64,000 bases of DNA from contig JAIQFA010000005.1 in NCBI GenBank assembly GCA_020073525.1, positions 58,169 through 122,168 of the forward strand, given 5' to 3'. Below, one piece after another: positions 1 through 64,000 of this stretch. Source of the stretch: Terriglobia bacterium (GTDB lineage Bacteria > Acidobacteriota > Terriglobia > Terriglobales > Acidobacteriaceae). Numbering within the stretch: the first letter of the stretch is position 1; every line of letters starts with the position of its first letter. The notes below the pieces were generated by a model, which was not told where the DNA came from, ran no database searches, and saw nothing but the letters and a program-made list of their open reading frames with translations. The position numbers and the translations under genes are program-made.

Positions 1-47
1 AAAGTATCCGACGTACAGTAAGTGAGACTGGCGGGGGAGCGGTCGAA

Positions 48-842
48 ATGCGGCAAAGGCTCGGTGTCAAAACCTGTGTATTCGCTCTCGTCGCTTGCGT
101 GATCTGTCTTCGCCCGGAATTGACCGGCCAGAATGCTCCCTCGCTGCAAGAGCAACTCAAGGCCCAGTACAAGCTGGTCCGGATGGGCGCGGACGGCAAT
201 GGCCTGACCGTAGTCGATCCGGGAACTGTGCTTGATATCCAGAAGGGCGGCCTCCTGGGGGTGGCTCCGCAGATTACAATTTTCTGCCCCGCCAAGTTTC
301 AGGATGGCGATCTCAAGACTCCGAACGGTTTTTGTGCGGCGATGGTGAAGCAGAACTCTCGCTTCCTGCAGGTGGGGGAAAAGGTTTACCCCACTAAAAT
401 CGACGTTAACTTGGACAAAGACAAAGTGTCATTCCAGGTCGTCGAGTGCGATTCCTGCAACGGCGTGCAGCAGCCCTCGTTTTTCAAGTCCGAAGTTGTT
501 TTCCAGTTTGCCAAGGGAGCATTGCGAACGACCAGCGTTTCCCAGGTCGAAGACACGATTGGACAGGTGCTGGCCATCGACTCTGGCGGTGATTCCCAAC
601 AGGGGAACGGCCAGGGAGCACAGAATCAGGACTCCGGTCAGAGTGGAGGCGGTGGAGCACACGGCCAGCAACAAGGGCCTCCGCCCGAGCCGCAGCAAAT
701 TGAAAAAGGACAAACTCCCGAGCAAGTGAAAGTCGCGCTCGGTAATCCGGAGAAGATTGTCAATCTTGGTGTCAAGCAGATTTATGTTTACAAGGATCTC
801 AAGGTTACATTTCTGAACGGAAAAGTATCGGACGTGCAGTGA
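48..842 (+). CDS. hypothetical secreted protein with C-terminal SmpA/OmlA (BamE)-like segment
   Basis: 264 aa ORF, N-terminal hydrophobic segment, C-terminal GQTPEQVKVALGNPEKIVNLGVKQIYVYKDLKVTFLNGKVSDVQ resembles the BamE-like fold. Confidence 0.65.
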   Translation: MRQRLGVKTCVFALVACVICLRPELTGQNAPSLQEQLKAQYKLVRMGADGNGLTVVDPGTVLDIQKGGLLGVAPQITIFCPAKFQDGDLKTPNGFCAAMVKQNSRFLQVGEKVYPTKIDVNLDKDKVSFQVVECDSCNGVQQPSFFKSEVVFQFAKGALRTTSVSQVEDTIGQVLAIDSGGDSQQGNGQGAQNQDSGQSGGGGAHGQQQGPPPEPQQIEKGQTPEQVKVALGNPEKIVNLGVKQIYVYKDLKVTFLNGKVSDVQ

Positions 843-872
843 GCGGAAGTTCCGCTAGACGCTGAATGTAAC

Positions 873-1089
873 TGTCATCCTGAGCGTAGTGACTCCTTCG
901 CGAAGCGAAGGAGTTGCGGAGTCGAAGGACCCCTACTCCCGCAAACGCCCTTGCGAACTCTCGAGTCCCACCATGCTGCCGATTAACCCGCAGGATACCC
1001 TGAATTGCCATTTGCGAGATAGGGAACGTAGTGGTCCTTCGACTGTGTCGTCGTTAGCTTCGCGAACGACAACTTCGCTCAGGATGACA
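873..1089. repeat. inverted pair of a TGTCATCCTGAGCG...GTCGAAGGA dispersed repeat
   Basis: tgtcatcctgagcgtagtg...gagtcgaaggacccc at 873-932 and ggtccttcgac...ttcgctcaggatgaca at 1033-1089 in opposite orientation. Confidence 0.8.
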
Positions 1090-1114
1090 AGATCTAAAAA
1101 GTATTGGTAGGGCG

Positions 1115-2059
1115 CTAGAGTATTTTCTTCCCAAACGCCGAGAGCGCCAGTTCGACGGCTAAGTCGGCGGTCTGGTTGTGTTCGTCGATAACCGGATTTA
1201 CTTCCACGATTTCGAAGCTCGTCATGCGCCCATGGTCGGAAATGATTTCCATGGCGAGATGAGCTTCGCGATACGTCGCCCCGCCCCAGACGGGAGTGCC
1301 CACTCCGGGCGCGTCTTCGGGATCGATCCAGTCCATGTCGAGCGAGACGTGATAGCCGGCAGTGCCGCGTCCGGCCATGCGGAGCGCTTCCTCCATAACC
1401 GCGCGCATGCCGCGTTCGTCGATGTCGCGCATGGTAAAGACCTCGACCCCGGATTTGCGGATGTTTTCCTTTTCAAAGCTATCAACGTCGCGGATACCGA
1501 CCAGCACACAATTCTCCGGCTCGACTTTGGGCGAGAAGTCGTAGATCCTGCCAAGCTCGAAGGGCGGAAGGCCCATGATCGAGGCGAGCGGCATGCCGTG
1601 GACGTTGCCGCTGGGAGAAGAGTCGGGCGTGTTCATGTCGGTGTGCGCGTCGATCCAGAGCAGGCCGATCTTCTGATTCTTGCGGCGGTAGAACTCGGCG
1701 ACTCCCGACACTGTACCGGCGGCTACAGAATGATCGCCGCCGAGAACCAGAGGAACCTTGCCGGCTTCGAGCGTCTTCAATACCAGGTCGGCGCTCTTGG
1801 TGCAGGTGGCCGTGATTTCCTTGAGATATTTGGAGTTCGCTGCGCCTTCTTTCTTCTGCTCGGGGATGGCGACGGTGATGTTGCCGGCGTCCTCGACAAT
1901 GTGACCGATCGCTTCGAGGCGCGCCTCGAGTCCGGCAACACGAACGGCGGAAGGACCCATGTCAACGCCGCGGCGGGATTGCCCCAGGTCAAGAGGAACG
2001 CCGATCACGCGGATCTGGCGCGGAGTGATGTTGCTGAATGTCGTGCTTCGTAGTGGCAT
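1115..2059 (-). CDS. rocF: arginase
   Basis: GGDHSVAAGTVSG, WIDAHTDMNTPDSSPSGNVHGMP, SLDMDWIDPEDAPGVGTPVWGG motifs of the arginase family; start set at MPLRST because the longer ORF runs into a repeat. Confidence 0.92.
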   Translation of the reverse strand: MPLRSTTFSNITPRQIRVIGVPLDLGQSRRGVDMGPSAVRVAGLEARLEAIGHIVEDAGNITVAIPEQKKEGAANSKYLKEITATCTKSADLVLKTLEAGKVPLVLGGDHSVAAGTVSGVAEFYRRKNQKIGLLWIDAHTDMNTPDSSPSGNVHGMPLASIMGLPPFELGRIYDFSPKVEPENCVLVGIRDVDSFEKENIRKSGVEVFTMRDIDERGMRAVMEEALRMAGRGTAGYHVSLDMDWIDPEDAPGVGTPVWGGATYREAHLAMEIISDHGRMTSFEIVEVNPVIDEHNQTADLAVELALSAFGKKIL

Positions 2060-2066
2060 ACGCTTC

Positions 2067-2504
2067 CTATTTAACCGCAGAGATCGCAGAGTGCGCAGAG
2101 GAAGGAAAGTCATTCACTAGTCTGCGAATTCCGTGCTTCAGCATTGTGCAGTGGAAGTTAAGAAGCAGCCCTACCCGACAGTCGGCGAGCTTCAGGTAGG
2201 AGAGCAATTGGGCATCGTGCACTGAATTCAACTTCTCAACAGCCTTGATTTCGACGATCACGCAGTCAGCCACCACTAAATGCAATCGATAGCCACAATC
2301 AAGTTTCACGGACTTGTATGTGATCGGAAGGGGCTTCTGCTGTTCGACATGCAAACCGCGCTCGCGAAGTTCAAAAACAAGACAGGCTTCGTAGGCCGAT
2401 TCCAGCAACCCCGGACCCAGCGCGCGATGAACCTCCATCGCCGCGCCGATGATCTGCTCGGTGATCGCGTTCAGCTGATCTGCTTGAACCGCCACGGTAC
2501 TCAT
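2067..2504 (-). CDS. GxxExxY protein (PDDEXK_3-like nuclease superfamily)
   Basis: 145 aa, IIGAAMEVHRALGPGLLESAYEACLVFELRERGL, DCVIVEIKAVEKLNSVHDAQLLSYLKL. Confidence 0.88.
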   Translation of the reverse strand: MSTVAVQADQLNAITEQIIGAAMEVHRALGPGLLESAYEACLVFELRERGLHVEQQKPLPITYKSVKLDCGYRLHLVVADCVIVEIKAVEKLNSVHDAQLLSYLKLADCRVGLLLNFHCTMLKHGIRRLVNDFPSSAHSAISAVK

Positions 2505-2545
2505 GCAATTGCTTCTCCGCGAACTCAGCGACCTCTGCGGTCAAA
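2069..2545. repeat. inverted repeat arms (family A) bracketing the GxxExxY gene
   Basis: left atttaaccgcagagatcgcagagtgcgcagaggaag (2069-2104); right arm 2511-2545 reverse complements to atttgaccgcagaggtcgctgagttcgcggagaagc. Confidence 0.85.
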
Positions 2546-2561
2546 TGCCCACGCAGCAGTG

Positions 2562-3887
2562 CTACGGATAGAGTCGATGCAACATGCGCGGGAAGGGGAT
2601 CGTCTCGCGCACGTGCTCTAAGCCGCAGATCCAAGCTACGGCTCGTTCGATGCCCATGCCGAAGCCGGAGTGCGGGACGCTGCCGTACTTGCGGAGATCA
2701 AGATACCACTTGAATGCTTCCTCGGGCAGGTTGTGCTCGTGAATACGTTGCAGAAGCAAGTCGTGGGAGGCCATGCGCTGCGAGCCGCCGATGATTTCGC
2801 CATAGCCTTCGGGAGCCAACACATCCACGCAAAGCGCTAGTTCGGGGCGCTGCGGGTCGGGCTCCATGTAGAACGCCTTCACGCTGGCCGGGTAGCGATG
2901 CACCATCACAGGGCGGTCATAGAGCGAGGACAGATAGGTTTCGTCGGGCGAGCCGAGGTCTCCGCCCCACTCGAATTTATTTTCGAGCTTGCCCTGCGCG
3001 TGGCCTTCCTGCAACTTCGTGACAGCTTCGTCGTAAGTGATGCGCGGGAAAGGCGCATCGATTTTCTCAAGCTTCGTGAGGTCGCGGCCGATGGTTGCGA
3101 GGTCGGGACGGCGACGCTCCAAACATCGTTTCACCAGAAAAGTGAGCAGGCCTTCGGCGAGTTCCATCAAGTCGTCGAGCGTGCCGTAGGCGACTTCCGG
3201 TTCGACCATCCAAAACTCGGTGAGATGGCGGCGGGTCTTGGATTTTTCCGCGCGGAAGGTTGGACCGAACGAATAGACCTTGCCGAGCGCCATGGCGGTC
3301 GCTTCAATGTAGAGCTGGCCCGACTGCGTGAGGTACGCCTGCTCTTCGAAGTAGTCCACGGAGAAGAGCGTGGAGGTTCCTTCGCAGGCGGCAGGCGTGA
3401 GGATGGGCGGGTCGGTGAGGGTGAATCCATTGCTGTCGAAAAAATCGCGAGCGGCGCGAATGATTTCTGCGCGCACACGCAGGATCGAGGCCTGTCGCTG
3501 AGACCGCAGCCAGAGATGGCGGTGCTCCATCAAGAAGTCAACACCGTGCTCCTTGGGCGTGATGGGATAGGGATCGGCTTCCGGGACGCGCTGCAAGACT
3601 TGAACGTTCGAGACGTCGAGTTCATAGCCGCCGGGAGCGCGCTTGTCGGCGCGAACTTTCCCTTCGACGATGACGCTCGATTCCTGGGTGAGACCCTTGA
3701 TGGCGTCGAAGACTTCGGGTGCCACGGCATTCTTCGGGACTACGCCCTGAATGACGCCGCTTCCGTCGCGAAATTGCGGGAACAAGAGCTTGCCGCTTTC
3801 GCGCAGGTTATAGAGCCATCCTCGAATGGTGACGGACTGGCCTTCGTGCTTGCCAATTTCTGCAATCGTGCTTACCGGTGTGGACAT
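2562..3887 (-). CDS. asnS: asparagine--tRNA ligase
   Basis: 441 aa class II aa[50 protein letters not shown]. Confidence 0.93.
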
Positions 3888-3898
3888 AGATCAAAACC

Positions 3899-4062
3899 TT
3901 TAACCGCAGAGAGCGCTGAGTTCGCAGAGAGAAATAAGCTTAGAACCCTGTTCCCGCGATGACTTGAAACAGTTCGGATTAAACCTTTTCACCACAGGGG
4001 GCATAGAGGAACACAGAGGAAACCCGGCTACTCAAGAATCTCTGCGCACTCTGCGGTTGAAT
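3899..4062. repeat. composite repeat A-B-A' (no cargo gene)
   Basis: A tttaaccgcagagagcgctgagttcgcagagag (3899-3933), B ttttcaccacagggggcatagaggaacacagagga (3987-4022), inverted A tctctgcgcactctgcggttga (4038-4062). Confidence 0.8.
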
Positions 4063-4064
4063 TC

Positions 4065-4886
4065 CTACGAATCTTCCAACTTTGTGAAGGTTGCGCCGAT
4101 TTCATCACTGGGGTTTTTCTTTTCTTCGCCGTCGATTTCCAGCAACAGGGGCGGCTTTTGCGGTGCGGTGCGCAACAATTCCATGGTCTGCTTCCAGTCG
4201 ATCGATCCGTTGCCCGGCCACAGGTGCGAGTCTTTGTCTTTATTATTGTCGTGAACGTGGGTCGAGCAGATGTGGTTCTTCAGAGTGGCAAAGCCTTCCG
4301 GGATGCCTTCCATCATGTGCGCATGACCGCAATCGAAGCAGACGCCGATGTCGTCGAAGTGCATGGTCTTGATGAACTCGACCAGCCGATCAGGCGTGGA
4401 GAGTTCGTTGGGAATATTTTCAACGAGCACTCTCACGCCGAGTGGCTTGGCGAACGCACGCAGGTGCTCTACAGAGGTCATCGCCGCTTCGAATTTCTTT
4501 TCATCGAAGGCGTCGTTGGGATTGCCAATATGCTGCACCAGAAAGCGAAACGGGATGTGCTCGGCGATTTCAAGGGCGCGCTTAATCTCGTCCATGGCAT
4601 CGATGCGGCCGGCGCGATCGGTGGAGGCGATGTTGACGGGCGGCGAACCGGTGCGTCCCCACTCGTAGTCGGAGTACAAAGGCGCATGCACCGAGTTGAG
4701 CGGAATACCGGTGGACTTGAACCAGTCGGCAATTTCGCGGACGTGCTGCTTGCGGTTGGCGTAGTCGAAATGCTGGCGGGCGGCGAAAATTTCGATCGCC
4801 TGGGCCCCCGCCTTCACGAGCTCGTCGAGCAAGCCCGGATGGAGCCGTTCCTTCACATAGACGTATGTGGATACCGCCCTCTGCAT
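4065..4886 (-). CDS. sugar phosphate isomerase/epimerase (xylose isomerase-like TIM barrel)
   Basis: 273 aa; VLVENIPNELSTPDRLVEFIKTM, GVCFDCGHAHMMEG, STHVHDNNKDKDSHLWPGNGSIDW. Confidence 0.85.
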   Translation of the reverse strand: MQRAVSTYVYVKERLHPGLLDELVKAGAQAIEIFAARQHFDYANRKQHVREIADWFKSTGIPLNSVHAPLYSDYEWGRTGSPPVNIASTDRAGRIDAMDEIKRALEIAEHIPFRFLVQHIGNPNDAFDEKKFEAAMTSVEHLRAFAKPLGVRVLVENIPNELSTPDRLVEFIKTMHFDDIGVCFDCGHAHMMEGIPEGFATLKNHICSTHVHDNNKDKDSHLWPGNGSIDWKQTMELLRTAPQKPPLLLEIDGEEKKNPSDEIGATFTKLEDS

Positions 4887-6622
4887 CAGTAACCTACCGC
4901 CTTCCCATTGTTGCGTCCGTCGCTGCCGGCTAATCGTTCGCCGGTCTTGGGGTCAACCATGATGCACTCGCCGTCTCCCCAGAAATGCTCGACCTTCAGC
5001 TTATGTCCTTTAGATCGCAGAACATTCATTGTATCGGGAGAGAGGCTGTCTTCGACGAGAATTCCGTCGGGGAGCCACTGGTTGTGAAACCGGGGCGCGT
5101 TGACGGCTTCCTGAATGTCGAGCGAAAAATCGACGACTCCGATGAGCACGTTAGCGACAGTGGTGATGATGGTCGGGCCGCCCGGAGAGCCGAGAACCAG
5201 AAAAAGCTTGCCGTCTTTGAGGACGATGGTTGGTGTCATGGCCGAGAGCGGGCGCTTTCCTGGGCCGATGGCGTTCGCCGGGCCTTGAATCAGCCCGTAG
5301 GTATTGGGGACACCTTGCTTGGCGGCAAAATCGTCCATCTCATCGTTGAGCAGGAAGCCGAGCCCTTCGGCGGTAACGCGCGAGCCGAAGGAGTCGTTGA
5401 GCGTGGTGGTTACAGAAACGGCGTTGCCTTCGGCATCGACGACGGAATAGTGCGTGGTGTTTTCCGGCTCGCGGATGGCGGCGATGCGCGACTGGGCGAC
5501 GCGCTCCAGTTCAGCGAAGGCCGGGCGCTTTAGATCTTTACTGGGGCTGGCATGGTTGAGTTGGATGGAGCCACGCCAAGCCTCGGCATACTTCTTGTCG
5601 ATGAGCTGCGCGACGGGAACTTTGGCAAAGTCGGGATCGCCCATGAAATCGGCACGATCGTAAAAGGTGCGGCGAAATGCTTCGGCTTCGAGATGGATGG
5701 CGTCGGCGGAACGGTTGCCGAATTTCGCAAGGTCAAAGCCTTCAAGAATATTGAGAATTTCGACCAGTGCGACCCCGCCGGAGGATGGCGGCGGAGCGCT
5801 GATGATGTCGTAGCCGCGATAGGAGCCGCGAATCGGCTCGCGCTCTTTCACTTCATAGGCGGCGAGATCGGCCGTGGTGACCAGGCCTCCGCCCTTGTGG
5901 ATGGCCACGGCCAGTTCGCGGGCCATCGCTCCGTGGTAGAACTCGTCGGGATCTTTGGCGAGGCGTTCCAGGGTGTGGGCGAGTTCGGGTTGCTTGAATA
6001 GTTCGCCGGGCTGGTAGTAGTTCCCGTTGCGCTGAAAAATCCGTTTGGATTCGGGAAACTCTGCGAGGTACTCATCTTTTTTCAGATCTTGCGTGTCTTC
6101 GTAAGCCAGCGGGAAGCCATCGCGGGCGAGCTTGATGGCGGGAGCCATTACTTTTTCGATCGAAAGCTTGCCGTATTGTTTTTCTGCATAGACCAAGCCG
6201 GCCACGGAGCCGGGGACACCCACGGACCTGTATCCGACAACGCTGGAGTCTTTGTTGTCCTCTGGGAGGACGTTACCCTGTGCGTCCAGATACATGTTTT
6301 CGGTGGCAGCCGCGGGCGCTTTTTCGCGGAAGTCAAGGAAGTGAGTTTTGCCGTTGGCGCTGCGGAGAAGAAGGAAGCCGCCTCCGCCGAGATTTCCGGC
6401 TTGAGGATGAACGACGGCGAGCGCGAATCCGGTAGCCACGGCGGCATCGACTGCATTGCCTCCGGAACGCAACATGTCGATTCCAGCACGAGAAGCGAGT
6501 TCGTGAACGCTGGTCACGATGGCGTGCGGAGCATGCGTTGGGCGAAGGGACGCGGCGGTGCTGGTGACAGCGAGCAGAACGCACAGGCTGCAGAGGATTA
6601 GAAGATTACGTTGAATGCGCAT
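4886..6622 (-). CDS. ggt: gamma-glutamyltransferase
   Basis: THYSVVDAEGNAVSVTTTLNDSFGSRV catalytic region, GSPGGPTIITTVANVL; start set at MRIQRNLLIL signal peptide; TGATG overlap with the downstream gene. Confidence 0.92.
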   Translation of the reverse strand: MRIQRNLLILCSLCVLLAVTSTAASLRPTHAPHAIVTSVHELASRAGIDMLRSGGNAVDAAVATGFALAVVHPQAGNLGGGGFLLLRSANGKTHFLDFREKAPAAATENMYLDAQGNVLPEDNKDSSVVGYRSVGVPGSVAGLVYAEKQYGKLSIEKVMAPAIKLARDGFPLAYEDTQDLKKDEYLAEFPESKRIFQRNGNYYQPGELFKQPELAHTLERLAKDPDEFYHGAMARELAVAIHKGGGLVTTADLAAYEVKEREPIRGSYRGYDIISAPPPSSGGVALVEILNILEGFDLAKFGNRSADAIHLEAEAFRRTFYDRADFMGDPDFAKVPVAQLIDKKYAEAWRGSIQLNHASPSKDLKRPAFAELERVAQSRIAAIREPENTTHYSVVDAEGNAVSVTTTLNDSFGSRVTAEGLGFLLNDEMDDFAAKQGVPNTYGLIQGPANAIGPGKRPLSAMTPTIVLKDGKLFLVLGSPGGPTIITTVANVLIGVVDFSLDIQEAVNAPRFHNQWLPDGILVEDSLSPDTMNVLRSKGHKLKVEHFWGDGECIMVDPKTGERLAGSDGRNNGKAVGY

Positions 6623-6672
6623 GAATTGGGCGAAGTACGAGGCTAGCTGAGCAGGTTGCGGAGAGTCAAACC

Positions 6673-6745
6673 CTTCGCCGCCGAGATGCGGAGAACGCCG
6701 AGAAAGGCTTAACCACAGAGGGCACAGAGGGGCACAGGGAAAACC
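6673..6745. repeat. degenerate A plus B repeat
   Basis: ccgccgagatgcggagaacgccgagaaaggcttaaccacagagggcacagaggggcacaggg upstream of ggt. Confidence 0.65.
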
Positions 6746-6749
6746 CACT

Positions 6750-7121
6750 TTACTTTTGACGACGCTTGCTTGGCGCTCGCTTGCGTGCGGCCTTCTTTGA
6801 CGCTTTCGCTACAACCAGGTCATAGGACTGGCGAATCAGGGATTCGAGCTCGTTGGCGGGTACGACGTTAGGGGTCACGAGCGTTATCCATTTGTAGCGT
6901 CCGACGTAGGGCGCAATAGAGACGCCTTCGATTTCGAGCAGTTCGTGGAATGTTTCCGGCGCGCATTTCAGAGTGATGCGCGGGAACCGGCCGTCCGAGA
7001 GAACCATGCCGGTGAAGATTTTGCCGCGAACCTTGAAGCAGAGGTCATCTTCCCACGGCATGTCCTCGATCGCCTCGGGGAAGGAGAGACAGAGTTTGCG
7101 GACCCATTCAACGTCAGGCAT
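6750..7121 (-). CDS. MmcQ/YjbR family protein
   Basis: 123 aa; VRKLCLSFPEAIEDMPWEDDLCFKVRGKIF, APYVGRYKWITL. Confidence 0.8.
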   Translation of the reverse strand: MPDVEWVRKLCLSFPEAIEDMPWEDDLCFKVRGKIFTGMVLSDGRFPRITLKCAPETFHELLEIEGVSIAPYVGRYKWITLVTPNVVPANELESLIRQSYDLVVAKASKKAARKRAPSKRRQK

Positions 7122-7130
7122 GAAGAGATT

Positions 7131-8399
7131 TTATTCCTGCTTGTAGATACGCCCTTCCTTCATTACGAAATTTACTTTTTCGAGCACGCGGATGTCTTGC
7201 AGCGGGTCGCCTTTGACGGCGACGATGTCGGCGTATTTGCCCGGCTTGAAAGAGCCAATTTTCGACGAAACGCCGATGAGGTCTGCGGCATTGACCGTGG
7301 CAGCCTGTATCGCGTGCATTGGAGTCATGCCGCCCTGCACCATCAATCCGAATTCACGGCCGTTCGTGCCGAACGGACAGACGCTGATATCGGTGCCGAA
7401 AGCGATCTTTACGCCCGCCGCCACGGCCTTGCGGAAATTTTCGCGCTGCTCCTTGGCGACCAGTTGGGCATGCTCGATGAAATCCGGAGGCTCGTGGGCA
7501 TCTAGTATGCAGTCGTCGACTTCGAGGGTGGGCACCAGGTATGTGCCGTGCGCTTTCATCATTTGGCGGGCTTCATCATCCGCCAAGCTTCCGTGCTCAA
7601 TCGAGGCAACCCCAGCGCGGACAGCGTTCTTGATGCCTTCCGCGCTGTGGGCATGTGCCGCTACACGCAGCCCAAAATGCTGCGCCTCATCGACGGCGGC
7701 GCTTAACTCCTCGGGCGTGAACTCGGTGGACTTCACGTTGCTGTTATGCGTCAGCACCGCCCCAGTCGCCAGTACTTTGATTAAGTCGACTTGTTGGTTG
7801 GCCAGGGCACGGATTCTTTGCCGAACCTCCCACGGGCTGTTAACTTCGCCGAAATGCAGATCCCAGGGAAGGCTGAGGCCGGGATCAAAACCGGTAATCG
7901 CGCCGGCGCCCCCGGTGATCGTGATGTAGGCGCCCGCCACGTACATACGCGGGCCCACCACATCGCCGCGATTGATCGCATCGCGCAGAGCCACATCCAC
8001 CAGCGCGCGATACGTCCCCACGTCGCGGACCGTGGTGAATCCCGCGAGCAGGACAGTCTTTGCGTTCGGGATCGAGGCGAAGGCATCGATGGCTGCGGTC
8101 TTGCGCAACTCCGAAAGCGGGTCCGAATCGGTATAGCTGTCGGTGAGGTGCGTGTGGCAATCGATTAGCCCGGGCAGTACAGTCATGCCGGAAAGATCAA
8201 GCACGCTGGCACCGGCGGGAATGCTGAGGTTCGCACCGACTGCGTCAATCCTTCCGTCCTTCACCAGGATGATCTGGTTGTTGAGCACGGTCCCGGCTTC
8301 GGTGTCGATCAGCCTTCCGGCTTTGATGGCGGTGATCTGGGCGTGCAGCAATGTACCGCAGAGAAGGAGAGTTGCAATCATTCCGAAACGCTTAAGCAT
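7131..8399 (-). CDS. amidohydrolase family protein
   Basis: 422 aa; VLPGLIDCHTHL, AAHAHSAEGIKNAVRAGVASIEHG, FGTDISVCPFG, KPGKYADIVAVKGDPLQDI; signal peptide. Confidence 0.88.
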   Translation of the reverse strand: MLKRFGMIATLLLCGTLLHAQITAIKAGRLIDTEAGTVLNNQIILVKDGRIDAVGANLSIPAGASVLDLSGMTVLPGLIDCHTHLTDSYTDSDPLSELRKTAAIDAFASIPNAKTVLLAGFTTVRDVGTYRALVDVALRDAINRGDVVGPRMYVAGAYITITGGAGAITGFDPGLSLPWDLHFGEVNSPWEVRQRIRALANQQVDLIKVLATGAVLTHNSNVKSTEFTPEELSAAVDEAQHFGLRVAAHAHSAEGIKNAVRAGVASIEHGSLADDEARQMMKAHGTYLVPTLEVDDCILDAHEPPDFIEHAQLVAKEQRENFRKAVAAGVKIAFGTDISVCPFGTNGREFGLMVQGGMTPMHAIQAATVNAADLIGVSSKIGSFKPGKYADIVAVKGDPLQDIRVLEKVNFVMKEGRIYKQE

Positions 8400-8784
8400 G
8401 GTGTGAGGGCCCCGTGGTTGATAGGCGGGTTATTGTACCAAGCCAGCTCCAAGAAAATGCGCAGCGCCCCCAGACGAAAGCGAGCCCAACGTTTTCAGCT
8501 CTGGGTTCGGCTGTTTGATCAGGCTGCAAGATCGACAGACTTCAAACAAATATTCACTGACTCGTGCCTCACTCGCGACCGAGGGCGTTCCAAAATGGTA
8601 CGGATCGAATCACTAAAGTTTGGAGAACCCTCGCTCATCACAGATTTCCCAGTTGCCTGAGGACAGCATGGAAGTGGGCAGTTCTGTATGAGAACGTGGC
8701 CGTTCCCGCAAGACAGAATACGAATTCATCAATAGTTTCTGGTCACGTCGACGAACCCCCAAATAAAAACTTGAGGAGCATACG

Positions 8785-11700
8785 ATGTATAGTGCGCGGC
8801 GTTGTCAGAGTGCTTTTTGTTGGCTTGTGACCGCTATTCTGGTCGGTACTATTGCGGGTTGCGGGGGTAGTTCGTCGCACCCGATTGTCGTTACCATGAC
8901 GCAGGGCGCAAATGTGTCCCTGGATAATGGCCAGACCAAGAACCTGGCCGTCACCGTAACCAACGATTCCAAGAGCGCTGGAGTTGCATGGGCACTGGCT
9001 TCGGGGCCGGGCACACTGTCGGGCGCGACCACAAGTGCGGTCACCTACAATGCGCCGGCATCGGGAGCGGCGGCGACCGCTACCGTGACTGCGACGTCTA
9101 TTACCGACACCACCAAGTCAGCGGCCATAACGATCCATATCGCTCCGGTACCGACGATTGCTACAACACCGGCTCCAGGAACAGGCACCAATGGCTCGGC
9201 CTTCAGCTATGCCGTGCCGGTCAGCGGTGGAACGGCGCCGCTGTCCTGGTCCATTTCTGTGGGCGCACTTCCCACCGGATTGACACTCAGTCAGAGCGGC
9301 ACCATCTCGGGGATACCGAACGCAAACGCCACGTCGAGCCCCTACACGTTCACGGTTCGGGTGCAGGACGCGGCGACGGTGGCAGCTACCCAGGACTACT
9401 CGCTAACGATCGACAATCCTCCGGCGCCGGTGATCAGCACGACCGCGCCGACGGCAGGCACCAACGGTACGGCGTATTCGGCGTTCACGTTCACGCTGGC
9501 CAGCGGCGGGCTGGCCCCGTTCAGCTGGAGCGAAACGGGGGCGCTGCCTACCGGCATGACCCTCAGCACAGGCGGCGTGCTCTCCGGCACACCCCATGAG
9601 GCGGGATCGTTCCCGATTACGGTTTCGGTGCAGGACCATTCGAATCCGCAGCAGACGGCGTCCCACAGCTTCACGATTCAAATCAACAATCCGCCGGCGC
9701 CGACCATCACCACTACGTCTTTGCCCAACGGAACCGTTGGCACACCCTACAACCAGACCATTCAAGCGACCTCCGGCTTGTCGCCATATAGTTGGTCAGT
9801 CAGCGCTGGCACGCTGCCCGCAGGCGTGAGCCTGGGCAATAGCACCACCAACTCTGTCACTATCTCCGGCACGCCGACCACGGCAGCATCGAGCACCTTC
9901 ACGATTCAGATCATGGACGCGGCTAGCCAGCCAGGCACGCAGGCTTATACGGTGGTGATGAGCAATCCGCCGGCACCATCGATTACCACGACATCCTTGC
10001 CCGACGGAGCCGTCAGCACTCCTTACAACCAGACTATCCACGCTACAGGTGGCATGGCGCCCTTCACGTGGTCCATGACCTCGGGTACCCCGCCAGCGGG
10101 CCTGACCCTGGACACAAGCAGCACCACCAACTCGATTACCCTCTCCGGCACGCCGACAACCATCCAATCCAACGTCTTGTTCACTGTTCAGATCGTGGAC
10201 TCCTTGAGCCAGATCGGTGCGCAGGGTTACGCGATGAACATCGCAGCCCAGCCCATCATCGTTACCATCACCAATAAGATGTCGACGATTCAGGCGGGCG
10301 CGTCTGCAGTAACTCTGAATGCCACCGTGCAGCACGATACCCAGGGGGTGACCTGGACGTTGACCGCCAACGGCAGCGACTGCTCGCCGACCTGCGGCAC
10401 GCTCAGCAACAGCACCTCAAACAGTGTGGACTACACGCCACCCGCGACGGTACCGAGCGCACCCAATAACGCGCCCATCATCACTGCCTCCTCGGTGACG
10501 GACAACACAAAGACCGACACCGACAGCTTCACAATTACGAGCGCCACTGCCGCCTGCAGTGTGCAAGGAAATGAGGCGGTTCTTAACGGGCAATACGCGT
10601 TCTCGCTCGCCGGATTCAACGGCACTGGCTTTGGCACCTTAGCGGGATCCCTCACGGTTAACGGCGCAGGACACATCACTGCCGGCGTGGTTGATACCAA
10701 TGGAGCCCTAGGTCTCCATACCCAAGTCAGCATCGATACCGCCGCGAGCTCTTATTCCGTGGGTTCAGACAACCGCGGCTGTCTCGCGATTGCGACCTCG
10801 TCCGGCACCTTCCCGATGCGAATCGCGGTGGGCGGCCTCTCCTCAAATGTCGCGACCAAAGGCCGCATCATGGAATGGGACGCACCGTTGTCGTCAGCGT
10901 CTTTCATCGCTACTGGTCAGCTCCTGAAGCAGACAACGTCGGCATTCTCCGGCGGACTCAGCGGGGGCTATGTATTCAGCGTTGCCGGCTTCGATCTCGG
11001 CACGGCTGCAAGAATGACCTGCACTGGGGTATTGCCCGCTAGCGGCGGCACGTTCAGTGCGGGCGAACAGGACTGCAACGACGGGGCAGATGTGGCTCAC
11101 GAGACTGGCATAACCGGTACCTACTCCGCTCTCGACTCCAGCGGACGCGGCACGGGGACCCTGGTAACCAGCAATGGCACGTCGCATATTGCGGTCTACA
11201 TGGTATCCAGCTCGAAATTGCTAATGCTGGGTATCGATTCTTCAGGCACTCCTATTTACAGCGGTGAGATACGGTCGCAGAGTGGTACGTTCGGCAACAG
11301 CTCACTGAATGCCAAAGCCATTTACTATTTGACTGGGACGGGGCCTTCAGGCCAAAGGGTCGACATTGGAACCTTTACTGGCAATGGCAGTGGTTCTGCC
11401 AACGGCACTGCAATCGAGGATGACGCTGGCACACTGACGCAACAGCCTAATTTCACCTGTAACTACAGTGTTGCTTCCAACGGCCGCGTCGCGTTGACCG
11501 GAGCCAACTGCGGGAACCACAATCCTGTTCTCTATTTGACTGCCGCGAATACGGGTTTTATGGAGGGCACGGGTAACTCAATTCAGGTGGGGCCATTTGA
11601 ACCTCAGACAGGGGGGCCGTTCAGCAATAGTACTGTGTCCGGAACCTTCTTCACCGGCACGACCATGGTAACTTACCAAGCCGAATCGGACGTGGGTTCG

Positions 11701-11922
11701 ATCAGTCTGACCAACGGCACTGTGACTGGTACAAGTGACGACATCGGCGCTGGTGACCAGACCGAGGGGAGGACGTTTACGGACTCGATCACCATCGCCG
11801 CCGACGGAAGCTTCTCCACCGAGGGTGGAGCAATCAACGCGTACGTAATTTCGCCGTCCAAGTTTGTGGTTATTGATGCCGCAGAGCAATCCACTACGTC
11901 TGTTATGGTCGGCGAAAAGTAG
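8785..11922 (+). CDS. large lipoprotein-like surface protein with tandem putative Ig (He_PIG-like) domains
   Basis: 1045 aa, LVGTIAGC lipobox, repeated PPAPxITTTSLPxGxVxTPYNQTI / GLTLSxxGxISGTP motifs. Confidence 0.8.
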   Translation: MYSARRCQSAFCWLVTAILVGTIAGCGGSSSHPIVVTMTQGANVSLDNGQTKNLAVTVTNDSKSAGVAWALASGPGTLSGATTSAVTYNAPASGAAATATVTATSITDTTKSAAITIHIAPVPTIATTPAPGTGTNGSAFSYAVPVSGGTAPLSWSISVGALPTGLTLSQSGTISGIPNANATSSPYTFTVRVQDAATVAATQDYSLTIDNPPAPVISTTAPTAGTNGTAYSAFTFTLASGGLAPFSWSETGALPTGMTLSTGGVLSGTPHEAGSFPITVSVQDHSNPQQTASHSFTIQINNPPAPTITTTSLPNGTVGTPYNQTIQATSGLSPYSWSVSAGTLPAGVSLGNSTTNSVTISGTPTTAASSTFTIQIMDAASQPGTQAYTVVMSNPPAPSITTTSLPDGAVSTPYNQTIHATGGMAPFTWSMTSGTPPAGLTLDTSSTTNSITLSGTPTTIQSNVLFTVQIVDSLSQIGAQGYAMNIAAQPIIVTITNKMSTIQAGASAVTLNATVQHDTQGVTWTLTANGSDCSPTCGTLSNSTSNSVDYTPPATVPSAPNNAPIITASSVTDNTKTDTDSFTITSATAACSVQGNEAVLNGQYAFSLAGFNGTGFGTLAGSLTVNGAGHITAGVVDTNGALGLHTQVSIDTAASSYSVGSDNRGCLAIATSSGTFPMRIAVGGLSSNVATKGRIMEWDAPLSSASFIATGQLLKQTTSAFSGGLSGGYVFSVAGFDLGTAARMTCTGVLPASGGTFSAGEQDCNDGADVAHETGITGTYSALDSSGRGTGTLVTSNGTSHIAVYMVSSSKLLMLGIDSSGTPIYSGEIRSQSGTFGNSSLNAKAIYYLTGTGPSGQRVDIGTFTGNGSGSANGTAIEDDAGTLTQQPNFTCNYSVASNGRVALTGANCGNHNPVLYLTAANTGFMEGTGNSIQVGPFEPQTGGPFSNSTVSGTFFTGTTMVTYQAESDVGSISLTNGTVTGTSDDIGAGDQTEGRTFTDSITIAADGSFSTEGGAINAYVISPSKFVVIDAAEQSTTSVMVGEK

Positions 11923-11940
11923 TAAATACTTCTCAACGTA

Positions 11941-11975
11941 GGGCCGTGCCGCTTCGGCGGCAGGGCCCTTTTTTA
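11941..11975 (+). terminator. rho-independent terminator
   Basis: gggccgtgccgc ttcg gcggcagggccc tttttt. Confidence 0.85.
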
Positions 11976-11994
11976 TTGGCGTCCAAGGCCAGAA

Positions 11995-13134
11995 CTAAAC
12001 CTGGTCTCTGGCTTCGCCCAGCGCTACTGACACTTCGAGTTGCTTCTTCCCGCGGAAGATCGTCACTTTTACCGTGTCCCCGGCACGATGTTTGTTCATG
12101 ATCTGGGCGAGAGTCTGCTGGCTTTCGATTCTTTCTCCGTCGATGGCGACGATTAAATCTCCACCAATCATGATGGGGGTGTTGCCGAGGTAGGCGCGCT
12201 CCGAGCCGCCGCGCAGTCCGGCGCGGTCGGCGGAGCCCCCAGGGACGGCCTGAACGATGAGGAGTCCGTAGTCGGCGGCCAAGCCCAACTCATCGGCAAT
12301 TTCGGGATCGATGGGGATGGTGCGCACGCCGAGCGCGGGACGACGCACGCGTCCGAGCGTGACCAGATCGTTGACCACGGCTTTCGCGGTGTTGATGGGG
12401 ATGGCGAAACCGATGCCGGCACTCTGCCCGACGCTGGAAGCGATCATAGTATTAATGCCGATGACTTCGCCGTGCAAGTTGAGCAGCGGGCCGCCGGAGT
12501 TACCGGGGTTGATGGCGGCGTCGGTCTGAATGGCTTCGTCGATGACCATGCCGTCGGGTTCCTGCACTTGGCGGATGGAACTGACGATGCCGAGCGTGAG
12601 GGTTCCGGCCAAACCGAAGGGGTTGCCGATGGCGTAGACTTTCTGGCCGACCTGCAGATTGGTTGAGTCGCCCAGAATCATCGGCTGCAGGTTGGGAGCT
12701 TTGATCTGGACGATTGCCAAGTCATGCGACTTGTCGGTGCCGACGATGGTGGCCTTATATTTTTTGCGGTCGTGCAGCGTGACTTCGACCTGGCGCGCAT
12801 CGGCAATGACGTGATAGTTGGTGAGGATGTGTCCTTCTTTGTCGATGACGAAGCCGGAGCCCTGGCCTTCCTGCGGCACCAGGCCGTAGAAAAAGTCGAA
12901 GGTCATGACGCGCGAAGTGATGTTGACGACCGCTCCAATGTTTTTGCGGTAGACGTTGATGTTGTTCTGCTCTTCGGCATCGAGCGATTCGCCGCCGGCG
13001 GCTTCGGTGATTTCTACATGCTGCGGACGGCTCATCCAGCTGGGGGTATGGAGGTGTCCGTTGCGATAGGTGGTGAAGTAGAAGAAGGCGGACGCCAGAA
13101 CAATGGCGAATATAAAAGGACGCAAGAATCTCAT
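11995..13134 (-). CDS. trypsin-like serine protease with PDZ domain (HtrA/DegP family)
   Basis: 379 aa; ILTNYHVIADA, DLAIVQIKA, TDAAINPGNSGGPLLNLHGEVIGINT, C-terminal PDZ. Confidence 0.9.
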   Translation of the reverse strand: MRFLRPFIFAIVLASAFFYFTTYRNGHLHTPSWMSRPQHVEITEAAGGESLDAEEQNNINVYRKNIGAVVNITSRVMTFDFFYGLVPQEGQGSGFVIDKEGHILTNYHVIADARQVEVTLHDRKKYKATIVGTDKSHDLAIVQIKAPNLQPMILGDSTNLQVGQKVYAIGNPFGLAGTLTLGIVSSIRQVQEPDGMVIDEAIQTDAAINPGNSGGPLLNLHGEVIGINTMIASSVGQSAGIGFAIPINTAKAVVNDLVTLGRVRRPALGVRTIPIDPEIADELGLAADYGLLIVQAVPGGSADRAGLRGGSERAYLGNTPIMIGGDLIVAIDGERIESQQTLAQIMNKHRAGDTVKVTIFRGKKQLEVSVALGEARDQV

Positions 13135-13182
13135 CGTGGGTAACCTCGAAAGCCTGCAGACTGAATTCTAGCGAAAAAGGGT

Positions 13183-13300
13183 TTTTACCGCAGAGGACGC
13201 GGAGTGCGCGGAGAAAATTCTTTACCACAGGGGGCACAAAGGAACACAGAGGAAAACCATTCAATAAAGCTCTGCGCACTCAGCGTTCTCTGCGGTTCAG
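13183..13300. repeat. composite repeat A-B-A' (second copy)
   Basis: tttttaccgcagaggacgcggagtgcgcggagaa / tttaccacagggggcacaaaggaacacagaggaaaa / inverted ctctgcgcactcagcgttctctgcggttcag. Confidence 0.82.
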
Positions 13301-14988
13301 GGGTTTGGTCTGCCCCAGCCACCGCCGCCGGGGGATTCGATGCGCACCCTTTCTCCAGAACGCAAGCGAACGCTGGTCTTGCCCGGGAGTTCCCGGAGGG
13401 ACCCATCCAGCCGAATGATCACGGTGCGGCCGGGAGCACCGTCGGCTCCGCCAGCCAGTCCGTAGGGCCCGCGGGAACGGCGATCAGCGAGCAGAGTGAC
13501 CTGGGCATCGGTTAAGACCTCGATTTCGCGCACGATTCCGTCGCCACCCGTGTGGAGGCCCGCTCCCCCACTATGGGGACGAAAAGAATATTGCCGCAGG
13601 CGAACCGGGTAGGCATATTCGAGAGCCTCGGCCGGAGTGTTGAGGGAGTTGGTCATGTGGGTGTGGACGCCGGAGACTCCGTCTTTGGTACAGCGCGCGC
13701 CCATGCCGCCGGCGATGGTTTCGTAGTAAGCGAATGGCTTGCCGCTGCGCGGATCGATGCCGCCGATGGTGAGGTTGTTCATGGTACCGGACGCTGCCGC
13801 CGGAATGCGTTCGGGAATCGCCTGGGCCAGCGCCTTCAAGAGCACGTCGACAATTCTCTGCGAAGTCTCGACGTTGCCCCCAGCGACCGCGGCGGGAGGC
13901 TTGGCGTTGACCACGGTTCCCGATGGGGCGATGACACGGATGGGGCGCATGAGGCCGGAAGTGGCAGGCACGTCTTCGCGGAGCAGGCAGCGGAACACGT
14001 AGAAGCAAGCCGAGTAGGTGATGGCCTCGACCGCGTTGATTGCGCCTTGGACTTGCGGGTCGCTGCCGGTGAAGTCGACCGTGACTTGCGCGGACGATTT
14101 TCTTTTCGACGCAGAGGGAGACGCGGCAAGCCGCGTCTCTACGGCTGACTTTTTAGCGGCTGACGGCTTGACCTGGATCGTCACGGCTAGGCGCACGGGT
14201 TTGTCATCAACACCATCGTCATCGAGGAAGTCCTCGGCTTGGTAGTGGCCGGATGGGATGCTGCGCAGGAAGGATCGCATCATTTCTTCGGAATAGACGA
14301 GCAGATCGGCGGCGGCTTGTTGGGCGCGGGCGGTTCCGTAGCGGTCGCAGATTTCGCGCAGGCGCTGGGCTCCAGTCTGGCCGGCCGCGATCTGCGCTCC
14401 AATGTCGCCCTCGCGTTCCTCGGGGGTGCGGACGTTGTTGAGCAAGAGGGCCAGCACATCGGCGACAAGTTTTCCGCCGCGCATAACTTTGACCGGCGGG
14501 ATGCGGAGGCCTTCCTGGTAGATCTCGCGGCAGGGCCCCATGGAGCCAGGGTAAGTTCCGCCGACATCGGCATGATGAGCGCGGGAAGCGACGTAGAAAT
14601 CTGGTGCGGTCGTGTGGTGGCGGGGCTTCGCCCCGCCTGGACGGGGCAAAGCCCCGTCCCCACGCGAAACATATACCGGCATGACCAGCGTGATATCTGG
14701 AAGGTGTGTGCCGCCTCGGAAGGGGTCGTTGAGCATAACCACGTCGCCTGGTTCCAGTTCGCACTGTTCCACAGCGGCGGCGACCGACATGGGCATGGAG
14801 CCCAGATGCACCGGCATATGATCGCCCATGGCGATGACTTGACCGGCCGAATCGAAGACGGCGCAGGAGTAGTCGCGACGCTCCTTGATGTTGGGAGAGA
14901 AGGAAGTCCGGCGCAGGGCGGCGCCCATTTCCTCGGCGATGGAATGGTAGAGATTCTTGAAAACTTCGAGTTCGACCGGATCACGCAT
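13297..14988 (-). CDS. hyuB: hydantoinase B/oxoprolinase family protein
   Basis: 563 aa; DHMPVHLGSMPMSV, GDVVMLNDPFRGGTHLPDITLVMPVY, YETIAGGMGA, RPHSGGAGLHTGGDGIVREIE. Confidence 0.88.
   Translation of the reverse strand: MRDPVELEVFKNLYHSIAEEMGAALRRTSFSPNIKERRDYSCAVFDSAGQVIAMGDHMPVHLGSMPMSVAAAVEQCELEPGDVVMLNDPFRGGTHLPDITLVMPVYVSRGDGALPRPGGAKPRHHTTAPDFYVASRAHHADVGGTYPGSMGPCREIYQEGLRIPPVKVMRGGKLVADVLALLLNNVRTPEEREGDIGAQIAAGQTGAQRLREICDRYGTARAQQAAADLLVYSEEMMRSFLRSIPSGHYQAEDFLDDDGVDDKPVRLAVTIQVKPSAAKKSAVETRLAASPSASKRKSSAQVTVDFTGSDPQVQGAINAVEAITYSACFYVFRCLLREDVPATSGLMRPIRVIAPSGTVVNAKPPAAVAGGNVETSQRIVDVLLKALAQAIPERIPAAASGTMNNLTIGGIDPRSGKPFAYYETIAGGMGARCTKDGVSGVHTHMTNSLNTPAEALEYAYPVRLRQYSFRPHSGGAGLHTGGDGIVREIEVLTDAQVTLLADRRSRGPYGLAGGADGAPGRTVIIRLDGSLRELPGKTSVRLRSGERVRIESPGGGGWGRPNP
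14116..14143. repeat. intragenic palindromic repeat (family C) in hyuB
   Basis: gagacgcggcaagccgcgtctctac, translated in frame as VETRLAASPS. Confidence 0.85.
14616..14665. repeat. intragenic double-palindrome repeat in hyuB
   Basis: ggtggcggggcttcgccccgcctggacggggcaaagccccgtccccac, translated in frame as GDGALPRPGGAKPRHHTT. Confidence 0.88.
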
Positions 14989-15018
14989 GAAGAAGTACGA
15001 GTGTACGCCACGGGTGAC

Positions 15019-15110
15019 GAAGTCAGAAGTAAGAAGTCAAATTGAAGAAGTAACCTTTGGCAGGTGCGTGGATAGGTTCTTACTTCTTCAATTTGCCTTC
15101 TGACTTCTGC
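15019..15110. repeat. inverted repeat (family E) without cargo
   Basis: gaagtcagaagtaagaagtcaaattgaagaagtaacct (15019-15055) and inverted copy aggttcttacttcttcaatttgccttctgacttctgc (15074-15110). Confidence 0.88.
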
Positions 15111-15138
15111 AATCTCTGGGTGCTACACTCTTCTGATT

Positions 15139-16047
15139 ATGGCGGAAGGGCGTTCGCGGATTTGGATGTGGTTTTTAGCGGGCGGCGGGCTGTTTGCGCT
15201 GTTCGTGGTGGCGGTGTTCACGTTGGTCTACCTGAGTTTTAGCGGCGGGGATGAACAATCGTTTTCCGGCTTCGGCTCCAAGATTGCCGTCGTTGAACTT
15301 GACGGCATAATCTTCTCTCCCAAGCAGATCGTCTCGCAACTGAAGAAGTTTGCCGATGACGATTCCGTCAAGGCCATCATCATCCATGTGAATTCTCCCG
15401 GGGGAGGCGTGGCGGCGTCGGAGGAGATCTATCGCGAAGTGAAGCGGATCCGTGACGAAAAGAAGAAACGCATTGTCGCTTCGATTGAAACCGTGGGTGC
15501 GAGCGGCGCGTATTACGTGGCCTCGGCCACCAACAAGATTTATGCGGACAAGGGCAGCGTGGTGGGATCCATCGGAGTGATTGCCGAGTGGGTGAACTAC
15601 AGCGAACTTTTGCGCTGGGCGAAATTGAACGCGATCACGATGAAGGCGGGAGAATTCAAGGACACAGGCAGCCCGACGCGCGAAATGACGCCTGTGGAAC
15701 GCGAGTACATGCAGGGCTTGATTGACAACATGCACACGCAGTTCATCCAGGCGGTGGCCGACGGCCGGCATGCGAAGGAAGCCGACATCCGGGCCATTGC
15801 CAATGGAAAAGTCTGGACCGGCCAGCAGGCGGCAGACCTGAAGCTGGTGGATCAGATCGCGGATTTCGAAGGTGCGGTGAAAGATACGGCCCAGGCGGTG
15901 AATATCTCCGGCGAACCGACGCTTGTCTATCCGCCGAAAGAGAGACGGTCGGGCCTCGATCTACTCTTTGGCGATGTTTCCGATTATTTGCCCACGCGGG
16001 AGAAGCTGTTGGAGCAGCAGGTCGGTTTTTACTATCTTTGGAAGTAG
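15139..16047 (+). CDS. sppA: signal peptide peptidase SppA
   Basis: 302 aa; VNSPGGGVAASEEIYREVKR, SVVGSIGVIAEWVNYSELL, FKDTGSPTREMTPVEREYMQGL. Confidence 0.92.
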   Translation: MAEGRSRIWMWFLAGGGLFALFVVAVFTLVYLSFSGGDEQSFSGFGSKIAVVELDGIIFSPKQIVSQLKKFADDDSVKAIIIHVNSPGGGVAASEEIYREVKRIRDEKKKRIVASIETVGASGAYYVASATNKIYADKGSVVGSIGVIAEWVNYSELLRWAKLNAITMKAGEFKDTGSPTREMTPVEREYMQGLIDNMHTQFIQAVADGRHAKEADIRAIANGKVWTGQQAADLKLVDQIADFEGAVKDTAQAVNISGEPTLVYPPKERRSGLDLLFGDVSDYLPTREKLLEQQVGFYYLWK

Positions 16048-16059
16048 CGAAAGCGATAA

Positions 16060-16140
16060 GTTCTCAGTTCCCGGTTCTCAGTTCTCAGAAACAGCACCGG
16101 CGTCCCTTACTGAGAACTGGCTAGTAGGTACTGAGAACTG
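16060..16140. repeat. CAGTTCTCAG word repeat (family F), inverted arms
   Basis: gttctcagttcccggttctcagttctcaga and actgagaactggctagtaggtactgagaactg. Confidence 0.8.
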
Positions 16141-16268
16141 CACTTGCACAGAACCCCTTAAATTTGAGAAGGTTATAGGCAGGCGAAGTGCAGCAGCGGG
16201 GGCGGCAAAGCCCTCGGGCACGCGGATCCCTACAAAGGGAGCCGGCCCCAAAGGGAGTGAAAAGGCAT

Positions 16269-16604
16269 ATGACGAAGGCTGACCTGATCGAAGAAGTTTC
16301 CCGGCTGGCGGAACTCACCCGCAAAGACAGCGAAGTGATTGTGGACACGATCTTTGACAGCGTGGTGCGTTCGCTGCGCGTGGGCGACAAGATCGAAATC
16401 CGCGGGTTTGGCAGCTTCCGCACGCGCCAGCGCAAGCCGCGCGTGGGCCGCAACCCGAAAACCGGCGACCGGGTGGAAGTTCCGGCGAAGAAGATTCCAT
16501 TCTTCAAACCCAGCAAGGAATTGAAAGACTTGGTGAACCATAGCGCGACGCCGGAAGTTGCTCCCGCACCACCGCCGCCGCCCGCACCGCCCAGCACGCA
16601 CTAG
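16269..16604 (+). CDS. HU/IHF family DNA-binding protein
   Basis: MTKADLIEEVSRLAELTRKDSEVIVDTIFDSVVRSLRVGDKIEIRGFGSFRTRQRKPRVGRNPKTGDRVEVPAKKIPFFKPSKELKDLVN. Confidence 0.93.
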   Translation: MTKADLIEEVSRLAELTRKDSEVIVDTIFDSVVRSLRVGDKIEIRGFGSFRTRQRKPRVGRNPKTGDRVEVPAKKIPFFKPSKELKDLVNHSATPEVAPAPPPPPAPPSTH

Positions 16605-16680
16605 ACCGGGTGAGGGAAAGCGGTTTTGTATGAGCGCATCGCTTCACAGGCTGCGGAAAGAGTATTTCCCGTTGCAGTCT

Positions 16681-16747
16681 CACCGCAGCGGCTAAAGCCG
16701 ACTCCTGGAAACCAGCTTTTATCGCAGCGGTGAACCGCTGCGCCACC
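16681..16747. repeat. CAGCGG...CCGCTG-type repeat pair
   Basis: tcaccgcagcggctaaagccgactcc and tatcgcagcggtgaaccgctgcgccaccc. Confidence 0.5.
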
Positions 16748-16877
16748 CAAAATCATACGCAGCACCGACTTTTCTTGCAGTTTGTCGGCGATGGCGAAAA
16801 GAGGCTGTCATCGACCGCCTTTCGGGGCCGCGCAACTGATAGAACTCCATCAGGAATCCGGGGGGCGGCATTTCCGA

Positions 16878-17804
16878 TTAGCGGGACGCGGCGCGGGCGC
16901 GTGCCGAGGACTGTTGGGCAAGAACTTCCAACGTGGGATAAGACTTGGCGGCCGTAAATGTGCGCTCCGGCGGAAGCGTTCCGGTGGCAATCGATTTCAC
17001 CATCATCTCGATCGCCTGATCCGCATTCGGCGGAATGAAAATGGTGGCAGCCAGTAGCTTGCTTCGCACCCACTCTTGTCCGGTTTTGGGAAGTCCGTCG
17101 CAACCGAGAAACGGCATCTTCTGCAATTGCTCCTGCAGGTCGCGGCATTCTTCAAACGCTTTGCGGGCGCCCATCGCCATGGAATCGTCCTGCGCGCAGA
17201 CGGCTTCGATCCGCGCCTGGCGAGAGGTCGGAAGACGCAGCCATGAACTCACCGCCTTGTAGGCGCTGGCTTCAGTCCAATGGGCCTTCAGGACGCGAAG
17301 TTGAACGCCGTCGGACTTGGTTCCCAGCAGTCCGGTATAGCGTTGTTTGGCCGCCGAATTTTCGCCGGGACCTTGAATGTAGAGAACGTTGCCACCGCGA
17401 GGCAGCAGAGTGCCGAGTTGCTGTCCCTGGATGCGGCCAATCTCTTCGTGGTTCGAGGTGATGGTAAATGTGGGCACATGGAATTGGCGGCGGAGTTCGG
17501 CAATGTAGTCGCCGTCGCGATTCAGCAGCACCACTCCGATGCCAGCAGCAGCGGCAGCGCGGGCAACCTGAGGATGCGCGGTAGAGCCTGCCGGCTCAAA
17601 CATGATGGCGTCGGGCCGCGGAGCGGTCGTGGACTGGATGTTGGACAGCAGTTGCTGGCTCTGCACAATGCCGTCGTTCCGGGCATACACGATCTCGAGG
17701 TCAACTCCCAGTTTGCTGGCGGCGTGCTGCGCAGCGGACGTCTGCTCAATCTGGTAATCGTTGTCGTCGTTGGTCAGCGAGAGCAGGAAGCGCAACTTTT
17801 TCAT
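16878..17804 (-). CDS. periplasmic-binding-fold (type I) sugar-binding domain protein lacking an obvious signal peptide
   Basis: MKKLRFLLSLTNDDNDYQIEQTSAAQHAASKLGVDLEIVYARND, PDAIMFEPAGS, VQGQQL-like and CAQDDSMAMGARKAF motifs. Confidence 0.8.
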   Translation of the reverse strand: MKKLRFLLSLTNDDNDYQIEQTSAAQHAASKLGVDLEIVYARNDGIVQSQQLLSNIQSTTAPRPDAIMFEPAGSTAHPQVARAAAAAGIGVVLLNRDGDYIAELRRQFHVPTFTITSNHEEIGRIQGQQLGTLLPRGGNVLYIQGPGENSAAKQRYTGLLGTKSDGVQLRVLKAHWTEASAYKAVSSWLRLPTSRQARIEAVCAQDDSMAMGARKAFEECRDLQEQLQKMPFLGCDGLPKTGQEWVRSKLLAATIFIPPNADQAIEMMVKSIATGTLPPERTFTAAKSYPTLEVLAQQSSARARAASR

Positions 17805-17998
17805 TCCAAGGATGCTTCTGGCGCAATCATACGCCGCTGCCACAGCAGGCAGAGATGCTTGCTCTAGGTGACGCGTGACGATGGTAACGGGCTTAATTCT
17901 GGCGCGTGGCTGCTTTCGCTGGCGAGGGCGCCTTCGACTTCGCTCAGGGCAGGTCCGCGCCACATGATCTGGGCGAATGTGTAAGATATGGGAAGGAA

Positions 17999-18074
17999 GG
18001 GCCCATAGCTCAACGGTTAGAGCAGCAGACTCATAATCTGTTGGTTCCTGGTTCGAATCCAGGTGGGCCCACCA
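17999..18074 (+). tRNA. tRNA with CAT anticodon (tRNA-Ile2 or elongator tRNA-Met)
   Basis: cloverleaf: GGGCCCA / GCTC..GAGC / GCAGA CTCATAA TCTGT / CCTGG TTCGAAT CCAGG / TGGGCCC ACCA; CCA is encoded. Confidence 0.95.
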
Positions 18075-18243
18075 ACCTCAACGAAGACGGCGCCATTGCT
18101 TGGGCCACCTGCCCCACTTTTCTCTGATTCAAGTTGTTGCATGTTCAACATGGTGTGGCCTCACCGCATCCTGCGAGTCGAGTCCTAGTCCCTCCTGCAC
18201 AAAAGCGCTACACTGTCCGCCGAGTGTACGAGGAGGTCCGTTT

Positions 18244-18735
18244 ATGCGCTCTAGAGTCATGCAGGTGCTGGTAGGCAGTGTTTGCCTGATGCTGTGGGTT
18301 GGGTTTGTGCACGCCCAATCGGCTAAGCCGCTGGCCGGAGTAAAAACCGTCCAGGTTGATCCCACCGTCGTTCCCCATGCCGACAAGGTCAAGGAAGAAC
18401 AGGCCCCGAACCAGGTTGCCGACAGCCTGAGAAATGCGCTGAAGGATGCCAACTTTGAAATTGGCGAAGCACCCATTCGCGCCCACATTGTGCTGGATGA
18501 GTTCACGTCGGGCAACACTGCCAAGCGATTTATGGTCGGCTTCGGCGCCGGCCGCAGCACGGTCGATTGCCAACTGGTGATTCAGGACGCCGCCGGGAAA
18601 GAATTGGTGAACCGGAGAATCCGCGTGCGCGGGAACCTGATCTTTAGTCCATATCAGGGCAACAACACGCAGCGCCGGCAAGCCGTAACCAGTTTTGAGC
18701 AGCGGCTCATAGAAGAGATCGAAAAACTGAAGTGA
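18244..18735 (+). CDS. DUF4410-like secreted protein
   Basis: signal peptide; DSLRNALKDANFEI, GFGAGRSTVDCQLVIQDAAGKELVNRRI. Confidence 0.65.
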   Translation: MRSRVMQVLVGSVCLMLWVGFVHAQSAKPLAGVKTVQVDPTVVPHADKVKEEQAPNQVADSLRNALKDANFEIGEAPIRAHIVLDEFTSGNTAKRFMVGFGAGRSTVDCQLVIQDAAGKELVNRRIRVRGNLIFSPYQGNNTQRRQAVTSFEQRLIEEIEKLK

Positions 18736-18912
18736 GTCGCGGCCCATCTGCCGTGTTGCGGCCCAAGAAGGCCTTACTGAAGGCGAGGCGAGGCTAGCTT
18801 CTCCTCGAACCTCTGCGTGGCCGCTACGGAGGGTCTGGGCGCGTCTTGGCAGAGATGCCGGCGTTCCCGAAAGCAGGATCGTTCGAAGATCGTCAGCTAC
18901 CACCCACGAACC

Positions 18913-20481
18913 CTACTCGGCCACAACTTCGATGGCGGTCACGGTGGCGTAGCGCGTTACCGGCACAAATTCCAGCAGCAGTTTGCCTTGAGCGTTCGGT
19001 TGCAAGCCCTTGACCTTGCGTACGAGAGGGCGATTCTCTCCCGCCTCGTCGAGAATGTTCAGGTTGGACAGGATCGTTTTGCCATTGCAGAACACGTTGA
19101 ATACACGCTCTCCCGACGCCGGGTTGGAACGGGCCTCTGGGGCTGCGTTGGGGCCGGAACTCTCAGCTCCGCCATGGTGTTCGATGAAGTACAGGGTCGC
19201 CGTATATCTGCCGGGGGCAACTGGAATTGCGTAAGAGAAATGGCCCCAGCGCTCGCTTTCATAAAACTCCGGGTCGTCGGTTCCGGACGAGGGCTCATGG
19301 CTGTTGCTGAGCTGGCCGCCTTTAAAATAGGTGTCAGGGCTCCACCAGTGGCTGTCGTCGGAGTAATACGGATTGTCGCGGGCGACGATGCGCACCGGCC
19401 TCGCATGTCCCCGAATTCCGGGCAGTATCTCGATTGCGGAGAGCATACCGTTTCCGCCTTTCACCGCTGAAAAACTGAGATGAAGCTGGCCATCGGAAGC
19501 AGGAGCCACATCGGGAAAGACCTTCACCTCCGCTGTGAGATCGCCGCCGGAATCGGCGAGCACGTCGAAGTCATTGAGCAGCGGTTCGCCGTTGGCACGT
19601 ACCGTCATGATACGGCTGCCTTCTCCGCCGCCGCCCGCGTTCTCTGGACCGTAATACGTCTCGGCGAAGTGCAAGTGAAGTTCATACGTGCCAGGTTTCA
19701 GGGGAATGTCGTAGGTGAAGTCGCCCTGACGGCTGCTGCGATAGATGATAGGGTCTTGCGTGCGCCAGATGTGCTGGGCCGAGCCTGCCACCGCGGTACC
19801 GCCGGAGAAGTACGAGTCGGGACTCCAAAGTTTGCCGGCATGATCCACGTACTTGCGGGTGGCGCCGGCCAAAATGCGGACTTCTTCGCCCACTGGCAAT
19901 CCCACGACCGGCTCGGTGGTGAGTTGCGGCGAGTAGGAAGAACGAATAATAGGACGTGGTCTTGATCTCTGGTACGCCACAAACGCCACAAGGCCCAGCA
20001 CAACGAGGAGCGCGATCGTACCTTCCAGGATCCAAATCTGGCGCCGTCGCCAACCCGTTGGCTGCATGCCATCCGGAGCCCGAGCCTGCGCAGTACCCGA
20101 CGAGTTCAACAGAGGAGTTGCCTCACATTCCGGCACTCGCTCAAAAATCGGGACATACTGGCCTATCGGAATTGTGATGTGTATGGCATGGGTTGCGCCT
20201 TCGGAGGCGTAGTACTCGCTCAGGCGCTTGCGCAGGCGGTTGGCTTGGACACGAACGATCGAATCCGTGTCCTGGTCGAAGGTATCGCGACGGTCAAACA
20301 CGTCGAGCGCAACCGAGTATTCCTTGATCTGCCCGCTTTCGCCCGCAAACGCCTTTTCACACAAGTAGGTGAGGAGGTGAACGAGCGTGGGACACCGGGC
20401 AAAGAGGTGGGACTGAACCACGGCCTGCAGTTCGGCGCGTTCCATTTCCCGGTTTACGGATTCTGCTGCCGTCGAAGGCAC
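18913..20481 (-). CDS. membrane-spanning winged-helix/double-malectin protein
   Basis: 522 aa; N-term FDRRDTFDQDTDSIVRVQANRLRKRLSEYY, TM IWILEGTIALLVVLGLVAFVAY, two malectin-like domains WSPDSYFSGG...FTYDIPLKPGTYELHLHFAE and WSPDTYFKGG...FSYAIPVAPGRYTATLYFIE. Confidence 0.8.
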   Translation of the reverse strand: MPSTAAESVNREMERAELQAVVQSHLFARCPTLVHLLTYLCEKAFAGESGQIKEYSVALDVFDRRDTFDQDTDSIVRVQANRLRKRLSEYYASEGATHAIHITIPIGQYVPIFERVPECEATPLLNSSGTAQARAPDGMQPTGWRRRQIWILEGTIALLVVLGLVAFVAYQRSRPRPIIRSSYSPQLTTEPVVGLPVGEEVRILAGATRKYVDHAGKLWSPDSYFSGGTAVAGSAQHIWRTQDPIIYRSSRQGDFTYDIPLKPGTYELHLHFAETYYGPENAGGGGEGSRIMTVRANGEPLLNDFDVLADSGGDLTAEVKVFPDVAPASDGQLHLSFSAVKGGNGMLSAIEILPGIRGHARPVRIVARDNPYYSDDSHWWSPDTYFKGGQLSNSHEPSSGTDDPEFYESERWGHFSYAIPVAPGRYTATLYFIEHHGGAESSGPNAAPEARSNPASGERVFNVFCNGKTILSNLNILDEAGENRPLVRKVKGLQPNAQGKLLLEFVPVTRYATVTAIEVVAE

Positions 20482-20808
20482 CGGCGCCTCCTAAATAAGT
20501 GCTGCTCCCTTTGTACACCCGCCAGCTTCGCTTTAGCGGTCTGCAAACGGTTACGTAACCCCTGTAACGGTCGCTTAACTCCAAGCGGAAGTGTCACCTG
20601 CAGGCCCGCGGCCGCAAGCTAAGTGGTTGCTCCAGTGGGACATCGGTTGCCGGTGAAAGTGACCGGGGCGACTTAGCCCCAAAGTAGCGGATATAGCGTT
20701 GTGGAGGGCGGAAATCCGCGTCATAACTGAGCCGGATGCGGAGGGCAGATCACCGGGGCGAGCGACACCCAAACCGGAATGAGGCAACTCCGGAAAGGGA
20801 GGCAGGGT

Positions 20809-21582
20809 ATGAGAAAAAACTTCACAGTGAGAATGGTACTGGTAGCGTTGCTGATGACATTGACCAGATACAGCGCCGCCACGGCTGCGCCAGAAGCGAC
20901 CCAGGTCAGCATGGGGTCGATGACGGTGTCTGAACTGGAGAAAGCCGGGGATGCGGCGAGAATGCAAAAGAACTACCCGGAAGCGATCCAGTACTTTCAG
21001 GCGGCAGTTCGGAAAGACAAGAAAAACTGGACGCTGTACAACAAGCTGGGCATGGCCGAAATGAAGAACAATGATCTGCGAGCCGCCCGTTCGGATTTCG
21101 AGAGAGCGGCCAAGCGCAATCCCAAGTCTGCCGAAGCGGTCAATAACATTGGAGCTGTGGATTTTGTGAAGAGGAACTATGGCTCCGCCGCAAAGTACTT
21201 CAAGAAGGCGGTTGCGCTCGATGAAACGCGAGCAACGTTTCACGTCAACCTCGGCGCTGCCTGGTTTGGGCAGAACAAGGTGGACCGCGCCGTGATCGAA
21301 TACACGCGGGCCTTGGAACTGGAGCCGGACATCTTGAAGCAGGACTCCAGAGCGGGAGCGGTTGCCCAGATCTCAAGTCCCGAAGAACGCGCCCGGTATG
21401 CGTATATGCTGGCGAAGATCTATGCCAGACGAGGCGATGTGGACAATTGCCTCCAGTGCTTGAAGAAGGCCAAGGAGGAGGGCTATCGCAATCTTGCCGG
21501 TGTCTACAAAGAAGAGGAGTTCAGCCGGATGTGGCAAGATTCCAGACTGCATGAGGTAGTTCCGCCACCGACGCCAAAGTAG
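20809..21582 (+). CDS. TPR repeat protein, secreted
   Basis: signal peptide; YPEAIQYFQAAVRKDKKNWTLYNKLGMAEMKNNDLRAARSDFERAAKRNPKSAEAVNNIGAV; ggagg upstream of ATG. Confidence 0.85.
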   Translation: MRKNFTVRMVLVALLMTLTRYSAATAAPEATQVSMGSMTVSELEKAGDAARMQKNYPEAIQYFQAAVRKDKKNWTLYNKLGMAEMKNNDLRAARSDFERAAKRNPKSAEAVNNIGAVDFVKRNYGSAAKYFKKAVALDETRATFHVNLGAAWFGQNKVDRAVIEYTRALELEPDILKQDSRAGAVAQISSPEERARYAYMLAKIYARRGDVDNCLQCLKKAKEEGYRNLAGVYKEEEFSRMWQDSRLHEVVPPPTPK

Positions 21583-21604
21583 GTGGGGCGGTTTCGTCCT
21601 GGAC

Positions 21605-21649
21605 AAGGGCTTCTCCCCTCTGAGCGGCGGGGAGAAGCCCTTCTATTTT
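21605..21649 (+). terminator. strong hairpin terminator
   Basis: perfect 14-bp stem aagggcttctcccc/ggggagaagccctt followed by ctatttt. Confidence 0.8.
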
Positions 21650-21712
21650 CCCGGCGCGGGAGGCAAGGCTTGCGGAGCCGTGCTCCGTAGGAGCGGTCGA
21701 ATGCGTCCGCCC

Positions 21713-22591
21713 CTACGCAGGCATAATTACTCGCAGCGCGCCCGCGGCTGCGGAAATCTCGGCCGGCGTCTCGCACACAAATTCTCCATCCGCGTAAATC
21801 TCAAGTGGAGTTTCCGTCTCCACGATCACTCGCTCCGCTTTCGAGTACTCCACCTTGGGCGAGAGCAGATGATGCCCGAAGTACACCGACGGAAACATGC
21901 AAAACAGTTTAAAGGGATTCATCGTGCTGACCCGGCAGATGTCAAGCTTGCCATCCGCAAAATCTGCTTTCGGCGCAATGCGCATACCGTCACCATAAAA
22001 CTGCGTGTTGGCGAAGGCGGCGAGCAAGGTGAGCTTCCCGGCCTCCGTATGATCCGTGCCGCTAAGTTGCGTGGCATTGACGTGCTTCAGTCGCATCGAG
22101 AACGCTGGAAGTTTGAGCAGCAGCGGCAACAGCGACAGAACGTAGCCGCCATGCCCGCGCAGCCAGCGCGGCATTCGATTGGCGCTGCGAGCGGCGGCCG
22201 AATCCAGACCGCACCCGGCGACGCAACAGAAATAGTGGATATGCTCTGGCGAGGAGGATGGAACGATGACCCCGAGATCTACTGCCCGAGCCTGAACTTC
22301 CCCTGCTTCGAAATCACGCCACACGCGCAGGGAGTCGCGCACTGACCGCAGCCTGAGCGCGCGGGCAAAATCATTGCCACTGCCAGCTGGGACGATCAGC
22401 ACGGGAAGCTGCAGTCGCACGAACGCGGGCAGATGGCGGTGAATGGTGCCGTCTCCACCGAAGAGCAGGATGACGTCGGCGTCGTTGGAAGATGCCGGCA
22501 ATCCCTGGAGCCACTCTGCTCTGGAGCCAGCCTGAAACGCCTTCAAGTCTGCCGGCGAGGTTCCCAACCCGAAGATGGCGGCGGCGCGCAT
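21713..22591 (-). CDS. diacylglycerol/lipid kinase family protein
   Basis: 292 aa; LLFGGDGTIHRHL, VPAGSGNDFARAL, GIGMRI-like GDGMRIAPKADFADGKLDICRV. Confidence 0.88.
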   Translation of the reverse strand: MRAAAIFGLGTSPADLKAFQAGSRAEWLQGLPASSNDADVILLFGGDGTIHRHLPAFVRLQLPVLIVPAGSGNDFARALRLRSVRDSLRVWRDFEAGEVQARAVDLGVIVPSSSPEHIHYFCCVAGCGLDSAAARSANRMPRWLRGHGGYVLSLLPLLLKLPAFSMRLKHVNATQLSGTDHTEAGKLTLLAAFANTQFYGDGMRIAPKADFADGKLDICRVSTMNPFKLFCMFPSVYFGHHLLSPKVEYSKAERVIVETETPLEIYADGEFVCETPAEISAAAGALRVIMPA

Positions 22592-22649
22592 GAGCTATGC
22601 GTTCAGCATTGTGGAAAATCAAAAGCTGTTGTGACTGCCGGCAGCTGCC

Positions 22650-22710
22650 GAGCTTCGCTCGGCCTGGACGGGCGAGGCGCCCGTCCCCACACCGGCATCA
22701 TCCCCACACC
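22650..22710. repeat. GC-rich palindromic repeat (C-like)
   Basis: gagcttcgctcggcctggacgggcgaggcgcccgtccccacaccggcatcatccccacaccgg. Confidence 0.6.
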
Positions 22711-22717
22711 GGCACTA

Positions 22718-24364
22718 CTATTTCGGCAGGCACTTCTCCATGAAGTTGATCAGGTCTCTCTTCATCTTGTCATGCTCGGCGCGATCGATGTACACCATGT
22801 GTCCCGAGTCGTAGGTGGCATACGAAACATTCTGGCGAAACTGCGGGCCGAGGTCCAAGTGATCCATGGTCCAATTGGCCGCGGCGAAGGGAGTGGCCAA
22901 ATCGTAGTAGCCCTCCATCACCAGAATCTTCATATATGGGTTCTTGATCATGGCCGATCGCAACCCGCCCGCCGTGCTGGGAAAGCCTTCCACGGCATTG
23001 CCCCACTCCCAACTCTTGAAGCCGGGCTGGTCGTAGGCGAAAACCCTGTAGGGCATGTCGGACTTGTAGTTCAGCTCGGTGCGCAGGTAGTTGTTGAACG
23101 CCGATGTGTAAGGCGGCAGGATGGCCGAGCCGGTTGGGTCATAGAAACGATCATCGTCGGGATTCGGGCTGGTGAAGCGGCCATCGAGGCGGCCCGCGAC
23201 CAGCTTCTGATCGAGCAGCAACTCCTTGGTGAAGGTGGGAACGTCGATGCGCAGATTGTGCGCTTCGATCACCTCCGGTCGCAGCCCGATGTAGCGGGAC
23301 AGTTGCTCCACAATCTTGCGGTGCTCTTCCGGTGTCAAGGCGTCACCCTTGCCGAGAGCCAGCGCGTAATCATTGGACGACCAGCGCACGACTTCATCGC
23401 GCGTTTTCGCCATGTCCTGGGTCAAGTCGGCGGAGAGCTTGTGATGGTAGCCGGCGATCATGTTGAAAGTCGGCACCAGCAGAAAATAAGGCAGGTCGTT
23501 CGATTTATTCCATTCCAGCGTTTGGAAATCCACCGCCATCGAGAGCAAGGTCACGCCGTTGAACGCGATGCCATGGTCGGCCAGGTACCCGGCAATACCG
23601 GCGGCGCGCGTCGTGCCGTAGCTTTCCCCAAGCAGGAACAGCGGAGAACTCCAGCGATCATAGCGCGAGATGTAGAGGCGGATGAATTCTCCGAAAGCCT
23701 GCACATCGCCTTTGACCCCCAGAAATCTCTTGGTAAGTTCGGCGGTCGCAGCCCGCGAGTAGCCGGTGGCCATAGCATCGACCATGACGATGTCGCTGCG
23801 ATCGAGAAGCGTGTCGGGATTGTCTTCCAGACGATAAGGTGCGGCGGGCATGAATCCGTTCGGCTGCAGCACCACGCGCTTCGGTCCGAGCGCGCCCATG
23901 TGCAGCCACACCGAGGCCGAGCCGGGGCCGCCGTTGAACGAGAACGTCAGCGGCCGTTTTCCAGCGTCCTGCCCATCGAGGATGTAGGCGACGAAAAACA
24001 TTTCGGCTTCGGTCTTGCCATCCTCGCGCTTGATAGGGAGCCGGCCAGTGGTTGCGGTATAGCTGAGAGTCTTGCCGTTCAACGCGACCTGGTGGTGTGT
24101 GACGACGGGCGGCACTTCCGCCACATCGTAATGTTCTTCCTTATCGGCAGCTTCGCTGGCATCGCCTTTCGATGGCTCTGCGGGCTTGCTGCTTTCCGCG
24201 GACTTATCCGGAGTGGTGGCAGTGGACGGCGTTGGTTCTTTCTTGCCTTTATCCTTCCTGGGCGCGGCCTGCTTCGCGTTCTCGGCCGTTGTGTCTTGGT
24301 TTTGCTGCGCCCCTGCGAACGGAATCGTCAACAGGGCGAGGAAGAGAACCATCAGAATTCTCAT
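22718..24364 (-). CDS. peptidase S10 (serine carboxypeptidase-like)
   Basis: 548 aa; TFSFNGGPGSASVWLHMGALGPKRV, LLGESYGTTRAAGIAGYL, signal peptide. Confidence 0.88.
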   Translation of the reverse strand: MRILMVLFLALLTIPFAGAQQNQDTTAENAKQAAPRKDKGKKEPTPSTATTPDKSAESSKPAEPSKGDASEAADKEEHYDVAEVPPVVTHHQVALNGKTLSYTATTGRLPIKREDGKTEAEMFFVAYILDGQDAGKRPLTFSFNGGPGSASVWLHMGALGPKRVVLQPNGFMPAAPYRLEDNPDTLLDRSDIVMVDAMATGYSRAATAELTKRFLGVKGDVQAFGEFIRLYISRYDRWSSPLFLLGESYGTTRAAGIAGYLADHGIAFNGVTLLSMAVDFQTLEWNKSNDLPYFLLVPTFNMIAGYHHKLSADLTQDMAKTRDEVVRWSSNDYALALGKGDALTPEEHRKIVEQLSRYIGLRPEVIEAHNLRIDVPTFTKELLLDQKLVAGRLDGRFTSPNPDDDRFYDPTGSAILPPYTSAFNNYLRTELNYKSDMPYRVFAYDQPGFKSWEWGNAVEGFPSTAGGLRSAMIKNPYMKILVMEGYYDLATPFAAANWTMDHLDLGPQFRQNVSYATYDSGHMVYIDRAEHDKMKRDLINFMEKCLPK

Positions 24365-24582
24365 GCTTGTCTCCGAAAAAGAATTGGACCAGCATTATAG
24401 CGTTTTCGCACGTCGCGCTTGAAAAAAGCGCCATCCGAAGGCCGGGTTTTTTCTTTTTGCAGCCACACGTCCCACCACGCCGGAGCCCACTCCGGACGTG
24501 CTAGAATTTGGTGCGCCTGAAATACTTCCACCGGCTCGGTGGCGTGCAGATCTATCCACCCTGGCAATGACGGACTGAGAAC

Positions 24583-25635
24583 GTGGCCCAGAACCCAAAC
24601 GCCCATCCCGATTCGATTACCTATGCTGACGCCGGTGTCAGCATTGATCGCGGCAACCGCACCAAGCAGCGCATCAAGTATCTGGCCCACAAAACCTTTA
24701 CCCGGGGAGTCCTGAGCGAGATTGGCGGCTTCGGCGGGTTATTCTCGGTCGACAAAAAGTATGTAGATCCGGTGCTGGTTTCGAGCGTGGATGGCGTGGG
24801 CACCAAGCTGAAAGTCGCGTTCGAAATGAAGATGCACCACACCGTCGGCGGCGATCTGGTGAATCATTGCGTGAATGATATTGCGGTGCAGGGCGCGGCG
24901 CCGCTTTTTTTCATGGACTACTTGGCCACCGGCACGCTCGACCCGGAAGTGGCGGAAAAGATTGTCGGCGGCCTTGCCGAAGCCTGCAAGCACAACGGCT
25001 GTGCGCTGATCGGCGGCGAAACCGCCGAAATGCCGGGTTTCTATCCCGAAGGCGAGTACGATCTTGCCGGATTCATTGTCGGAGTTGTTGAACGCGAGCG
25101 CATCATCAGCGGCAAAGACGTGCAGGTGGGAGATTGCGTTCTCGGCTTGCCCTCCAACGGCTTGCACACCAACGGATACTCGCTGGCCCGAAAACTGCTC
25201 TTTGAAATCGCAGGCTATTCTCCCGAAACTTTTGTCAGCGAGATCAAGAACAAGGTCGGCAACGAACTCATGCGCACCCATCGCAGCTACTGGTCGATCA
25301 TCCGCAAGATGATCGCGGGCGAATGCGTGGCGGCACTGGCGCATATCACCGGCGGCGGCATCACCGAGAACCTGCCCCGAGTGCTGCCCAAGGGCACGTC
25401 GGCCGTAGTTGAACTCGGCACGTGGCCGGTTTTGCCCATCTTTGAACACTTGCAGAAACTCGGCAATGTCGCGGAGGAAGAAATGCTCCGCACCTTCAAC
25501 ATGGGCCTAGGCATGCTGATCGTGGTTCCCGCCAAAAAATTCAAGAAGGCGCAGACGCTATTGGAACGGGCCGGAGAAAAATTCTACAGCGTCGGGCGCA
25601 TCGTTAAGGGCGATCGCAAGGTAGTGTTCAGCTAG
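24583..25635 (+). CDS. purM: phosphoribosylformylglycinamidine cyclo-ligase
   Basis: DPVLVSSVDGVGTKLKVAFEM, CALIGGETAEMPGFYPEGEYDLAGF, LPSNGLHTNGYSLARKLL, HITGGGITENLPRVLP. Confidence 0.95.
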   Translation: MAQNPNAHPDSITYADAGVSIDRGNRTKQRIKYLAHKTFTRGVLSEIGGFGGLFSVDKKYVDPVLVSSVDGVGTKLKVAFEMKMHHTVGGDLVNHCVNDIAVQGAAPLFFMDYLATGTLDPEVAEKIVGGLAEACKHNGCALIGGETAEMPGFYPEGEYDLAGFIVGVVERERIISGKDVQVGDCVLGLPSNGLHTNGYSLARKLLFEIAGYSPETFVSEIKNKVGNELMRTHRSYWSIIRKMIAGECVAALAHITGGGITENLPRVLPKGTSAVVELGTWPVLPIFEHLQKLGNVAEEEMLRTFNMGLGMLIVVPAKKFKKAQTLLERAGEKFYSVGRIVKGDRKVVFS

Positions 25636-25646
25636 GACTACCGGCC

Positions 25647-25707
25647 GTAGAGACGCGGCTTGCCGCGTCTCCTGCCGCGCGTGAGACGGGGCAAGCCCCG
25701 TCTCTAC
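25647..25707. repeat. twin-palindrome repeat (family C)
   Basis: gtagagacgcggcttgccgcgtctc ... gagacggggcaagccccgtctctac. Confidence 0.9.
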
Positions 25708-25730
25708 TCCAGGTTTTTGTCGATCTTCCG

Positions 25731-25765
25731 TTTTTCTCCGTGTCTCCGTGCCTCCGTGGTGAATA
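25731..25765. repeat. B-family repeat, inverted
   Basis: tttttctccgtgtctccgtgcctccgtggtgaa. Confidence 0.7.
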
Positions 25766-25776
25766 ATGTTGTCGTA

Positions 25777-26406
25777 ATGAAAAATCTCGGCATTCTCCTT
25801 TCCGGACGCGGCTCCAACTTTGTGGCCATCGCCGACAGCATCGCTGCGGGCAGGATTCCTGATGCCCGCATTGCGGTTGTAATCTCGAATCGCGCTGATG
25901 CTCTCGGCCTCGAAACCGCCCGGCATCGAGGTCTCACGGCGCTTGCCATTCCATCAAAAGGCAAGACGCGAGAGGAGCACGACCGCGAAGTTGTGACTGC
26001 GCTCCACGAACACAAAGTCGACCTCGTCTGCCTCGCGGGTTACATGCGCCTGCTCTCGCCCTGGTTCGTGCAGCAGTTTCCGGCAAGAATTCTCAACATC
26101 CATCCGTCCTTGCTGCCGGCGTTTCCGGGCCTGGAAGCGCAGCAGCAGGCCTTTGCCTATGGGGTGAGAGTGTCTGGCTGTACGGTGCACCTGGTCGACG
26201 AGGAACTCGATCATGGCGCCATCATCGTGCAGAAGACCGTGCCAGTTCTGGACACCGACGACGAGCACACGCTGGCGGACCGAATTCTTGAGCAGGAACA
26301 CATCGCGTATGCGGAAGCGATCAAGATTGTGCTCGAGGGGAAATTTGAAATTGTTGGCAGGCGGATGGTGAAAAGTCAGAAGTCAGAAGTCGAATTGAAG
26401 AAGTAA
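25777..26406 (+). CDS. purN: phosphoribosylglycinamide formyltransferase
   Basis: MKNLGILLSGRGSNFVAIADSI, RILNIHPSLLPAFPGLEAQQQAFAYGVRVSGCTVHLVDEELDHGAIIVQ. Confidence 0.94.
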   Translation: MKNLGILLSGRGSNFVAIADSIAAGRIPDARIAVVISNRADALGLETARHRGLTALAIPSKGKTREEHDREVVTALHEHKVDLVCLAGYMRLLSPWFVQQFPARILNIHPSLLPAFPGLEAQQQAFAYGVRVSGCTVHLVDEELDHGAIIVQKTVPVLDTDDEHTLADRILEQEHIAYAEAIKIVLEGKFEIVGRRMVKSQKSEVELKK

Positions 26407-26860
26407 AAACCGACCAATTTGAATGTGAGACGAATCACTGCTGACAGAGCTCTGCAGGCGTTACATCTGAAGGGTGAAAGAGTTTGAGGGGCTGCAGGAG
26501 CGGACAAGAAACTTTGCACTACGCATCATCAAACTGTTTCGCTCGCTGCCCAAGACTGACGACGCTCGGATATTAGGGAAGCAACTTCTTCGCTCGGGCA
26601 CTTCGATTGGAGCCAACTACCGCGCCGCTTGCCGGGCGCGTTCTCGTGCGGAATTCGCCGCGAAGCTCGGTATCGTGCTCGAAGAAGCCGACGAAGCAGC
26701 TTTCTGGTTGGAGCTGATGCGGGATGCTGGAATCTTCCCTGAGGCGAAGTTGCGAGAGATAGTTCAGGAGGCCAAAGAACTCGTGGCTATCTTTGTAGCG
26801 TCCGTCCGAAAGGTAAAAGGTTTTACTTCTTCAATCTGACTTCTGACTTTTGACTTCTTT
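26371..26860. repeat. inverted repeat arms (family E) bracketing the four-helix-bundle gene
   Basis: left aaaagtcagaagtcagaagtcgaattgaagaagtaaaaacc (26371-26412); right 26819-26860 reverse complements to aaagaagtcaaaagtcagaagtcagattgaagaagtaaaacc. Confidence 0.9.
26474..26839 (+). CDS. four helix bundle protein (23S rRNA intervening-sequence protein family)
   Basis: 121 aa; LRSGTSIGANYRAACRARSRAEFAAKLGIVLEEADEAAFWLELM. Confidence 0.9.
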   Translation: MKEFEGLQERTRNFALRIIKLFRSLPKTDDARILGKQLLRSGTSIGANYRAACRARSRAEFAAKLGIVLEEADEAAFWLELMRDAGIFPEAKLREIVQEAKELVAIFVASVRKVKGFTSSI

Positions 26861-27414
26861 TACATGATGAGATCGTTGCTCATCCGCGCGATCGGGTGCT
26901 GCATCACTTCAAGTTCGGTTTTCACCAGGTTCAATCCGTAGACGCACTGCTCAAACCTTTGCGAGAGCTGCGCGAACAGCGGCGCCACCTTGGCGTATTC
27001 GAAGTGCTCGAATTTCGAAACAATGTAGTAGCTTTCTTTCCCGGCTTTCACCCAATCTACGAAATTCTCGACGCGCTGGCGGCGCAGGCGATAGTGGTTG
27101 ATGCTCTCTGGAAACATCCCGGCGTAGAACAACGTGTAGTCGCCAATGTGCTTGCGAACCTGGCGCTCGCGATCGAACGAGGGTGCGGGACCGTAAATCG
27201 GGTCCGACTCGATCAGCATTTCGCCCACATCGTTCAACGGCTTCCCCGACGCATTGCGGATTTTCAGCAACTGCTCCGCGTCGCAAAACTCCGACAGCAG
27301 GTGTGCGACGTACCCCACAACTTGCGGATCGCGAATTCCAATTTCCTCGGCATAATGACGGCCGACCAGCTCAACAAACAATTGCTGCAGCGGATGCATC
27401 TCCGGAATCTCCAT
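26860..27414 (-). CDS. conserved hypothetical protein
   Basis: 184 aa ORF with coherent composition; no family recognised. Confidence 0.65.
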   Translation of the reverse strand: MEIPEMHPLQQLFVELVGRHYAEEIGIRDPQVVGYVAHLLSEFCDAEQLLKIRNASGKPLNDVGEMLIESDPIYGPAPSFDRERQVRKHIGDYTLFYAGMFPESINHYRLRRQRVENFVDWVKAGKESYYIVSKFEHFEYAKVAPLFAQLSQRFEQCVYGLNLVKTELEVMQHPIARMSNDLIM

Positions 27415-27667
27415 GGCCCAACTTCCTTCCCAATCCGACTTGTTCTTATTCCTAATCGGAATAAGACTTCGTGCGCATTAGATACCTCGAATTCTGACCC
27501 AACGCAAGTGACCATCGAGCCACTAATATCCTTAGACGTCCGCGTGGTGCGAGGCGTGTCGGCGGTATCTGTTGGCAGACAAAGGATGCGGCTGCTAATT
27601 TCTTCATCTTGTGGATCGAAAATTTGATTGACTGAATCTATTCATACAAGAAAACACAAAATCGGAG

Positions 27668-28066
27668 GTGGTAGTGGAGCGAATCAATATTTCAAGTGGA
27701 ACGCCGTGGGAGCCCATTGTCGGTTACTCTCGTGCGGTCCGTGTGGGCGCGTACGTTCACGTTGCCGGCACAACCGCAACTGGAGACGACGGCAAGATTG
27801 TAGCGGGCGATGCCTACGCGCAGGCGGTTCAGATTCTCAAAAACATTGAACGTGCATTGGAACGTGCCGGAGCATCATTGAAGGATGTAGTCCGCACCCG
27901 CGTGTTCCTCATCCATATTGCGGATTGGGAAAAGGTAGGAAAGGCCCACGGGGAATTTTTCAGAGATATTCGCCCGGTGAGCACCATGATGGCGATCACG
28001 GCATTGGTTTCTCCGGAGATGCTGCTGGAGATCGAAGCAGAGGCCATCGTGCCCGGCGGAAAGTAA
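27668..28066 (+). CDS. RidA family protein
   Basis: [61 protein letters not shown]. Confidence 0.9.
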
Positions 28067-28068
28067 AT

Positions 28069-28111
28069 AAAATGGCGGAAGCCGGAACGAAAGCCGGTCT
28101 TCCGCCATTTT
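28069..28111. terminator. bidirectional hairpin between convergent genes
   Basis: aaaatggcggaa...ttccgccatttt perfect 12-bp outer stem. Confidence 0.75.
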
Positions 28112-28132
28112 GTGTGCTGAGAGCGTGAGGCG

Positions 28133-28552
28133 CTAGCGGCGGCCCTTTTTCTTGGCAGCCTTCTTCTTGGTTGCTTTCTTGGCTGGCTTCTTAGCCGCTT
28201 TCTTTTTCGCCGGTTTCGCTTTTTTCTTAGCCGCTTTCTTGGCCGGCTTCTTGGCAGCTTTTTTCTTGGCGGGTGCCTTCTTCGCTGGCGCTTTCTTGGC
28301 CGGCGCCTTCTTCTTCGGAGGCTTGCTCGGGCTGCCACCGCCGCCCGACGGAGTTACCGGTGCGGGCGGGGTCACTGGTTGCCGTACCGCAGGCACGGAG
28401 ATCTCGTCGTCTTCCTCTACGAGAACAGGTTCTTCCTCTTCTTCTTCCTCTTCTTCCAAATCCTCTTCCAGCGATTCGCCATAGGCGCCGCTGTCGCTGA
28501 ATTCATCCGTCTCATCATCCCGACCGTACAGAGTCGGATCATTGAAGCGCAT
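28133..28552 (-). CDS. bipolar charged protein: acidic N-terminus plus histone H1-like PAKKA tail
   Basis: ESLEEDLEEEEEEEEEPVLVEEDDE followed by KKKAPAKKAPAKKAPAKKKAAKKPAKKAAKKKAKPAKKKAAKKPAKK. Confidence 0.8.
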   Translation of the reverse strand: MRFNDPTLYGRDDETDEFSDSGAYGESLEEDLEEEEEEEEEPVLVEEDDEISVPAVRQPVTPPAPVTPSGGGGSPSKPPKKKAPAKKAPAKKAPAKKKAAKKPAKKAAKKKAKPAKKKAAKKPAKKATKKKAAKKKGRR

Positions 28553-28788
28553 ATATCTCCTCCTAGGTATTTGCGGTCACCCGCACGCCTTACGCGCACA
28601 GGGCCAGGGAATTAGGACAACTAGCTGTGAAACCGCAGGGCCGTCGCGTAATGGCGCGTGATTATAGCACGGACGGTTTCACGGGCAGTATCGTGCATTC
28701 TCTGCCGTTTTGCGAGGAAATTAAAATGGCGAAAAAACCCGGTAGGTGACGGGCGAATAAAACACAAAACAGTGGAAAACCGACAGGC

Positions 28789-29895
28789 CTATTCGTACGC
28801 CAAGGCGTCGATGGGGTCCTTCTGTGCCGCCTTGAACGCCGGATACAGCGCGCCGGCAATAGCGCCGGCGATTGCAATCAGGGTGGCCCGCACGATCCAG
28901 CCGCTGTCCACCACTACTTGCAGCAGCGGATATTTGTGCGCCAGCCCTGCTCGGGCCGCCATACTGACCACGATGCCCAGCACAATGCCACTGAGGGCCA
29001 GCAACATCGTCTCCCGCAGCACCACGTTCACGATGTAGAGCTTCGACGCTCCCATCGACTTCAGAATGCCGATTTCGCGGGTTCGCTCCATCACCGCGGT
29101 GTACATGGCCTGGAAAATCACAATGAATCCGATGACCACCGAAATACCGACGACGACATGGATGAACGTGGAAAGCCCGGGATAATTGCTGGTCGTCACC
29201 ATGGCCAGGTAGGATGCCATCGAGTTTGCCAGGTAATGTTCCATGCCCGGCACGTTCTTGATTTCATCAACCACCGCGTCCACGTTTGCCGGGTCATCAA
29301 GCTTAAGGTAGAAGACTGTGGCCTTGTCCTTGGCTCCAATCAAGTCCTGCAGAGTATCCAGCGGGACAAACTTGCGTCCGCCCTTGCCTCGTTCCACGAT
29401 TCCGCAGATGCGGAACTTGTTGTTCAGGATCTCAATTGTGTCGCCGACTTTGGCATTTTTCGACTGGGCGAAAAGATCGTCGACCAGCACATCGTAGGGC
29501 CCCTGAAACGGACCGCCTGCCAAATAGCGGAAGCCAGCGGACATGCTCTCATAGCTGGGCAAGTCGATTCCGGTAATCAACTCGAGCGTGCCCGTCGAAC
29601 TCGGTTGCTGGATTGCCGGCGCCACGCTCTTCACGTGGGGCAATTTTGCCAGCACGCCTCCAACCTTGATCGGCATGGGCGCGCCCGACAGCCCGGCAAT
29701 AAACGATGAGCCCGGCGGACGCACCAGCACATCGGCTCCAATGCCAGCCGTTCGGGTGCGGTTGTCCTGCAGCATCCCCAGGCAGAGCCCGACGATCAGC
29801 AGGATCAGCGTGACCTCAAGCGCCACGGCCACAATGCTGATCAACGAGCGCATCGGCCGATGCACAAGGTTCCCGACGATCATGCGATTCATCAT
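28789..29895 (-). CDS. ABC transporter permease (MacB/FtsX-like)
   Basis: 368 aa; N-term TM, MERTREIGILKSMGASKLYIVNVVLRETMLLALSGIVLGIV. Confidence 0.88.
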   Translation of the reverse strand: MMNRMIVGNLVHRPMRSLISIVAVALEVTLILLIVGLCLGMLQDNRTRTAGIGADVLVRPPGSSFIAGLSGAPMPIKVGGVLAKLPHVKSVAPAIQQPSSTGTLELITGIDLPSYESMSAGFRYLAGGPFQGPYDVLVDDLFAQSKNAKVGDTIEILNNKFRICGIVERGKGGRKFVPLDTLQDLIGAKDKATVFYLKLDDPANVDAVVDEIKNVPGMEHYLANSMASYLAMVTTSNYPGLSTFIHVVVGISVVIGFIVIFQAMYTAVMERTREIGILKSMGASKLYIVNVVLRETMLLALSGIVLGIVVSMAARAGLAHKYPLLQVVVDSGWIVRATLIAIAGAIAGALYPAFKAAQKDPIDALAYE

Positions 29896-29910
29896 GTGTT
29901 TTCCGGAGAA

Positions 29911-30843
29911 CTACTTCCCTCGGCTATTCGGTGCTTTCGCCGCGCTGGGATTCGGTTGATCGAGGCGCACAACGTCAGCCCCGGCCGGTTGCTCAAGCGC
30001 AAACTGGTCGTCGGTCAGCGCTTTGTTGATATCCAGTTTGAGCAGGTTCAGGGTGATGTCGTAATTCTCCCGCGGCCGTTCGATCTCAATCGTACTCGGG
30101 AATGGAATTCCAGCCCAGTCTTTGTAATCCACATAGCGGGCGTCGGTCGCAACGTTTCCCTGCTGGTCATAGATCCTTTGCCGGTGTGGCAGCAGGTCGG
30201 TCCGGCTGAACTCGATCCGGCGCGATAGATACCAGCCTTGGGGCCCTTTGCGGATGACCGCCAGTTCGTAATCGGGCTGCTCGACCCGATGCTTCTTCGA
30301 GTCAAGAACGGTTTCATAACCGTTTTCCAGCACCGCAATCTCATCTTCGCGGATCTCCGGAATCAGCAAAGCGTCGTAGATATACTGCGGCCGCATGTTC
30401 TCCAGTCGCTTCTCGGGCTGATAATTGTCGGCGCTGTTCAAGCCCACGACAAACTTATTTTTTGGAGGGATCCAAAGCTTGAAGACCTGCCCGTCGCTCA
30501 CCATGTCGAAGGCCGTATTCCGCACCAACGGCAGCAGGCCCTTCATACGGAGCATGGCCGGTTTGCGTGCCAGCACGTAGCCGCGAATCTCTTTGTAGTC
30601 GGTGATCCGGCCGTTTTTCGGGTCCCCAGCGGAAGCGTCAATATCCACAGTCGCCTGCATAGACTGAATCTGGGCGGCGTGTGAGTTGACGTATTCGATC
30701 AGTTCCTGCTGGGTCGCTGTCTTCAGCGGCCGGTCGGAGAATTGACGGTCGTAGGGGCGGGTCCGAAACAGACACCCGGTCAACGGAAAAGTAGCCGCCG
30801 ACAGAAGCAAAAGGACAGCTAAACGCAGATGAGGACGATACAT
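29911..30843 (-). CDS. outer-membrane lipoprotein, LolA/DUF4292-like
   Basis: signal peptide with LTGC lipobox; ATVDIDASAGDPKNGRITDYKEIRGYVLARKPAMLRMKG. Confidence 0.65.
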   Translation of the reverse strand: MYRPHLRLAVLLLLSAATFPLTGCLFRTRPYDRQFSDRPLKTATQQELIEYVNSHAAQIQSMQATVDIDASAGDPKNGRITDYKEIRGYVLARKPAMLRMKGLLPLVRNTAFDMVSDGQVFKLWIPPKNKFVVGLNSADNYQPEKRLENMRPQYIYDALLIPEIREDEIAVLENGYETVLDSKKHRVEQPDYELAVIRKGPQGWYLSRRIEFSRTDLLPHRQRIYDQQGNVATDARYVDYKDWAGIPFPSTIEIERPRENYDITLNLLKLDINKALTDDQFALEQPAGADVVRLDQPNPSAAKAPNSRGK

Positions 30844-30919
30844 TCCTATGCCAATATCCTGGAAGACGTGAGCGACATGACTATCTGATTAGTATAAGGC
30901 AGCGGAGGGTTCAGCGCTT

Positions 30920-31924
30920 TTAGCGGGAGCCGCCCCTAAGACTGATTGCATGGCGGTAGGCCGTCACGTTCTTGTTGTGTTCTTCGAGGCTGCGGGCGAA
31001 GCGGTGGTGCCCGTTGCCATCGCTAACAAAATAAAGAAAACTCGTGTTGTCCGGGTGCATGGCCGCTTCCAGAGAACTTCTCCCCGGATTGCCGATCGGC
31101 CCTGGCGGCAGCCCTGGGAAACGATAAGTATTGTAGGGCGAGTTCACGGCCAGGTCGGCATGATGGAGGCCGCCCTGGTAGGTGCCCGCCAGCAACTCCG
31201 CGTAGATCACGCTTGGATCGGCATCGAGGGCCATTCTTCGCGCCAGCCGGTTGTAGTACACGCCGGCCACGCGCGGTCGCTCCTCGGCAGCCGCCGTCTC
31301 CTTTTCCACGATGGACGCCATGGTGACGATCTTGTGCACGTCCGAGTTCGGATCGGTGCCCAGCCCGATTTGTTGCGCCACCTGCCGGAACTGATGGACC
31401 ATTGTCGCCACCATCTCCTCGGGGCTCTGGGTGCGTGTGAACTGGTAGGTATTGGGGAAGAGATAGCCCTCGAGCGACTTGGCCTCGGGCGCCAGGTCGG
31501 CGATCAACTGAGTCTGGGTTTCGGCAAGGTGCAGAAAATCGGCCGCTGATCCTAGTCCCGCGTCCTCCATCGCCCTGGCGGTGTCGAACATCGTGTAGCC
31601 TTCGGGAATGGTGACGGTGTGGAAATAGATGTCGCCGCGCGCAATCCTTCCGTAAACGTGGGGAAGCGTTGCTTCGCGGTCGAACAGATACTCACCCGCC
31701 TTCAACGATGGCTTGGGGTGCAGCAAGTGCCAGAGCCGGAAAGCCGTTTCGTTGTGGATCACGCCTGCCTTCTTCAACTCCGCCGCAATCCTCCGAGTCG
31801 AATACCCGGTATGCAGCAGTAAAGAAGTATTGGCTGGCGGAATGACCGGGGTGTAGATCTCAAACGCCACCCAGCCACCGAGGGCGAGAATAGCAACCAA
31901 GAACAGTGTGATCAGCGCGCGCAA
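30920..31924 (-). CDS. mltG: endolytic transglycosylase MltG
   Basis: 334 aa; TIPEGYTMFDTARAM, LEGYLFPNTYQF, ASIVEKETAAAEERPRVAGVYYNRLARRMALDADPSVIYA. Confidence 0.93.
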   Translation of the reverse strand: MRALITLFLVAILALGGWVAFEIYTPVIPPANTSLLLHTGYSTRRIAAELKKAGVIHNETAFRLWHLLHPKPSLKAGEYLFDREATLPHVYGRIARGDIYFHTVTIPEGYTMFDTARAMEDAGLGSAADFLHLAETQTQLIADLAPEAKSLEGYLFPNTYQFTRTQSPEEMVATMVHQFRQVAQQIGLGTDPNSDVHKIVTMASIVEKETAAAEERPRVAGVYYNRLARRMALDADPSVIYAELLAGTYQGGLHHADLAVNSPYNTYRFPGLPPGPIGNPGRSSLEAAMHPDNTSFLYFVSDGNGHHRFARSLEEHNKNVTAYRHAISLRGGSR

Positions 31925-31985
31925 GGTTCCAGTGTAGAGGCCTTCTTAGAATGCCACAAAGTGGCCAGAGTACAAGGCCGTATGG

Positions 31986-32090
31986 AAGTGGGGCTGCGCC
32001 CGGCTTGGAGGGGCGCAGCCCGTCCCCACACCAGGAATGATGACGAAGATGGTTCTCTCGGCGCTCTCTGCGTCTCGGCGGTGAAACAGG
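31986..32090. repeat. GC-rich palindrome plus inverted A repeat
   Basis: gtggggctgcgcccggcttggaggggcgcagcccgtccccac and ggcgctctctgcgtctcggcggtgaaac. Confidence 0.7.
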
Positions 32091-32092
32091 TT

Positions 32093-33136
32093 CTATTCCC
32101 CCAGCCAATCCGCGTACGGCTTCATCGACTCGACATGGTCAAAAACGATCTTGATCGCGCCGGTGATCGGAATGGCCAGCACCAGTCCGATCGCTCCCCA
32201 GACCGCTCCCCAAAACAGCAGCGCGATCGTGACCGCGAGCGGATTGATTCTCAGGCGGCTCCCCAGTAACTTCGGGTAGAGAACATTCAGCGCAAAAAGA
32301 TGAAGTCCAACCACGCAAAACACCACGATCACCAAGTCGCCCGGCTCCAGTTGTCCCAGACCGACCAGGATCGGCGGACCCATCGCCAGTACGATGCCGA
32401 GGTAGGGGACCAAACTGAGGAAGCCGCTAAGAAAGCCGACGAAGTAGAAAAAGGGAACGTGGAGTAGTCCAAAAATTGCCACACTCACACCTGAAATCAG
32501 CAGGCCGATCAGCAGGTTGCCTACGATGAAGCTCTGCAACATTCTTCCGATCAGCCCCAGCGTTACGAAGGCTGTGTGCCGGTGATGCAAGGGAAAGAGC
32601 ATCACCGTGGCTGATCGCGCGTGACTCTGCCAGGTCAGCAGAAAGTAGGCGAGGAACGGGATGAACGACGCTGCCAGCACGATGTCGGTTAACGTACCGG
32701 CTCCGTGGGTGAGTACGTCGGACCAACTCTGCACCTGCCGCACCGGCACGACGTTTGACGGCTCGGGCTCGCCGACTGCTTCGCCCGTCTTCGCTAGTTT
32801 CTCCGCGTCCTGCTGGAAGGGTTTCACAATGGAGCGGATCTTCTGCGAATATTTCGGAACGTTGTCCGCAAAAATGATGGCCTGGTTGTAGGATGCGACG
32901 CTGACGCCGTAGAGCACCGCCAGCAGCGCGACCATGCTGATCAGCGCCGCGGTAGCTCGCGGAAGGTGCAAATACTCCAGCGCCTGCACCACTGGAGAAA
33001 GCATGAAGCTGAGCAGAATGGCAAAAAACAGTACCGCCAGCACCGATTCGCCGTAGTACGCGAACATGACGATCAGGGCCATGCCCAGCAGCGTCAGCGA
33101 CCAGTGATGCGCGCCGCGTGTTTCGGTATTTTCCAT
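32093..33136 (-). CDS. AI-2E family transporter
   Basis: MENTETRGAHHWSLTLLGMALIVMFAYYGESVLAVLFFAILLSFMLSPVV; 8-TM pattern, PYLGIVLAMGPPILVGL. Confidence 0.87.
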   Translation of the reverse strand: MENTETRGAHHWSLTLLGMALIVMFAYYGESVLAVLFFAILLSFMLSPVVQALEYLHLPRATAALISMVALLAVLYGVSVASYNQAIIFADNVPKYSQKIRSIVKPFQQDAEKLAKTGEAVGEPEPSNVVPVRQVQSWSDVLTHGAGTLTDIVLAASFIPFLAYFLLTWQSHARSATVMLFPLHHRHTAFVTLGLIGRMLQSFIVGNLLIGLLISGVSVAIFGLLHVPFFYFVGFLSGFLSLVPYLGIVLAMGPPILVGLGQLEPGDLVIVVFCVVGLHLFALNVLYPKLLGSRLRINPLAVTIALLFWGAVWGAIGLVLAIPITGAIKIVFDHVESMKPYADWLGE

Positions 33137-33256
33137 ACGAGTTGTTGCCCAACCTAAGCTACGGCTGGCCCACAATTCTGCCTCACCGCCGCCGGAATTG
33201 CACCACCGGAATTGCCGGGATGGAAGCTTTTCGCGTCTGCCATCTACAATCAAACG

Positions 33257-33700
33257 ATGGATGCACCGGCAAGGCCCATCCTCGGCCGCGTCATGGCCCT
33301 CGATGTCGGCTCGAAACGAATCGGAGTCGCCGTCACCGACCCGCTCGGCATCACGGCCCAAGGCTTGGATACGATTCAGCGGCAGAACAAACGGCGTGAC
33401 CTGGAGGCCCTGGGGCAAGTACTGGCGAAGTACGAAGTCCGGGAGATTGTGGTCGGCCTCCCCCTGCGCTTAAGCGGCGCCGAAGGCACTCAATCGGAGA
33501 AGATGCGCCGTTTCGCCGACGATCTGCACGCTCATTTTGGCTTGACCGTCCATCTGTGGGACGAGCGCTGGACCTCCACCGAGGCCAACCGGCTGCTGCG
33601 CGAAACCGATCTTTCGATCAAAAAGCGGGGGCAGGCCGTCGACCGCATGGCCGCCATTCTTATTCTCACATCCTGGATGGAAGCCCATCCCAATCGCTAA
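33257..33700 (+). CDS. ruvX: Holliday junction resolvase-like protein RuvX/YqgF
   Basis: GRVMALDVGSKRIGVAVTDPLGITAQGLDTI, VGLPLRLSGAEGTQSEKMRRFADDL, WDERWTSTEANRLL. Confidence 0.92.
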   Translation: MDAPARPILGRVMALDVGSKRIGVAVTDPLGITAQGLDTIQRQNKRRDLEALGQVLAKYEVREIVVGLPLRLSGAEGTQSEKMRRFADDLHAHFGLTVHLWDERWTSTEANRLLRETDLSIKKRGQAVDRMAAILILTSWMEAHPNR

Positions 33701-33725
33701 TTGGTGGTGCCGCAACAGTGTTTCT

Positions 33726-33824
33726 GTAGAGACGGGGCTTGCCCCGTCTTTTCAACCCCGGCAGGAAATACGGTAAGAGTGTGGACGGGTATACGGCGGG
33801 AGACGCGGCAAGCCGCGTCTCTAC
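33726..33824. repeat. twin-palindrome repeat (family C)
   Basis: gtagagacggggcttgccccgtctt ... gagacgcggcaagccgcgtctctac. Confidence 0.88.
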
Positions 33825-33866
33825 GGGAAATTATGGAAAACTATTTGGAAGTACCGCTTCGTGCCG

Positions 33867-34400
33867 TCAGGAGGCCAATTCAGAAATTTCCGGGAAGCGC
33901 AGATTGCACTTGGTCAGTGCCTTGGTGAGCGCCTGTTCAATCAGGCTCTCTTCGCAATTCCGCGAGATGGCGATCTCGCTGACCAGTAAATACCGGGCGC
34001 GCTCCAGCATCTTCTTCTCGCGAAAGGAGAGAGATTTGGCCTGCCCGAGGATCAGCAGACTCTTCAACACCGCCGCCACGTCCGCCAGCGACCCGGTGCG
34101 CATGCGATCGGAATTCTCCTTGAACCGGTCTTTCCAGTCAGCCGCGTTGATGCATTCGCCCGAGGAGAGGTAATCCACGATCTTCTCCACCTCGCCGTTC
34201 CGCACCACCGGACGCATCCCGACGCTGTTGACGTTGGCGAACGGCACCATCACCTTCAGGCTGCTGGCTGCGATTTTCAACAGGTAGAACTTCTCGACCG
34301 TGGTACCCATGGTTCGGCTGCTGATTTGCTCAATAATTCCTACACCGTGGTTGGGGTATACGACCTTATCGCCGATGTGGAAAACGCCATTAGCGCTCAT
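33867..34400 (-). CDS. CarD family transcriptional regulator
   Basis: FHIGDKVVYPNHGVGIIEQISSRTMGTTVEKFYLLKI, RYLLVSEIAISRNCEESLIEQALTKAL. Confidence 0.9.
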   Translation of the reverse strand: MSANGVFHIGDKVVYPNHGVGIIEQISSRTMGTTVEKFYLLKIAASSLKVMVPFANVNSVGMRPVVRNGEVEKIVDYLSSGECINAADWKDRFKENSDRMRTGSLADVAAVLKSLLILGQAKSLSFREKKMLERARYLLVSEIAISRNCEESLIEQALTKALTKCNLRFPEISELAS

Positions 34401-34594
34401 GGAGGGGCCCTCACCCGAGGGAAGAGAACTGCCGCTAGTTTAGCCGAGTGCCGCCCCTAAGGCAATCGAGAAGCGCTGCCCGCCGGCCCCACCCGCCAAG
34501 CCCAATCTAAGTCGTTTCGGCCTAGTAGGTTGGGCTCATAGGCCGATGGATGAGTCCGCACTGCCGCCCCATTTTCGAACGGCCGAGCGTTATA

Positions 34595-35134
34595 ATGCCC
34601 AGAGCAATGACGGAAGAGATCAAAAAGAAACTCCGGGACGAGCTAAACACGCTCGAACACGAGCTAGCCTTCGATATCCCCAAAGAGATCAAGAAGGCAG
34701 TCGCCATGGGCGACCTCAGCGAGAATGCCGAGTATCACATGGCCAAGCAGCGCCAGGAATACCTGAAGGCGCGCGTCCGGCAGTTGGGCAAACGCTTGGC
34801 GGACCTGTCGCTGATCAACATGAACAACATCCCCAAGGATAAAGTCGGCCTCGGCTCGACCGTGACCATCTTCGATGGCACCAAGAATGAAGAAATGGAA
34901 TACCAGTTGGTGACCAGCGAAGAGTCCGACGTGACCGCCGGCAAAATCTCGACAACTTCGCCGATCGGGCGCGCCCTGCTCAACAAGAAGGTAGGCGACA
35001 CTGCCATGGTTGTAACGCCGGGCGGAAGCCGCGAGATGGAGATCCTGAAGCTTTCCACCATGCACGACCTGGCCGAAGCCAAGTTGGAAGCCGAACTGGC
35101 AGCGCTGCCGGAGCCGGAACGGGAGTCGGAATGA
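34595..35134 (+). CDS. greA: transcription elongation factor GreA/GreB family
   Basis: ELAFDIPKEIKKAVAMGDLSENAEYHMAKQRQEYLKARVRQL, TTSPIGRALLNKKVGD. Confidence 0.88.
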   Translation: MPRAMTEEIKKKLRDELNTLEHELAFDIPKEIKKAVAMGDLSENAEYHMAKQRQEYLKARVRQLGKRLADLSLINMNNIPKDKVGLGSTVTIFDGTKNEEMEYQLVTSEESDVTAGKISTTSPIGRALLNKKVGDTAMVVTPGGSREMEILKLSTMHDLAEAKLEAELAALPEPERESE

Positions 35135-35159
35135 GCAACGACCCTATGAGTAGCGCCCT

Positions 35160-35786
35160 ATGAGTTGGACCAGCGGGGTCGGACGCGTCTGCGGAGTTTT
35201 GCTCGACGCTATCGTGCGCCTGCTCGCGCTCTCGCGCATCAATCCCAACGTCCTGACTCTGATGGGGCTGGTGGTCAACACCTACGCCGCGTTTTTGTTT
35301 GGCTACGCCAACGGCGATAACCAGCGCCGCATGTTTTTGTATGCAGGACTGGTCATCATTGGATCGGGATTTTTCGACCTGGTGGATGGCCGAGTTGCCC
35401 GTGCCTCGAACCAGGTTACACGCTTTGGAGGGTTTTTCGATTCCATCGTGGACCGCTACAGCGATGCGTCGCTCTTTTTGGGCCTGCTGGTTTTTTACGG
35501 TCGCGGCAACCGGTTCTTCTATGTTGTGCTGGCCGCGCTGGCGATGATCAGCGCCATTATGGTGAGTTACGCCCGCGCCCGCGCCGAGTCGCTCATTGGC
35601 ACTTGCCGCGTCGGCTTCATGGAACGCCCTGAGCGTCTCGTGCTGCTGATCATCGGAGCGCTGTTCAACGTCATGGCTCCGGCGCTCTGGGTGATTGCCG
35701 TGCTGTCGACGATCACGGTGATCCACCGCATCATCTATACCTGGCAGCGGACCACAGAAATGGATAGTCCAGCCAGGGCCGCCTGA
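35160..35786 (+). CDS. CDP-alcohol phosphatidyltransferase family protein
   Basis: DLVDGRVARASNQVTRFGGFFDSIVDRYSDA (DGxxAR...GxxxDxxxD motif). Confidence 0.92.
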   Translation: MSWTSGVGRVCGVLLDAIVRLLALSRINPNVLTLMGLVVNTYAAFLFGYANGDNQRRMFLYAGLVIIGSGFFDLVDGRVARASNQVTRFGGFFDSIVDRYSDASLFLGLLVFYGRGNRFFYVVLAALAMISAIMVSYARARAESLIGTCRVGFMERPERLVLLIIGALFNVMAPALWVIAVLSTITVIHRIIYTWQRTTEMDSPARAA

Positions 35787-35900
35787 GAAACGCCGAGCAG
35801 ACAAACCGGAGCACAGTCGCCATTCTCAATTGTTGTTTTCCCAAGTTCAATGGGAGAATAGAGCACGTTTGCTGATAGCCATCCAGAGTGAGGCTTTTGC

Positions 35901-36440
35901 ATGAGCGACATTACCGACGTCAAGTCAGCAGTCGACAAGGCACTTCAACGCGCATCGCGCTGCGACGCGGACGAGACCAGCGAGAACTACGAGGTTTTGG
36001 AAAACCTGATCGAGGATATCGAAACCCATGCGCGTGAGAGCTTTCAATCAAAAATGGATGTCGCGTCGCTGTTACCCAAACTCAAAAACGCGAGACCTCT
36101 CCTCCCTGCGGAATTGAAGACACTCGAACTGCTGATCGTCGGTGACGCCGAGTACTTTCTGAAATATGAAACAGACCTCAATGACTGGAAGCGCGAAGCC
36201 AAGCGGATTCTGACTGAGATCGCCAGTGTGAGTTCAGTGGATCTGGATGTCGACGGGCTACTGCATCTGCGCGCCCTTTGCCGGGAGGCCAGACGCGTCC
36301 TACCCGATCTGGTCTTCTACTTCGATCAAAAAGAGCGAGCATCGCGCTTTGAGGCCGCCACGAAAGGTCAAATCGATGCGGTGGGTTGTCGCGCGCTGAC
36401 TGAAATGGTTGAGAAGATGATCGAGTCTGAGAAGATGTAG
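35901..36440 (+). CDS. hypothetical protein
   Basis: 179 aa ORF preceded by promoter-sized gap; no recognised family. Confidence 0.55.
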   Translation: MSDITDVKSAVDKALQRASRCDADETSENYEVLENLIEDIETHARESFQSKMDVASLLPKLKNARPLLPAELKTLELLIVGDAEYFLKYETDLNDWKREAKRILTEIASVSSVDLDVDGLLHLRALCREARRVLPDLVFYFDQKERASRFEAATKGQIDAVGCRALTEMVEKMIESEKM

Positions 36441-36523
36441 ATCGCCAATCGGCCTCGAAGCGAACGAACGCTCCCTACCCGGATGCTAGACTAGACGCCG
36501 AAATTCCTGGGGGAGTTCGAATT

Positions 36524-37441
36524 TTGCCAACAAATCCTGTTCTGGTGGTTCACGGCGGCGCCTGGGCAATTCCTGACGACATGGTCGAGGCGCACCTCAA
36601 CGGTGTGCGTAATGCCGCGGCTGCCGGATGGCGCGTGCTGGAGCGCGGTGGTTCCGCTCTCGACGCGGTCGAAGAAGCCGTGGTCGTTCTCGAAGACGAC
36701 GAGACCTTCGATGCCGGCCGCGGCAGTTTTCTGAACCGCGACGGCAAAGTGCAACTCGACGCGTTCATCATGGACGGCGCAACCCTCCGTGGCGGCGGCG
36801 TTGGCTGCGTCGAGCGTCTGCGCAATCCGGTGCGCGCCGCCCGCAAGATTCTTAGCGACAGCACGCACGTTTATTTTGTGGCCGAGGGCGCCGAGCGCTT
36901 TGCCGCTGAGCACGGCATCGCTCTCTGCCGCAATGAAGATCTCATCATCCCGCGGGAGATCGAGCGCCTGCGCGAATACCAGGCGCAGGCCTCGACCCAT
37001 GGCAACGATCTGTTCGCGCCCGAGATTTCGCACGACACTGTCGGAGCCGTCGCGCTCGACTGCGAGGGTAATATCGCCGCTTCCACTTCAACCGGGGGTA
37101 CTCTCAATAAAGATCCCGGCCGCCTCGGCGACTCCTCGCTCATCGGCTGCGGCTGCTATGCCGATAACCTCAGTGCGGCTGTTTCCACCACCGGATGGGG
37201 TGAACCCATCATGAAACTGGTGCTCGCGAAGTGGGCGGCAGATCGCGTTGAATCCGGCAGTTTGCCTGAGTGGGTCGCGCAAGAAGCCATGAACTACCTG
37301 AAGCAGCGCCTCAACGGCCACGGTGGAATCATTCTGCTGGATGCGCAGGGCCGCTTCGGAATTGCCCACAACACACCGCGCATGGCCTGGGCGCTGCGTT
37401 CGGTACAAAGACAAGACGCCGGAATCACCCGCAACGGTTGA
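36524..37441 (+). CDS. isoaspartyl peptidase/L-asparaginase
   Basis: VVHGGAWAIPDDM, DTVGAVALDCEGNIAASTSTGGTLNKDPGRLGDSSLIGCGCYAD. Confidence 0.92.
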   Translation: MPTNPVLVVHGGAWAIPDDMVEAHLNGVRNAAAAGWRVLERGGSALDAVEEAVVVLEDDETFDAGRGSFLNRDGKVQLDAFIMDGATLRGGGVGCVERLRNPVRAARKILSDSTHVYFVAEGAERFAAEHGIALCRNEDLIIPREIERLREYQAQASTHGNDLFAPEISHDTVGAVALDCEGNIAASTSTGGTLNKDPGRLGDSSLIGCGCYADNLSAAVSTTGWGEPIMKLVLAKWAADRVESGSLPEWVAQEAMNYLKQRLNGHGGIILLDAQGRFGIAHNTPRMAWALRSVQRQDAGITRNG

Positions 37442-37460
37442 GGTCGGAACTTGCTCTGCC

Positions 37461-37535
37461 GTAGAGACGCGGTTTGCCGCGTCTCCCTGCCTGCATCGAG
37501 AACTCGGTGGGAGACGGGGCAAGCCCCGTCTCTAC
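37461..37535. repeat. twin-palindrome repeat (family C)
   Basis: gtagagacgcggtttgccgcgtctc ... gagacggggcaagccccgtctctac. Confidence 0.9.
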
Positions 37536-37729
37536 GAAACAAAGGGGCAACGCGCGCGCAATAAACAAAGCCGCCGCAGCCTGCGACCAACTTTTCATAA
37601 TTCCATAATCCAGCCTTAACATTCCTCGTTTATTAATACAGTGTTCCCCACCTCCGTCGCTTTCAGGCAGTTCGACCGTCTTGGTCTGAACCATCAACCG
37701 AAACGAGCTTAATTTTGGAGGATCACCAT

Positions 37730-40576
37730 ATGAAGATCACGAGTTTCCTGCGCGCAGCCGGCGTCGCGGCCATTCTTGCCCTGACTAGCTTCGCGTTCGC
37801 TCAAGTACTTCTACCGACGGGTGCGACGATCACACCGAGTGCAGCCCCTGGGTCGGTGTTTCAACCTTTGACGGTTGCTTTGCCGGACTATCCCAATTTT
37901 GAGCCGGACAATGCCCAGACGACAGCCGTAAGCCCGGACGGCAAGACTTTGCTGATCCTGACCAGCGGTTTCAACCTCCACCTGGATGCGAATGGCCACT
38001 ACCAGCCGCAGGATTCCAGCGAGTTCGTGTTCGTCTACGACATCTCCTCTCCCAGCGTGCCAGTTGTGAAGCAGGTTGTGCTGGTGCCGGATGCTTTCAG
38101 CGGTCTGGTCTGGAGCCCGGATGGCACTAAGTTTTATGTGGCCGGTGGCGTGGACGACAACCTTTACACCTACGCCCAAAGCAATGGCCAGTGGACGGAA
38201 GTCGGTGCGCCGATCTCCCTCGGGCACAAGGGCGATTTGATGAACCAGGAGACCATCGTTGGTCCCACGGCGGGCGGCGTAGGGATTACCGCGGATGGCA
38301 GCACCGCGATCGTGGCGAACTACGAGACCGATTCCATCACCTCCGTCGACGTTGTTCACGGAGCCGTCCTGCAGGAGTACGACCTGCGACCCGGCAGAAT
38401 CGATCCTAAGCAGTCCGGCGTCGCGGGCGGCGAATTCCCCTTCGGCGTCGCGGTGGCGGGCAACAACACAATCTACGTTGCCAGCAGCCGTGATCGCGAG
38501 ATCGACGTGCTGAACCTCAACGCGGGCAAGCTCACCTTGACGAGCCGCATCCCGGTCAAAGGCAATCCAGAGAAACTGATCCTGAATAAGGCCCAGACCC
38601 AGCTCTACGTGGCCGAGGCCAATGCCGATGCTCTTGCTATCATCAACACGAGTTTGGGCAAGGTCGTGAGTGAGGTCAACGTCAGCGCCCCAGTGAACGT
38701 ACTGGGAAGCGGAAAGTCCGTGCCGAAGGGCAGTAATCCCAACAGCGTCACCCTGTCGCCGGATGAGAAGACCGCCTATCTCACCGATGGTGGCACCAAT
38801 GCGGTCGCGGTGGTCAGCCTCACGGGTAAGCAGCCGGTGGTTACCGGATTGATCCCGACGGGCTGGCAACCGAACTCTGTCAGCATCAGTCCCGATGCTT
38901 CGACCCTTTACGTCGTGAACGGCAAGAGCCTCAACGGGCCGAATCCAATGAACTGCCGTTTCATCAACAACAATCCCGGCGGCGGCTACGGATCGGCCTG
39001 CGCGAGCATCCAGGCCCAGGACGGCTCGGGCAACGAGTATGCCTGGCAGAACATGAATGCCAGTCTCCTCACCTTACCCGTGCCCGGCGCGAACGATCTC
39101 GCGCAACTGACCGGGCTGGTAGCGGAGAACAATGGCTTCAACCTCCAGCTGACCCAGCAAGACATCTCGACGATGCTCTTCCTAAAGAATCACATCCAAC
39201 ACGTGATCTACATCGTCAAGGAAAACCGCACCTACGACCAGATCCTCGGCGACCTGACGAACGGCTCCAATGGCGATCCGACGCTGACGCAGTTCCCCTC
39301 GTTCGTCACGCCAAACTTCCACGCCCTGGCTACGAACTTCGTAACGTTCGACAACTTCTACGACAGCGGTATCGTCAGCATGGATGGCTGGCAGTGGTCC
39401 ACGGCCGCGCGCGCCCTCGACCTCAACGAGAAGAGCGTTGTCGTCAACTACGGCAAGGGCGGCGCCAACTACGATAGCGAAGGCACGGCGCGCAACATCA
39501 ACGTAGCAGTGGTGGGAGTCGCAGCCCGCAAGGCGTGGCAACCCCTCTATCCGAACGATCCTGATCTATTGCCCGGCACCCGCAACGAAGTGGCTGCCGA
39601 TAGCGAAGATGGGAAAGAAGGGTTCGGCTACATCTGGGATGCGGCAATTGCGGCCCATCTTTCGGTTCGCAACTACGGGTTCTTCCTGGACCTTGGTGCG
39701 GTGCAGAATCTCGACCCGAACCTGACCGATCCTTGCTCCGCAAAGCCAAAGATTCGGGTGGCCTTCCCGGCAGACCCGGCTCTGCTGAAGAGGACCGATC
39801 CTTGTTTCCGCGGCTTCGATCAGGCGTTCCCGGACTTCTTCCGTTACAAGGAGTGGGCGCGGGAATTTGACCAACACGTGAAGCACAACAATTTCCCGGC
39901 GTTCGAAATGCTCCGGTTTAATCACGACCATTTCGGCAACTTCGACACCGCCTCGTTCGGTGTGAATACGCCGGAACTGCAGATCGCCGATGACGACTAT
40001 GCGGTGGGCCTGGCAATCGACAAGATCGCCCACAGTCCTTACGCCAACAGCACCCTCATCTTCGTGATTGAAGACGACCCCCAGGATGGCGCCGACCACG
40101 TTAGCGGCAACCGCAGCCTTGGCTACGTTATCGGTCCGTACGTGAAGCACAACGCGGTGGTTTCCACTCGCTACGCAACTGTCAACATGCTCCGGACGAT
40201 CGAAGAAGTTCTGGGCATCTCCAAATTGAGCGTGCATGACTCCGGTGTGCCGCCCATGACGGACGCTTTCGACACCAACCATGCGGCCTGGACTTATTCC
40301 GCGGTCCCGGCGCAGATCCTCTACACCACCACGCTTCCCATCCTGAACAAGTATGTTCAGAACCGAGAGGCGCTGCCGCACCCAACGCACGATGCATCCT
40401 GGTGGGAAGCAAGAACCAAGGGCTTCGACTTTAGCCAGGAAGACCGGGTCGACTCCGACAAGTTCAACCGGATCATCTGGGAAGGCATGATGGGAGGCAA
40501 GCCCTACCCGACTCGCCTGAATTCCGGAACGACTCAACCGGAGACGAAGGAAGTCAGCAAGGCTGGCTCGGAGTAA
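37730..40576 (+). CDS. YVTN beta-propeller/phosphoesterase fusion protein, secreted
   Basis: N-term propeller repeats (VSPDGKTLLILTSGFN, LILNKAQTQLYVAEANADALAIINT, VTLSPDEKTAYLTDGGTNAVAVV), C-term HVIYIVKENRTYDQILGDL and FVIEDDPQDGADHVSGNRS; ggagg upstream of ATG 37730. Confidence 0.85.
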   Translation: MKITSFLRAAGVAAILALTSFAFAQVLLPTGATITPSAAPGSVFQPLTVALPDYPNFEPDNAQTTAVSPDGKTLLILTSGFNLHLDANGHYQPQDSSEFVFVYDISSPSVPVVKQVVLVPDAFSGLVWSPDGTKFYVAGGVDDNLYTYAQSNGQWTEVGAPISLGHKGDLMNQETIVGPTAGGVGITADGSTAIVANYETDSITSVDVVHGAVLQEYDLRPGRIDPKQSGVAGGEFPFGVAVAGNNTIYVASSRDREIDVLNLNAGKLTLTSRIPVKGNPEKLILNKAQTQLYVAEANADALAIINTSLGKVVSEVNVSAPVNVLGSGKSVPKGSNPNSVTLSPDEKTAYLTDGGTNAVAVVSLTGKQPVVTGLIPTGWQPNSVSISPDASTLYVVNGKSLNGPNPMNCRFINNNPGGGYGSACASIQAQDGSGNEYAWQNMNASLLTLPVPGANDLAQLTGLVAENNGFNLQLTQQDISTMLFLKNHIQHVIYIVKENRTYDQILGDLTNGSNGDPTLTQFPSFVTPNFHALATNFVTFDNFYDSGIVSMDGWQWSTAARALDLNEKSVVVNYGKGGANYDSEGTARNINVAVVGVAARKAWQPLYPNDPDLLPGTRNEVAADSEDGKEGFGYIWDAAIAAHLSVRNYGFFLDLGAVQNLDPNLTDPCSAKPKIRVAFPADPALLKRTDPCFRGFDQAFPDFFRYKEWAREFDQHVKHNNFPAFEMLRFNHDHFGNFDTASFGVNTPELQIADDDYAVGLAIDKIAHSPYANSTLIFVIEDDPQDGADHVSGNRSLGYVIGPYVKHNAVVSTRYATVNMLRTIEEVLGISKLSVHDSGVPPMTDAFDTNHAAWTYSAVPAQILYTTTLPILNKYVQNREALPHPTHDASWWEARTKGFDFSQEDRVDSDKFNRIIWEGMMGGKPYPTRLNSGTTQPETKEVSKAGSE

Positions 40577-40602
40577 AGAGAGTGTCGTAGTTTGGCGAGA
40601 AT

Positions 40603-40647
40603 CCCGGCTGTCCTTTTTACCCAGAATTAACAGGGCGGACAGCCGGG
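40603..40647 (+). terminator. hairpin between phosphoesterase and TonB-receptor genes
   Basis: cccggctgtcc ... ggacagccggg perfect 11-bp stem; no U-tract. Confidence 0.5.
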
Positions 40648-40717
40648 AGTCTCTATAATTTGTTGATCCAGAAAGAGCTCGCGCGTCCCCCCAACCTAGA
40701 AGAAGGAATCTCTAGCA

Positions 40718-43700
40718 ATGAAACGCTTCGCCTATTTCTTAGTTCTCCTATTCGCGACTCTCGCAGTGGAATCGCACGCTCAGAGCGTGGTGACGACGGG
40801 AATGGTCCGCGGAGTGGCCAGGGACGGCTCGGGCGCGTCCGTTCCGGGGGCCACCGTTGTGCTTTTGACTAGCGGCACCGCGCAGTCGTCGACACGGCTA
40901 ACCAATGACGTGGGCATCTTCGTTTTCCCCTCGCAGCCGGTGGGAACCTACCGCCTGGAAGTGAGGGCGGCCGGATTCCGCAAGGAACTCGTCGAAGGCA
41001 TCGAGGTGCAGGTCGGGCAGCCGACCACAGTCAACGTCAACCTCCAGCCTGGAGCGGGCACCGAGTCGATCACCGTAAGCGGCGAATCCCCGCTTCTGCG
41101 GACAGAAGACTCCAACCAGAGTTCCGTCATCAACCGCGAACTGCTCGATGGTCTCCCTCTGAACGGCCGCCGCTTCCTCGATTTCGCCTTGCTCGTTCCG
41201 AATGCCAGCCCCGACGGCCAGAACGGCCTCGTCAGTTTTGCCGGAGAACAGGGGGGCGAAGACACTGGTTATGCCAATGCCAACGGCGCGAACTCTTTCA
41301 CTGTCGATGGTGCCAGCGCCACCAGCAATTATTTCGGCAACGCCCGCGGCGGCGAGAAAGTGCCTTACGTCTTTGGCGAAAATGCCATTGAGGAGTTCCA
41401 GGTTGCCGTCACGCCGTATCGGGCGGATTACGGCGGAGCAGCCACCGGCTTTGTGAACGCGGTGACGCGGTCCGGCGCGGACGCCGTCCATGGCAGCGCA
41501 TTTTACTACAACCGCAACTCCGGCACGGGCGCCAACGACGCCGTCGACAAGGCCAACGGATTTGCCCGCCCGGTCAACATTCTGCAGCAATTCGGTGGAA
41601 GCTTGGGAGGCCCCCTCGTTCCCCATCGCGCCTGGTACTTCGTCGACTACGAGCAGCAACGCCAGAAGAATCCCATTACCGCGATTAACAACGGCTTCAC
41701 GGACGTCGACCAGACTAGCTTCGGCGTGCCCGACGGTACGCAGCTTCCCGCACCCAACTCCTCGTTTCCCGTGCCCGGCAACTTGTCGACACCCGACCCA
41801 ACCGACCCGGTTTATCTGCAAGATGTTGCCAACGCGCTGAACGCCATCCAGTCGAATCTCGGGGTGCAACCCCGTTTTGCCAACGACTGGTCGCTGTTTT
41901 CTAAAATCGATTACCGCGATGCGAAGGACGACCGCTTCTACCTCAGCCTGAACTGGAATCGCTTCGATTCCCCTAGCGGCTTTATTCTCGGCCCGCAGAC
42001 CGCGCTTTTCGGCAGAAGCACGCTGGCCAACGCGTTCGTGCGCGACTACCACGCCAGCGCTGGTTGGAGTCATGCTTATGGCAGCAACCTGCTGAATGAA
42101 ATCCATGCCAGCTTCTCGCGCGATGATCAGTACTCCACGCCGACCAGAATGGTGAATCCCGTGTTGCCGACTGTCCTGCTGAGTCCTCCGGGCGGCGAAG
42201 ATGAAAGCGGCGGGGGCAGCAACTTCCAGTTGGGCAACGCCGGTTTTGCCGGTGGACGCACCGACGAAGCGATCTGGCAGATCTCTGACCACGTAAGTTA
42301 TCTGCGCGGCAAGCACACTCTCAAATTTGGAGTCGAATTCACCCGCACTCATCTCACCGACCTCGCTTTCGGCGGCTTCGATCCTGACGCACAGGCGCAG
42401 AATGGCACGTTCCGCGGCACCTACAGCTTCTCCAGCCTCCAGAATTTTGCTCTTGGGATTTACGACAATTTTTTTCAGAGCACTGGCCAGCCTAAGTTTT
42501 CGTTCAACGTCCCTTATGTCGGCTTCTATTTTCACGACACCTACCAGATTCGGCCGCGTCTCACGCTGGATCTAGGCATCCGCGAAGACTTCCAGGTCTA
42601 TCCGCAGCCCAACCAGAATGTAGCGTTTCCGCTGACCGGACAGTTCCCCAATCAATATCAGCGCCTTGCCCCGCGCGTCGGATTTGCCTGGCAGCCGGCG
42701 GAGAAGACTGTGGTCCGCGGCGGATTTGGAATGTTCTACGAGAACTTCAACGGGTTGAATTACAGGAATGCGGTAGTCTCCAACGGATTGCTCTCGCAGC
42801 AGGCGTCGGTGTCGCTGGACTACGATCCGAACCTGGCACCCAACCAGCAACAAGCAGTTTTTCCCAACCAGATTTCGGATCCGTCGCTATTCTCGGCGCC
42901 CGATATCTCTCTGGTCGACCCGCATTTCCATTTTCCCTACATTCTGCAGGGAAGCCTGCAGATTGAGCGGGAAGTCCTGCGCGACACAGTTGTGACCATT
43001 GGTACCACTTGGACGCATGGTGTGCACCTGATCGCTTCCAGCGCCTACGATCTGAATTTGAACCGGCCCACCGGCACCACGACTTACAGGGCTGCGGACA
43101 CGGGACGTTCGGTTGTTCTTCCCAACTTGGACTCAGGCCTCTTGACTGAGGGACGGCTAACCTCGAACTTCGGCCAAATCAATACGCTGATCTCACCTGG
43201 CATTAACAATTACAACTCTCTGTTTGTGCAGGCGCAGCGACGCTTCCGGCATGGATTGGCATTTCAAACTGCGTATACATTGTCGAAAAATATGATGTCC
43301 CGTGGTGTGGACTTCAACAACCAGTTTGATTTCAGCAATACCCACGCGCCGTACTTGCTCGATCAACGCCATCGCCTGTCCGTGGCGGCAGTCTACGAGC
43401 CGAGGCTGGGAGCCGCCATGCAGTCGGGCGTCTTGCGTGCGGCCTTCTCGAATTGGACCATTAGCACGGTGATGCAATTCGCCTCTGGACGTCCCTACGC
43501 AGCGCTGGTCGACGTGGCTTGCCCGACCGACCAGTGCAACACTTTGAACAATACCGCCGCTTTGCAGGCCACCGCCAACTCGGCTCTTGGTATCAATGCC
43601 GGCAGCCCGAGTCCTTTTGTCGGCTTGGACTCGTTCTATGGTCCTTGGACTAAGCAGGTCGACTTGGGCTTGACGCGCCGCTTCAACCTCACGGAACGCA

Positions 43701-43939
43701 ACGCGCTCACTTTGCAAGCACAGGTCTTCAACGTGGCGAATCATGCGAACTACTACGTCCAAAACGGCACCGGAGTGGTCCCCATCCAATACAGCCCCAC
43801 CGGACCCAATTGCGGGGACGGCGCGACCCTAAACCAACAGTGCACCCTCGTCCCTAGCGAAGGTTTTGGCACACTTCAGACGATCAATGCACTGAACGGC
43901 CCGCGCGTAATGCAGTTCGCGCTCAAGTGGACCTTCTAG
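40718..43939 (+). CDS. TonB-dependent receptor with N-terminal carboxypeptidase-regulatory-like domain
   Basis: 1073 aa; GMVRGVARDGSGASVPGATVVL, plug and beta-barrel motifs, terminal aromatic FALKWTF. Confidence 0.88.
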   Translation: MKRFAYFLVLLFATLAVESHAQSVVTTGMVRGVARDGSGASVPGATVVLLTSGTAQSSTRLTNDVGIFVFPSQPVGTYRLEVRAAGFRKELVEGIEVQVGQPTTVNVNLQPGAGTESITVSGESPLLRTEDSNQSSVINRELLDGLPLNGRRFLDFALLVPNASPDGQNGLVSFAGEQGGEDTGYANANGANSFTVDGASATSNYFGNARGGEKVPYVFGENAIEEFQVAVTPYRADYGGAATGFVNAVTRSGADAVHGSAFYYNRNSGTGANDAVDKANGFARPVNILQQFGGSLGGPLVPHRAWYFVDYEQQRQKNPITAINNGFTDVDQTSFGVPDGTQLPAPNSSFPVPGNLSTPDPTDPVYLQDVANALNAIQSNLGVQPRFANDWSLFSKIDYRDAKDDRFYLSLNWNRFDSPSGFILGPQTALFGRSTLANAFVRDYHASAGWSHAYGSNLLNEIHASFSRDDQYSTPTRMVNPVLPTVLLSPPGGEDESGGGSNFQLGNAGFAGGRTDEAIWQISDHVSYLRGKHTLKFGVEFTRTHLTDLAFGGFDPDAQAQNGTFRGTYSFSSLQNFALGIYDNFFQSTGQPKFSFNVPYVGFYFHDTYQIRPRLTLDLGIREDFQVYPQPNQNVAFPLTGQFPNQYQRLAPRVGFAWQPAEKTVVRGGFGMFYENFNGLNYRNAVVSNGLLSQQASVSLDYDPNLAPNQQQAVFPNQISDPSLFSAPDISLVDPHFHFPYILQGSLQIEREVLRDTVVTIGTTWTHGVHLIASSAYDLNLNRPTGTTTYRAADTGRSVVLPNLDSGLLTEGRLTSNFGQINTLISPGINNYNSLFVQAQRRFRHGLAFQTAYTLSKNMMSRGVDFNNQFDFSNTHAPYLLDQRHRLSVAAVYEPRLGAAMQSGVLRAAFSNWTISTVMQFASGRPYAALVDVACPTDQCNTLNNTAALQATANSALGINAGSPSPFVGLDSFYGPWTKQVDLGLTRRFNLTERNALTLQAQVFNVANHANYYVQNGTGVVPIQYSPTGPNCGDGATLNQQCTLVPSEGFGTLQTINALNGPRVMQFALKWTF

Positions 43940-44007
43940 CACTTGCGATGGCGCTCCACTGGTGGGGGTGTTTGCTTTGACTGAGAGCCGACAGCTGAGA
44001 GCTGCCT

Positions 44008-45447
44008 TTAGAAATCCAAATGAAACCGCAGACTTGGCACCAGCACCGGCCCCCGATCGCGGTTATACCCAGGGTGATTCACGTGCTGTAAATCGAACGC
44101 CGTGTAGATGCCGCGCCAGACATGCGCGTTGTAGTACGTCTCGAAGATGTTTTCGCGCCCGTAGTTGAGTCCGCCGTCGCCCAGCAGAAAGCCCACGCCG
44201 CCGAGCCGCAGATATTCCTGGTGATCTTTCTTGATAGCGTTGGTCACTACCACTGCGCCGACCTTGTCGAGCTTGCGCTTCCATCGCTCTCCGGCAAGGT
44301 CGCCTCCCGCCTGCAGGGTCTGGTCCACTTCGGTGTAAGCGTAGGATTCGTGCTGTCCCTCGCTCCAGCCGAAACGAGAGAAAGCACGGACATTCTTGCT
44401 GACCTGCTGCATCACGTTTACGTCGAATCCATACTTCACCGTCGTGCGCTCGGGATGATCGGTAATCGTGGGGCGTGTGGTCTTCCCCGCCAGGTAATCT
44501 GCGACCGCGTCCCGGTACACGCCCATGTTGGCGTGATTGACGAAGGTCAGCAGCCGGAGAGCGGTGTTCCGTTTCCCAGCGATGCTGGGATGCAACTCCA
44601 GTTCATAATTCTCTTCCCGCGCTTTGCGCAGGTTCCACTGCAGGTCAATGCCATTGGCGACCTTCGGCATCAGGCCCTCCGAGAAACGGAAGGCCCAGTT
44701 GCGGTCGTGGTATTCGGCGATCAGTCCCATGGTGTAGCCGCGCGTGTCCGCGGCATAGTCGTAGGCGCCATTGTCGTCCACGGTCCAATTCATGAACTGC
44801 AAGTGGCTGTCGGTGCCGACGTCGTTGGTGTCGAAGAAGTCATTCATCCCCAACTTGCCAAAGCGCAGCTCAATCCGCCGCACCGGGACTTTCGTCGCGA
44901 GGTACCACGGACCCCGCTCCGCCTCCACCGTCTCGTCGCTCAAAGGAATAATCTGGCGGATCATGCCCCGCGAAATATACGGAGTGGGGCCGAGCGTGGG
45001 GTTGCGCACCACGTCGAGGTCGGTAAATCCGCCCATGCCGAGCGCGTCGCTGAGGCCGCCTCCGTCCGCCATTTCGAAGTGCATGAAGATCTCAGTCGTG
45101 CTGGTGAGTTGCAATCCGGTGTAGAGCGAGCTGATATTCGAGGTGGCCTGTTCGGAATGAGTCTTGAAGCTGTTGGGCCCGCTGTATTTTGCATCGAACG
45201 ACGGATGCCACTGCAGGATGATGTTTGCCTGCCCCGAAACCCACCAACGCGAGGTCTGCGAGTGCGGAAACATCGTGAGCACCGGATCGTCTGGTGTCGC
45301 CGGGTCCGGTTCGCCTGCCCCTTGCGCCCAACCGTTGTTTGCAATCCCCAGCAGCAAAGCGAGTCCCAGGAAAACAATAAGCCGATCAAGCGGGCCCTCG
45401 CCAGGTGGAATATTGAAAATGACCCGCCGGATTGTCCTCACGATCAC
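44008..45447 (-). CDS. carbohydrate porin-like outer membrane protein
   Basis: 479 aa, signal peptide, WWVSGQANIILQWHPSFDAKYSGPNSF, terminal SLRFHLDF. Confidence 0.72.
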   Translation of the reverse strand: MIVRTIRRVIFNIPPGEGPLDRLIVFLGLALLLGIANNGWAQGAGEPDPATPDDPVLTMFPHSQTSRWWVSGQANIILQWHPSFDAKYSGPNSFKTHSEQATSNISSLYTGLQLTSTTEIFMHFEMADGGGLSDALGMGGFTDLDVVRNPTLGPTPYISRGMIRQIIPLSDETVEAERGPWYLATKVPVRRIELRFGKLGMNDFFDTNDVGTDSHLQFMNWTVDDNGAYDYAADTRGYTMGLIAEYHDRNWAFRFSEGLMPKVANGIDLQWNLRKAREENYELELHPSIAGKRNTALRLLTFVNHANMGVYRDAVADYLAGKTTRPTITDHPERTTVKYGFDVNVMQQVSKNVRAFSRFGWSEGQHESYAYTEVDQTLQAGGDLAGERWKRKLDKVGAVVVTNAIKKDHQEYLRLGGVGFLLGDGGLNYGRENIFETYYNAHVWRGIYTAFDLQHVNHPGYNRDRGPVLVPSLRFHLDF

Positions 45448-45470
45448 GGTTCCTGGTTAGAAGTTATACC

Positions 45471-46034
45471 TTAAGGATCGTAAACCATTGTGTGCATGCC
45501 CGCCCGCCGCGCCGCTTCCTGCATCTCACTGAGCTTTATTTTCTGCTCATCGAGTTGCTGTTGGATTTGCGAGATCCGCCGCAGTTGTCTCGCCTGATAA
45601 CGGTTGTACGGTGGTTCGTACTGGACGCTTCCGCCAGAGGAACGAATCGACGCATTGAGTTGGTCGATCCGCGCCTGCAAAGCCGCCATCTTGTGTTTTT
45701 GCGCCAAGATCTGTCTCTTCCATTGATCCGCCGCTCGTTGATCCGCCAAGCGTTGTTGCACCGGCTGATGTGCCGCACGCGGGTCTTCCGAACGAAAATC
45801 AGCACCCGTAGCGCTCGCCGTTGCGTCAGACCCTGGCTCGGCTTCCGGCGACCCCTGATTCGCATCCGGATCCTTCGGAAGGTCCTTATTCGTGATTACC
45901 TTTGGCGTTGCAGAAGATGCATCCTGGGCCTTCTTTTCCCGGTTCTGGCGTGCAACGTCGCCCAGCGACTGCGCAAAAGTGAACCCATTCATCAGCAGTG
46001 CGATTGCCAACATCTTGAAGACCATTCGCCGCAT
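45471..46034 (-). CDS. hypothetical secreted coiled-coil protein
   Basis: 187 aa, signal peptide MLAIALLMNGFTFAQ, Q/R-rich helical C-terminus. Confidence 0.6.
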   Translation of the reverse strand: MRRMVFKMLAIALLMNGFTFAQSLGDVARQNREKKAQDASSATPKVITNKDLPKDPDANQGSPEAEPGSDATASATGADFRSEDPRAAHQPVQQRLADQRAADQWKRQILAQKHKMAALQARIDQLNASIRSSGGSVQYEPPYNRYQARQLRRISQIQQQLDEQKIKLSEMQEAARRAGMHTMVYDP

Positions 46035-46147
46035 AAGGTTCTCCGCTGTGCCGACTTCTTTCGAAGCCTGCTGCCAATGCTAACCCTGCACGCGACGAAC
46101 AGTTGCCAACCATAGAATGCGCGCGCCAAACGAAAGTACCGAAGCGA

Positions 46148-47023
46148 TCATGACCCACGGACCATCTCCAGCACCTTTTGTGGCGTTACGCCGCTCTCAC
46201 GTAAATGCCGGATGCTCAACGTATCGTGCCGCTTCGCCAGGCGGACTCCGGCGGCGTCCCGCACCAGGTCGCAATGAAAATAATCGGGAGCGGCCACCCC
46301 GAGCGCGCGCATCAGCAGTAGTTGCCGCGCGGTCGACTTCAGCAAATCCGCGCCCCGCACCACCTCCGAGATGCGCATTGCTGCGTCGTCGACCACGACC
46401 GCAAGTTGGTAAGCAGGAACATCATCGCGCCGCCAGATGAGGAAATCGCCGAAATCGCTGCCGCCGACATAGCGCTGCTGGCCCAGATTCAGATCCGCAA
46501 ACTCAATCGGCTCGCCGTCAGGAACGCGGAACCGCCAATTCACGCCCGCGGGCTGCGTGAACCCGGCCGCATCTTTGCGCTCACGACAAGTTCCCGGATA
46601 CACCGGCTCATCGTCCGTATCATTCGGAGCGCTGGCCAACTGCGCCAGATCCTTGCGCGAACAATGACACGGATACAGAAATCCACCCTCGCGCAGCCGC
46701 CGCCAAGCCTCCAAATAGTGTGCCCGGCGCTCACTCTGCGAGTAGGGGCCGAACGCCCCTCCGCAATCCGGACCCTCAGTCCAATGAATTCCGAGCCAGT
46801 GCAGGTCGTCTATCATGGCACGAGCAAACCCCGCCCGCGAGCGCTGCGGATCGAGATCCTCGTTCCGCAAGATTAAAGTTCCGTGATTTTCGATTGCCCG
46901 CTGCGCCGCGATCCAGAAGGTCCGCGCATGCCCAATGTGCAGCAGGCCCGTGGGCGACGGCGCCAGGCGTCCGCGATAAACGACTTGATCGTCAGGAGGA
47001 ATCGTTGGCGAGGGCTCTTTCAC
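46148..47023 (-). CDS. gluQRS: tRNA glutamyl-Q(34) synthetase
   Basis: YRGRLAPSPTGLLHIGHARTFWIAAQRA, short GluRS lacking anticodon-binding domain, LAKRHDTLSIRHL. Confidence 0.9.
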   Translation of the reverse strand: MKEPSPTIPPDDQVVYRGRLAPSPTGLLHIGHARTFWIAAQRAIENHGTLILRNEDLDPQRSRAGFARAMIDDLHWLGIHWTEGPDCGGAFGPYSQSERRAHYLEAWRRLREGGFLYPCHCSRKDLAQLASAPNDTDDEPVYPGTCRERKDAAGFTQPAGVNWRFRVPDGEPIEFADLNLGQQRYVGGSDFGDFLIWRRDDVPAYQLAVVVDDAAMRISEVVRGADLLKSTARQLLLMRALGVAAPDYFHCDLVRDAAGVRLAKRHDTLSIRHLRESGVTPQKVLEMVRGS

Positions 47024-47208
47024 AAATGCATTCTAGCGGGAAGCATATTACCAGCGCGCAGCGTGTTGTCAGCCACACGCCGTGTATGGCGGCGCACACG
47101 GCCCGCCGCTCCAGGCGGACGTAAGTCGCGTAGCATCAACGGCCGCCCGGTTGGTCCCCCTTTTGCCATATCACTTGCGACTGCGCCAGCCGCAGAGGAG
47201 GTGACACA

Positions 47209-48126
47209 ATGACAACTACTTGGAAATCCGGTGACGACAAATCGACGAATCAGAAATCCGCCAAACAGGCAACCAACAACAATACAATCTCAGGGACAAC
47301 GCTCTCATCCTGGTCGCGCCAGCAAAAGCTGGCCATGATCGCAGGCTTCGGGATTCTCGGGCTGCTGCTCGCCGTGAGTGCGTGCTCGAAGCAGTCTCCA
47401 AAACCGGCGCTGGTCGGCGTATCCAGCCCCGCATCAAATTCCCCAACGCCCGCGGCAACCGCCACCCCGGCAGCCACGTCAGCCGTTGCAACGCCGACCA
47501 CCGCCACGAAGAAGACTCACAAGAAGCGTCCCGCGAACGTAACTTACACGGACCCGAACTCGGGCGTCTCATTCCTCTATCCGCGTAAGTTCGCGCTCAC
47601 CGCGGGCGACAAAGCGCAGCCTCAGTTTGCGGTCCTGGGCGATGCATCGATGAACTTCGTTCAGCCCGGCGGCTTCACGGTCGCGACTGTTGAAATGCCC
47701 GCCGGTTTGTATCCCGGCACCGACTTCGCTTCCGGCTTCTTCAATGTGAACGTCAATCGCAGCGTCTCTGAACAAGAGTGCGGCCACTTTGCGGTTGTCG
47801 ATTCCCACAATATCGACGGCGCGCCCGTGGATGCCGAAAAGGTGGAGATCGGCTCGACCGACATGGAAACGACTTCCAACTTTTCCGCCAGTGCCATGAC
47901 GCAAAGCGAAACCCAGTACTACCACAGCTATGAAAATGGAGCCTGCTACGAATACGTCCTGAGCGTGGGCACCGCTGGATATGGCGCTAAAGACGGCGTT
48001 GAGCCCGTCAACCGCGACGAAGTCTTCGCCAAGCTGGAAAAGATCCTGGCCACGGTAAAGATCAATCCAGTTGAGCAGGAGAAGGTTGCCGAACAGGCAG
48101 TGAACGGCACCACCGGCAAGGAGTAG
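47209..48126 (+). CDS. hypothetical membrane/lipoprotein
   Basis: 305 aa, TM IAGFGILGLLLAVSAC, T/P/A-rich linker. Confidence 0.65.
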   Translation: MTTTWKSGDDKSTNQKSAKQATNNNTISGTTLSSWSRQQKLAMIAGFGILGLLLAVSACSKQSPKPALVGVSSPASNSPTPAATATPAATSAVATPTTATKKTHKKRPANVTYTDPNSGVSFLYPRKFALTAGDKAQPQFAVLGDASMNFVQPGGFTVATVEMPAGLYPGTDFASGFFNVNVNRSVSEQECGHFAVVDSHNIDGAPVDAEKVEIGSTDMETTSNFSASAMTQSETQYYHSYENGACYEYVLSVGTAGYGAKDGVEPVNRDEVFAKLEKILATVKINPVEQEKVAEQAVNGTTGKE

Positions 48127-48149
48127 ACCAGCAGCACGAAAAACACTCG

Positions 48150-48181
48150 GGCCACGCGAACCGCTTGCGTGGCCTTTTTTT
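48150..48181 (+). terminator. rho-independent terminator
   Basis: ggccacgc gaaccgctt gcgtggcc ttttttt. Confidence 0.88.
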
Positions 48182-48306
48182 GCATCCTAGTCAAGCCAAC
48201 TTACATCTGAAATGTAATCTTCTTCTGGAAAACGCCCGGCAATTTTGTTCCGTTTATTGGCTCTTGCTGCCTCCAGAAAAACTGACACAAAGGATACTGA
48301 ATCAAC

Positions 48307-48909
48307 ATGCTGAAAGCAGCGCAACGGTTTGGTGTAGTTTCCGCCATCGCCCTTCTCGCGAGTCTGCCGGCGCTCGCCCAGACCTCCACCTGGAACATCG
48401 ACCCGGCACACTCGACCGCGCAGTTCACGGTGCGTCACCTGGGGATATCCAATGTCACCGGCAGTTTTACGAAGGTGACGGGAACCATCGCTCTGAACGA
48501 CAAAGACCTCACGCAGTCGCAAGTATCGGCGAGCATTGATGTCAACTCGGTCGATACCCGGGTCGAAGCGCGGGACAAAGATCTCAAGAGCCCGAATTTC
48601 TTTGAGGTTGAAAAGTACCCGACCATCGAGTTCAAGTCCAAAAAGATCGTGAGCGGCGGCGGGAAATTGCAGGTGATTGGCGACCTGACCATCCACGGAA
48701 CCACGCGGGAAGTCACGCTCGACGTTGACGGACCTACTCCGGAGTTGACCGATCCGTGGGGCAATTCGCGCCGTGGAATCTCCGCCACGGCGACCATCAA
48801 CCGCAAGGATTTCAATCTCGTCTACAACAAGCTCCTCGGGACCGGTGAAGCGGTCGTAGGAGACAACGTCAAAATACAGATTGACGCGGAAATTGTGAAG
48901 AAGAAGTAA
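48307..48909 (+). CDS. YceI family protein
   Basis: STWNIDPAHSTAQFTVRHLGISNVTGSFTKVTGTI, YPTIEFKSKKI, NRKDFNLVYNKLL. Confidence 0.93.
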   Translation: MLKAAQRFGVVSAIALLASLPALAQTSTWNIDPAHSTAQFTVRHLGISNVTGSFTKVTGTIALNDKDLTQSQVSASIDVNSVDTRVEARDKDLKSPNFFEVEKYPTIEFKSKKIVSGGGKLQVIGDLTIHGTTREVTLDVDGPTPELTDPWGNSRRGISATATINRKDFNLVYNKLLGTGEAVVGDNVKIQIDAEIVKKK

Positions 48910-48911
48910 GA

Positions 48912-48987
48912 ATCGGGTGATCTGGACATCGAAAATCGGCTCGGGGCTCAGATGACCCGATGGCCCGATCAGCCGATGACCCGATCC
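48912..48987. repeat. GATGACCCGAT word repeat (family H)
   Basis: atcgggtgatctggacatcg ... gatgacccgatggcccgatcagccgatgacccgatcc. Confidence 0.7.
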
Positions 48988-49005
48988 TCAAGGTATGATC
49001 GAACT

Positions 49006-49887
49006 GTGGTGACCAAGGGCGTCGCAAAAAACAAACTACAACTTTTGCGTTCTGAGAGACTGGGCAAACTGGCCTGGACGGTGCATGCCTTCTCGACGCG
49101 GCATGGTGGCGTGTCGCGCGTCTATGGCGGCAATGCGCTGAATCTTGGATTCACGAAGCAGGACTCGCGCGCCGCCGTCGAGCGCAACCGTGAGCTTTTT
49201 CTCAAGGAACTGGGCGCGACCAATCGAGACAAGAACTGGCCCCTGGTATCGCTGCGGCAGATTCATTCGGACCTGATCCACCGAGTCGAAGGAATGCCGG
49301 AACAGCCTTTGACTGGAGACGGACTCGTCACGGATACACCGGGGCTACTGGTGGCGGTGCAGACGGCCGATTGCCTTCCCATCATTTTGGCGGATCGGAC
49401 GCGGCGGTCGGTCGGCGTTTTCCATGCGGGCTGGCGTGGCACGGTCAAGCGGATTGTTGAGAAGGGCGTAGGCGAGATGCGGAAACATTTCAGGAGTGAT
49501 CCTCGGGACTTGGTGGCGGCGATTGGGCCGGGCGTGCGCGGGTGCTGCTACGAAGTGGGTGGAGAGGTGCGCACCCGGTTCGAAGCCCAGTTCGCATACG
49601 GCGGTAGCCTGTTTCGCGAGGTGAAGGAATCAGATCCGGTGCGCGAAAAATATCCTTTACTGTTCCTGACGGCGCGCGCACCGGGACACAGCGAGTTGCC
49701 GGTGAAGCTCTTTCTTGATCTGGTGGAGGCGAACCGGCGACAACTGCTGGATGCGGGCGTGCTGGCGAAGAACATCGATGCGGTTGGACCGTGCACCGCC
49801 TGCCATCCGGAACTGTTGTTCAGCTTTCGGGCGGAGAAGGGCGTAACCGGAAGACTGATGGGGGCGGTTGGAATCAGGCCCGAATGA
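49006..49887 (+). CDS. pgeF: peptidoglycan editing factor PgeF (DUF152/laccase-domain)
   Basis: FSTRHGGVSRVYGGNALNLGF, LRQIHSDLIHRV, QTADCLPIILADRTRRSVGVFHAGWRGTVKRI, CTACHPELLFSFRAEKGVTGR; GTG start assumed. Confidence 0.9.
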   Translation: MVTKGVAKNKLQLLRSERLGKLAWTVHAFSTRHGGVSRVYGGNALNLGFTKQDSRAAVERNRELFLKELGATNRDKNWPLVSLRQIHSDLIHRVEGMPEQPLTGDGLVTDTPGLLVAVQTADCLPIILADRTRRSVGVFHAGWRGTVKRIVEKGVGEMRKHFRSDPRDLVAAIGPGVRGCCYEVGGEVRTRFEAQFAYGGSLFREVKESDPVREKYPLLFLTARAPGHSELPVKLFLDLVEANRRQLLDAGVLAKNIDAVGPCTACHPELLFSFRAEKGVTGRLMGAVGIRPE

Positions 49888-49943
49888 AGGAGTCGGCTTC
49901 GCGCGACTGGGCGGACGAGGGCGTCCGCCCCTACGCGAGCTGT

Positions 49944-50642
49944 TTACGCCAGATCGAACAACAGGACTTCAGCTTCTTCGCTGGCTTTGATCGTCAGTTT
50001 CTTTTCTTCGCTTATGGCCGCGCCGTCTCCCTGGTGCATCTTCTGGCCGTTCAGTTCCACTTCTCCTTTGGCGACCTGCAACCATGCATGACGTTTGGCA
50101 GCGAGCGCCTGCGTGACTTCTTGTCCGGCGGCAAGGAGGGTGACAAACAACTTCGCGTCCTGATTGATCTTTACCGAACCCTCGGCGCCATCGCTCGAAG
50201 CAATCAAGCGAAACTGGCCGCGCTTCTCGACTTCGGGGAAGGTTTTCTGTTCGTAGCCGGGTTCATGCCCCTGCTTGTCAGGGAGAATCCAGATCTGCAG
50301 GAGGTGCACGGATTCGGTCGATGACGGATTCGCCTCGCTGTGGCGTATCCCACGACCGGCCGTCATCCGCTGCCCGTCTCCCGGCAGAATCACCGAACCG
50401 GTGCCCAGGCTGTCCTTGTGCTCGAGTTTGCCGGACAGGACATAGGTGATGATCTCCATATCGCGATGGGGATGCGTCGGGAAGCCGCCATTGGGCGCGA
50501 CCCAGTCTTCGTTGATCACCCGCAGCGAGCGGAATCCCATCCACTTCGGGTCGTAGTAATCGCTGAAGCTGAAAGTATGGCGGGTCTTCAGCCAGCCGTA
50601 GTCGCCGCCGCCCCGCTCGTTGCTGCGCCGGATGGTAATCAT
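49944..50642 (-). CDS. pirin family protein
   Basis: GWLKTRHTFSFSDYYDPKWMGFRSLRVINEDWVAPNGGFPTHPHRDMEIITYVLSGKLEHKDSLG. Confidence 0.94.
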   Translation of the reverse strand: MITIRRSNERGGGDYGWLKTRHTFSFSDYYDPKWMGFRSLRVINEDWVAPNGGFPTHPHRDMEIITYVLSGKLEHKDSLGTGSVILPGDGQRMTAGRGIRHSEANPSSTESVHLLQIWILPDKQGHEPGYEQKTFPEVEKRGQFRLIASSDGAEGSVKINQDAKLFVTLLAAGQEVTQALAAKRHAWLQVAKGEVELNGQKMHQGDGAAISEEKKLTIKASEEAEVLLFDLA

Positions 50643-50661
50643 GATGGTTGCCTCCTCATCT

Positions 50662-50679
50662 TAGTCGTTATAACAACTA
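50662..50679. promoter_or_regulatory. near-perfect palindrome, putative operator upstream of pirin gene
   Basis: TAGTCGTTATAACAACTA, one mismatched pair, in the pirin 5-prime region. Confidence 0.5.
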
Positions 50680-50716
50680 GTTAGATGCCTTGGCGGACGC
50701 GAAGGATTCAGGGGCT

Positions 50717-50777
50717 GGAAGAGTCGTTGGTCGATCGTCGTTGGTCGTTCGCGGTTCGTCGTTCGCTCTTCGCCCGC
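50717..50777. repeat. GTCGTTGGTCGTTCG word repeat (family I)
   Basis: gtcgttggtcgatcgtcgttggtcgttcgcggttcgtcgttcgctcttcgcc. Confidence 0.65.
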
Positions 50778-50848
50778 CGACAAAGGCTGCTATGCTTCGT
50801 TTGCGGTGGAGCGACGGGCGCCCTCGCCCGTCCTACCTGACTCTAGCT

Positions 50849-51157
50849 ATGCCTTATCACGTTGTCGCTTTCACCATGGCCCAAGTACGGCAAGGAGCGC
50901 TCGGTTTCCAGCGCGACCTGGGAGCCGTGTTGCGCGAGCGGCCCGAGATCAAAGTGTATTCAGCGAGCCCGTTCGACCTCGATGAACGCCGCCGCTTCAA
51001 GGATCGATTTGGCGGAGACATCGTGTATTTTCTCAACGACGCCGCGAGTCAGGAATGTGAGCGGATGGGCCTCGACTTGAATTTTCTGGCAGACCTCTCC
51101 GAGGACGAACTGCCCCGCCGGCGAACTTTGGTGGTTGGAATGCCGGAGCCGCGATAG
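50849..51157 (+). CDS. hypothetical protein
   Basis: 102 aa ORF MPYHVVAFTMAQVRQGALGFQRDLGAVLRERPEIKVYSASPFDLDERRRF... Confidence 0.55.
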   Translation: MPYHVVAFTMAQVRQGALGFQRDLGAVLRERPEIKVYSASPFDLDERRRFKDRFGGDIVYFLNDAASQECERMGLDLNFLADLSEDELPRRRTLVVGMPEPR

Positions 51158-51162
51158 CAAAA

Positions 51163-51217
51163 TGGGTTATTGAAAAACCGGCTCGGGTGGTCGGTCGCCC
51201 GATCGCCCGATCATCCG
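51163..51217. repeat. family H-type word repeat
   Basis: ggctcgggtggtcggtcgcccgatcgcccgatcatccg. Confidence 0.6.
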
Positions 51218-51555
51218 TCCTTCTTCTGTTTTTTGGACGAGGAATCGGACTTCGGCTTGTCGTCTTTCTTGCTGTCTTTGCTTGCCTTCGCGTCTTTGGA
51301 TTCTTTCGCCTCCTTCGACCCGCTGTCGCTTTCGGATGAAGAAGACGACGAGGACGACGACGAGGAACCGGCCCCCTTCTTCGCGTAGTCGGTCACATAC
51401 CAGCCTGAGCCTTTGAACTGCACGGCCGGAGCGGAGATCACTTGTTCGAGAACGCCTCCGCATTCGGGACACTTCTTCAGGTGCTTATCGGAGAATTTGC
51501 GGATTTCTTCAAAGCGGTGTCCGCACTTCTTGCACAGGTATTCGTAGTTGGGCAT
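51211..51555 (-). CDS. FmdB family zinc ribbon protein with Ser/Lys-rich tail
   Basis: MPNYEYLCKKCGHRFEEIRKFSDKHLKKCPECGGVLEQVISAPAVQFKGSGWYVTDY. Confidence 0.9.
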   Translation of the reverse strand: MPNYEYLCKKCGHRFEEIRKFSDKHLKKCPECGGVLEQVISAPAVQFKGSGWYVTDYAKKGAGSSSSSSSSSSSESDSGSKEAKESKDAKASKDSKKDDKPKSDSSSKKQKKDG

Positions 51556-51630
51556 GTGTGAGCTTGATTCTAGAGGCGGAGATTCACCGACGTCAATTTC
51601 GCAGTAGCTGCCTCATTGCCCCCAAGTTCA

Positions 51631-51714
51631 TTCACCACAAAGGCCACGAAGGTACACGAAGGCATCACCACCGAACAATTCCCTTCGTGGTACTTCGTGT
51701 CCTTGGTGGTTGAA
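51631..51714. repeat. inverted repeat of B family
   Basis: ttcaccacaaaggccacgaaggtacacgaagg ... ccttcgtggtacttcgtgtccttggtggttgaa. Confidence 0.85.
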
Positions 51715-51721
51715 GCAGTCC

Positions 51722-53335
51722 TCAGCGTTTCAGCAGATCCACCGGCTCGCGCACATCAACCACCCGGAAGTACTTTGCCAGCGCCGGATACTTTGCGGCG
51801 ACAGCCTCATACATAGCGTACGCCACGTTGCGATACGACGTGTGTCCGGCGGGCGTAGTGCGCAGCTCGGAAATGTAGAGCGCCTCGGCGAAGTCCATCT
51901 TGAACAGCGTGCGCTTGCGGAAAGCGAGCGGGATTGCGTACTGCGCGTTCTGCCCAGCTTCTTCGCCTCCGGACGCGGCAAGCTTTTGTACCGCGGCCTC
52001 GGTGCGCTTCATGGCCGATTCATAGTCAGAGCGGACTCCAGCAGGCTCGACCTCAGGCGGCGTGTCGAAGCCGTGGACTGTGGTGAAATCCTGCATGATC
52101 TGGACGCAACGGCGGTGACGGTGCATGTCGCGGAAACCGCCGATGTCCATGAGGATATCGAATCGGAACTGCTGGCCCGCGGAGAAGGGGCGCGGCAGCT
52201 CGTCGTGCTTGCCGCGATGGCGCAGGCCGAGATCGATGATCTCGCGGCGTCTCGCCTCGCCCGCGGCTTCGACCGTCCGTTGCAGCTGCCTGAAAGAATA
52301 GTGACAGTGGCCGTAAACCAGCGTGGTGGCGAGTTCGATCTCGAGCGCATCGTTATTAGACGGATCGTTGTCGAGTAAATCCACGAGCGGCGCTGGTTCG
52401 ATGGCGGCGCCTCGCATCAGTTCGGCGGCAGCCTGCTGGAGTTCGCGGCGTGTCTCGATTTCGTAGAGATTGGGATCGGCGTACTTCACCAGCGTGGGCG
52501 CGACCCGCACCTCGTGCAAGAGTTCGCGTTCGGCGCGATCGGCAATTTCGGACGACACGGATCGAATCTCGGCCACCAGGGCGCGCAGCGATTCTTCGTT
52601 CGCGTTGTAAGCCGGAGAAAGAGCGGCTTTCTTCAGCAACGCTCCCAGATCGCGCACTTCTTTATGCGGTTGCGAGAGCAGGTGGGCGACTTGCGTTTCC
52701 AGCGTCCGGGCGTTAACGATCTCCCCGAGCGATGTGTTGGTCGAGAGTGGCAACAGATAGCGCGAAATGTCGAAGGCGCGGGCGCGCAGGGTGCGCTCGT
52801 AGGCGTCCGGCTTCATGTCGGCGGGACGCGGCGTGATGCTGGCCAGATATTCGAACGTCCGTTGCGAAACTTTTTCGTAGGTTGAGAACAGGGACTCGAT
52901 CGTTTCACGATAGAGAGTCTGGGATGAGACATCCGCGAAACTCGGCGTGTAGTAGCCGCTCTTCCGGAAGTCCTGGTAGCGGGTCGAGCGTTCCTGCCCA
53001 TCCCAGCGCTGCTCGTCAGCAACGACGATGGCAGCGAGGATGGAGAGTCGCTCGATGGCGAGCGCGATGTGTGCCAGGTCGGCGATCGAGCGGTGCCCGT
53101 ACTGGAAGTAAAAAGTGTTGAGAAACTTTTCCGCCTTCTGCAGCGTGATTTCCTTCAGCGACTCTTTCATGGAGAGTGCTGAACGCGAATACTTGGCCAT
53201 GGCGTAGGCCTGGATCTCGGGCTCAACGCCATAAACAGCGAATACCTCGACGGAAGGTTCGGGAGCAGGGGTTGAAGCAGCGGGCTTGGAAACGGAATGC
53301 GAAGTCGTCGACTCGGTTGAAATTACTTCAGACAT
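51722..53335 (-). CDS. tandem-duplicated FAD-dependent thymidylate synthase (ThyX) family protein
   Basis: 537 aa; N half YGHRSIADLAHIALAIERLSILAAIVVADEQRWDGQERSTRYQ, C half YGHCHYSFRQLQ ... GGFRDMHRHRRCVQIMQDF. Confidence 0.85.
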   Translation of the reverse strand: MSEVISTESTTSHSVSKPAASTPAPEPSVEVFAVYGVEPEIQAYAMAKYSRSALSMKESLKEITLQKAEKFLNTFYFQYGHRSIADLAHIALAIERLSILAAIVVADEQRWDGQERSTRYQDFRKSGYYTPSFADVSSQTLYRETIESLFSTYEKVSQRTFEYLASITPRPADMKPDAYERTLRARAFDISRYLLPLSTNTSLGEIVNARTLETQVAHLLSQPHKEVRDLGALLKKAALSPAYNANEESLRALVAEIRSVSSEIADRAERELLHEVRVAPTLVKYADPNLYEIETRRELQQAAAELMRGAAIEPAPLVDLLDNDPSNNDALEIELATTLVYGHCHYSFRQLQRTVEAAGEARRREIIDLGLRHRGKHDELPRPFSAGQQFRFDILMDIGGFRDMHRHRRCVQIMQDFTTVHGFDTPPEVEPAGVRSDYESAMKRTEAAVQKLAASGGEEAGQNAQYAIPLAFRKRTLFKMDFAEALYISELRTTPAGHTSYRNVAYAMYEAVAAKYPALAKYFRVVDVREPVDLLKR

Positions 53336-53434
53336 GGGAGTGGAGAAATCTTAACCGTCCGCTGCGCCCGCGCGCAATCGGCCGGATGGGGGATAAAATC
53401 GGACGAAGCTCCAAAAACAACAGCAAGGTTTCCT

Positions 53435-53929
53435 GTGACCACTCCTACAGACCGTAGATCCCAGATCGCATTGATTCAGGTCACACTCCCCGAACACATC
53501 GAACAAGTTCGCAGCCTCTTCCTCGAATATGGCCGTTCGGTCGGCTTCAGCCTGTGCTTCCAGAGTTTTGACGAGGAATTGAAAAGCCTTCCGGGAGCCT
53601 ACGGCCCGCCGAGCGGAAGATTGCTGCTGGCCCGATACGCCGACCACGCCGCCGGATGCATTGCGCTGCGCAAGCTTGACGCCGGTATCTGCGAGATGAA
53701 GCGGCTCTATGTGCGGCCTGACGATCGCGGCCACGGCCTTGGCCGAATGCTGGTGGAGCGCTTAATCGCAGAGGCGCGCGCGATCGGCTATGAGCGCATG
53801 CGCCTGGATACGATTGCATCGGCAATGAAGGATGCGGTCGCACTCTATCGCAGGATGGGCTTCAAAGAAATCGCGCCTTATTCCGCAGTTCCCATAGAAA
53901 GCGCGCTGTGGATGGAACTATTGTTGTAG
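53435..53929 (+). CDS. GNAT family N-acetyltransferase
   Basis: EMKRLYVRPDDRGHGLGRMLVERLIAEARAIGYERMRLDT. Confidence 0.92.
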   Translation: MTTPTDRRSQIALIQVTLPEHIEQVRSLFLEYGRSVGFSLCFQSFDEELKSLPGAYGPPSGRLLLARYADHAAGCIALRKLDAGICEMKRLYVRPDDRGHGLGRMLVERLIAEARAIGYERMRLDTIASAMKDAVALYRRMGFKEIAPYSAVPIESALWMELLL

Positions 53930-54859
53930 ACGCCTGTCCGCAGAACTCGTGGCCGCGTCCTTGGGTGGGGCAGTCGGCGGCGGCCGGCCGGAGATCGGAG
54001 CGGCCGTGGATACTGCTGGGGGCGGTGCCGGAGGCTGGGCTTGGATTCCTGCCTGCGCCGGAGGAGACTCCGTCAGGCCTTTGCCGAGAACGACAATATC
54101 CACCCGGCGGTTGATGCCGCGGCCCTCGGCGGTGAGATTGGTTGCCACGGGGTGATACTCGCCGTATCCGGCGGCACTCAGACGATCGGGAACAAAGCCG
54201 TCTCGGACGATGAGGAGACGGACAATTTCCGTTGCCCGGGACGTGGAAAGCTCCCAGTTCGAGGGAAATTGGGCGGTGTGAATGGGAACGTTATCGGTGT
54301 GACCTTCGACCCGCAACCGATCGCTGTGCTGGCGGAGCAGGTTGGCGATGCGATCGAAGGCGGGCTGCGAGGCTGATTTCATCTGGGCGGAGCCGCTCTC
54401 GAAAAAACCTACCTCGCGCAAACTGATGACCAGACCATCGGGCTCGCGGCGCATGGCAATTTCCTTGCGTTTGATTTCTCCAGCTAGAGCAGTTTCCAGT
54501 TCGGCCTGCAACTGAGCCAGATCGCCGTTCTCCACACCCGAACCGAGCCCGCCCTCGGGCCGAGACGCGATCCGGCCAAGACTCGCAGTGCGCTGCGTGT
54601 TTTCGATGGCTTGCACGGTGCTGAACGGCATGGGCTCCGTAATATTGATAGGCACTTGCGTCGTGGATGCCTCAAAAATCCCCATCTCCTGGAAGGCGAC
54701 CTGAATCGCCAACGCCAACCTTCCGACTTTCTTCTTGTCGACTTGCGACGAAGCGTAGAGCACGACGAAGAAAGCAAACAAGAGTGTGATGAAATCAGCA
54801 TAGGAAACCAGCCAGCGCTCGTGATTGGCGTGACTGGGGTGTCGCTTCCGGCGGCTCAT
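53918..54859 (-). CDS. motB: flagellar motor protein MotB (OmpA-like)
   Basis: HERWLVSYADFITLLFAFFVVLYASSQ, VEGHTDNVPIHTAQFPSNWELSTSRATEIVRLL. Confidence 0.9.
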   Translation of the reverse strand: MSRRKRHPSHANHERWLVSYADFITLLFAFFVVLYASSQVDKKKVGRLALAIQVAFQEMGIFEASTTQVPINITEPMPFSTVQAIENTQRTASLGRIASRPEGGLGSGVENGDLAQLQAELETALAGEIKRKEIAMRREPDGLVISLREVGFFESGSAQMKSASQPAFDRIANLLRQHSDRLRVEGHTDNVPIHTAQFPSNWELSTSRATEIVRLLIVRDGFVPDRLSAAGYGEYHPVATNLTAEGRGINRRVDIVVLGKGLTESPPAQAGIQAQPPAPPPAVSTAAPISGRPPPTAPPKDAATSSADRRLQQ

Positions 54860-55635
54860 ACCTCCGACACCTCAGCGGTGGGGGCTTCGTGGGCCTGGGC
54901 GAGGAACCCCGTGAGCTTCGTTTCCAGCATGCGCGGGTTCATTCCTTCGAGAATGGAAACCACGCCCTCGATCGTCATCTCGCGAATGATCTGCTCGTCG
55001 CGGATGCGGATTTTCAGTTTTCCCGCGACCGGCAACAAGATGAGGTTGGCGGCGCCCACTCCATAGAGGGTAGCCACAAAGGCGACGGCAATCCCTTTTC
55101 CGACTTCGTCGATTTTGTCCAGGTGCTGCATCACCTGGATCAAGCCGAGCACGGCGCCAATGATCCCGATCGTCGGGGAAAAACCACCGGCCGATTCAAA
55201 GAACTGGGGGATTTTCTCCTCCTGCTCTCCTTTGTTATCCAGTTCGACTTCCATGATGTGGCGGAGTTCCTGCGAGTCGGTTCCGTCGACCGCCAACATG
55301 AGAGAACGGCGCAGGAAGGGTTCGTGGATGTTGACGAGTTCTTTGTCGAGCGAAACGATGCCTTCCCGGCGCGCCTTGTTGGCATACTTAACCAGGAGCT
55401 CGATGGTGGATCGCGGGTTCTGTGCGGGCTCGACAAACACCTTTGCCAGCCGCCGGAAGGCAGTCAACGCCACGGGCAAGGGATACTGAATAAGGATTGC
55501 GCCCAGCGTGCCGCCAAAAACGATCATGGCGGCTGTGGGCTGGAGCACTTGGCCAAGATTCCCGCCCTCCAGCATCAAGCCACACAGGACACCGCCCAGA
55601 GCCAGCACCAGACCGCCGAGAGTTGCCTTATCCAC
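54856..55635 (-). CDS. motA: flagellar motor protein MotA/MotP
   Basis: 259 aa, 4-TM pattern, AGGFSPTIGIIGAVLGLIQVMQHLDKIDEVGKGIAVAFVATLYGVGAANLI; 4-nt overlap with motB. Confidence 0.92.
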   Translation of the reverse strand: MDKATLGGLVLALGGVLCGLMLEGGNLGQVLQPTAAMIVFGGTLGAILIQYPLPVALTAFRRLAKVFVEPAQNPRSTIELLVKYANKARREGIVSLDKELVNIHEPFLRRSLMLAVDGTDSQELRHIMEVELDNKGEQEEKIPQFFESAGGFSPTIGIIGAVLGLIQVMQHLDKIDEVGKGIAVAFVATLYGVGAANLILLPVAGKLKIRIRDEQIIREMTIEGVVSILEGMNPRMLETKLTGFLAQAHEAPTAEVSEV

Positions 55636-55643
55636 CAGAACTC

Positions 55644-55904
55644 CTATTTCTCGCCAGCCGGGTGGCTGTTACCTTCCACGAGCGGAGGAAGCGCGGACCG
55701 GTTGTCCCACCAAAGCATGATCCCCTGCAGGACCGAGCGGCGGAACTGTACTACGCGTTCGAGAACGTCCTGCGCGCTTTCCCGAACGACAATTTTTTCA
55801 CCATTCACCAGGGTGATGAGGGTATCGGGAGACTGCTCGACAAACTTGATCAGGTCGGAATTGATGACCAGCGGATGGCTGTTGAGGCGGGTGAGCTGGA
55901 TCAT
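55644..55904 (-). CDS. flbD: flagellar FlbD family protein
   Basis: MIQLTRLNSHPLVINSDLIKFVEQSPDTLITLVNGEKIVVRESAQDVLERVVQFRR. Confidence 0.92.
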   Translation of the reverse strand: MIQLTRLNSHPLVINSDLIKFVEQSPDTLITLVNGEKIVVRESAQDVLERVVQFRRSVLQGIMLWWDNRSALPPLVEGNSHPAGEK

Positions 55905-56043
55905 AGTTTGGCTCCTGGACGGAAGAAAGCCCGCCACTGATGAGGGCTACATCCGTAGAGATCGGCAGAAACGGAAGGGCGGGGAGAAAGGAGCGGGAAG
56001 GGGCGGGTTACCTAAGGGCTACACCGCCTGGTACCTGTGGAAA

Positions 56044-56070
56044 TAAAGCCCGGACGCGGCACGCCGATGA
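56044..56070 (+). promoter_or_regulatory. sigma-28 (FliA)-type promoter for flagellin
   Basis: TAAAGCCC-N11-GCCGATGA versus consensus TAAAGTTT-N11-GCCGATAA, about 100 bp upstream of the flagellin ATG. Confidence 0.8.
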
Positions 56071-56167
56071 GCAGATTGAAACACAATTGGGTTCCGCGGA
56101 CACACGGAACGAGCTCCGGGAAGATTTCGGGGACGGATCCCAAAATCGGAACCAAAGGAGCAAATCC

Positions 56168-58141
56168 ATGGCACTTAGTGTATTGAACAATGTCGCATCA
56201 CTCGTTGCGCAGAACCAATTGTCGATCACAAACGGCAATCTGCAGAAGTCTCTGTTTCAGCTCTCATCCGGATCGCGCATCAACTCAGGTGCCGATGACG
56301 CCGCTGGCTTGGCCATTGCCGACGGGTTACATGCCAACATCTCCGCCCTCACGCAATCCGCCCGGAATGCCAACGATGGCGTCGGCGAACTGCAGGTGGC
56401 GGATGGCTCGCTGGCGCAGGTAACCACCCTGCTCAACCGCGCCGTTACGCTGGCCACTGAAGCCGCCACGGGCACGGTGTCCGATGCACAACGAGTCGCG
56501 CTGGACGCCGAATTTACCGCCATCAAAGCGGAAATCGACCGCGTCGGTTCCAAGACGAATTACAACGGTGGGCAGGTGTTCACCGCGAATACTCTCAATG
56601 TCTTCTTGAGTGACGCCGGCGCCACCAGTAACAGTCTCATTGGAGTGACCACGGGCACGCTGTCCGCTACCGGCCTGAGCTTAGGGGGAGCAATCGCCTC
56701 CACCGGAACTCTGACCCAAGCCGCAGGCACGCCTGCCGTTGCTGCCTCGGATACCCTGACCGGAGCCGCGTGGGCGCTGTCCGTCGCTGCCAACACTACG
56801 CTGACCGCCGGCGGGACGATCGCTGCCGCCGACACAGTGGCGATCGGTGGCACGACCTACACCTTCGTGACTGCTCTCACGGGAAACGCAAATGAGGTTC
56901 TCATCGGGGGGAGTAACGCCACTGCCCTTACAAACCTGAAGGCAGCGGTCAATGCCGCGCCTGGCGGCGCGGGAAGTGTGTACGGAATCGGGACCGTCGT
57001 CAATGCCAACGTCAATGCGGGAACACTGAACACCGGAGCCGGCACGCTCGCCTTCACGGCGAACGTGAACGGAACCGGCGGAAACAGCATCACGTCGACA
57101 ACCACGGGCGGACACGCAACCTTCACTGCCGGGACCCTGGCTAGCGGTGCCAATGGCGACACGGTTACGGTGGGCGGCAAAACCTATACTTTCGTGACCG
57201 CCCTCAGCGCCACTGCGACGGCCGATGAGGTCGTATCCAGTAGTGAGGCTACCGGCCTGGCCAATCTGAAAGCTGCGATCAACGGAGCAGCCGGTGCTGG
57301 AACTACCTATAGCACCCCGACGACGGCCAACACTCTGGTCGCGGCAGGAGCAGTTACGGGAACCACGCTGGTCTTAGCGGCGGTTACCGCTGGCGCCAAT
57401 GGCAACTTTATCCATCCGACGTCATCGGCCGGCACCTGGAGTTCCTTGTATTTCACGGGAGGCGCCGATACCGGGGCCCCGCCGTCCGCCGTCGCAGGCG
57501 ATACCGTGACGGTCGGCTCGCAAACTTACAGCTTCGTGTCCAACCTCAACACCGCTCCTACGGCCAATCAGATCCTGGTCCTGGTGGGCGCCACGAATGC
57601 TGCTAGCCTTGCCAACCTGGCGAACGCCATCAACGGCGCAAGCGGCGCGGGCGTTACCTATGCCTACGGAAGCAGCGCAACTGCGAATACTTCCGCCAAG
57701 GCGACGGCCGCGACAAACTCAATCGCCTTCACCGCATTGACTCCTGGTGCCGCCGGCAACAGTATCAATTCATCCGTAAGCGGGTCGGGCGCCAACACCT
57801 TCGGTGGTGCGACCTTGACTGGTGGCACGGCTGGATCGATCAACGACCTGTTAAACATTACTGACGCCACCGCCGCGCTGGCAACCATCAACACCGCCAT
57901 CCAGACGGTTGCCGGTCTCCGGGGCACCATTGGCGCGACCGTCAACCGGCTGCAGAGTGCCGCTGGCGTCATCAACAACCAGGTCCAGAACCTGACGGGT
58001 GCTGAAGACGGTGTCCGAGCCGCCGACATTCCATCGACGGTGGCTACCCTGGCCAAGTACTCCATCCTGGAACAGACGGGCATTTCCGCTCTGGCTCAGG
58101 CCAACCAACAGCAACAGCTTGTCCTTAAGCTGCTCCAGTAG
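56168..58141 (+). CDS. fliC: flagellin with expanded central domain
   Basis: MALSVLNNVASLVAQNQLSITNGNLQKSLFQLSSGSRINSGADDAAGLAIADGLHANISALTQSARNANDGVGELQVADGSL and C-term GVRAADIPSTVATLAKYSILEQTGISALAQANQQQQLVLKLLQ. Confidence 0.95.
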   Translation: MALSVLNNVASLVAQNQLSITNGNLQKSLFQLSSGSRINSGADDAAGLAIADGLHANISALTQSARNANDGVGELQVADGSLAQVTTLLNRAVTLATEAATGTVSDAQRVALDAEFTAIKAEIDRVGSKTNYNGGQVFTANTLNVFLSDAGATSNSLIGVTTGTLSATGLSLGGAIASTGTLTQAAGTPAVAASDTLTGAAWALSVAANTTLTAGGTIAAADTVAIGGTTYTFVTALTGNANEVLIGGSNATALTNLKAAVNAAPGGAGSVYGIGTVVNANVNAGTLNTGAGTLAFTANVNGTGGNSITSTTTGGHATFTAGTLASGANGDTVTVGGKTYTFVTALSATATADEVVSSSEATGLANLKAAINGAAGAGTTYSTPTTANTLVAAGAVTGTTLVLAAVTAGANGNFIHPTSSAGTWSSLYFTGGADTGAPPSAVAGDTVTVGSQTYSFVSNLNTAPTANQILVLVGATNAASLANLANAINGASGAGVTYAYGSSATANTSAKATAATNSIAFTALTPGAAGNSINSSVSGSGANTFGGATLTGGTAGSINDLLNITDATAALATINTAIQTVAGLRGTIGATVNRLQSAAGVINNQVQNLTGAEDGVRAADIPSTVATLAKYSILEQTGISALAQANQQQQLVLKLLQ

Positions 58142-58151
58142 GCAGTCACTC

Positions 58152-58190
58152 GAAGGGAGGCGGTTCGATTCCGCCTCCCTTCAATTTTTT
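58152..58190 (+). terminator. rho-independent terminator after flagellin
   Basis: gaagggaggcgg ttcgatt ccgcctcccttc aatttttt, perfect 12-bp stem. Confidence 0.93.
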
Positions 58191-58487
58191 CCGGATCAGG
58201 TGAGGCATGAGCGTTGACCCGGTGCGATCTACGCCAACTGGGATCGAGTGTCAGACTCCCGAGAAAGAGGTGCATGTCGCGCAGCCCTGCGCAGTACCGA
58301 TTCGGGGAAAAGTCCAAAGGCGGAACTTGCCGCAACAGAATGCAGTCCCGCTCCCCCTTGATTTCCGGAACATGAAGTCAAAGTGCAACTGGATACGTTA
58401 GCGTGTCGCGATGATTGATCAAGTCTTAGACAAGCACAACGGCAGCCGTGGCTTCGGCTCCGGTCGTGATGGGAGAGGAGAACAACA

Positions 58488-59936
58488 ATGGCAATCAGCT
58501 TTAATGCCGCGGGTCTGCTGAACGGGAATGGCATTGATGTCAACTCGGTCGTAAACGCGATTCTCAACCAGCAAGCTGGCCCGTTATCCATTTGGCAAAA
58601 CGAGCAAACGGATCTGTCCACAGAGGCCGGGTTGCTGTCAGGACTGAACAACAACCTGACCAATCTAGCGGCCTCGGTGCAATCGCTCGCGGATCTCAAC
58701 GGCCCATTGGCTTCCCTGTCAGCAACTTCCTCGCAACCCAGCATCCTGACCGCCAGTGCCCAAACCACAGCGGCATCTGGCACGCATCAGATCGTGGTAA
58801 GCAGTCTCGCTACCACCGGCACGATCTACACCAACCCACTGACCGACGGGAACACTTCGTTCTTGCCGAGCGGCGCCAACACGGGCGACATCACCCTGCA
58901 GGTGGGAGGGTCAAGTGGCGTAACTCATGACATCACCATCACGGCGGGCAGCAATGACACTCTCAACACTTTGGCGAGTTACATCAACGCCCAGGATTGG
59001 GGAGTCAGCGCCAGCGTGGTGACCGACGCCAGCGGGGCGCGACTGGCGCTGTACAGCCAGTCCAGCGGAACCCCGGGAGCATTGGCCATTACCAATAACA
59101 CCACCAACTTGGCCTTCAACGCGCCCGTGGGTGGGACCAACGCATCCCTCACCATCGATGGAGTTCCATACAGCAGCGCCACCAACACGGTGACCGGCGC
59201 GATTAGCGGAGTTACGCTGAACCTGGCCAGCGCCTCTCCGGGAACCACTGTGCAGATTACGGTCGGACCCGACGCAACCCAAGCCACGGCAGCGATCAAC
59301 AGCTTCGTGAGTGCCTACAACACCTTGATTAACAATCTCAATGGGCAATATATAGTGAATACCGGCTCCAACAAACAGGGTCTACTGGCGCCCGACAGCG
59401 CACTTCGCTCCCTTCAATCCAGCCTGCTCAGTGATGTGACCTACTCTCTTACGGGAAATAGCGGTTTGGTCAACTTGGCCTCATTGGGCATCGACATGAA
59501 CAATGACGGAACTCTGACGGTGAATCAGGCCTCGACCGATGCCCACCCCTCTCTCAGCAACGTGCTTGCCACCAACCCGAGTGCGGTTCAGAGCTTCTTT
59601 CACAATGTTTCGGGGACCGGTTTTGCCGATCGATTCAAGAGCGACCTCACCAACTTGACGGATTCAACCAATGGCATACTGAACGTCGACATTGCTGGAA
59701 ACCTGGCGCAACAGAAAGCTCTGGGCACCCAGATCACCAACCTGCAGGACCGCCTGCTCGCCCAACAAAAGCTCTTAAACACGCTGTACTCCCAAGTGAA
59801 TGCGACGCTCCAAGCCTATCCGTCTCTTCTGGCGACGGTCACGGCAGTCATTGGCGCCCTCAACGGCAACTATTCCACTACGTCCACTACCTCTACCAAC
59901 ACGACACCCGCCACCGGCACATCTACGACGGGATAA
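58488..59936 (+). CDS. fliD: flagellar filament capping protein FliD
   Basis: 482 aa; GIDVNSVVNAILNQQAGPLSIWQNEQTDLSTEAGLLSGLNNNLTNL, TNLQDRLLAQQKLLNTLYSQVNATLQ, FliD_N/FliD_C features. Confidence 0.92.
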   Translation: MAISFNAAGLLNGNGIDVNSVVNAILNQQAGPLSIWQNEQTDLSTEAGLLSGLNNNLTNLAASVQSLADLNGPLASLSATSSQPSILTASAQTTAASGTHQIVVSSLATTGTIYTNPLTDGNTSFLPSGANTGDITLQVGGSSGVTHDITITAGSNDTLNTLASYINAQDWGVSASVVTDASGARLALYSQSSGTPGALAITNNTTNLAFNAPVGGTNASLTIDGVPYSSATNTVTGAISGVTLNLASASPGTTVQITVGPDATQATAAINSFVSAYNTLINNLNGQYIVNTGSNKQGLLAPDSALRSLQSSLLSDVTYSLTGNSGLVNLASLGIDMNNDGTLTVNQASTDAHPSLSNVLATNPSAVQSFFHNVSGTGFADRFKSDLTNLTDSTNGILNVDIAGNLAQQKALGTQITNLQDRLLAQQKLLNTLYSQVNATLQAYPSLLATVTAVIGALNGNYSTTSTTSTNTTPATGTSTTG

Positions 59937-59938
59937 CT

Positions 59939-60394
59939 ATGACGACTGCCCGCACCGCCTATCGCGAAGCCGACGTACGCGGCGCCAGCCCCGTACGCCT
60001 CGTGGTCTTGCTCTGTGAACAGGTGATTGAAGACCTGAGACAAGCCGCGCGGGCGCTGGAGCAGAACGACATTGAGCGGCGGACCAATCAAATCAACCAT
60101 GCAATTCTGGTCATTGGGCATCTCCAGTCGGGACTGGATTTTGCCAACGGCGGAAAGGTCGCCCAGGATCTCGACCATTTTTATAGCGTTCTCCGCCAAA
60201 ACCTGGTGCAGGTGCAGTTCTCCCCTTCGGTGGCGGGGCTCACCCAACAGATCACGGACTTGCTGGCCGTACGAGAAGCGTGGATCGAGGTGGAACGAGC
60301 GCAGAAGCTATTGGCCACAACCGCAGCCGGCACGGTACCTTCCAGTGCCGGTGGCTCCGAGCCCGATGCTGTGCGCGTGGACTGGAAGGGATGA
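59939..60394 (+). CDS. fliS: flagellar export chaperone FliS
   Basis: TAYREADVRGASPVRLVVLLCEQVIEDLRQAARALEQNDIERRTNQINHAILVIGHLQSGLDF. Confidence 0.92.
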   Translation: MTTARTAYREADVRGASPVRLVVLLCEQVIEDLRQAARALEQNDIERRTNQINHAILVIGHLQSGLDFANGGKVAQDLDHFYSVLRQNLVQVQFSPSVAGLTQQITDLLAVREAWIEVERAQKLLATTAAGTVPSSAGGSEPDAVRVDWKG

Positions 60395-60750
60395 TGCCCT
60401 CCGACGCGCTCGAAACCTTACGGCAGGTAAATGAGAACCTGCGTTGCGCTCTGATTCATCTCCAACCAGAACAAAAGCACTGTTCGACGATCCGTCCCCA
60501 GGACTTCTCCGACATCATGAGCCAGATTTTGCGGGCGGCGGAGTGTCTGCGGCACCCGCCTGCACATTCCGAAGCAGGTGCGGCGCTCGAAAAAGAAGCC
60601 CTCGAATACCGCAGCAACCTGGAAAAACTGAAGGATTTTCTGCCCGACCTGCACGGGCGCCTTTTGGCCGAGAAGGCCCGCCTTGAAACTGCACAAACCC
60701 ATGTCGCGACTGCAGCTGCCTGGGCACGAGCCAGCAAGAAGACGCTTTGA
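60391..60750 (+). CDS. hypothetical flagellar-locus protein (FliT/FlgN-like helical)
   Basis: MMPSDALETLRQVNENLRCALIHLQPEQ..., ATGA overlap with fliS stop. Confidence 0.6.
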   Translation: MMPSDALETLRQVNENLRCALIHLQPEQKHCSTIRPQDFSDIMSQILRAAECLRHPPAHSEAGAALEKEALEYRSNLEKLKDFLPDLHGRLLAEKARLETAQTHVATAAAWARASKKTL

Positions 60751-60753
60751 AGC

Positions 60754-60832
60754 AATTGAGCCATTGAGGTATTGAATCATTGAGTGATTGAATTCAATGA
60801 CTCGATACCTGAATGATTCAATGACTCAATCG
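60754..60832. repeat. ATTGAATCATTGA word palindrome (family G) filling the convergent fliS-locus/flgL gap
   Basis: attgagccattgaggtattgaatcattgagtgattgaattcaatgactcgatacctgaatgattcaatgactcaatcg. Confidence 0.88.
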
Positions 60833-60841
60833 TTCTCCCCT

Positions 60842-61747
60842 CTACTTCAAATAATCAAACAGATTGTTCTGCGAGAACTTGCTGATGGCAGCCAGCGTGG
60901 CCTGAATGTCGAGTTGGGATTGGCTGAGATTCGTGGCGGCCTCGGCGAGGTCGGCGGCGCCCAGCGTGTTCTCCTGCTGCGCGATCTGCAGCTTGGCGGT
61001 ATTGAGGTAGGTGGTCTGCGACTGCGCCTGGTTTATGGCGTTGCCGTAGAACACACGCTGCGCGGAAAAGTAGCTCGAAGCTACGTTCAGTGCGCTGACC
61101 GCATCCGGAATGCCGGTATTGGCCTGTAAGGACTGAATGAGGTTATTGATGGCGAGAAAAACGTCGTTGCCGGTAGAGGAAAATAGGTCTGATCCGGGCT
61201 GGTTGACGACGACCTTATATCCACTGCCGATCGACACCTCATTGACCTCTGTGTTGCCGACATAACGAACACCGGAAGGAACGGTGTCGTCCGCCACGAA
61301 CGGCGCCGTATCCGTAAGCGTGCCGGCAAACACGTAGCGGCCCTGGTACGAAGTGTTGGCCAGAGACACCAGCTCGCTTTGAATGCCCTGCAGTTCATTG
61401 GCGATTGAGGTCCGGTTGCTATCGGAGAGCGTGCCGTTGGCCCCCTCGATGCCGAGGCTGACGGCTCGTTGCAGCGCGGTTACGACCGAACTCAACGTCG
61501 AATCGGCAGTCGACAGCTGGCCCTGAATGGTGTTGAGACTTTGCAGATATCCGTTGGTGAAGGTGGCCTGATCGTTGTTCTGGACCAGCAGGGCAGCGGC
61601 AGTCGGATTGTCGGAAGGCACGTTCACGCTTCGGCCAGACGCAATCTCAATGGTCGCCTGTTGCGATGCCAGTTTTGTCTGGTTCAGCGTCGCCAGCAGA
61701 TTGGACATGGGATTCGGATTCACGCGCATGGATGATTTACCTCCCAA
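60842..61747 (-). CDS. flgL: flagellar hook-associated protein FlgL
   Basis: 301 aa; MSNLLATLNQTKLASQQATIEIASGRSVNVPSDNPTAAALLVQNNDQ, flagellin-like C-term. Confidence 0.9.
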   Translation of the reverse strand: MGGKSSMRVNPNPMSNLLATLNQTKLASQQATIEIASGRSVNVPSDNPTAAALLVQNNDQATFTNGYLQSLNTIQGQLSTADSTLSSVVTALQRAVSLGIEGANGTLSDSNRTSIANELQGIQSELVSLANTSYQGRYVFAGTLTDTAPFVADDTVPSGVRYVGNTEVNEVSIGSGYKVVVNQPGSDLFSSTGNDVFLAINNLIQSLQANTGIPDAVSALNVASSYFSAQRVFYGNAINQAQSQTTYLNTAKLQIAQQENTLGAADLAEAATNLSQSQLDIQATLAAISKFSQNNLFDYLK

Positions 61748-63107
61748 GGTTTACGGCAACGTCAAGCAGGGTGTTGACGGTCGAGACGACGCGGGCCGCG
61801 GCCTGGTACGCGGTCTGAAACTGGATGATGTTAGCCGCTTCTTCGTCGAGTGACACCCCGGAGATACTCCCGCGCTGGTCCTGCAACTGTTGCAGGATCA
61901 GGTTGGAGGCGTCGACGTCGGCGGAGGTGTTGGCGGTAACATTGCCCACATGAAAGATGATGTTGGAATAGAAGTCGAGCGGTGTCTGCCCGTTGGCCAC
62001 CACCTGATCGTGAACCGCGGCGAGGACGGCCACGTTTCCGTTGCCGCCGGAAGCGTCGTCAGAACTGGCCGCAATCAGCGCCGGGTCGGTAATGCTGACG
62101 CGCAAGGTGGCCGCCGCTCCCACTCCGCTCACAGGCGGAGGCACGAACAGATCAACGCCGGCAATGCCATTCAGATCGAAGCCTGCTCGGTTGGCGGTGT
62201 TGAGGGCGTTGGCAAGACCCGCCGCCAGCTGATCGAGACTGCTTCCTAGACTGGGAATTTCCTGGTCGCGAATCTGAATCAAACCCGCCAGACTCCCACC
62301 CGTCAGCGTACCGGTGATGTCCTGGGTTCCGGCCATGATGTGTTGCAGGCCATCGCTGCCGAGTTGGGTGGAAAAGGAGAAATTCTGCGATCCCGATACC
62401 AGTGTCGTCCCATTCGATGTGGCCAGCGTGATGCCGCCGTTGTCGGTAGGGATGACCGAAACATCCACGAGAGCGGACAACTGCCGGATAAGGTTGGTCT
62501 GCTTGTCGATCAGCATGCCGGCATCCTGGTGCGCGTTCTGAAGATTGGCAATCTGCTCGTCAACGCCGGCGATTTGCGCCGTCAGCGTATTCACCTCGCC
62601 GACGGACTGGATGACTGTCAGGTCGAGATTGCTGCGCTGCGTCTGGAGATGGTTCGCCGTGCTGTTGAAATCGTTTGCCAGATTGCCTGCCGCGGTCAGC
62701 ACGCTCTGCCGCAATGCCAGATTCGAGGGGTCCGGAGCGAGTTGCTGCAGGCTGTTAAAGAACTTGCTGATGTCGGCGCCGATGCCGGAATTGGCCGTCC
62801 CAAACTGACTCTGGATCTGTAGCAGTTGCGCCAGCGCGGCGTCGAGCTTGCTCTGCTGCTGGGTTTCCTGATTCAGTTGGATTTCGAGGATGGAATCGCG
62901 CACGCTCTCGATTTTTTGCAGAACCACTCCCGTGCCATAGGTGAGAGATCCCCAAACCACCGGTTCGCCGGACGTCAGCACGGCACGTTCCCGGGCGTAT
63001 CCCGGAGTGTTCGCGTTGGCCACGTTGTTGGAAGAGGTGGCCAGCGCCTGCTGGCTGGCCGCGAGCCCGGTCAGGGCAATCGCCAGGGACTGATTTAAAC
63101 CTGACAT
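61737..63107 (-). CDS. flgK: flagellar hook-associated protein FlgK
   Basis: MSGLNQSLAIALTGLAASQQALATSSNNVANANTPGYARERAVL, C-term VSLDEEAANIIQFQTAYQAAARVVSTVNTLLDVAVNL. Confidence 0.94.
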   Translation of the reverse strand: MSGLNQSLAIALTGLAASQQALATSSNNVANANTPGYARERAVLTSGEPVVWGSLTYGTGVVLQKIESVRDSILEIQLNQETQQQSKLDAALAQLLQIQSQFGTANSGIGADISKFFNSLQQLAPDPSNLALRQSVLTAAGNLANDFNSTANHLQTQRSNLDLTVIQSVGEVNTLTAQIAGVDEQIANLQNAHQDAGMLIDKQTNLIRQLSALVDVSVIPTDNGGITLATSNGTTLVSGSQNFSFSTQLGSDGLQHIMAGTQDITGTLTGGSLAGLIQIRDQEIPSLGSSLDQLAAGLANALNTANRAGFDLNGIAGVDLFVPPPVSGVGAAATLRVSITDPALIAASSDDASGGNGNVAVLAAVHDQVVANGQTPLDFYSNIIFHVGNVTANTSADVDASNLILQQLQDQRGSISGVSLDEEAANIIQFQTAYQAAARVVSTVNTLLDVAVNLGR

Positions 63108-63109
63108 GG

Positions 63110-63571
63110 CTATTCTCCAGCCCGGAGCCGGACTTCAGGCCTGAGCAAGCCGGGATCGGGCGTGTAGGTAGAGGCGCAACTGTCGACTACGCGGTTCAGA
63201 ATCGCGAGGCTGCGCTGCAAGTGCCGCAGCAAAGACCAGTGCACGCGTGTGAGATAGCGGATCCGGGCTCCGAGCGCCCCCCACTCGGCTTGCAGCCGCG
63301 CCGAGGGCTCAGATTGCGGGAAACCGCCGGACGTGCCCGCTGAGGGCGGCGCACCACGCCTCTCTGCTTCTTCGCGAAGCTCGTCTTCGAGACAGCTCCA
63401 TTGCCGGCACAGCTCGGCTTGATGCGCCGCGCCGCGCGCGATCGCTTCCGCGTCATTTCGCGCCAGTGCCCAGGTGCTCGACTCCAAACTCTCCGCCAGG
63501 CTGCGCAACAGCGCGAGCCTTTGTTCGATCCGTTGGCTGAGTTGGGGAAGCGATGTGTCGATATCGTCCAT
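63110..63571 (-). CDS. FlgN-like flagellar chaperone
   Basis: 153 aa helical protein directly upstream of flgK in the operon. Confidence 0.65.
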   Translation of the reverse strand: MDDIDTSLPQLSQRIEQRLALLRSLAESLESSTWALARNDAEAIARGAAHQAELCRQWSCLEDELREEAERRGAPPSAGTSGGFPQSEPSARLQAEWGALGARIRYLTRVHWSLLRHLQRSLAILNRVVDSCASTYTPDPGLLRPEVRLRAGE

Positions 63572-63655
63572 AGCGGGACAACTCGTTAATTACCCGGCCC
63601 AGTTAGCCGCCGGTCCAGCAAAGCTGTCAGAGCACTTTGTCAAGCGTCATCTCGA

Positions 63656-63859
63656 TCATGCGTGGTCGTCGAACGTGTGCTTCGGCGTGTCAGGCCCCGG
63701 CTCCTCTTTTCCCCTTCCTTCTTCGACCTCTTGTTCCTCCACTGGCTTCTCCGGCGCAGCGGCACGCTTGCGAGGTGGCGCCGGGTCGCGCGTGTCGCGT
63801 CGCTTCTCCAGCACACGCAACAGCGCCGGATCGATGGCGTTCGTGATCAACGGCTCCAT
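63656..63859 (-). CDS. small hypothetical protein in flagellar operon
   Basis: 67 aa ORF between flgN-like and flgM-like reading frames. Confidence 0.4.
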   Translation of the reverse strand: MEPLITNAIDPALLRVLEKRRDTRDPAPPRKRAAAPEKPVEEQEVEEGRGKEEPGPDTPKHTFDDHA

Positions 63860-63891
63860 GATTCACTCCACCGTTTCCTCCGAGGCTCACG

Positions 63892-64000
63892 CTATTGATC
63901 GCCCTCCGGGTCAGTTCTGGGTGTACTCAATTCGCGTATCAACGCGTACGCCACTTTACCGGCGGGCACCGAATATTCCCCATTGCTGATTGCCTGCTGT
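63892..64000 (-). CDS. flgM: FlgM-like anti-sigma-28 factor, C-terminal fragment (truncated by window edge)
   Basis: manual translation of the reverse strand: QQAISNGEYSVPAGKVAYALIRELSTPRTDPEGDQ*, similar to the FlgM C-terminal helix region; adjacent to flgN/flgK. Confidence 0.6.
   Translation of the reverse strand, partial: QQAISNGEYSVPAGKVAYALIRELSTPRTDPEGDQ

What the first reader, a model, noticed from the sequence alone, without database searches (positions are those of the whole stretch)
26371..26860. Four-helix-bundle (23S IVP-family) gene packaged between ~40 bp inverted arms of a different repeat (cassette E)
The left arm is aaaagtcagaagtcagaagtcgaattgaagaagtaaaaacc. The right arm, reverse complemented, is aaaagtcagaagtcagattgaagaagtaaaacc after an aaagaagtc lead. 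The only gene inside is a 121 aa four-helix-bundle protein. This family is established as the ORF inside 23S rRNA intervening sequences (e.g. Leptospira, Coxiella), which are also inverted-repeat-terminated. Here the element is about 490 bp and lies outside any rRNA, between purN and a convergent gene. The architecture parallels cassette A with unrelated arms and unrelated cargo.
Basis: partly seen in the sequence, partly recalled or inferred. Interest (0 to 1): 0.85.

Follow-up and report, generated by a model that had tools for sequence, protein, structure and literature searches.

The report
Helix-bundle gene inside heptad-repeat hairpin arms
A small bacterial gene of unknown function, known mainly from insertions in ribosomal RNA genes, is nearly always found here between mirror-image arrays of 7- or 8-letter repeats, in many phyla, and gene-less copies of the same hairpins are scattered through the genomes, which suggests an unrecognised class of mobile element that could be tested directly.

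Summary
The window element (26371-26860) is a 23S-IVP/four-helix-bundle gene (PF05635, TIGR02436) between 36-nt inverted arms built from a 7-nt repeat (AGTCAGA). All 8 IVP genes in this genome sit between inverted tandem 7- or 8-mers, each with a different repeat. The rule held for 65 of 72 IVP genes in 21 related genomes, 72 of 79 in a scan covering 17 phylum labels, and 26 of 30 in a further set, all judged against the 99th percentile of controls. Of 184 strong arms, 179 have a best period of 7, 8 or 14.

Gene-less hairpins with the same repeats are dispersed in the genome, and a near-complete relative with no IVP gene lacks the four repeat patterns tested. IVP lineage and repeat type travel together to unrelated sites. 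At one orthologous site both arms changed repeat type in step (0 of 20000 permutations).

Best explanation (0.5): an element family with a REPIN/RAYT-like life cycle, in which the IVP protein is the cognate factor acting on hairpin DNA. Mobility and biochemistry are inferred, not shown. Main rival: IVP genes insert into loops of hairpins moved by something else.

The parts
26371..26412 (+). left arm: tandem heptads (AAAAGTC AGAAGTC AGAAGTC) then GAATTGAAGAAGTAAAAACC; the 3' end of purN runs into it
26413..26473 (+). leader between left arm and gene; start of the sequence found only in the gene-bearing loci at this site
   Evidence: similar leader in L048, L049, L053, L059
26474..26839 (+). IVP / four-helix-bundle protein, 121 aa, GTG start; stop codon lies in the right arm
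26817..26860 (-). right arm (reverse complement of the left arm heptads plus TTGAAGAAGTAAAACC)
25660..26406 (+). upstream neighbour purN (TIGR00639; ORF called from a TTG far upstream, true start is probably later); its last ~12 residues and stop are arm sequence
26860..27414 (-). convergent 184-aa gene with no Pfam or NCBIfam match; marks the right border of the element
15024..15109 (.). gene-less hairpin of the same repeat family in the window (30-nt arms CAGAAGTAAGAAGTCAAATTGAAGAAGTAA, 93% complementary, 26-nt loop); C45:73192-73277

Best explanation
The feature is a small genetic element: inverted arms of tandem 7-nt repeats with a single IVP gene in the loop. It belongs to a pan-bacterial class in which each IVP lineage goes with its own 7- or 8-nt repeat. 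Gene-bearing copies act as long-lived, mostly vertically inherited masters; gene-less hairpins with the same arms are dispersed copies or deletion derivatives. The life cycle would resemble REPIN/RAYT, with an IVP protein in place of a Y1 transposase. Most likely mechanism (inferred): the IVP oligomer, five bundles in the solved relatives, binds the repeat array of the extruded or single-stranded arm, one repeat per subunit, and presents the hairpin to host replication/repair enzymes or to a polymerase supplied in trans, which copies it into new intergenic sites. Arm-to-arm copying on the DNA hairpin keeps the two arms matched. 23S rRNA intervening sequences would be those members that landed in rRNA helices. 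Shown: arms around the gene, 7/8-nt periodicity, generality, dispersed gene-less hairpins, lineage-repeat linkage, arm co-evolution, purifying selection at one IVP site. Not shown: movement, binding, catalysis, the 23S link.
For: Arms in nearly all IVP genes, against 99th-percentile controls: 65/72 in related genomes, 72/79 in a scan spanning 17 phylum labels, against same-locus shifted controls, 26/30 in other-phylum genomes. Best period 7, 8 or 14 in 179 of 184 arms versus about 46 in shuffles. Same IVP clade with the same repeat at non-orthologous sites: AGRGGTC at three sites, GTCGTT at two, GTTTCAAG at two. Gene-less hairpins of the resident repeat types in 809 kb of the genome. Repeat abundance higher in genomes carrying the matching IVP lineage: GTTTCAAG p=0.006, AGATTGNAGA p=0.037, ATCGGG p=0.22, combined permutation p=0.002. 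The relative G030 (95% complete) has no IVP and no hit to the four whole-genome patterns. Arms co-evolve at the dprA-topA site: own-arm score 41.2 versus 25.3 with other genomes' arms, 0 of 20000 permutations; IVP dN/dS median 0.08. A local arm variant (TTGAAGAAGT) occurs in dispersed copies of carrier G003 and not in four listed genomes without an IVP gene of that arm variant (6/63 versus 0/81, p=0.006). The solved relatives 2rld and 2gsc are five-chain entries, and the fold also matches Avd (pentamer per PMC4990558).
Against: No movement was observed and no target-site duplication or exact empty site was resolved. The protein has no known catalytic motif. ATCGGG hairpins are abundant in several near-complete genomes with no detected ATCGGG-type IVP, so the cognate gene is not needed for the repeats to persist. 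The presence/abundance tests ignore phylogeny and use only 23 genomes; the zero-IVP case is a single genome. At the purN site the gene is scattered over the host tree (at least 5 changes), which also fits insertion into existing hairpins. No 23S-located IVP was in the sample, so the link to rRNA IVS is by family only.
Confidence: 0.5

Rival explanations
1. Loop-insertion passenger: hairpins with 7/8-nt arms are a separate repeat population, moved by another enzyme or made by repair, and IVP genes are elements that insert into hairpin loops, as the 23S IVS do in rRNA helices. Arms belong to the site, not to the gene.
For: At purN ten relatives have the arms with a short loop and no gene, five have the gene in the loop, scattered on the host tree. 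Repeat families persist in genomes without the matching IVP lineage. Nested hairpins occur (L061). No catalytic motif in the protein.
Against: IVP lineage and repeat type go together at non-orthologous sites. The purN-site IVPs mostly group together in the IVP tree and share leader sequence, which suggests one old insertion and repeated gene loss rather than five insertions. The one relative without any IVP lacks the repeats.
Confidence: 0.3
2. RNA-level function: the arms are a transcribed stem (bidirectional terminator, stabiliser or RNase III site) that regulates neighbouring genes or the IVP transcript, with no mobility.
For: The element RNA folds better than shuffles (z -4.6), and at purN it sits between convergent genes.
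Against: Mismatches in 184 arm pairs show no excess of G-U over A-C on the sense strand (338 versus 306, p=0.22), as selection on a sense RNA stem would leave. Gene gaps holding the hairpins are not enriched for convergent pairs (3 convergent, 12 codirectional, 7 divergent, crude ORF calls). It does not explain 7/8-nt periodicity or dispersal.
Confidence: 0.1
3. Mobilised by RAYT/Y1 transposases: the heptad hairpins are ordinary REPs and IVP is a bystander.
For: Y1_Tnp genes are present in 21 of 23 genomes of the genus.
Against: Y1 genes there are flanked by their own GC-rich inverted repeats (GGGTGGCCCGTCC..., CAGTCCCGAAGGGACG...), none with heptads among the 25 loci examined.
Confidence: 0.05

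Closest known systems
23S rRNA intervening sequences (IVS) with IVP/S23 ORF (Leptospira, Coxiella, Brucella)
   Same: same protein family; inverted ends forming a long stem; similar size (428-nt Coxiella IVS with a 28-bp stem, PMC4990558); ORF function unknown, mobility proposed earlier
   Different: lies outside rRNA; arms are tandem 7/8-mers; gene-less copies dispersed through the genome; RNase III excision unknown
REPIN / RAYT (TnpA_REP)
   Same: small dispersed intergenic hairpins; a gene flanked by the same repeats at long-conserved sites
   Different: IVP is not a Y1 HuH transposase; the window arms are tandem arrays without GTAG/CGTC tags; RAYTs in the same genomes have other repeats
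Avd of diversity-generating retroelements (4DWL, 8UB7)
   Same: same fold, oligomeric four-helix bundle, nucleic-acid partner in DGRs
   Different: no reverse transcriptase or template/variable repeats next to the IVP gene in the stretch examined
Intergenic heptamer repeats (TAACTGA in Beggiatoaceae, PMC4679880; heptameric repeats noted in PMC4692102)
   Same: intergenic tandem heptamers, widespread, origin unexplained
   Different: described as direct repeats; no IVP gene was linked to them in the passages read

Membership tests
PF05635 / TIGR02436 IVP four-helix-bundle family | profile match above curated cut-off and four-helix fold | tested here: met
   66.1 bits versus 33.8; 94.5 versus 24; AF2 four helices, Foldseek 2rld E 8e-7
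23S rRNA IVS | IVP ORF between complementary ends | tested here: met
23S rRNA IVS | located in a 23S rRNA helix | tested here: not met
   lies between purN and a convergent gene; no 23S motif in any fetched locus
23S rRNA IVS | excised from the transcript by RNase III | not testable with these tools
   needs RNA from the organism
REPIN/RAYT | dispersed short intergenic hairpins sharing the repeat that flanks the gene | tested here: met
   G003: 18 +/- pairs within 150 nt and no -/+ pair
REPIN/RAYT | Y1 HuH transposase encoded by the flanked gene | tested here: not met
   only PF05635 found
REPIN/RAYT | GTAG or CGTC-type tag at the palindrome foot | tested here: not met
   absent from the window arms by direct reading; other arms not checked
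Diversity-generating retroelement | reverse transcriptase and TR/VR repeats with avd | tested here: inconclusive
   none evident among the ORFs around 24.0-29.5 kb; rest of the window not searched for RT

The most novel reading that the evidence does not exclude
A pan-bacterial class of mobile hairpin elements made of tandem 7/8-nt inverted arms, propagated by an IVP pentamer that recognises one repeat per subunit; 23S intervening sequences are the members caught in rRNA, and many unexplained intergenic heptamer repeats are its gene-less copies.
Probability: 0.35. Interest if true: 0.93.

Novelty: new variant of a known kind. Interest (0 to 1): 0.83.

Why it matters
The function of the IVP/S23 protein family has been open since rRNA intervening sequences were described, and the origin of abundant intergenic heptamer repeats is unexplained. 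A close link between the two makes both questions testable: the repeat next to each gene predicts its binding site, and hundreds of natural pairs were found here in a limited scan. It would also explain a share of the small hairpins in environmental genomes.

Tried and rejected
G-U versus A-C bias to detect a sense RNA stem: no bias. Convergent-gap enrichment to detect a terminator role: none, with crude ORF calls. RAYT flanks as source of the heptads: other repeats. Mismatched-flank control within the genus is weakened because arms of one repeat type match each other, so random and shifted positions were used as main controls. Presence of an IVP lineage as a strict predictor of its repeat: only partial, ATCGGG fails. 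A density comparison with G016 (no IVP) gave only GC-rich chance hits. The first script for GxxExxY flanks failed and was rerun. Paper searches found no report joining IVP genes to heptad repeats; subscription papers are not covered.

Full report
OBSERVATION. The inverted arms at 26373-26408 and 26821-26856 are 36 nt long, 92% complementary and 412 nt apart. Read directly, each arm is a short run of the heptad AGTCAGA followed by ATTGAAGAAGTAAAACC. Their score (55) compares with a 99.9th percentile of 35 and a maximum of 57 among 4000 random position pairs with the same spacing in same-genus DNA. The one gene inside, 26474-26839, is PF05635 23S_rRNA_IVP (66 bits, cut-off 34) and TIGR02436 (94 bits, cut-off 24). 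Its C-terminus is read from the right arm (GFTSSI, stop), and purN ends inside the left arm. The element fills the gap between purN and a convergent 184-aa gene.

GENERALITY IN THE GENUS. The genome has eight IVP genes and all eight sit between inverted arms of 7- or 8-nt tandem repeats, each of a different type: GGTCTCA, GTTCTCA, TCAGCTN, AGTCGYT, AGTCAGA, AGGTTTCA, ATCGGGYC, ATTGAATC. In 21 genomes (own, same genus, same order) 72 IVP genes could be tested: median score 42.5 against 18 for random positions, 65 above the random 99th percentile. These are not all independent: many loci share flanking genes, and 18 sites recur in two to eleven genomes.

GENERALITY ACROSS PHYLA. Of 79 testable loci 72 exceed the 99th percentile, and 55 the maximum, of positions shifted within the same loci (n=431); 17 phylum labels are represented. 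A few of these loci repeat genus genomes already used. In 22 of the genomes reached this way, outside the window's genus, PF05635 was present in all, with up to 17 matches per genome; 26 of 30 loci, mostly of the other IVP subtype, exceed the control 99th percentile. A couple of these 30 repeat loci of the previous set. Over 184 arms with strong scores the best internal period is 7 in 83, 8 in 41 and 14 in 55, 179 in all, versus about 46 expected from shuffled arms; median arm length is 39 nt.

ARMS AND GENE BELONG TOGETHER. In the IVP tree the same clade carries the same repeat at sites with unrelated neighbours: AGRGGTC-AGATTGCAGA arms 3' of purN, between purM and purN in G029, and at a third site; GTCGTT arms at two sites; GTTTCAAG arms at two. 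At the dprA-topA site 20 of 22 genomes have an IVP gene, and the two without it have no clear arms. There the repeat drifted through AGCTNTC, AGTTNTC, GCTNTTA, GCTACTA and GCTTCGA while left and right arms stayed matched: 41.2 with the own partner, 25.3 with partners from other genomes at the same site, 0 of 20000 permutations. One member (G028) has degenerate arms. The IVP genes there have a median dN/dS of 0.08 over 25 pairs.

GENE-LESS HAIRPINS. In 809 kb of the genome, short-loop hairpins of the resident repeat types are dispersed, one of them in the window at 15024-15109. Of the long-loop heptad arm pairs in that DNA, all eight IVP genes are accounted for; two others enclose something else (C20, C72; the latter a gene with a CxxCH motif) and one joins two neighbouring elements. 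At the purN site itself ten relatives have the arms closed by a short loop without the gene, five genomes including this one have the gene, one has an octad hairpin nested inside, and the rest have other or no arms. On a purM-purN-neighbour tree the gene needs at least five changes. The gene-bearing copies share leader sequence and mostly group together in the IVP tree, so repeated loss from one old insertion is the simpler reading, but this is an inference.

ABUNDANCE AND PRESENCE. Four pattern searches over 23 genomes of the genus found the repeats in most genomes, with read-backwards controls near zero. G030 (95% complete, no IVP gene) had zero in all four. A de novo count gives 35.8 heptad inverted repeats per Mb in the window's genome (in a sample that includes the IVP contigs), 12.5 in G023 and none in 258 kb of G030. 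Genomes carrying a given IVP lineage have more of its repeat (p=0.006, 0.037, 0.22; combined 0.002), without correction for relatedness. ATCGGG repeats are common in genomes without a detected ATCGGG-type IVP gene, so the link is not strict. A derived arm variant, TTGAAGAAGT, is seen in dispersed copies of G003, whose purN-site IVP arms carry it, and not in four other listed genomes (6/63 versus 0/81, p=0.006; the comparison was chosen after seeing the list). The right arm of the gene-less purN hairpin of G010 also has it.

PROTEIN. AlphaFold2 predicts four helices with mean pLDDT 93.7. The closest solved structures are 2rld (S23 family), 2gsc (Xcc0516) and more distantly Avd (4dwl, 8ub7). Xcc0516 is a pentamer of four-helix bundles and the IVS ORF has no known function (PMC4990558); PF05635 and Avd are considered homologous (PMC10053308). 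Arms of 4-5 repeats and a five-fold ring suggest one repeat per subunit; this is a hypothesis.

DNA OR RNA. The element would fold as RNA (z -4.6), but mismatches in arm pairs show no G-U excess on the sense strand (338 versus 306, p=0.22) and hairpins are not enriched between convergent genes. Both favour a DNA-level process over selection for a sense RNA stem; neither is decisive.

VERDICT. The packaging rule is well supported. That these are mobile elements with IVP as cognate factor is the best explanation (0.5); insertion of IVP genes into pre-existing hairpin loops is the main rival (0.3). I file it as a new variant: it meets two defining features of the 23S IVS but not the rRNA location, and it works like REPIN/RAYT without a Y1 transposase. 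The literature search was limited to open-licence papers.

Noticed in passing
   Followed up: partly
G000 contigs C126, C151, C71, C52 and others: Several non-heptad hairpin families are also repeated, e.g. TTGTCATCCTGAGCGAAGCGAAGGACCTGCT, GTAGAGACGSGGCTTGCCSCGTCTC and GTGTGGTGGCGGGGCTTCGCCCCG; none was tied to a gene here.
   Followed up: no
L061 (G002, purN 3' region): An octad hairpin (GTTTCAAG) nested inside the AGAAGTC-type arms at the purN site.
   Followed up: no
G000:C72:46058-46877: Opposed ATCGGG octad arms bracket an ORF with a CAACH (cytochrome c-like) motif instead of an IVP gene.
   Followed up: no
L285-L314: Y1/RAYT-like genes of the genus are flanked by their own GC-rich inverted repeats, a separate REP-type system.
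   Followed up: partly
window 28133-28552 (- strand): 139-aa ORF with an acidic middle and a long KKAPAKK-type lysine/alanine-rich C-terminus, histone H1-like in composition.
   Followed up: no
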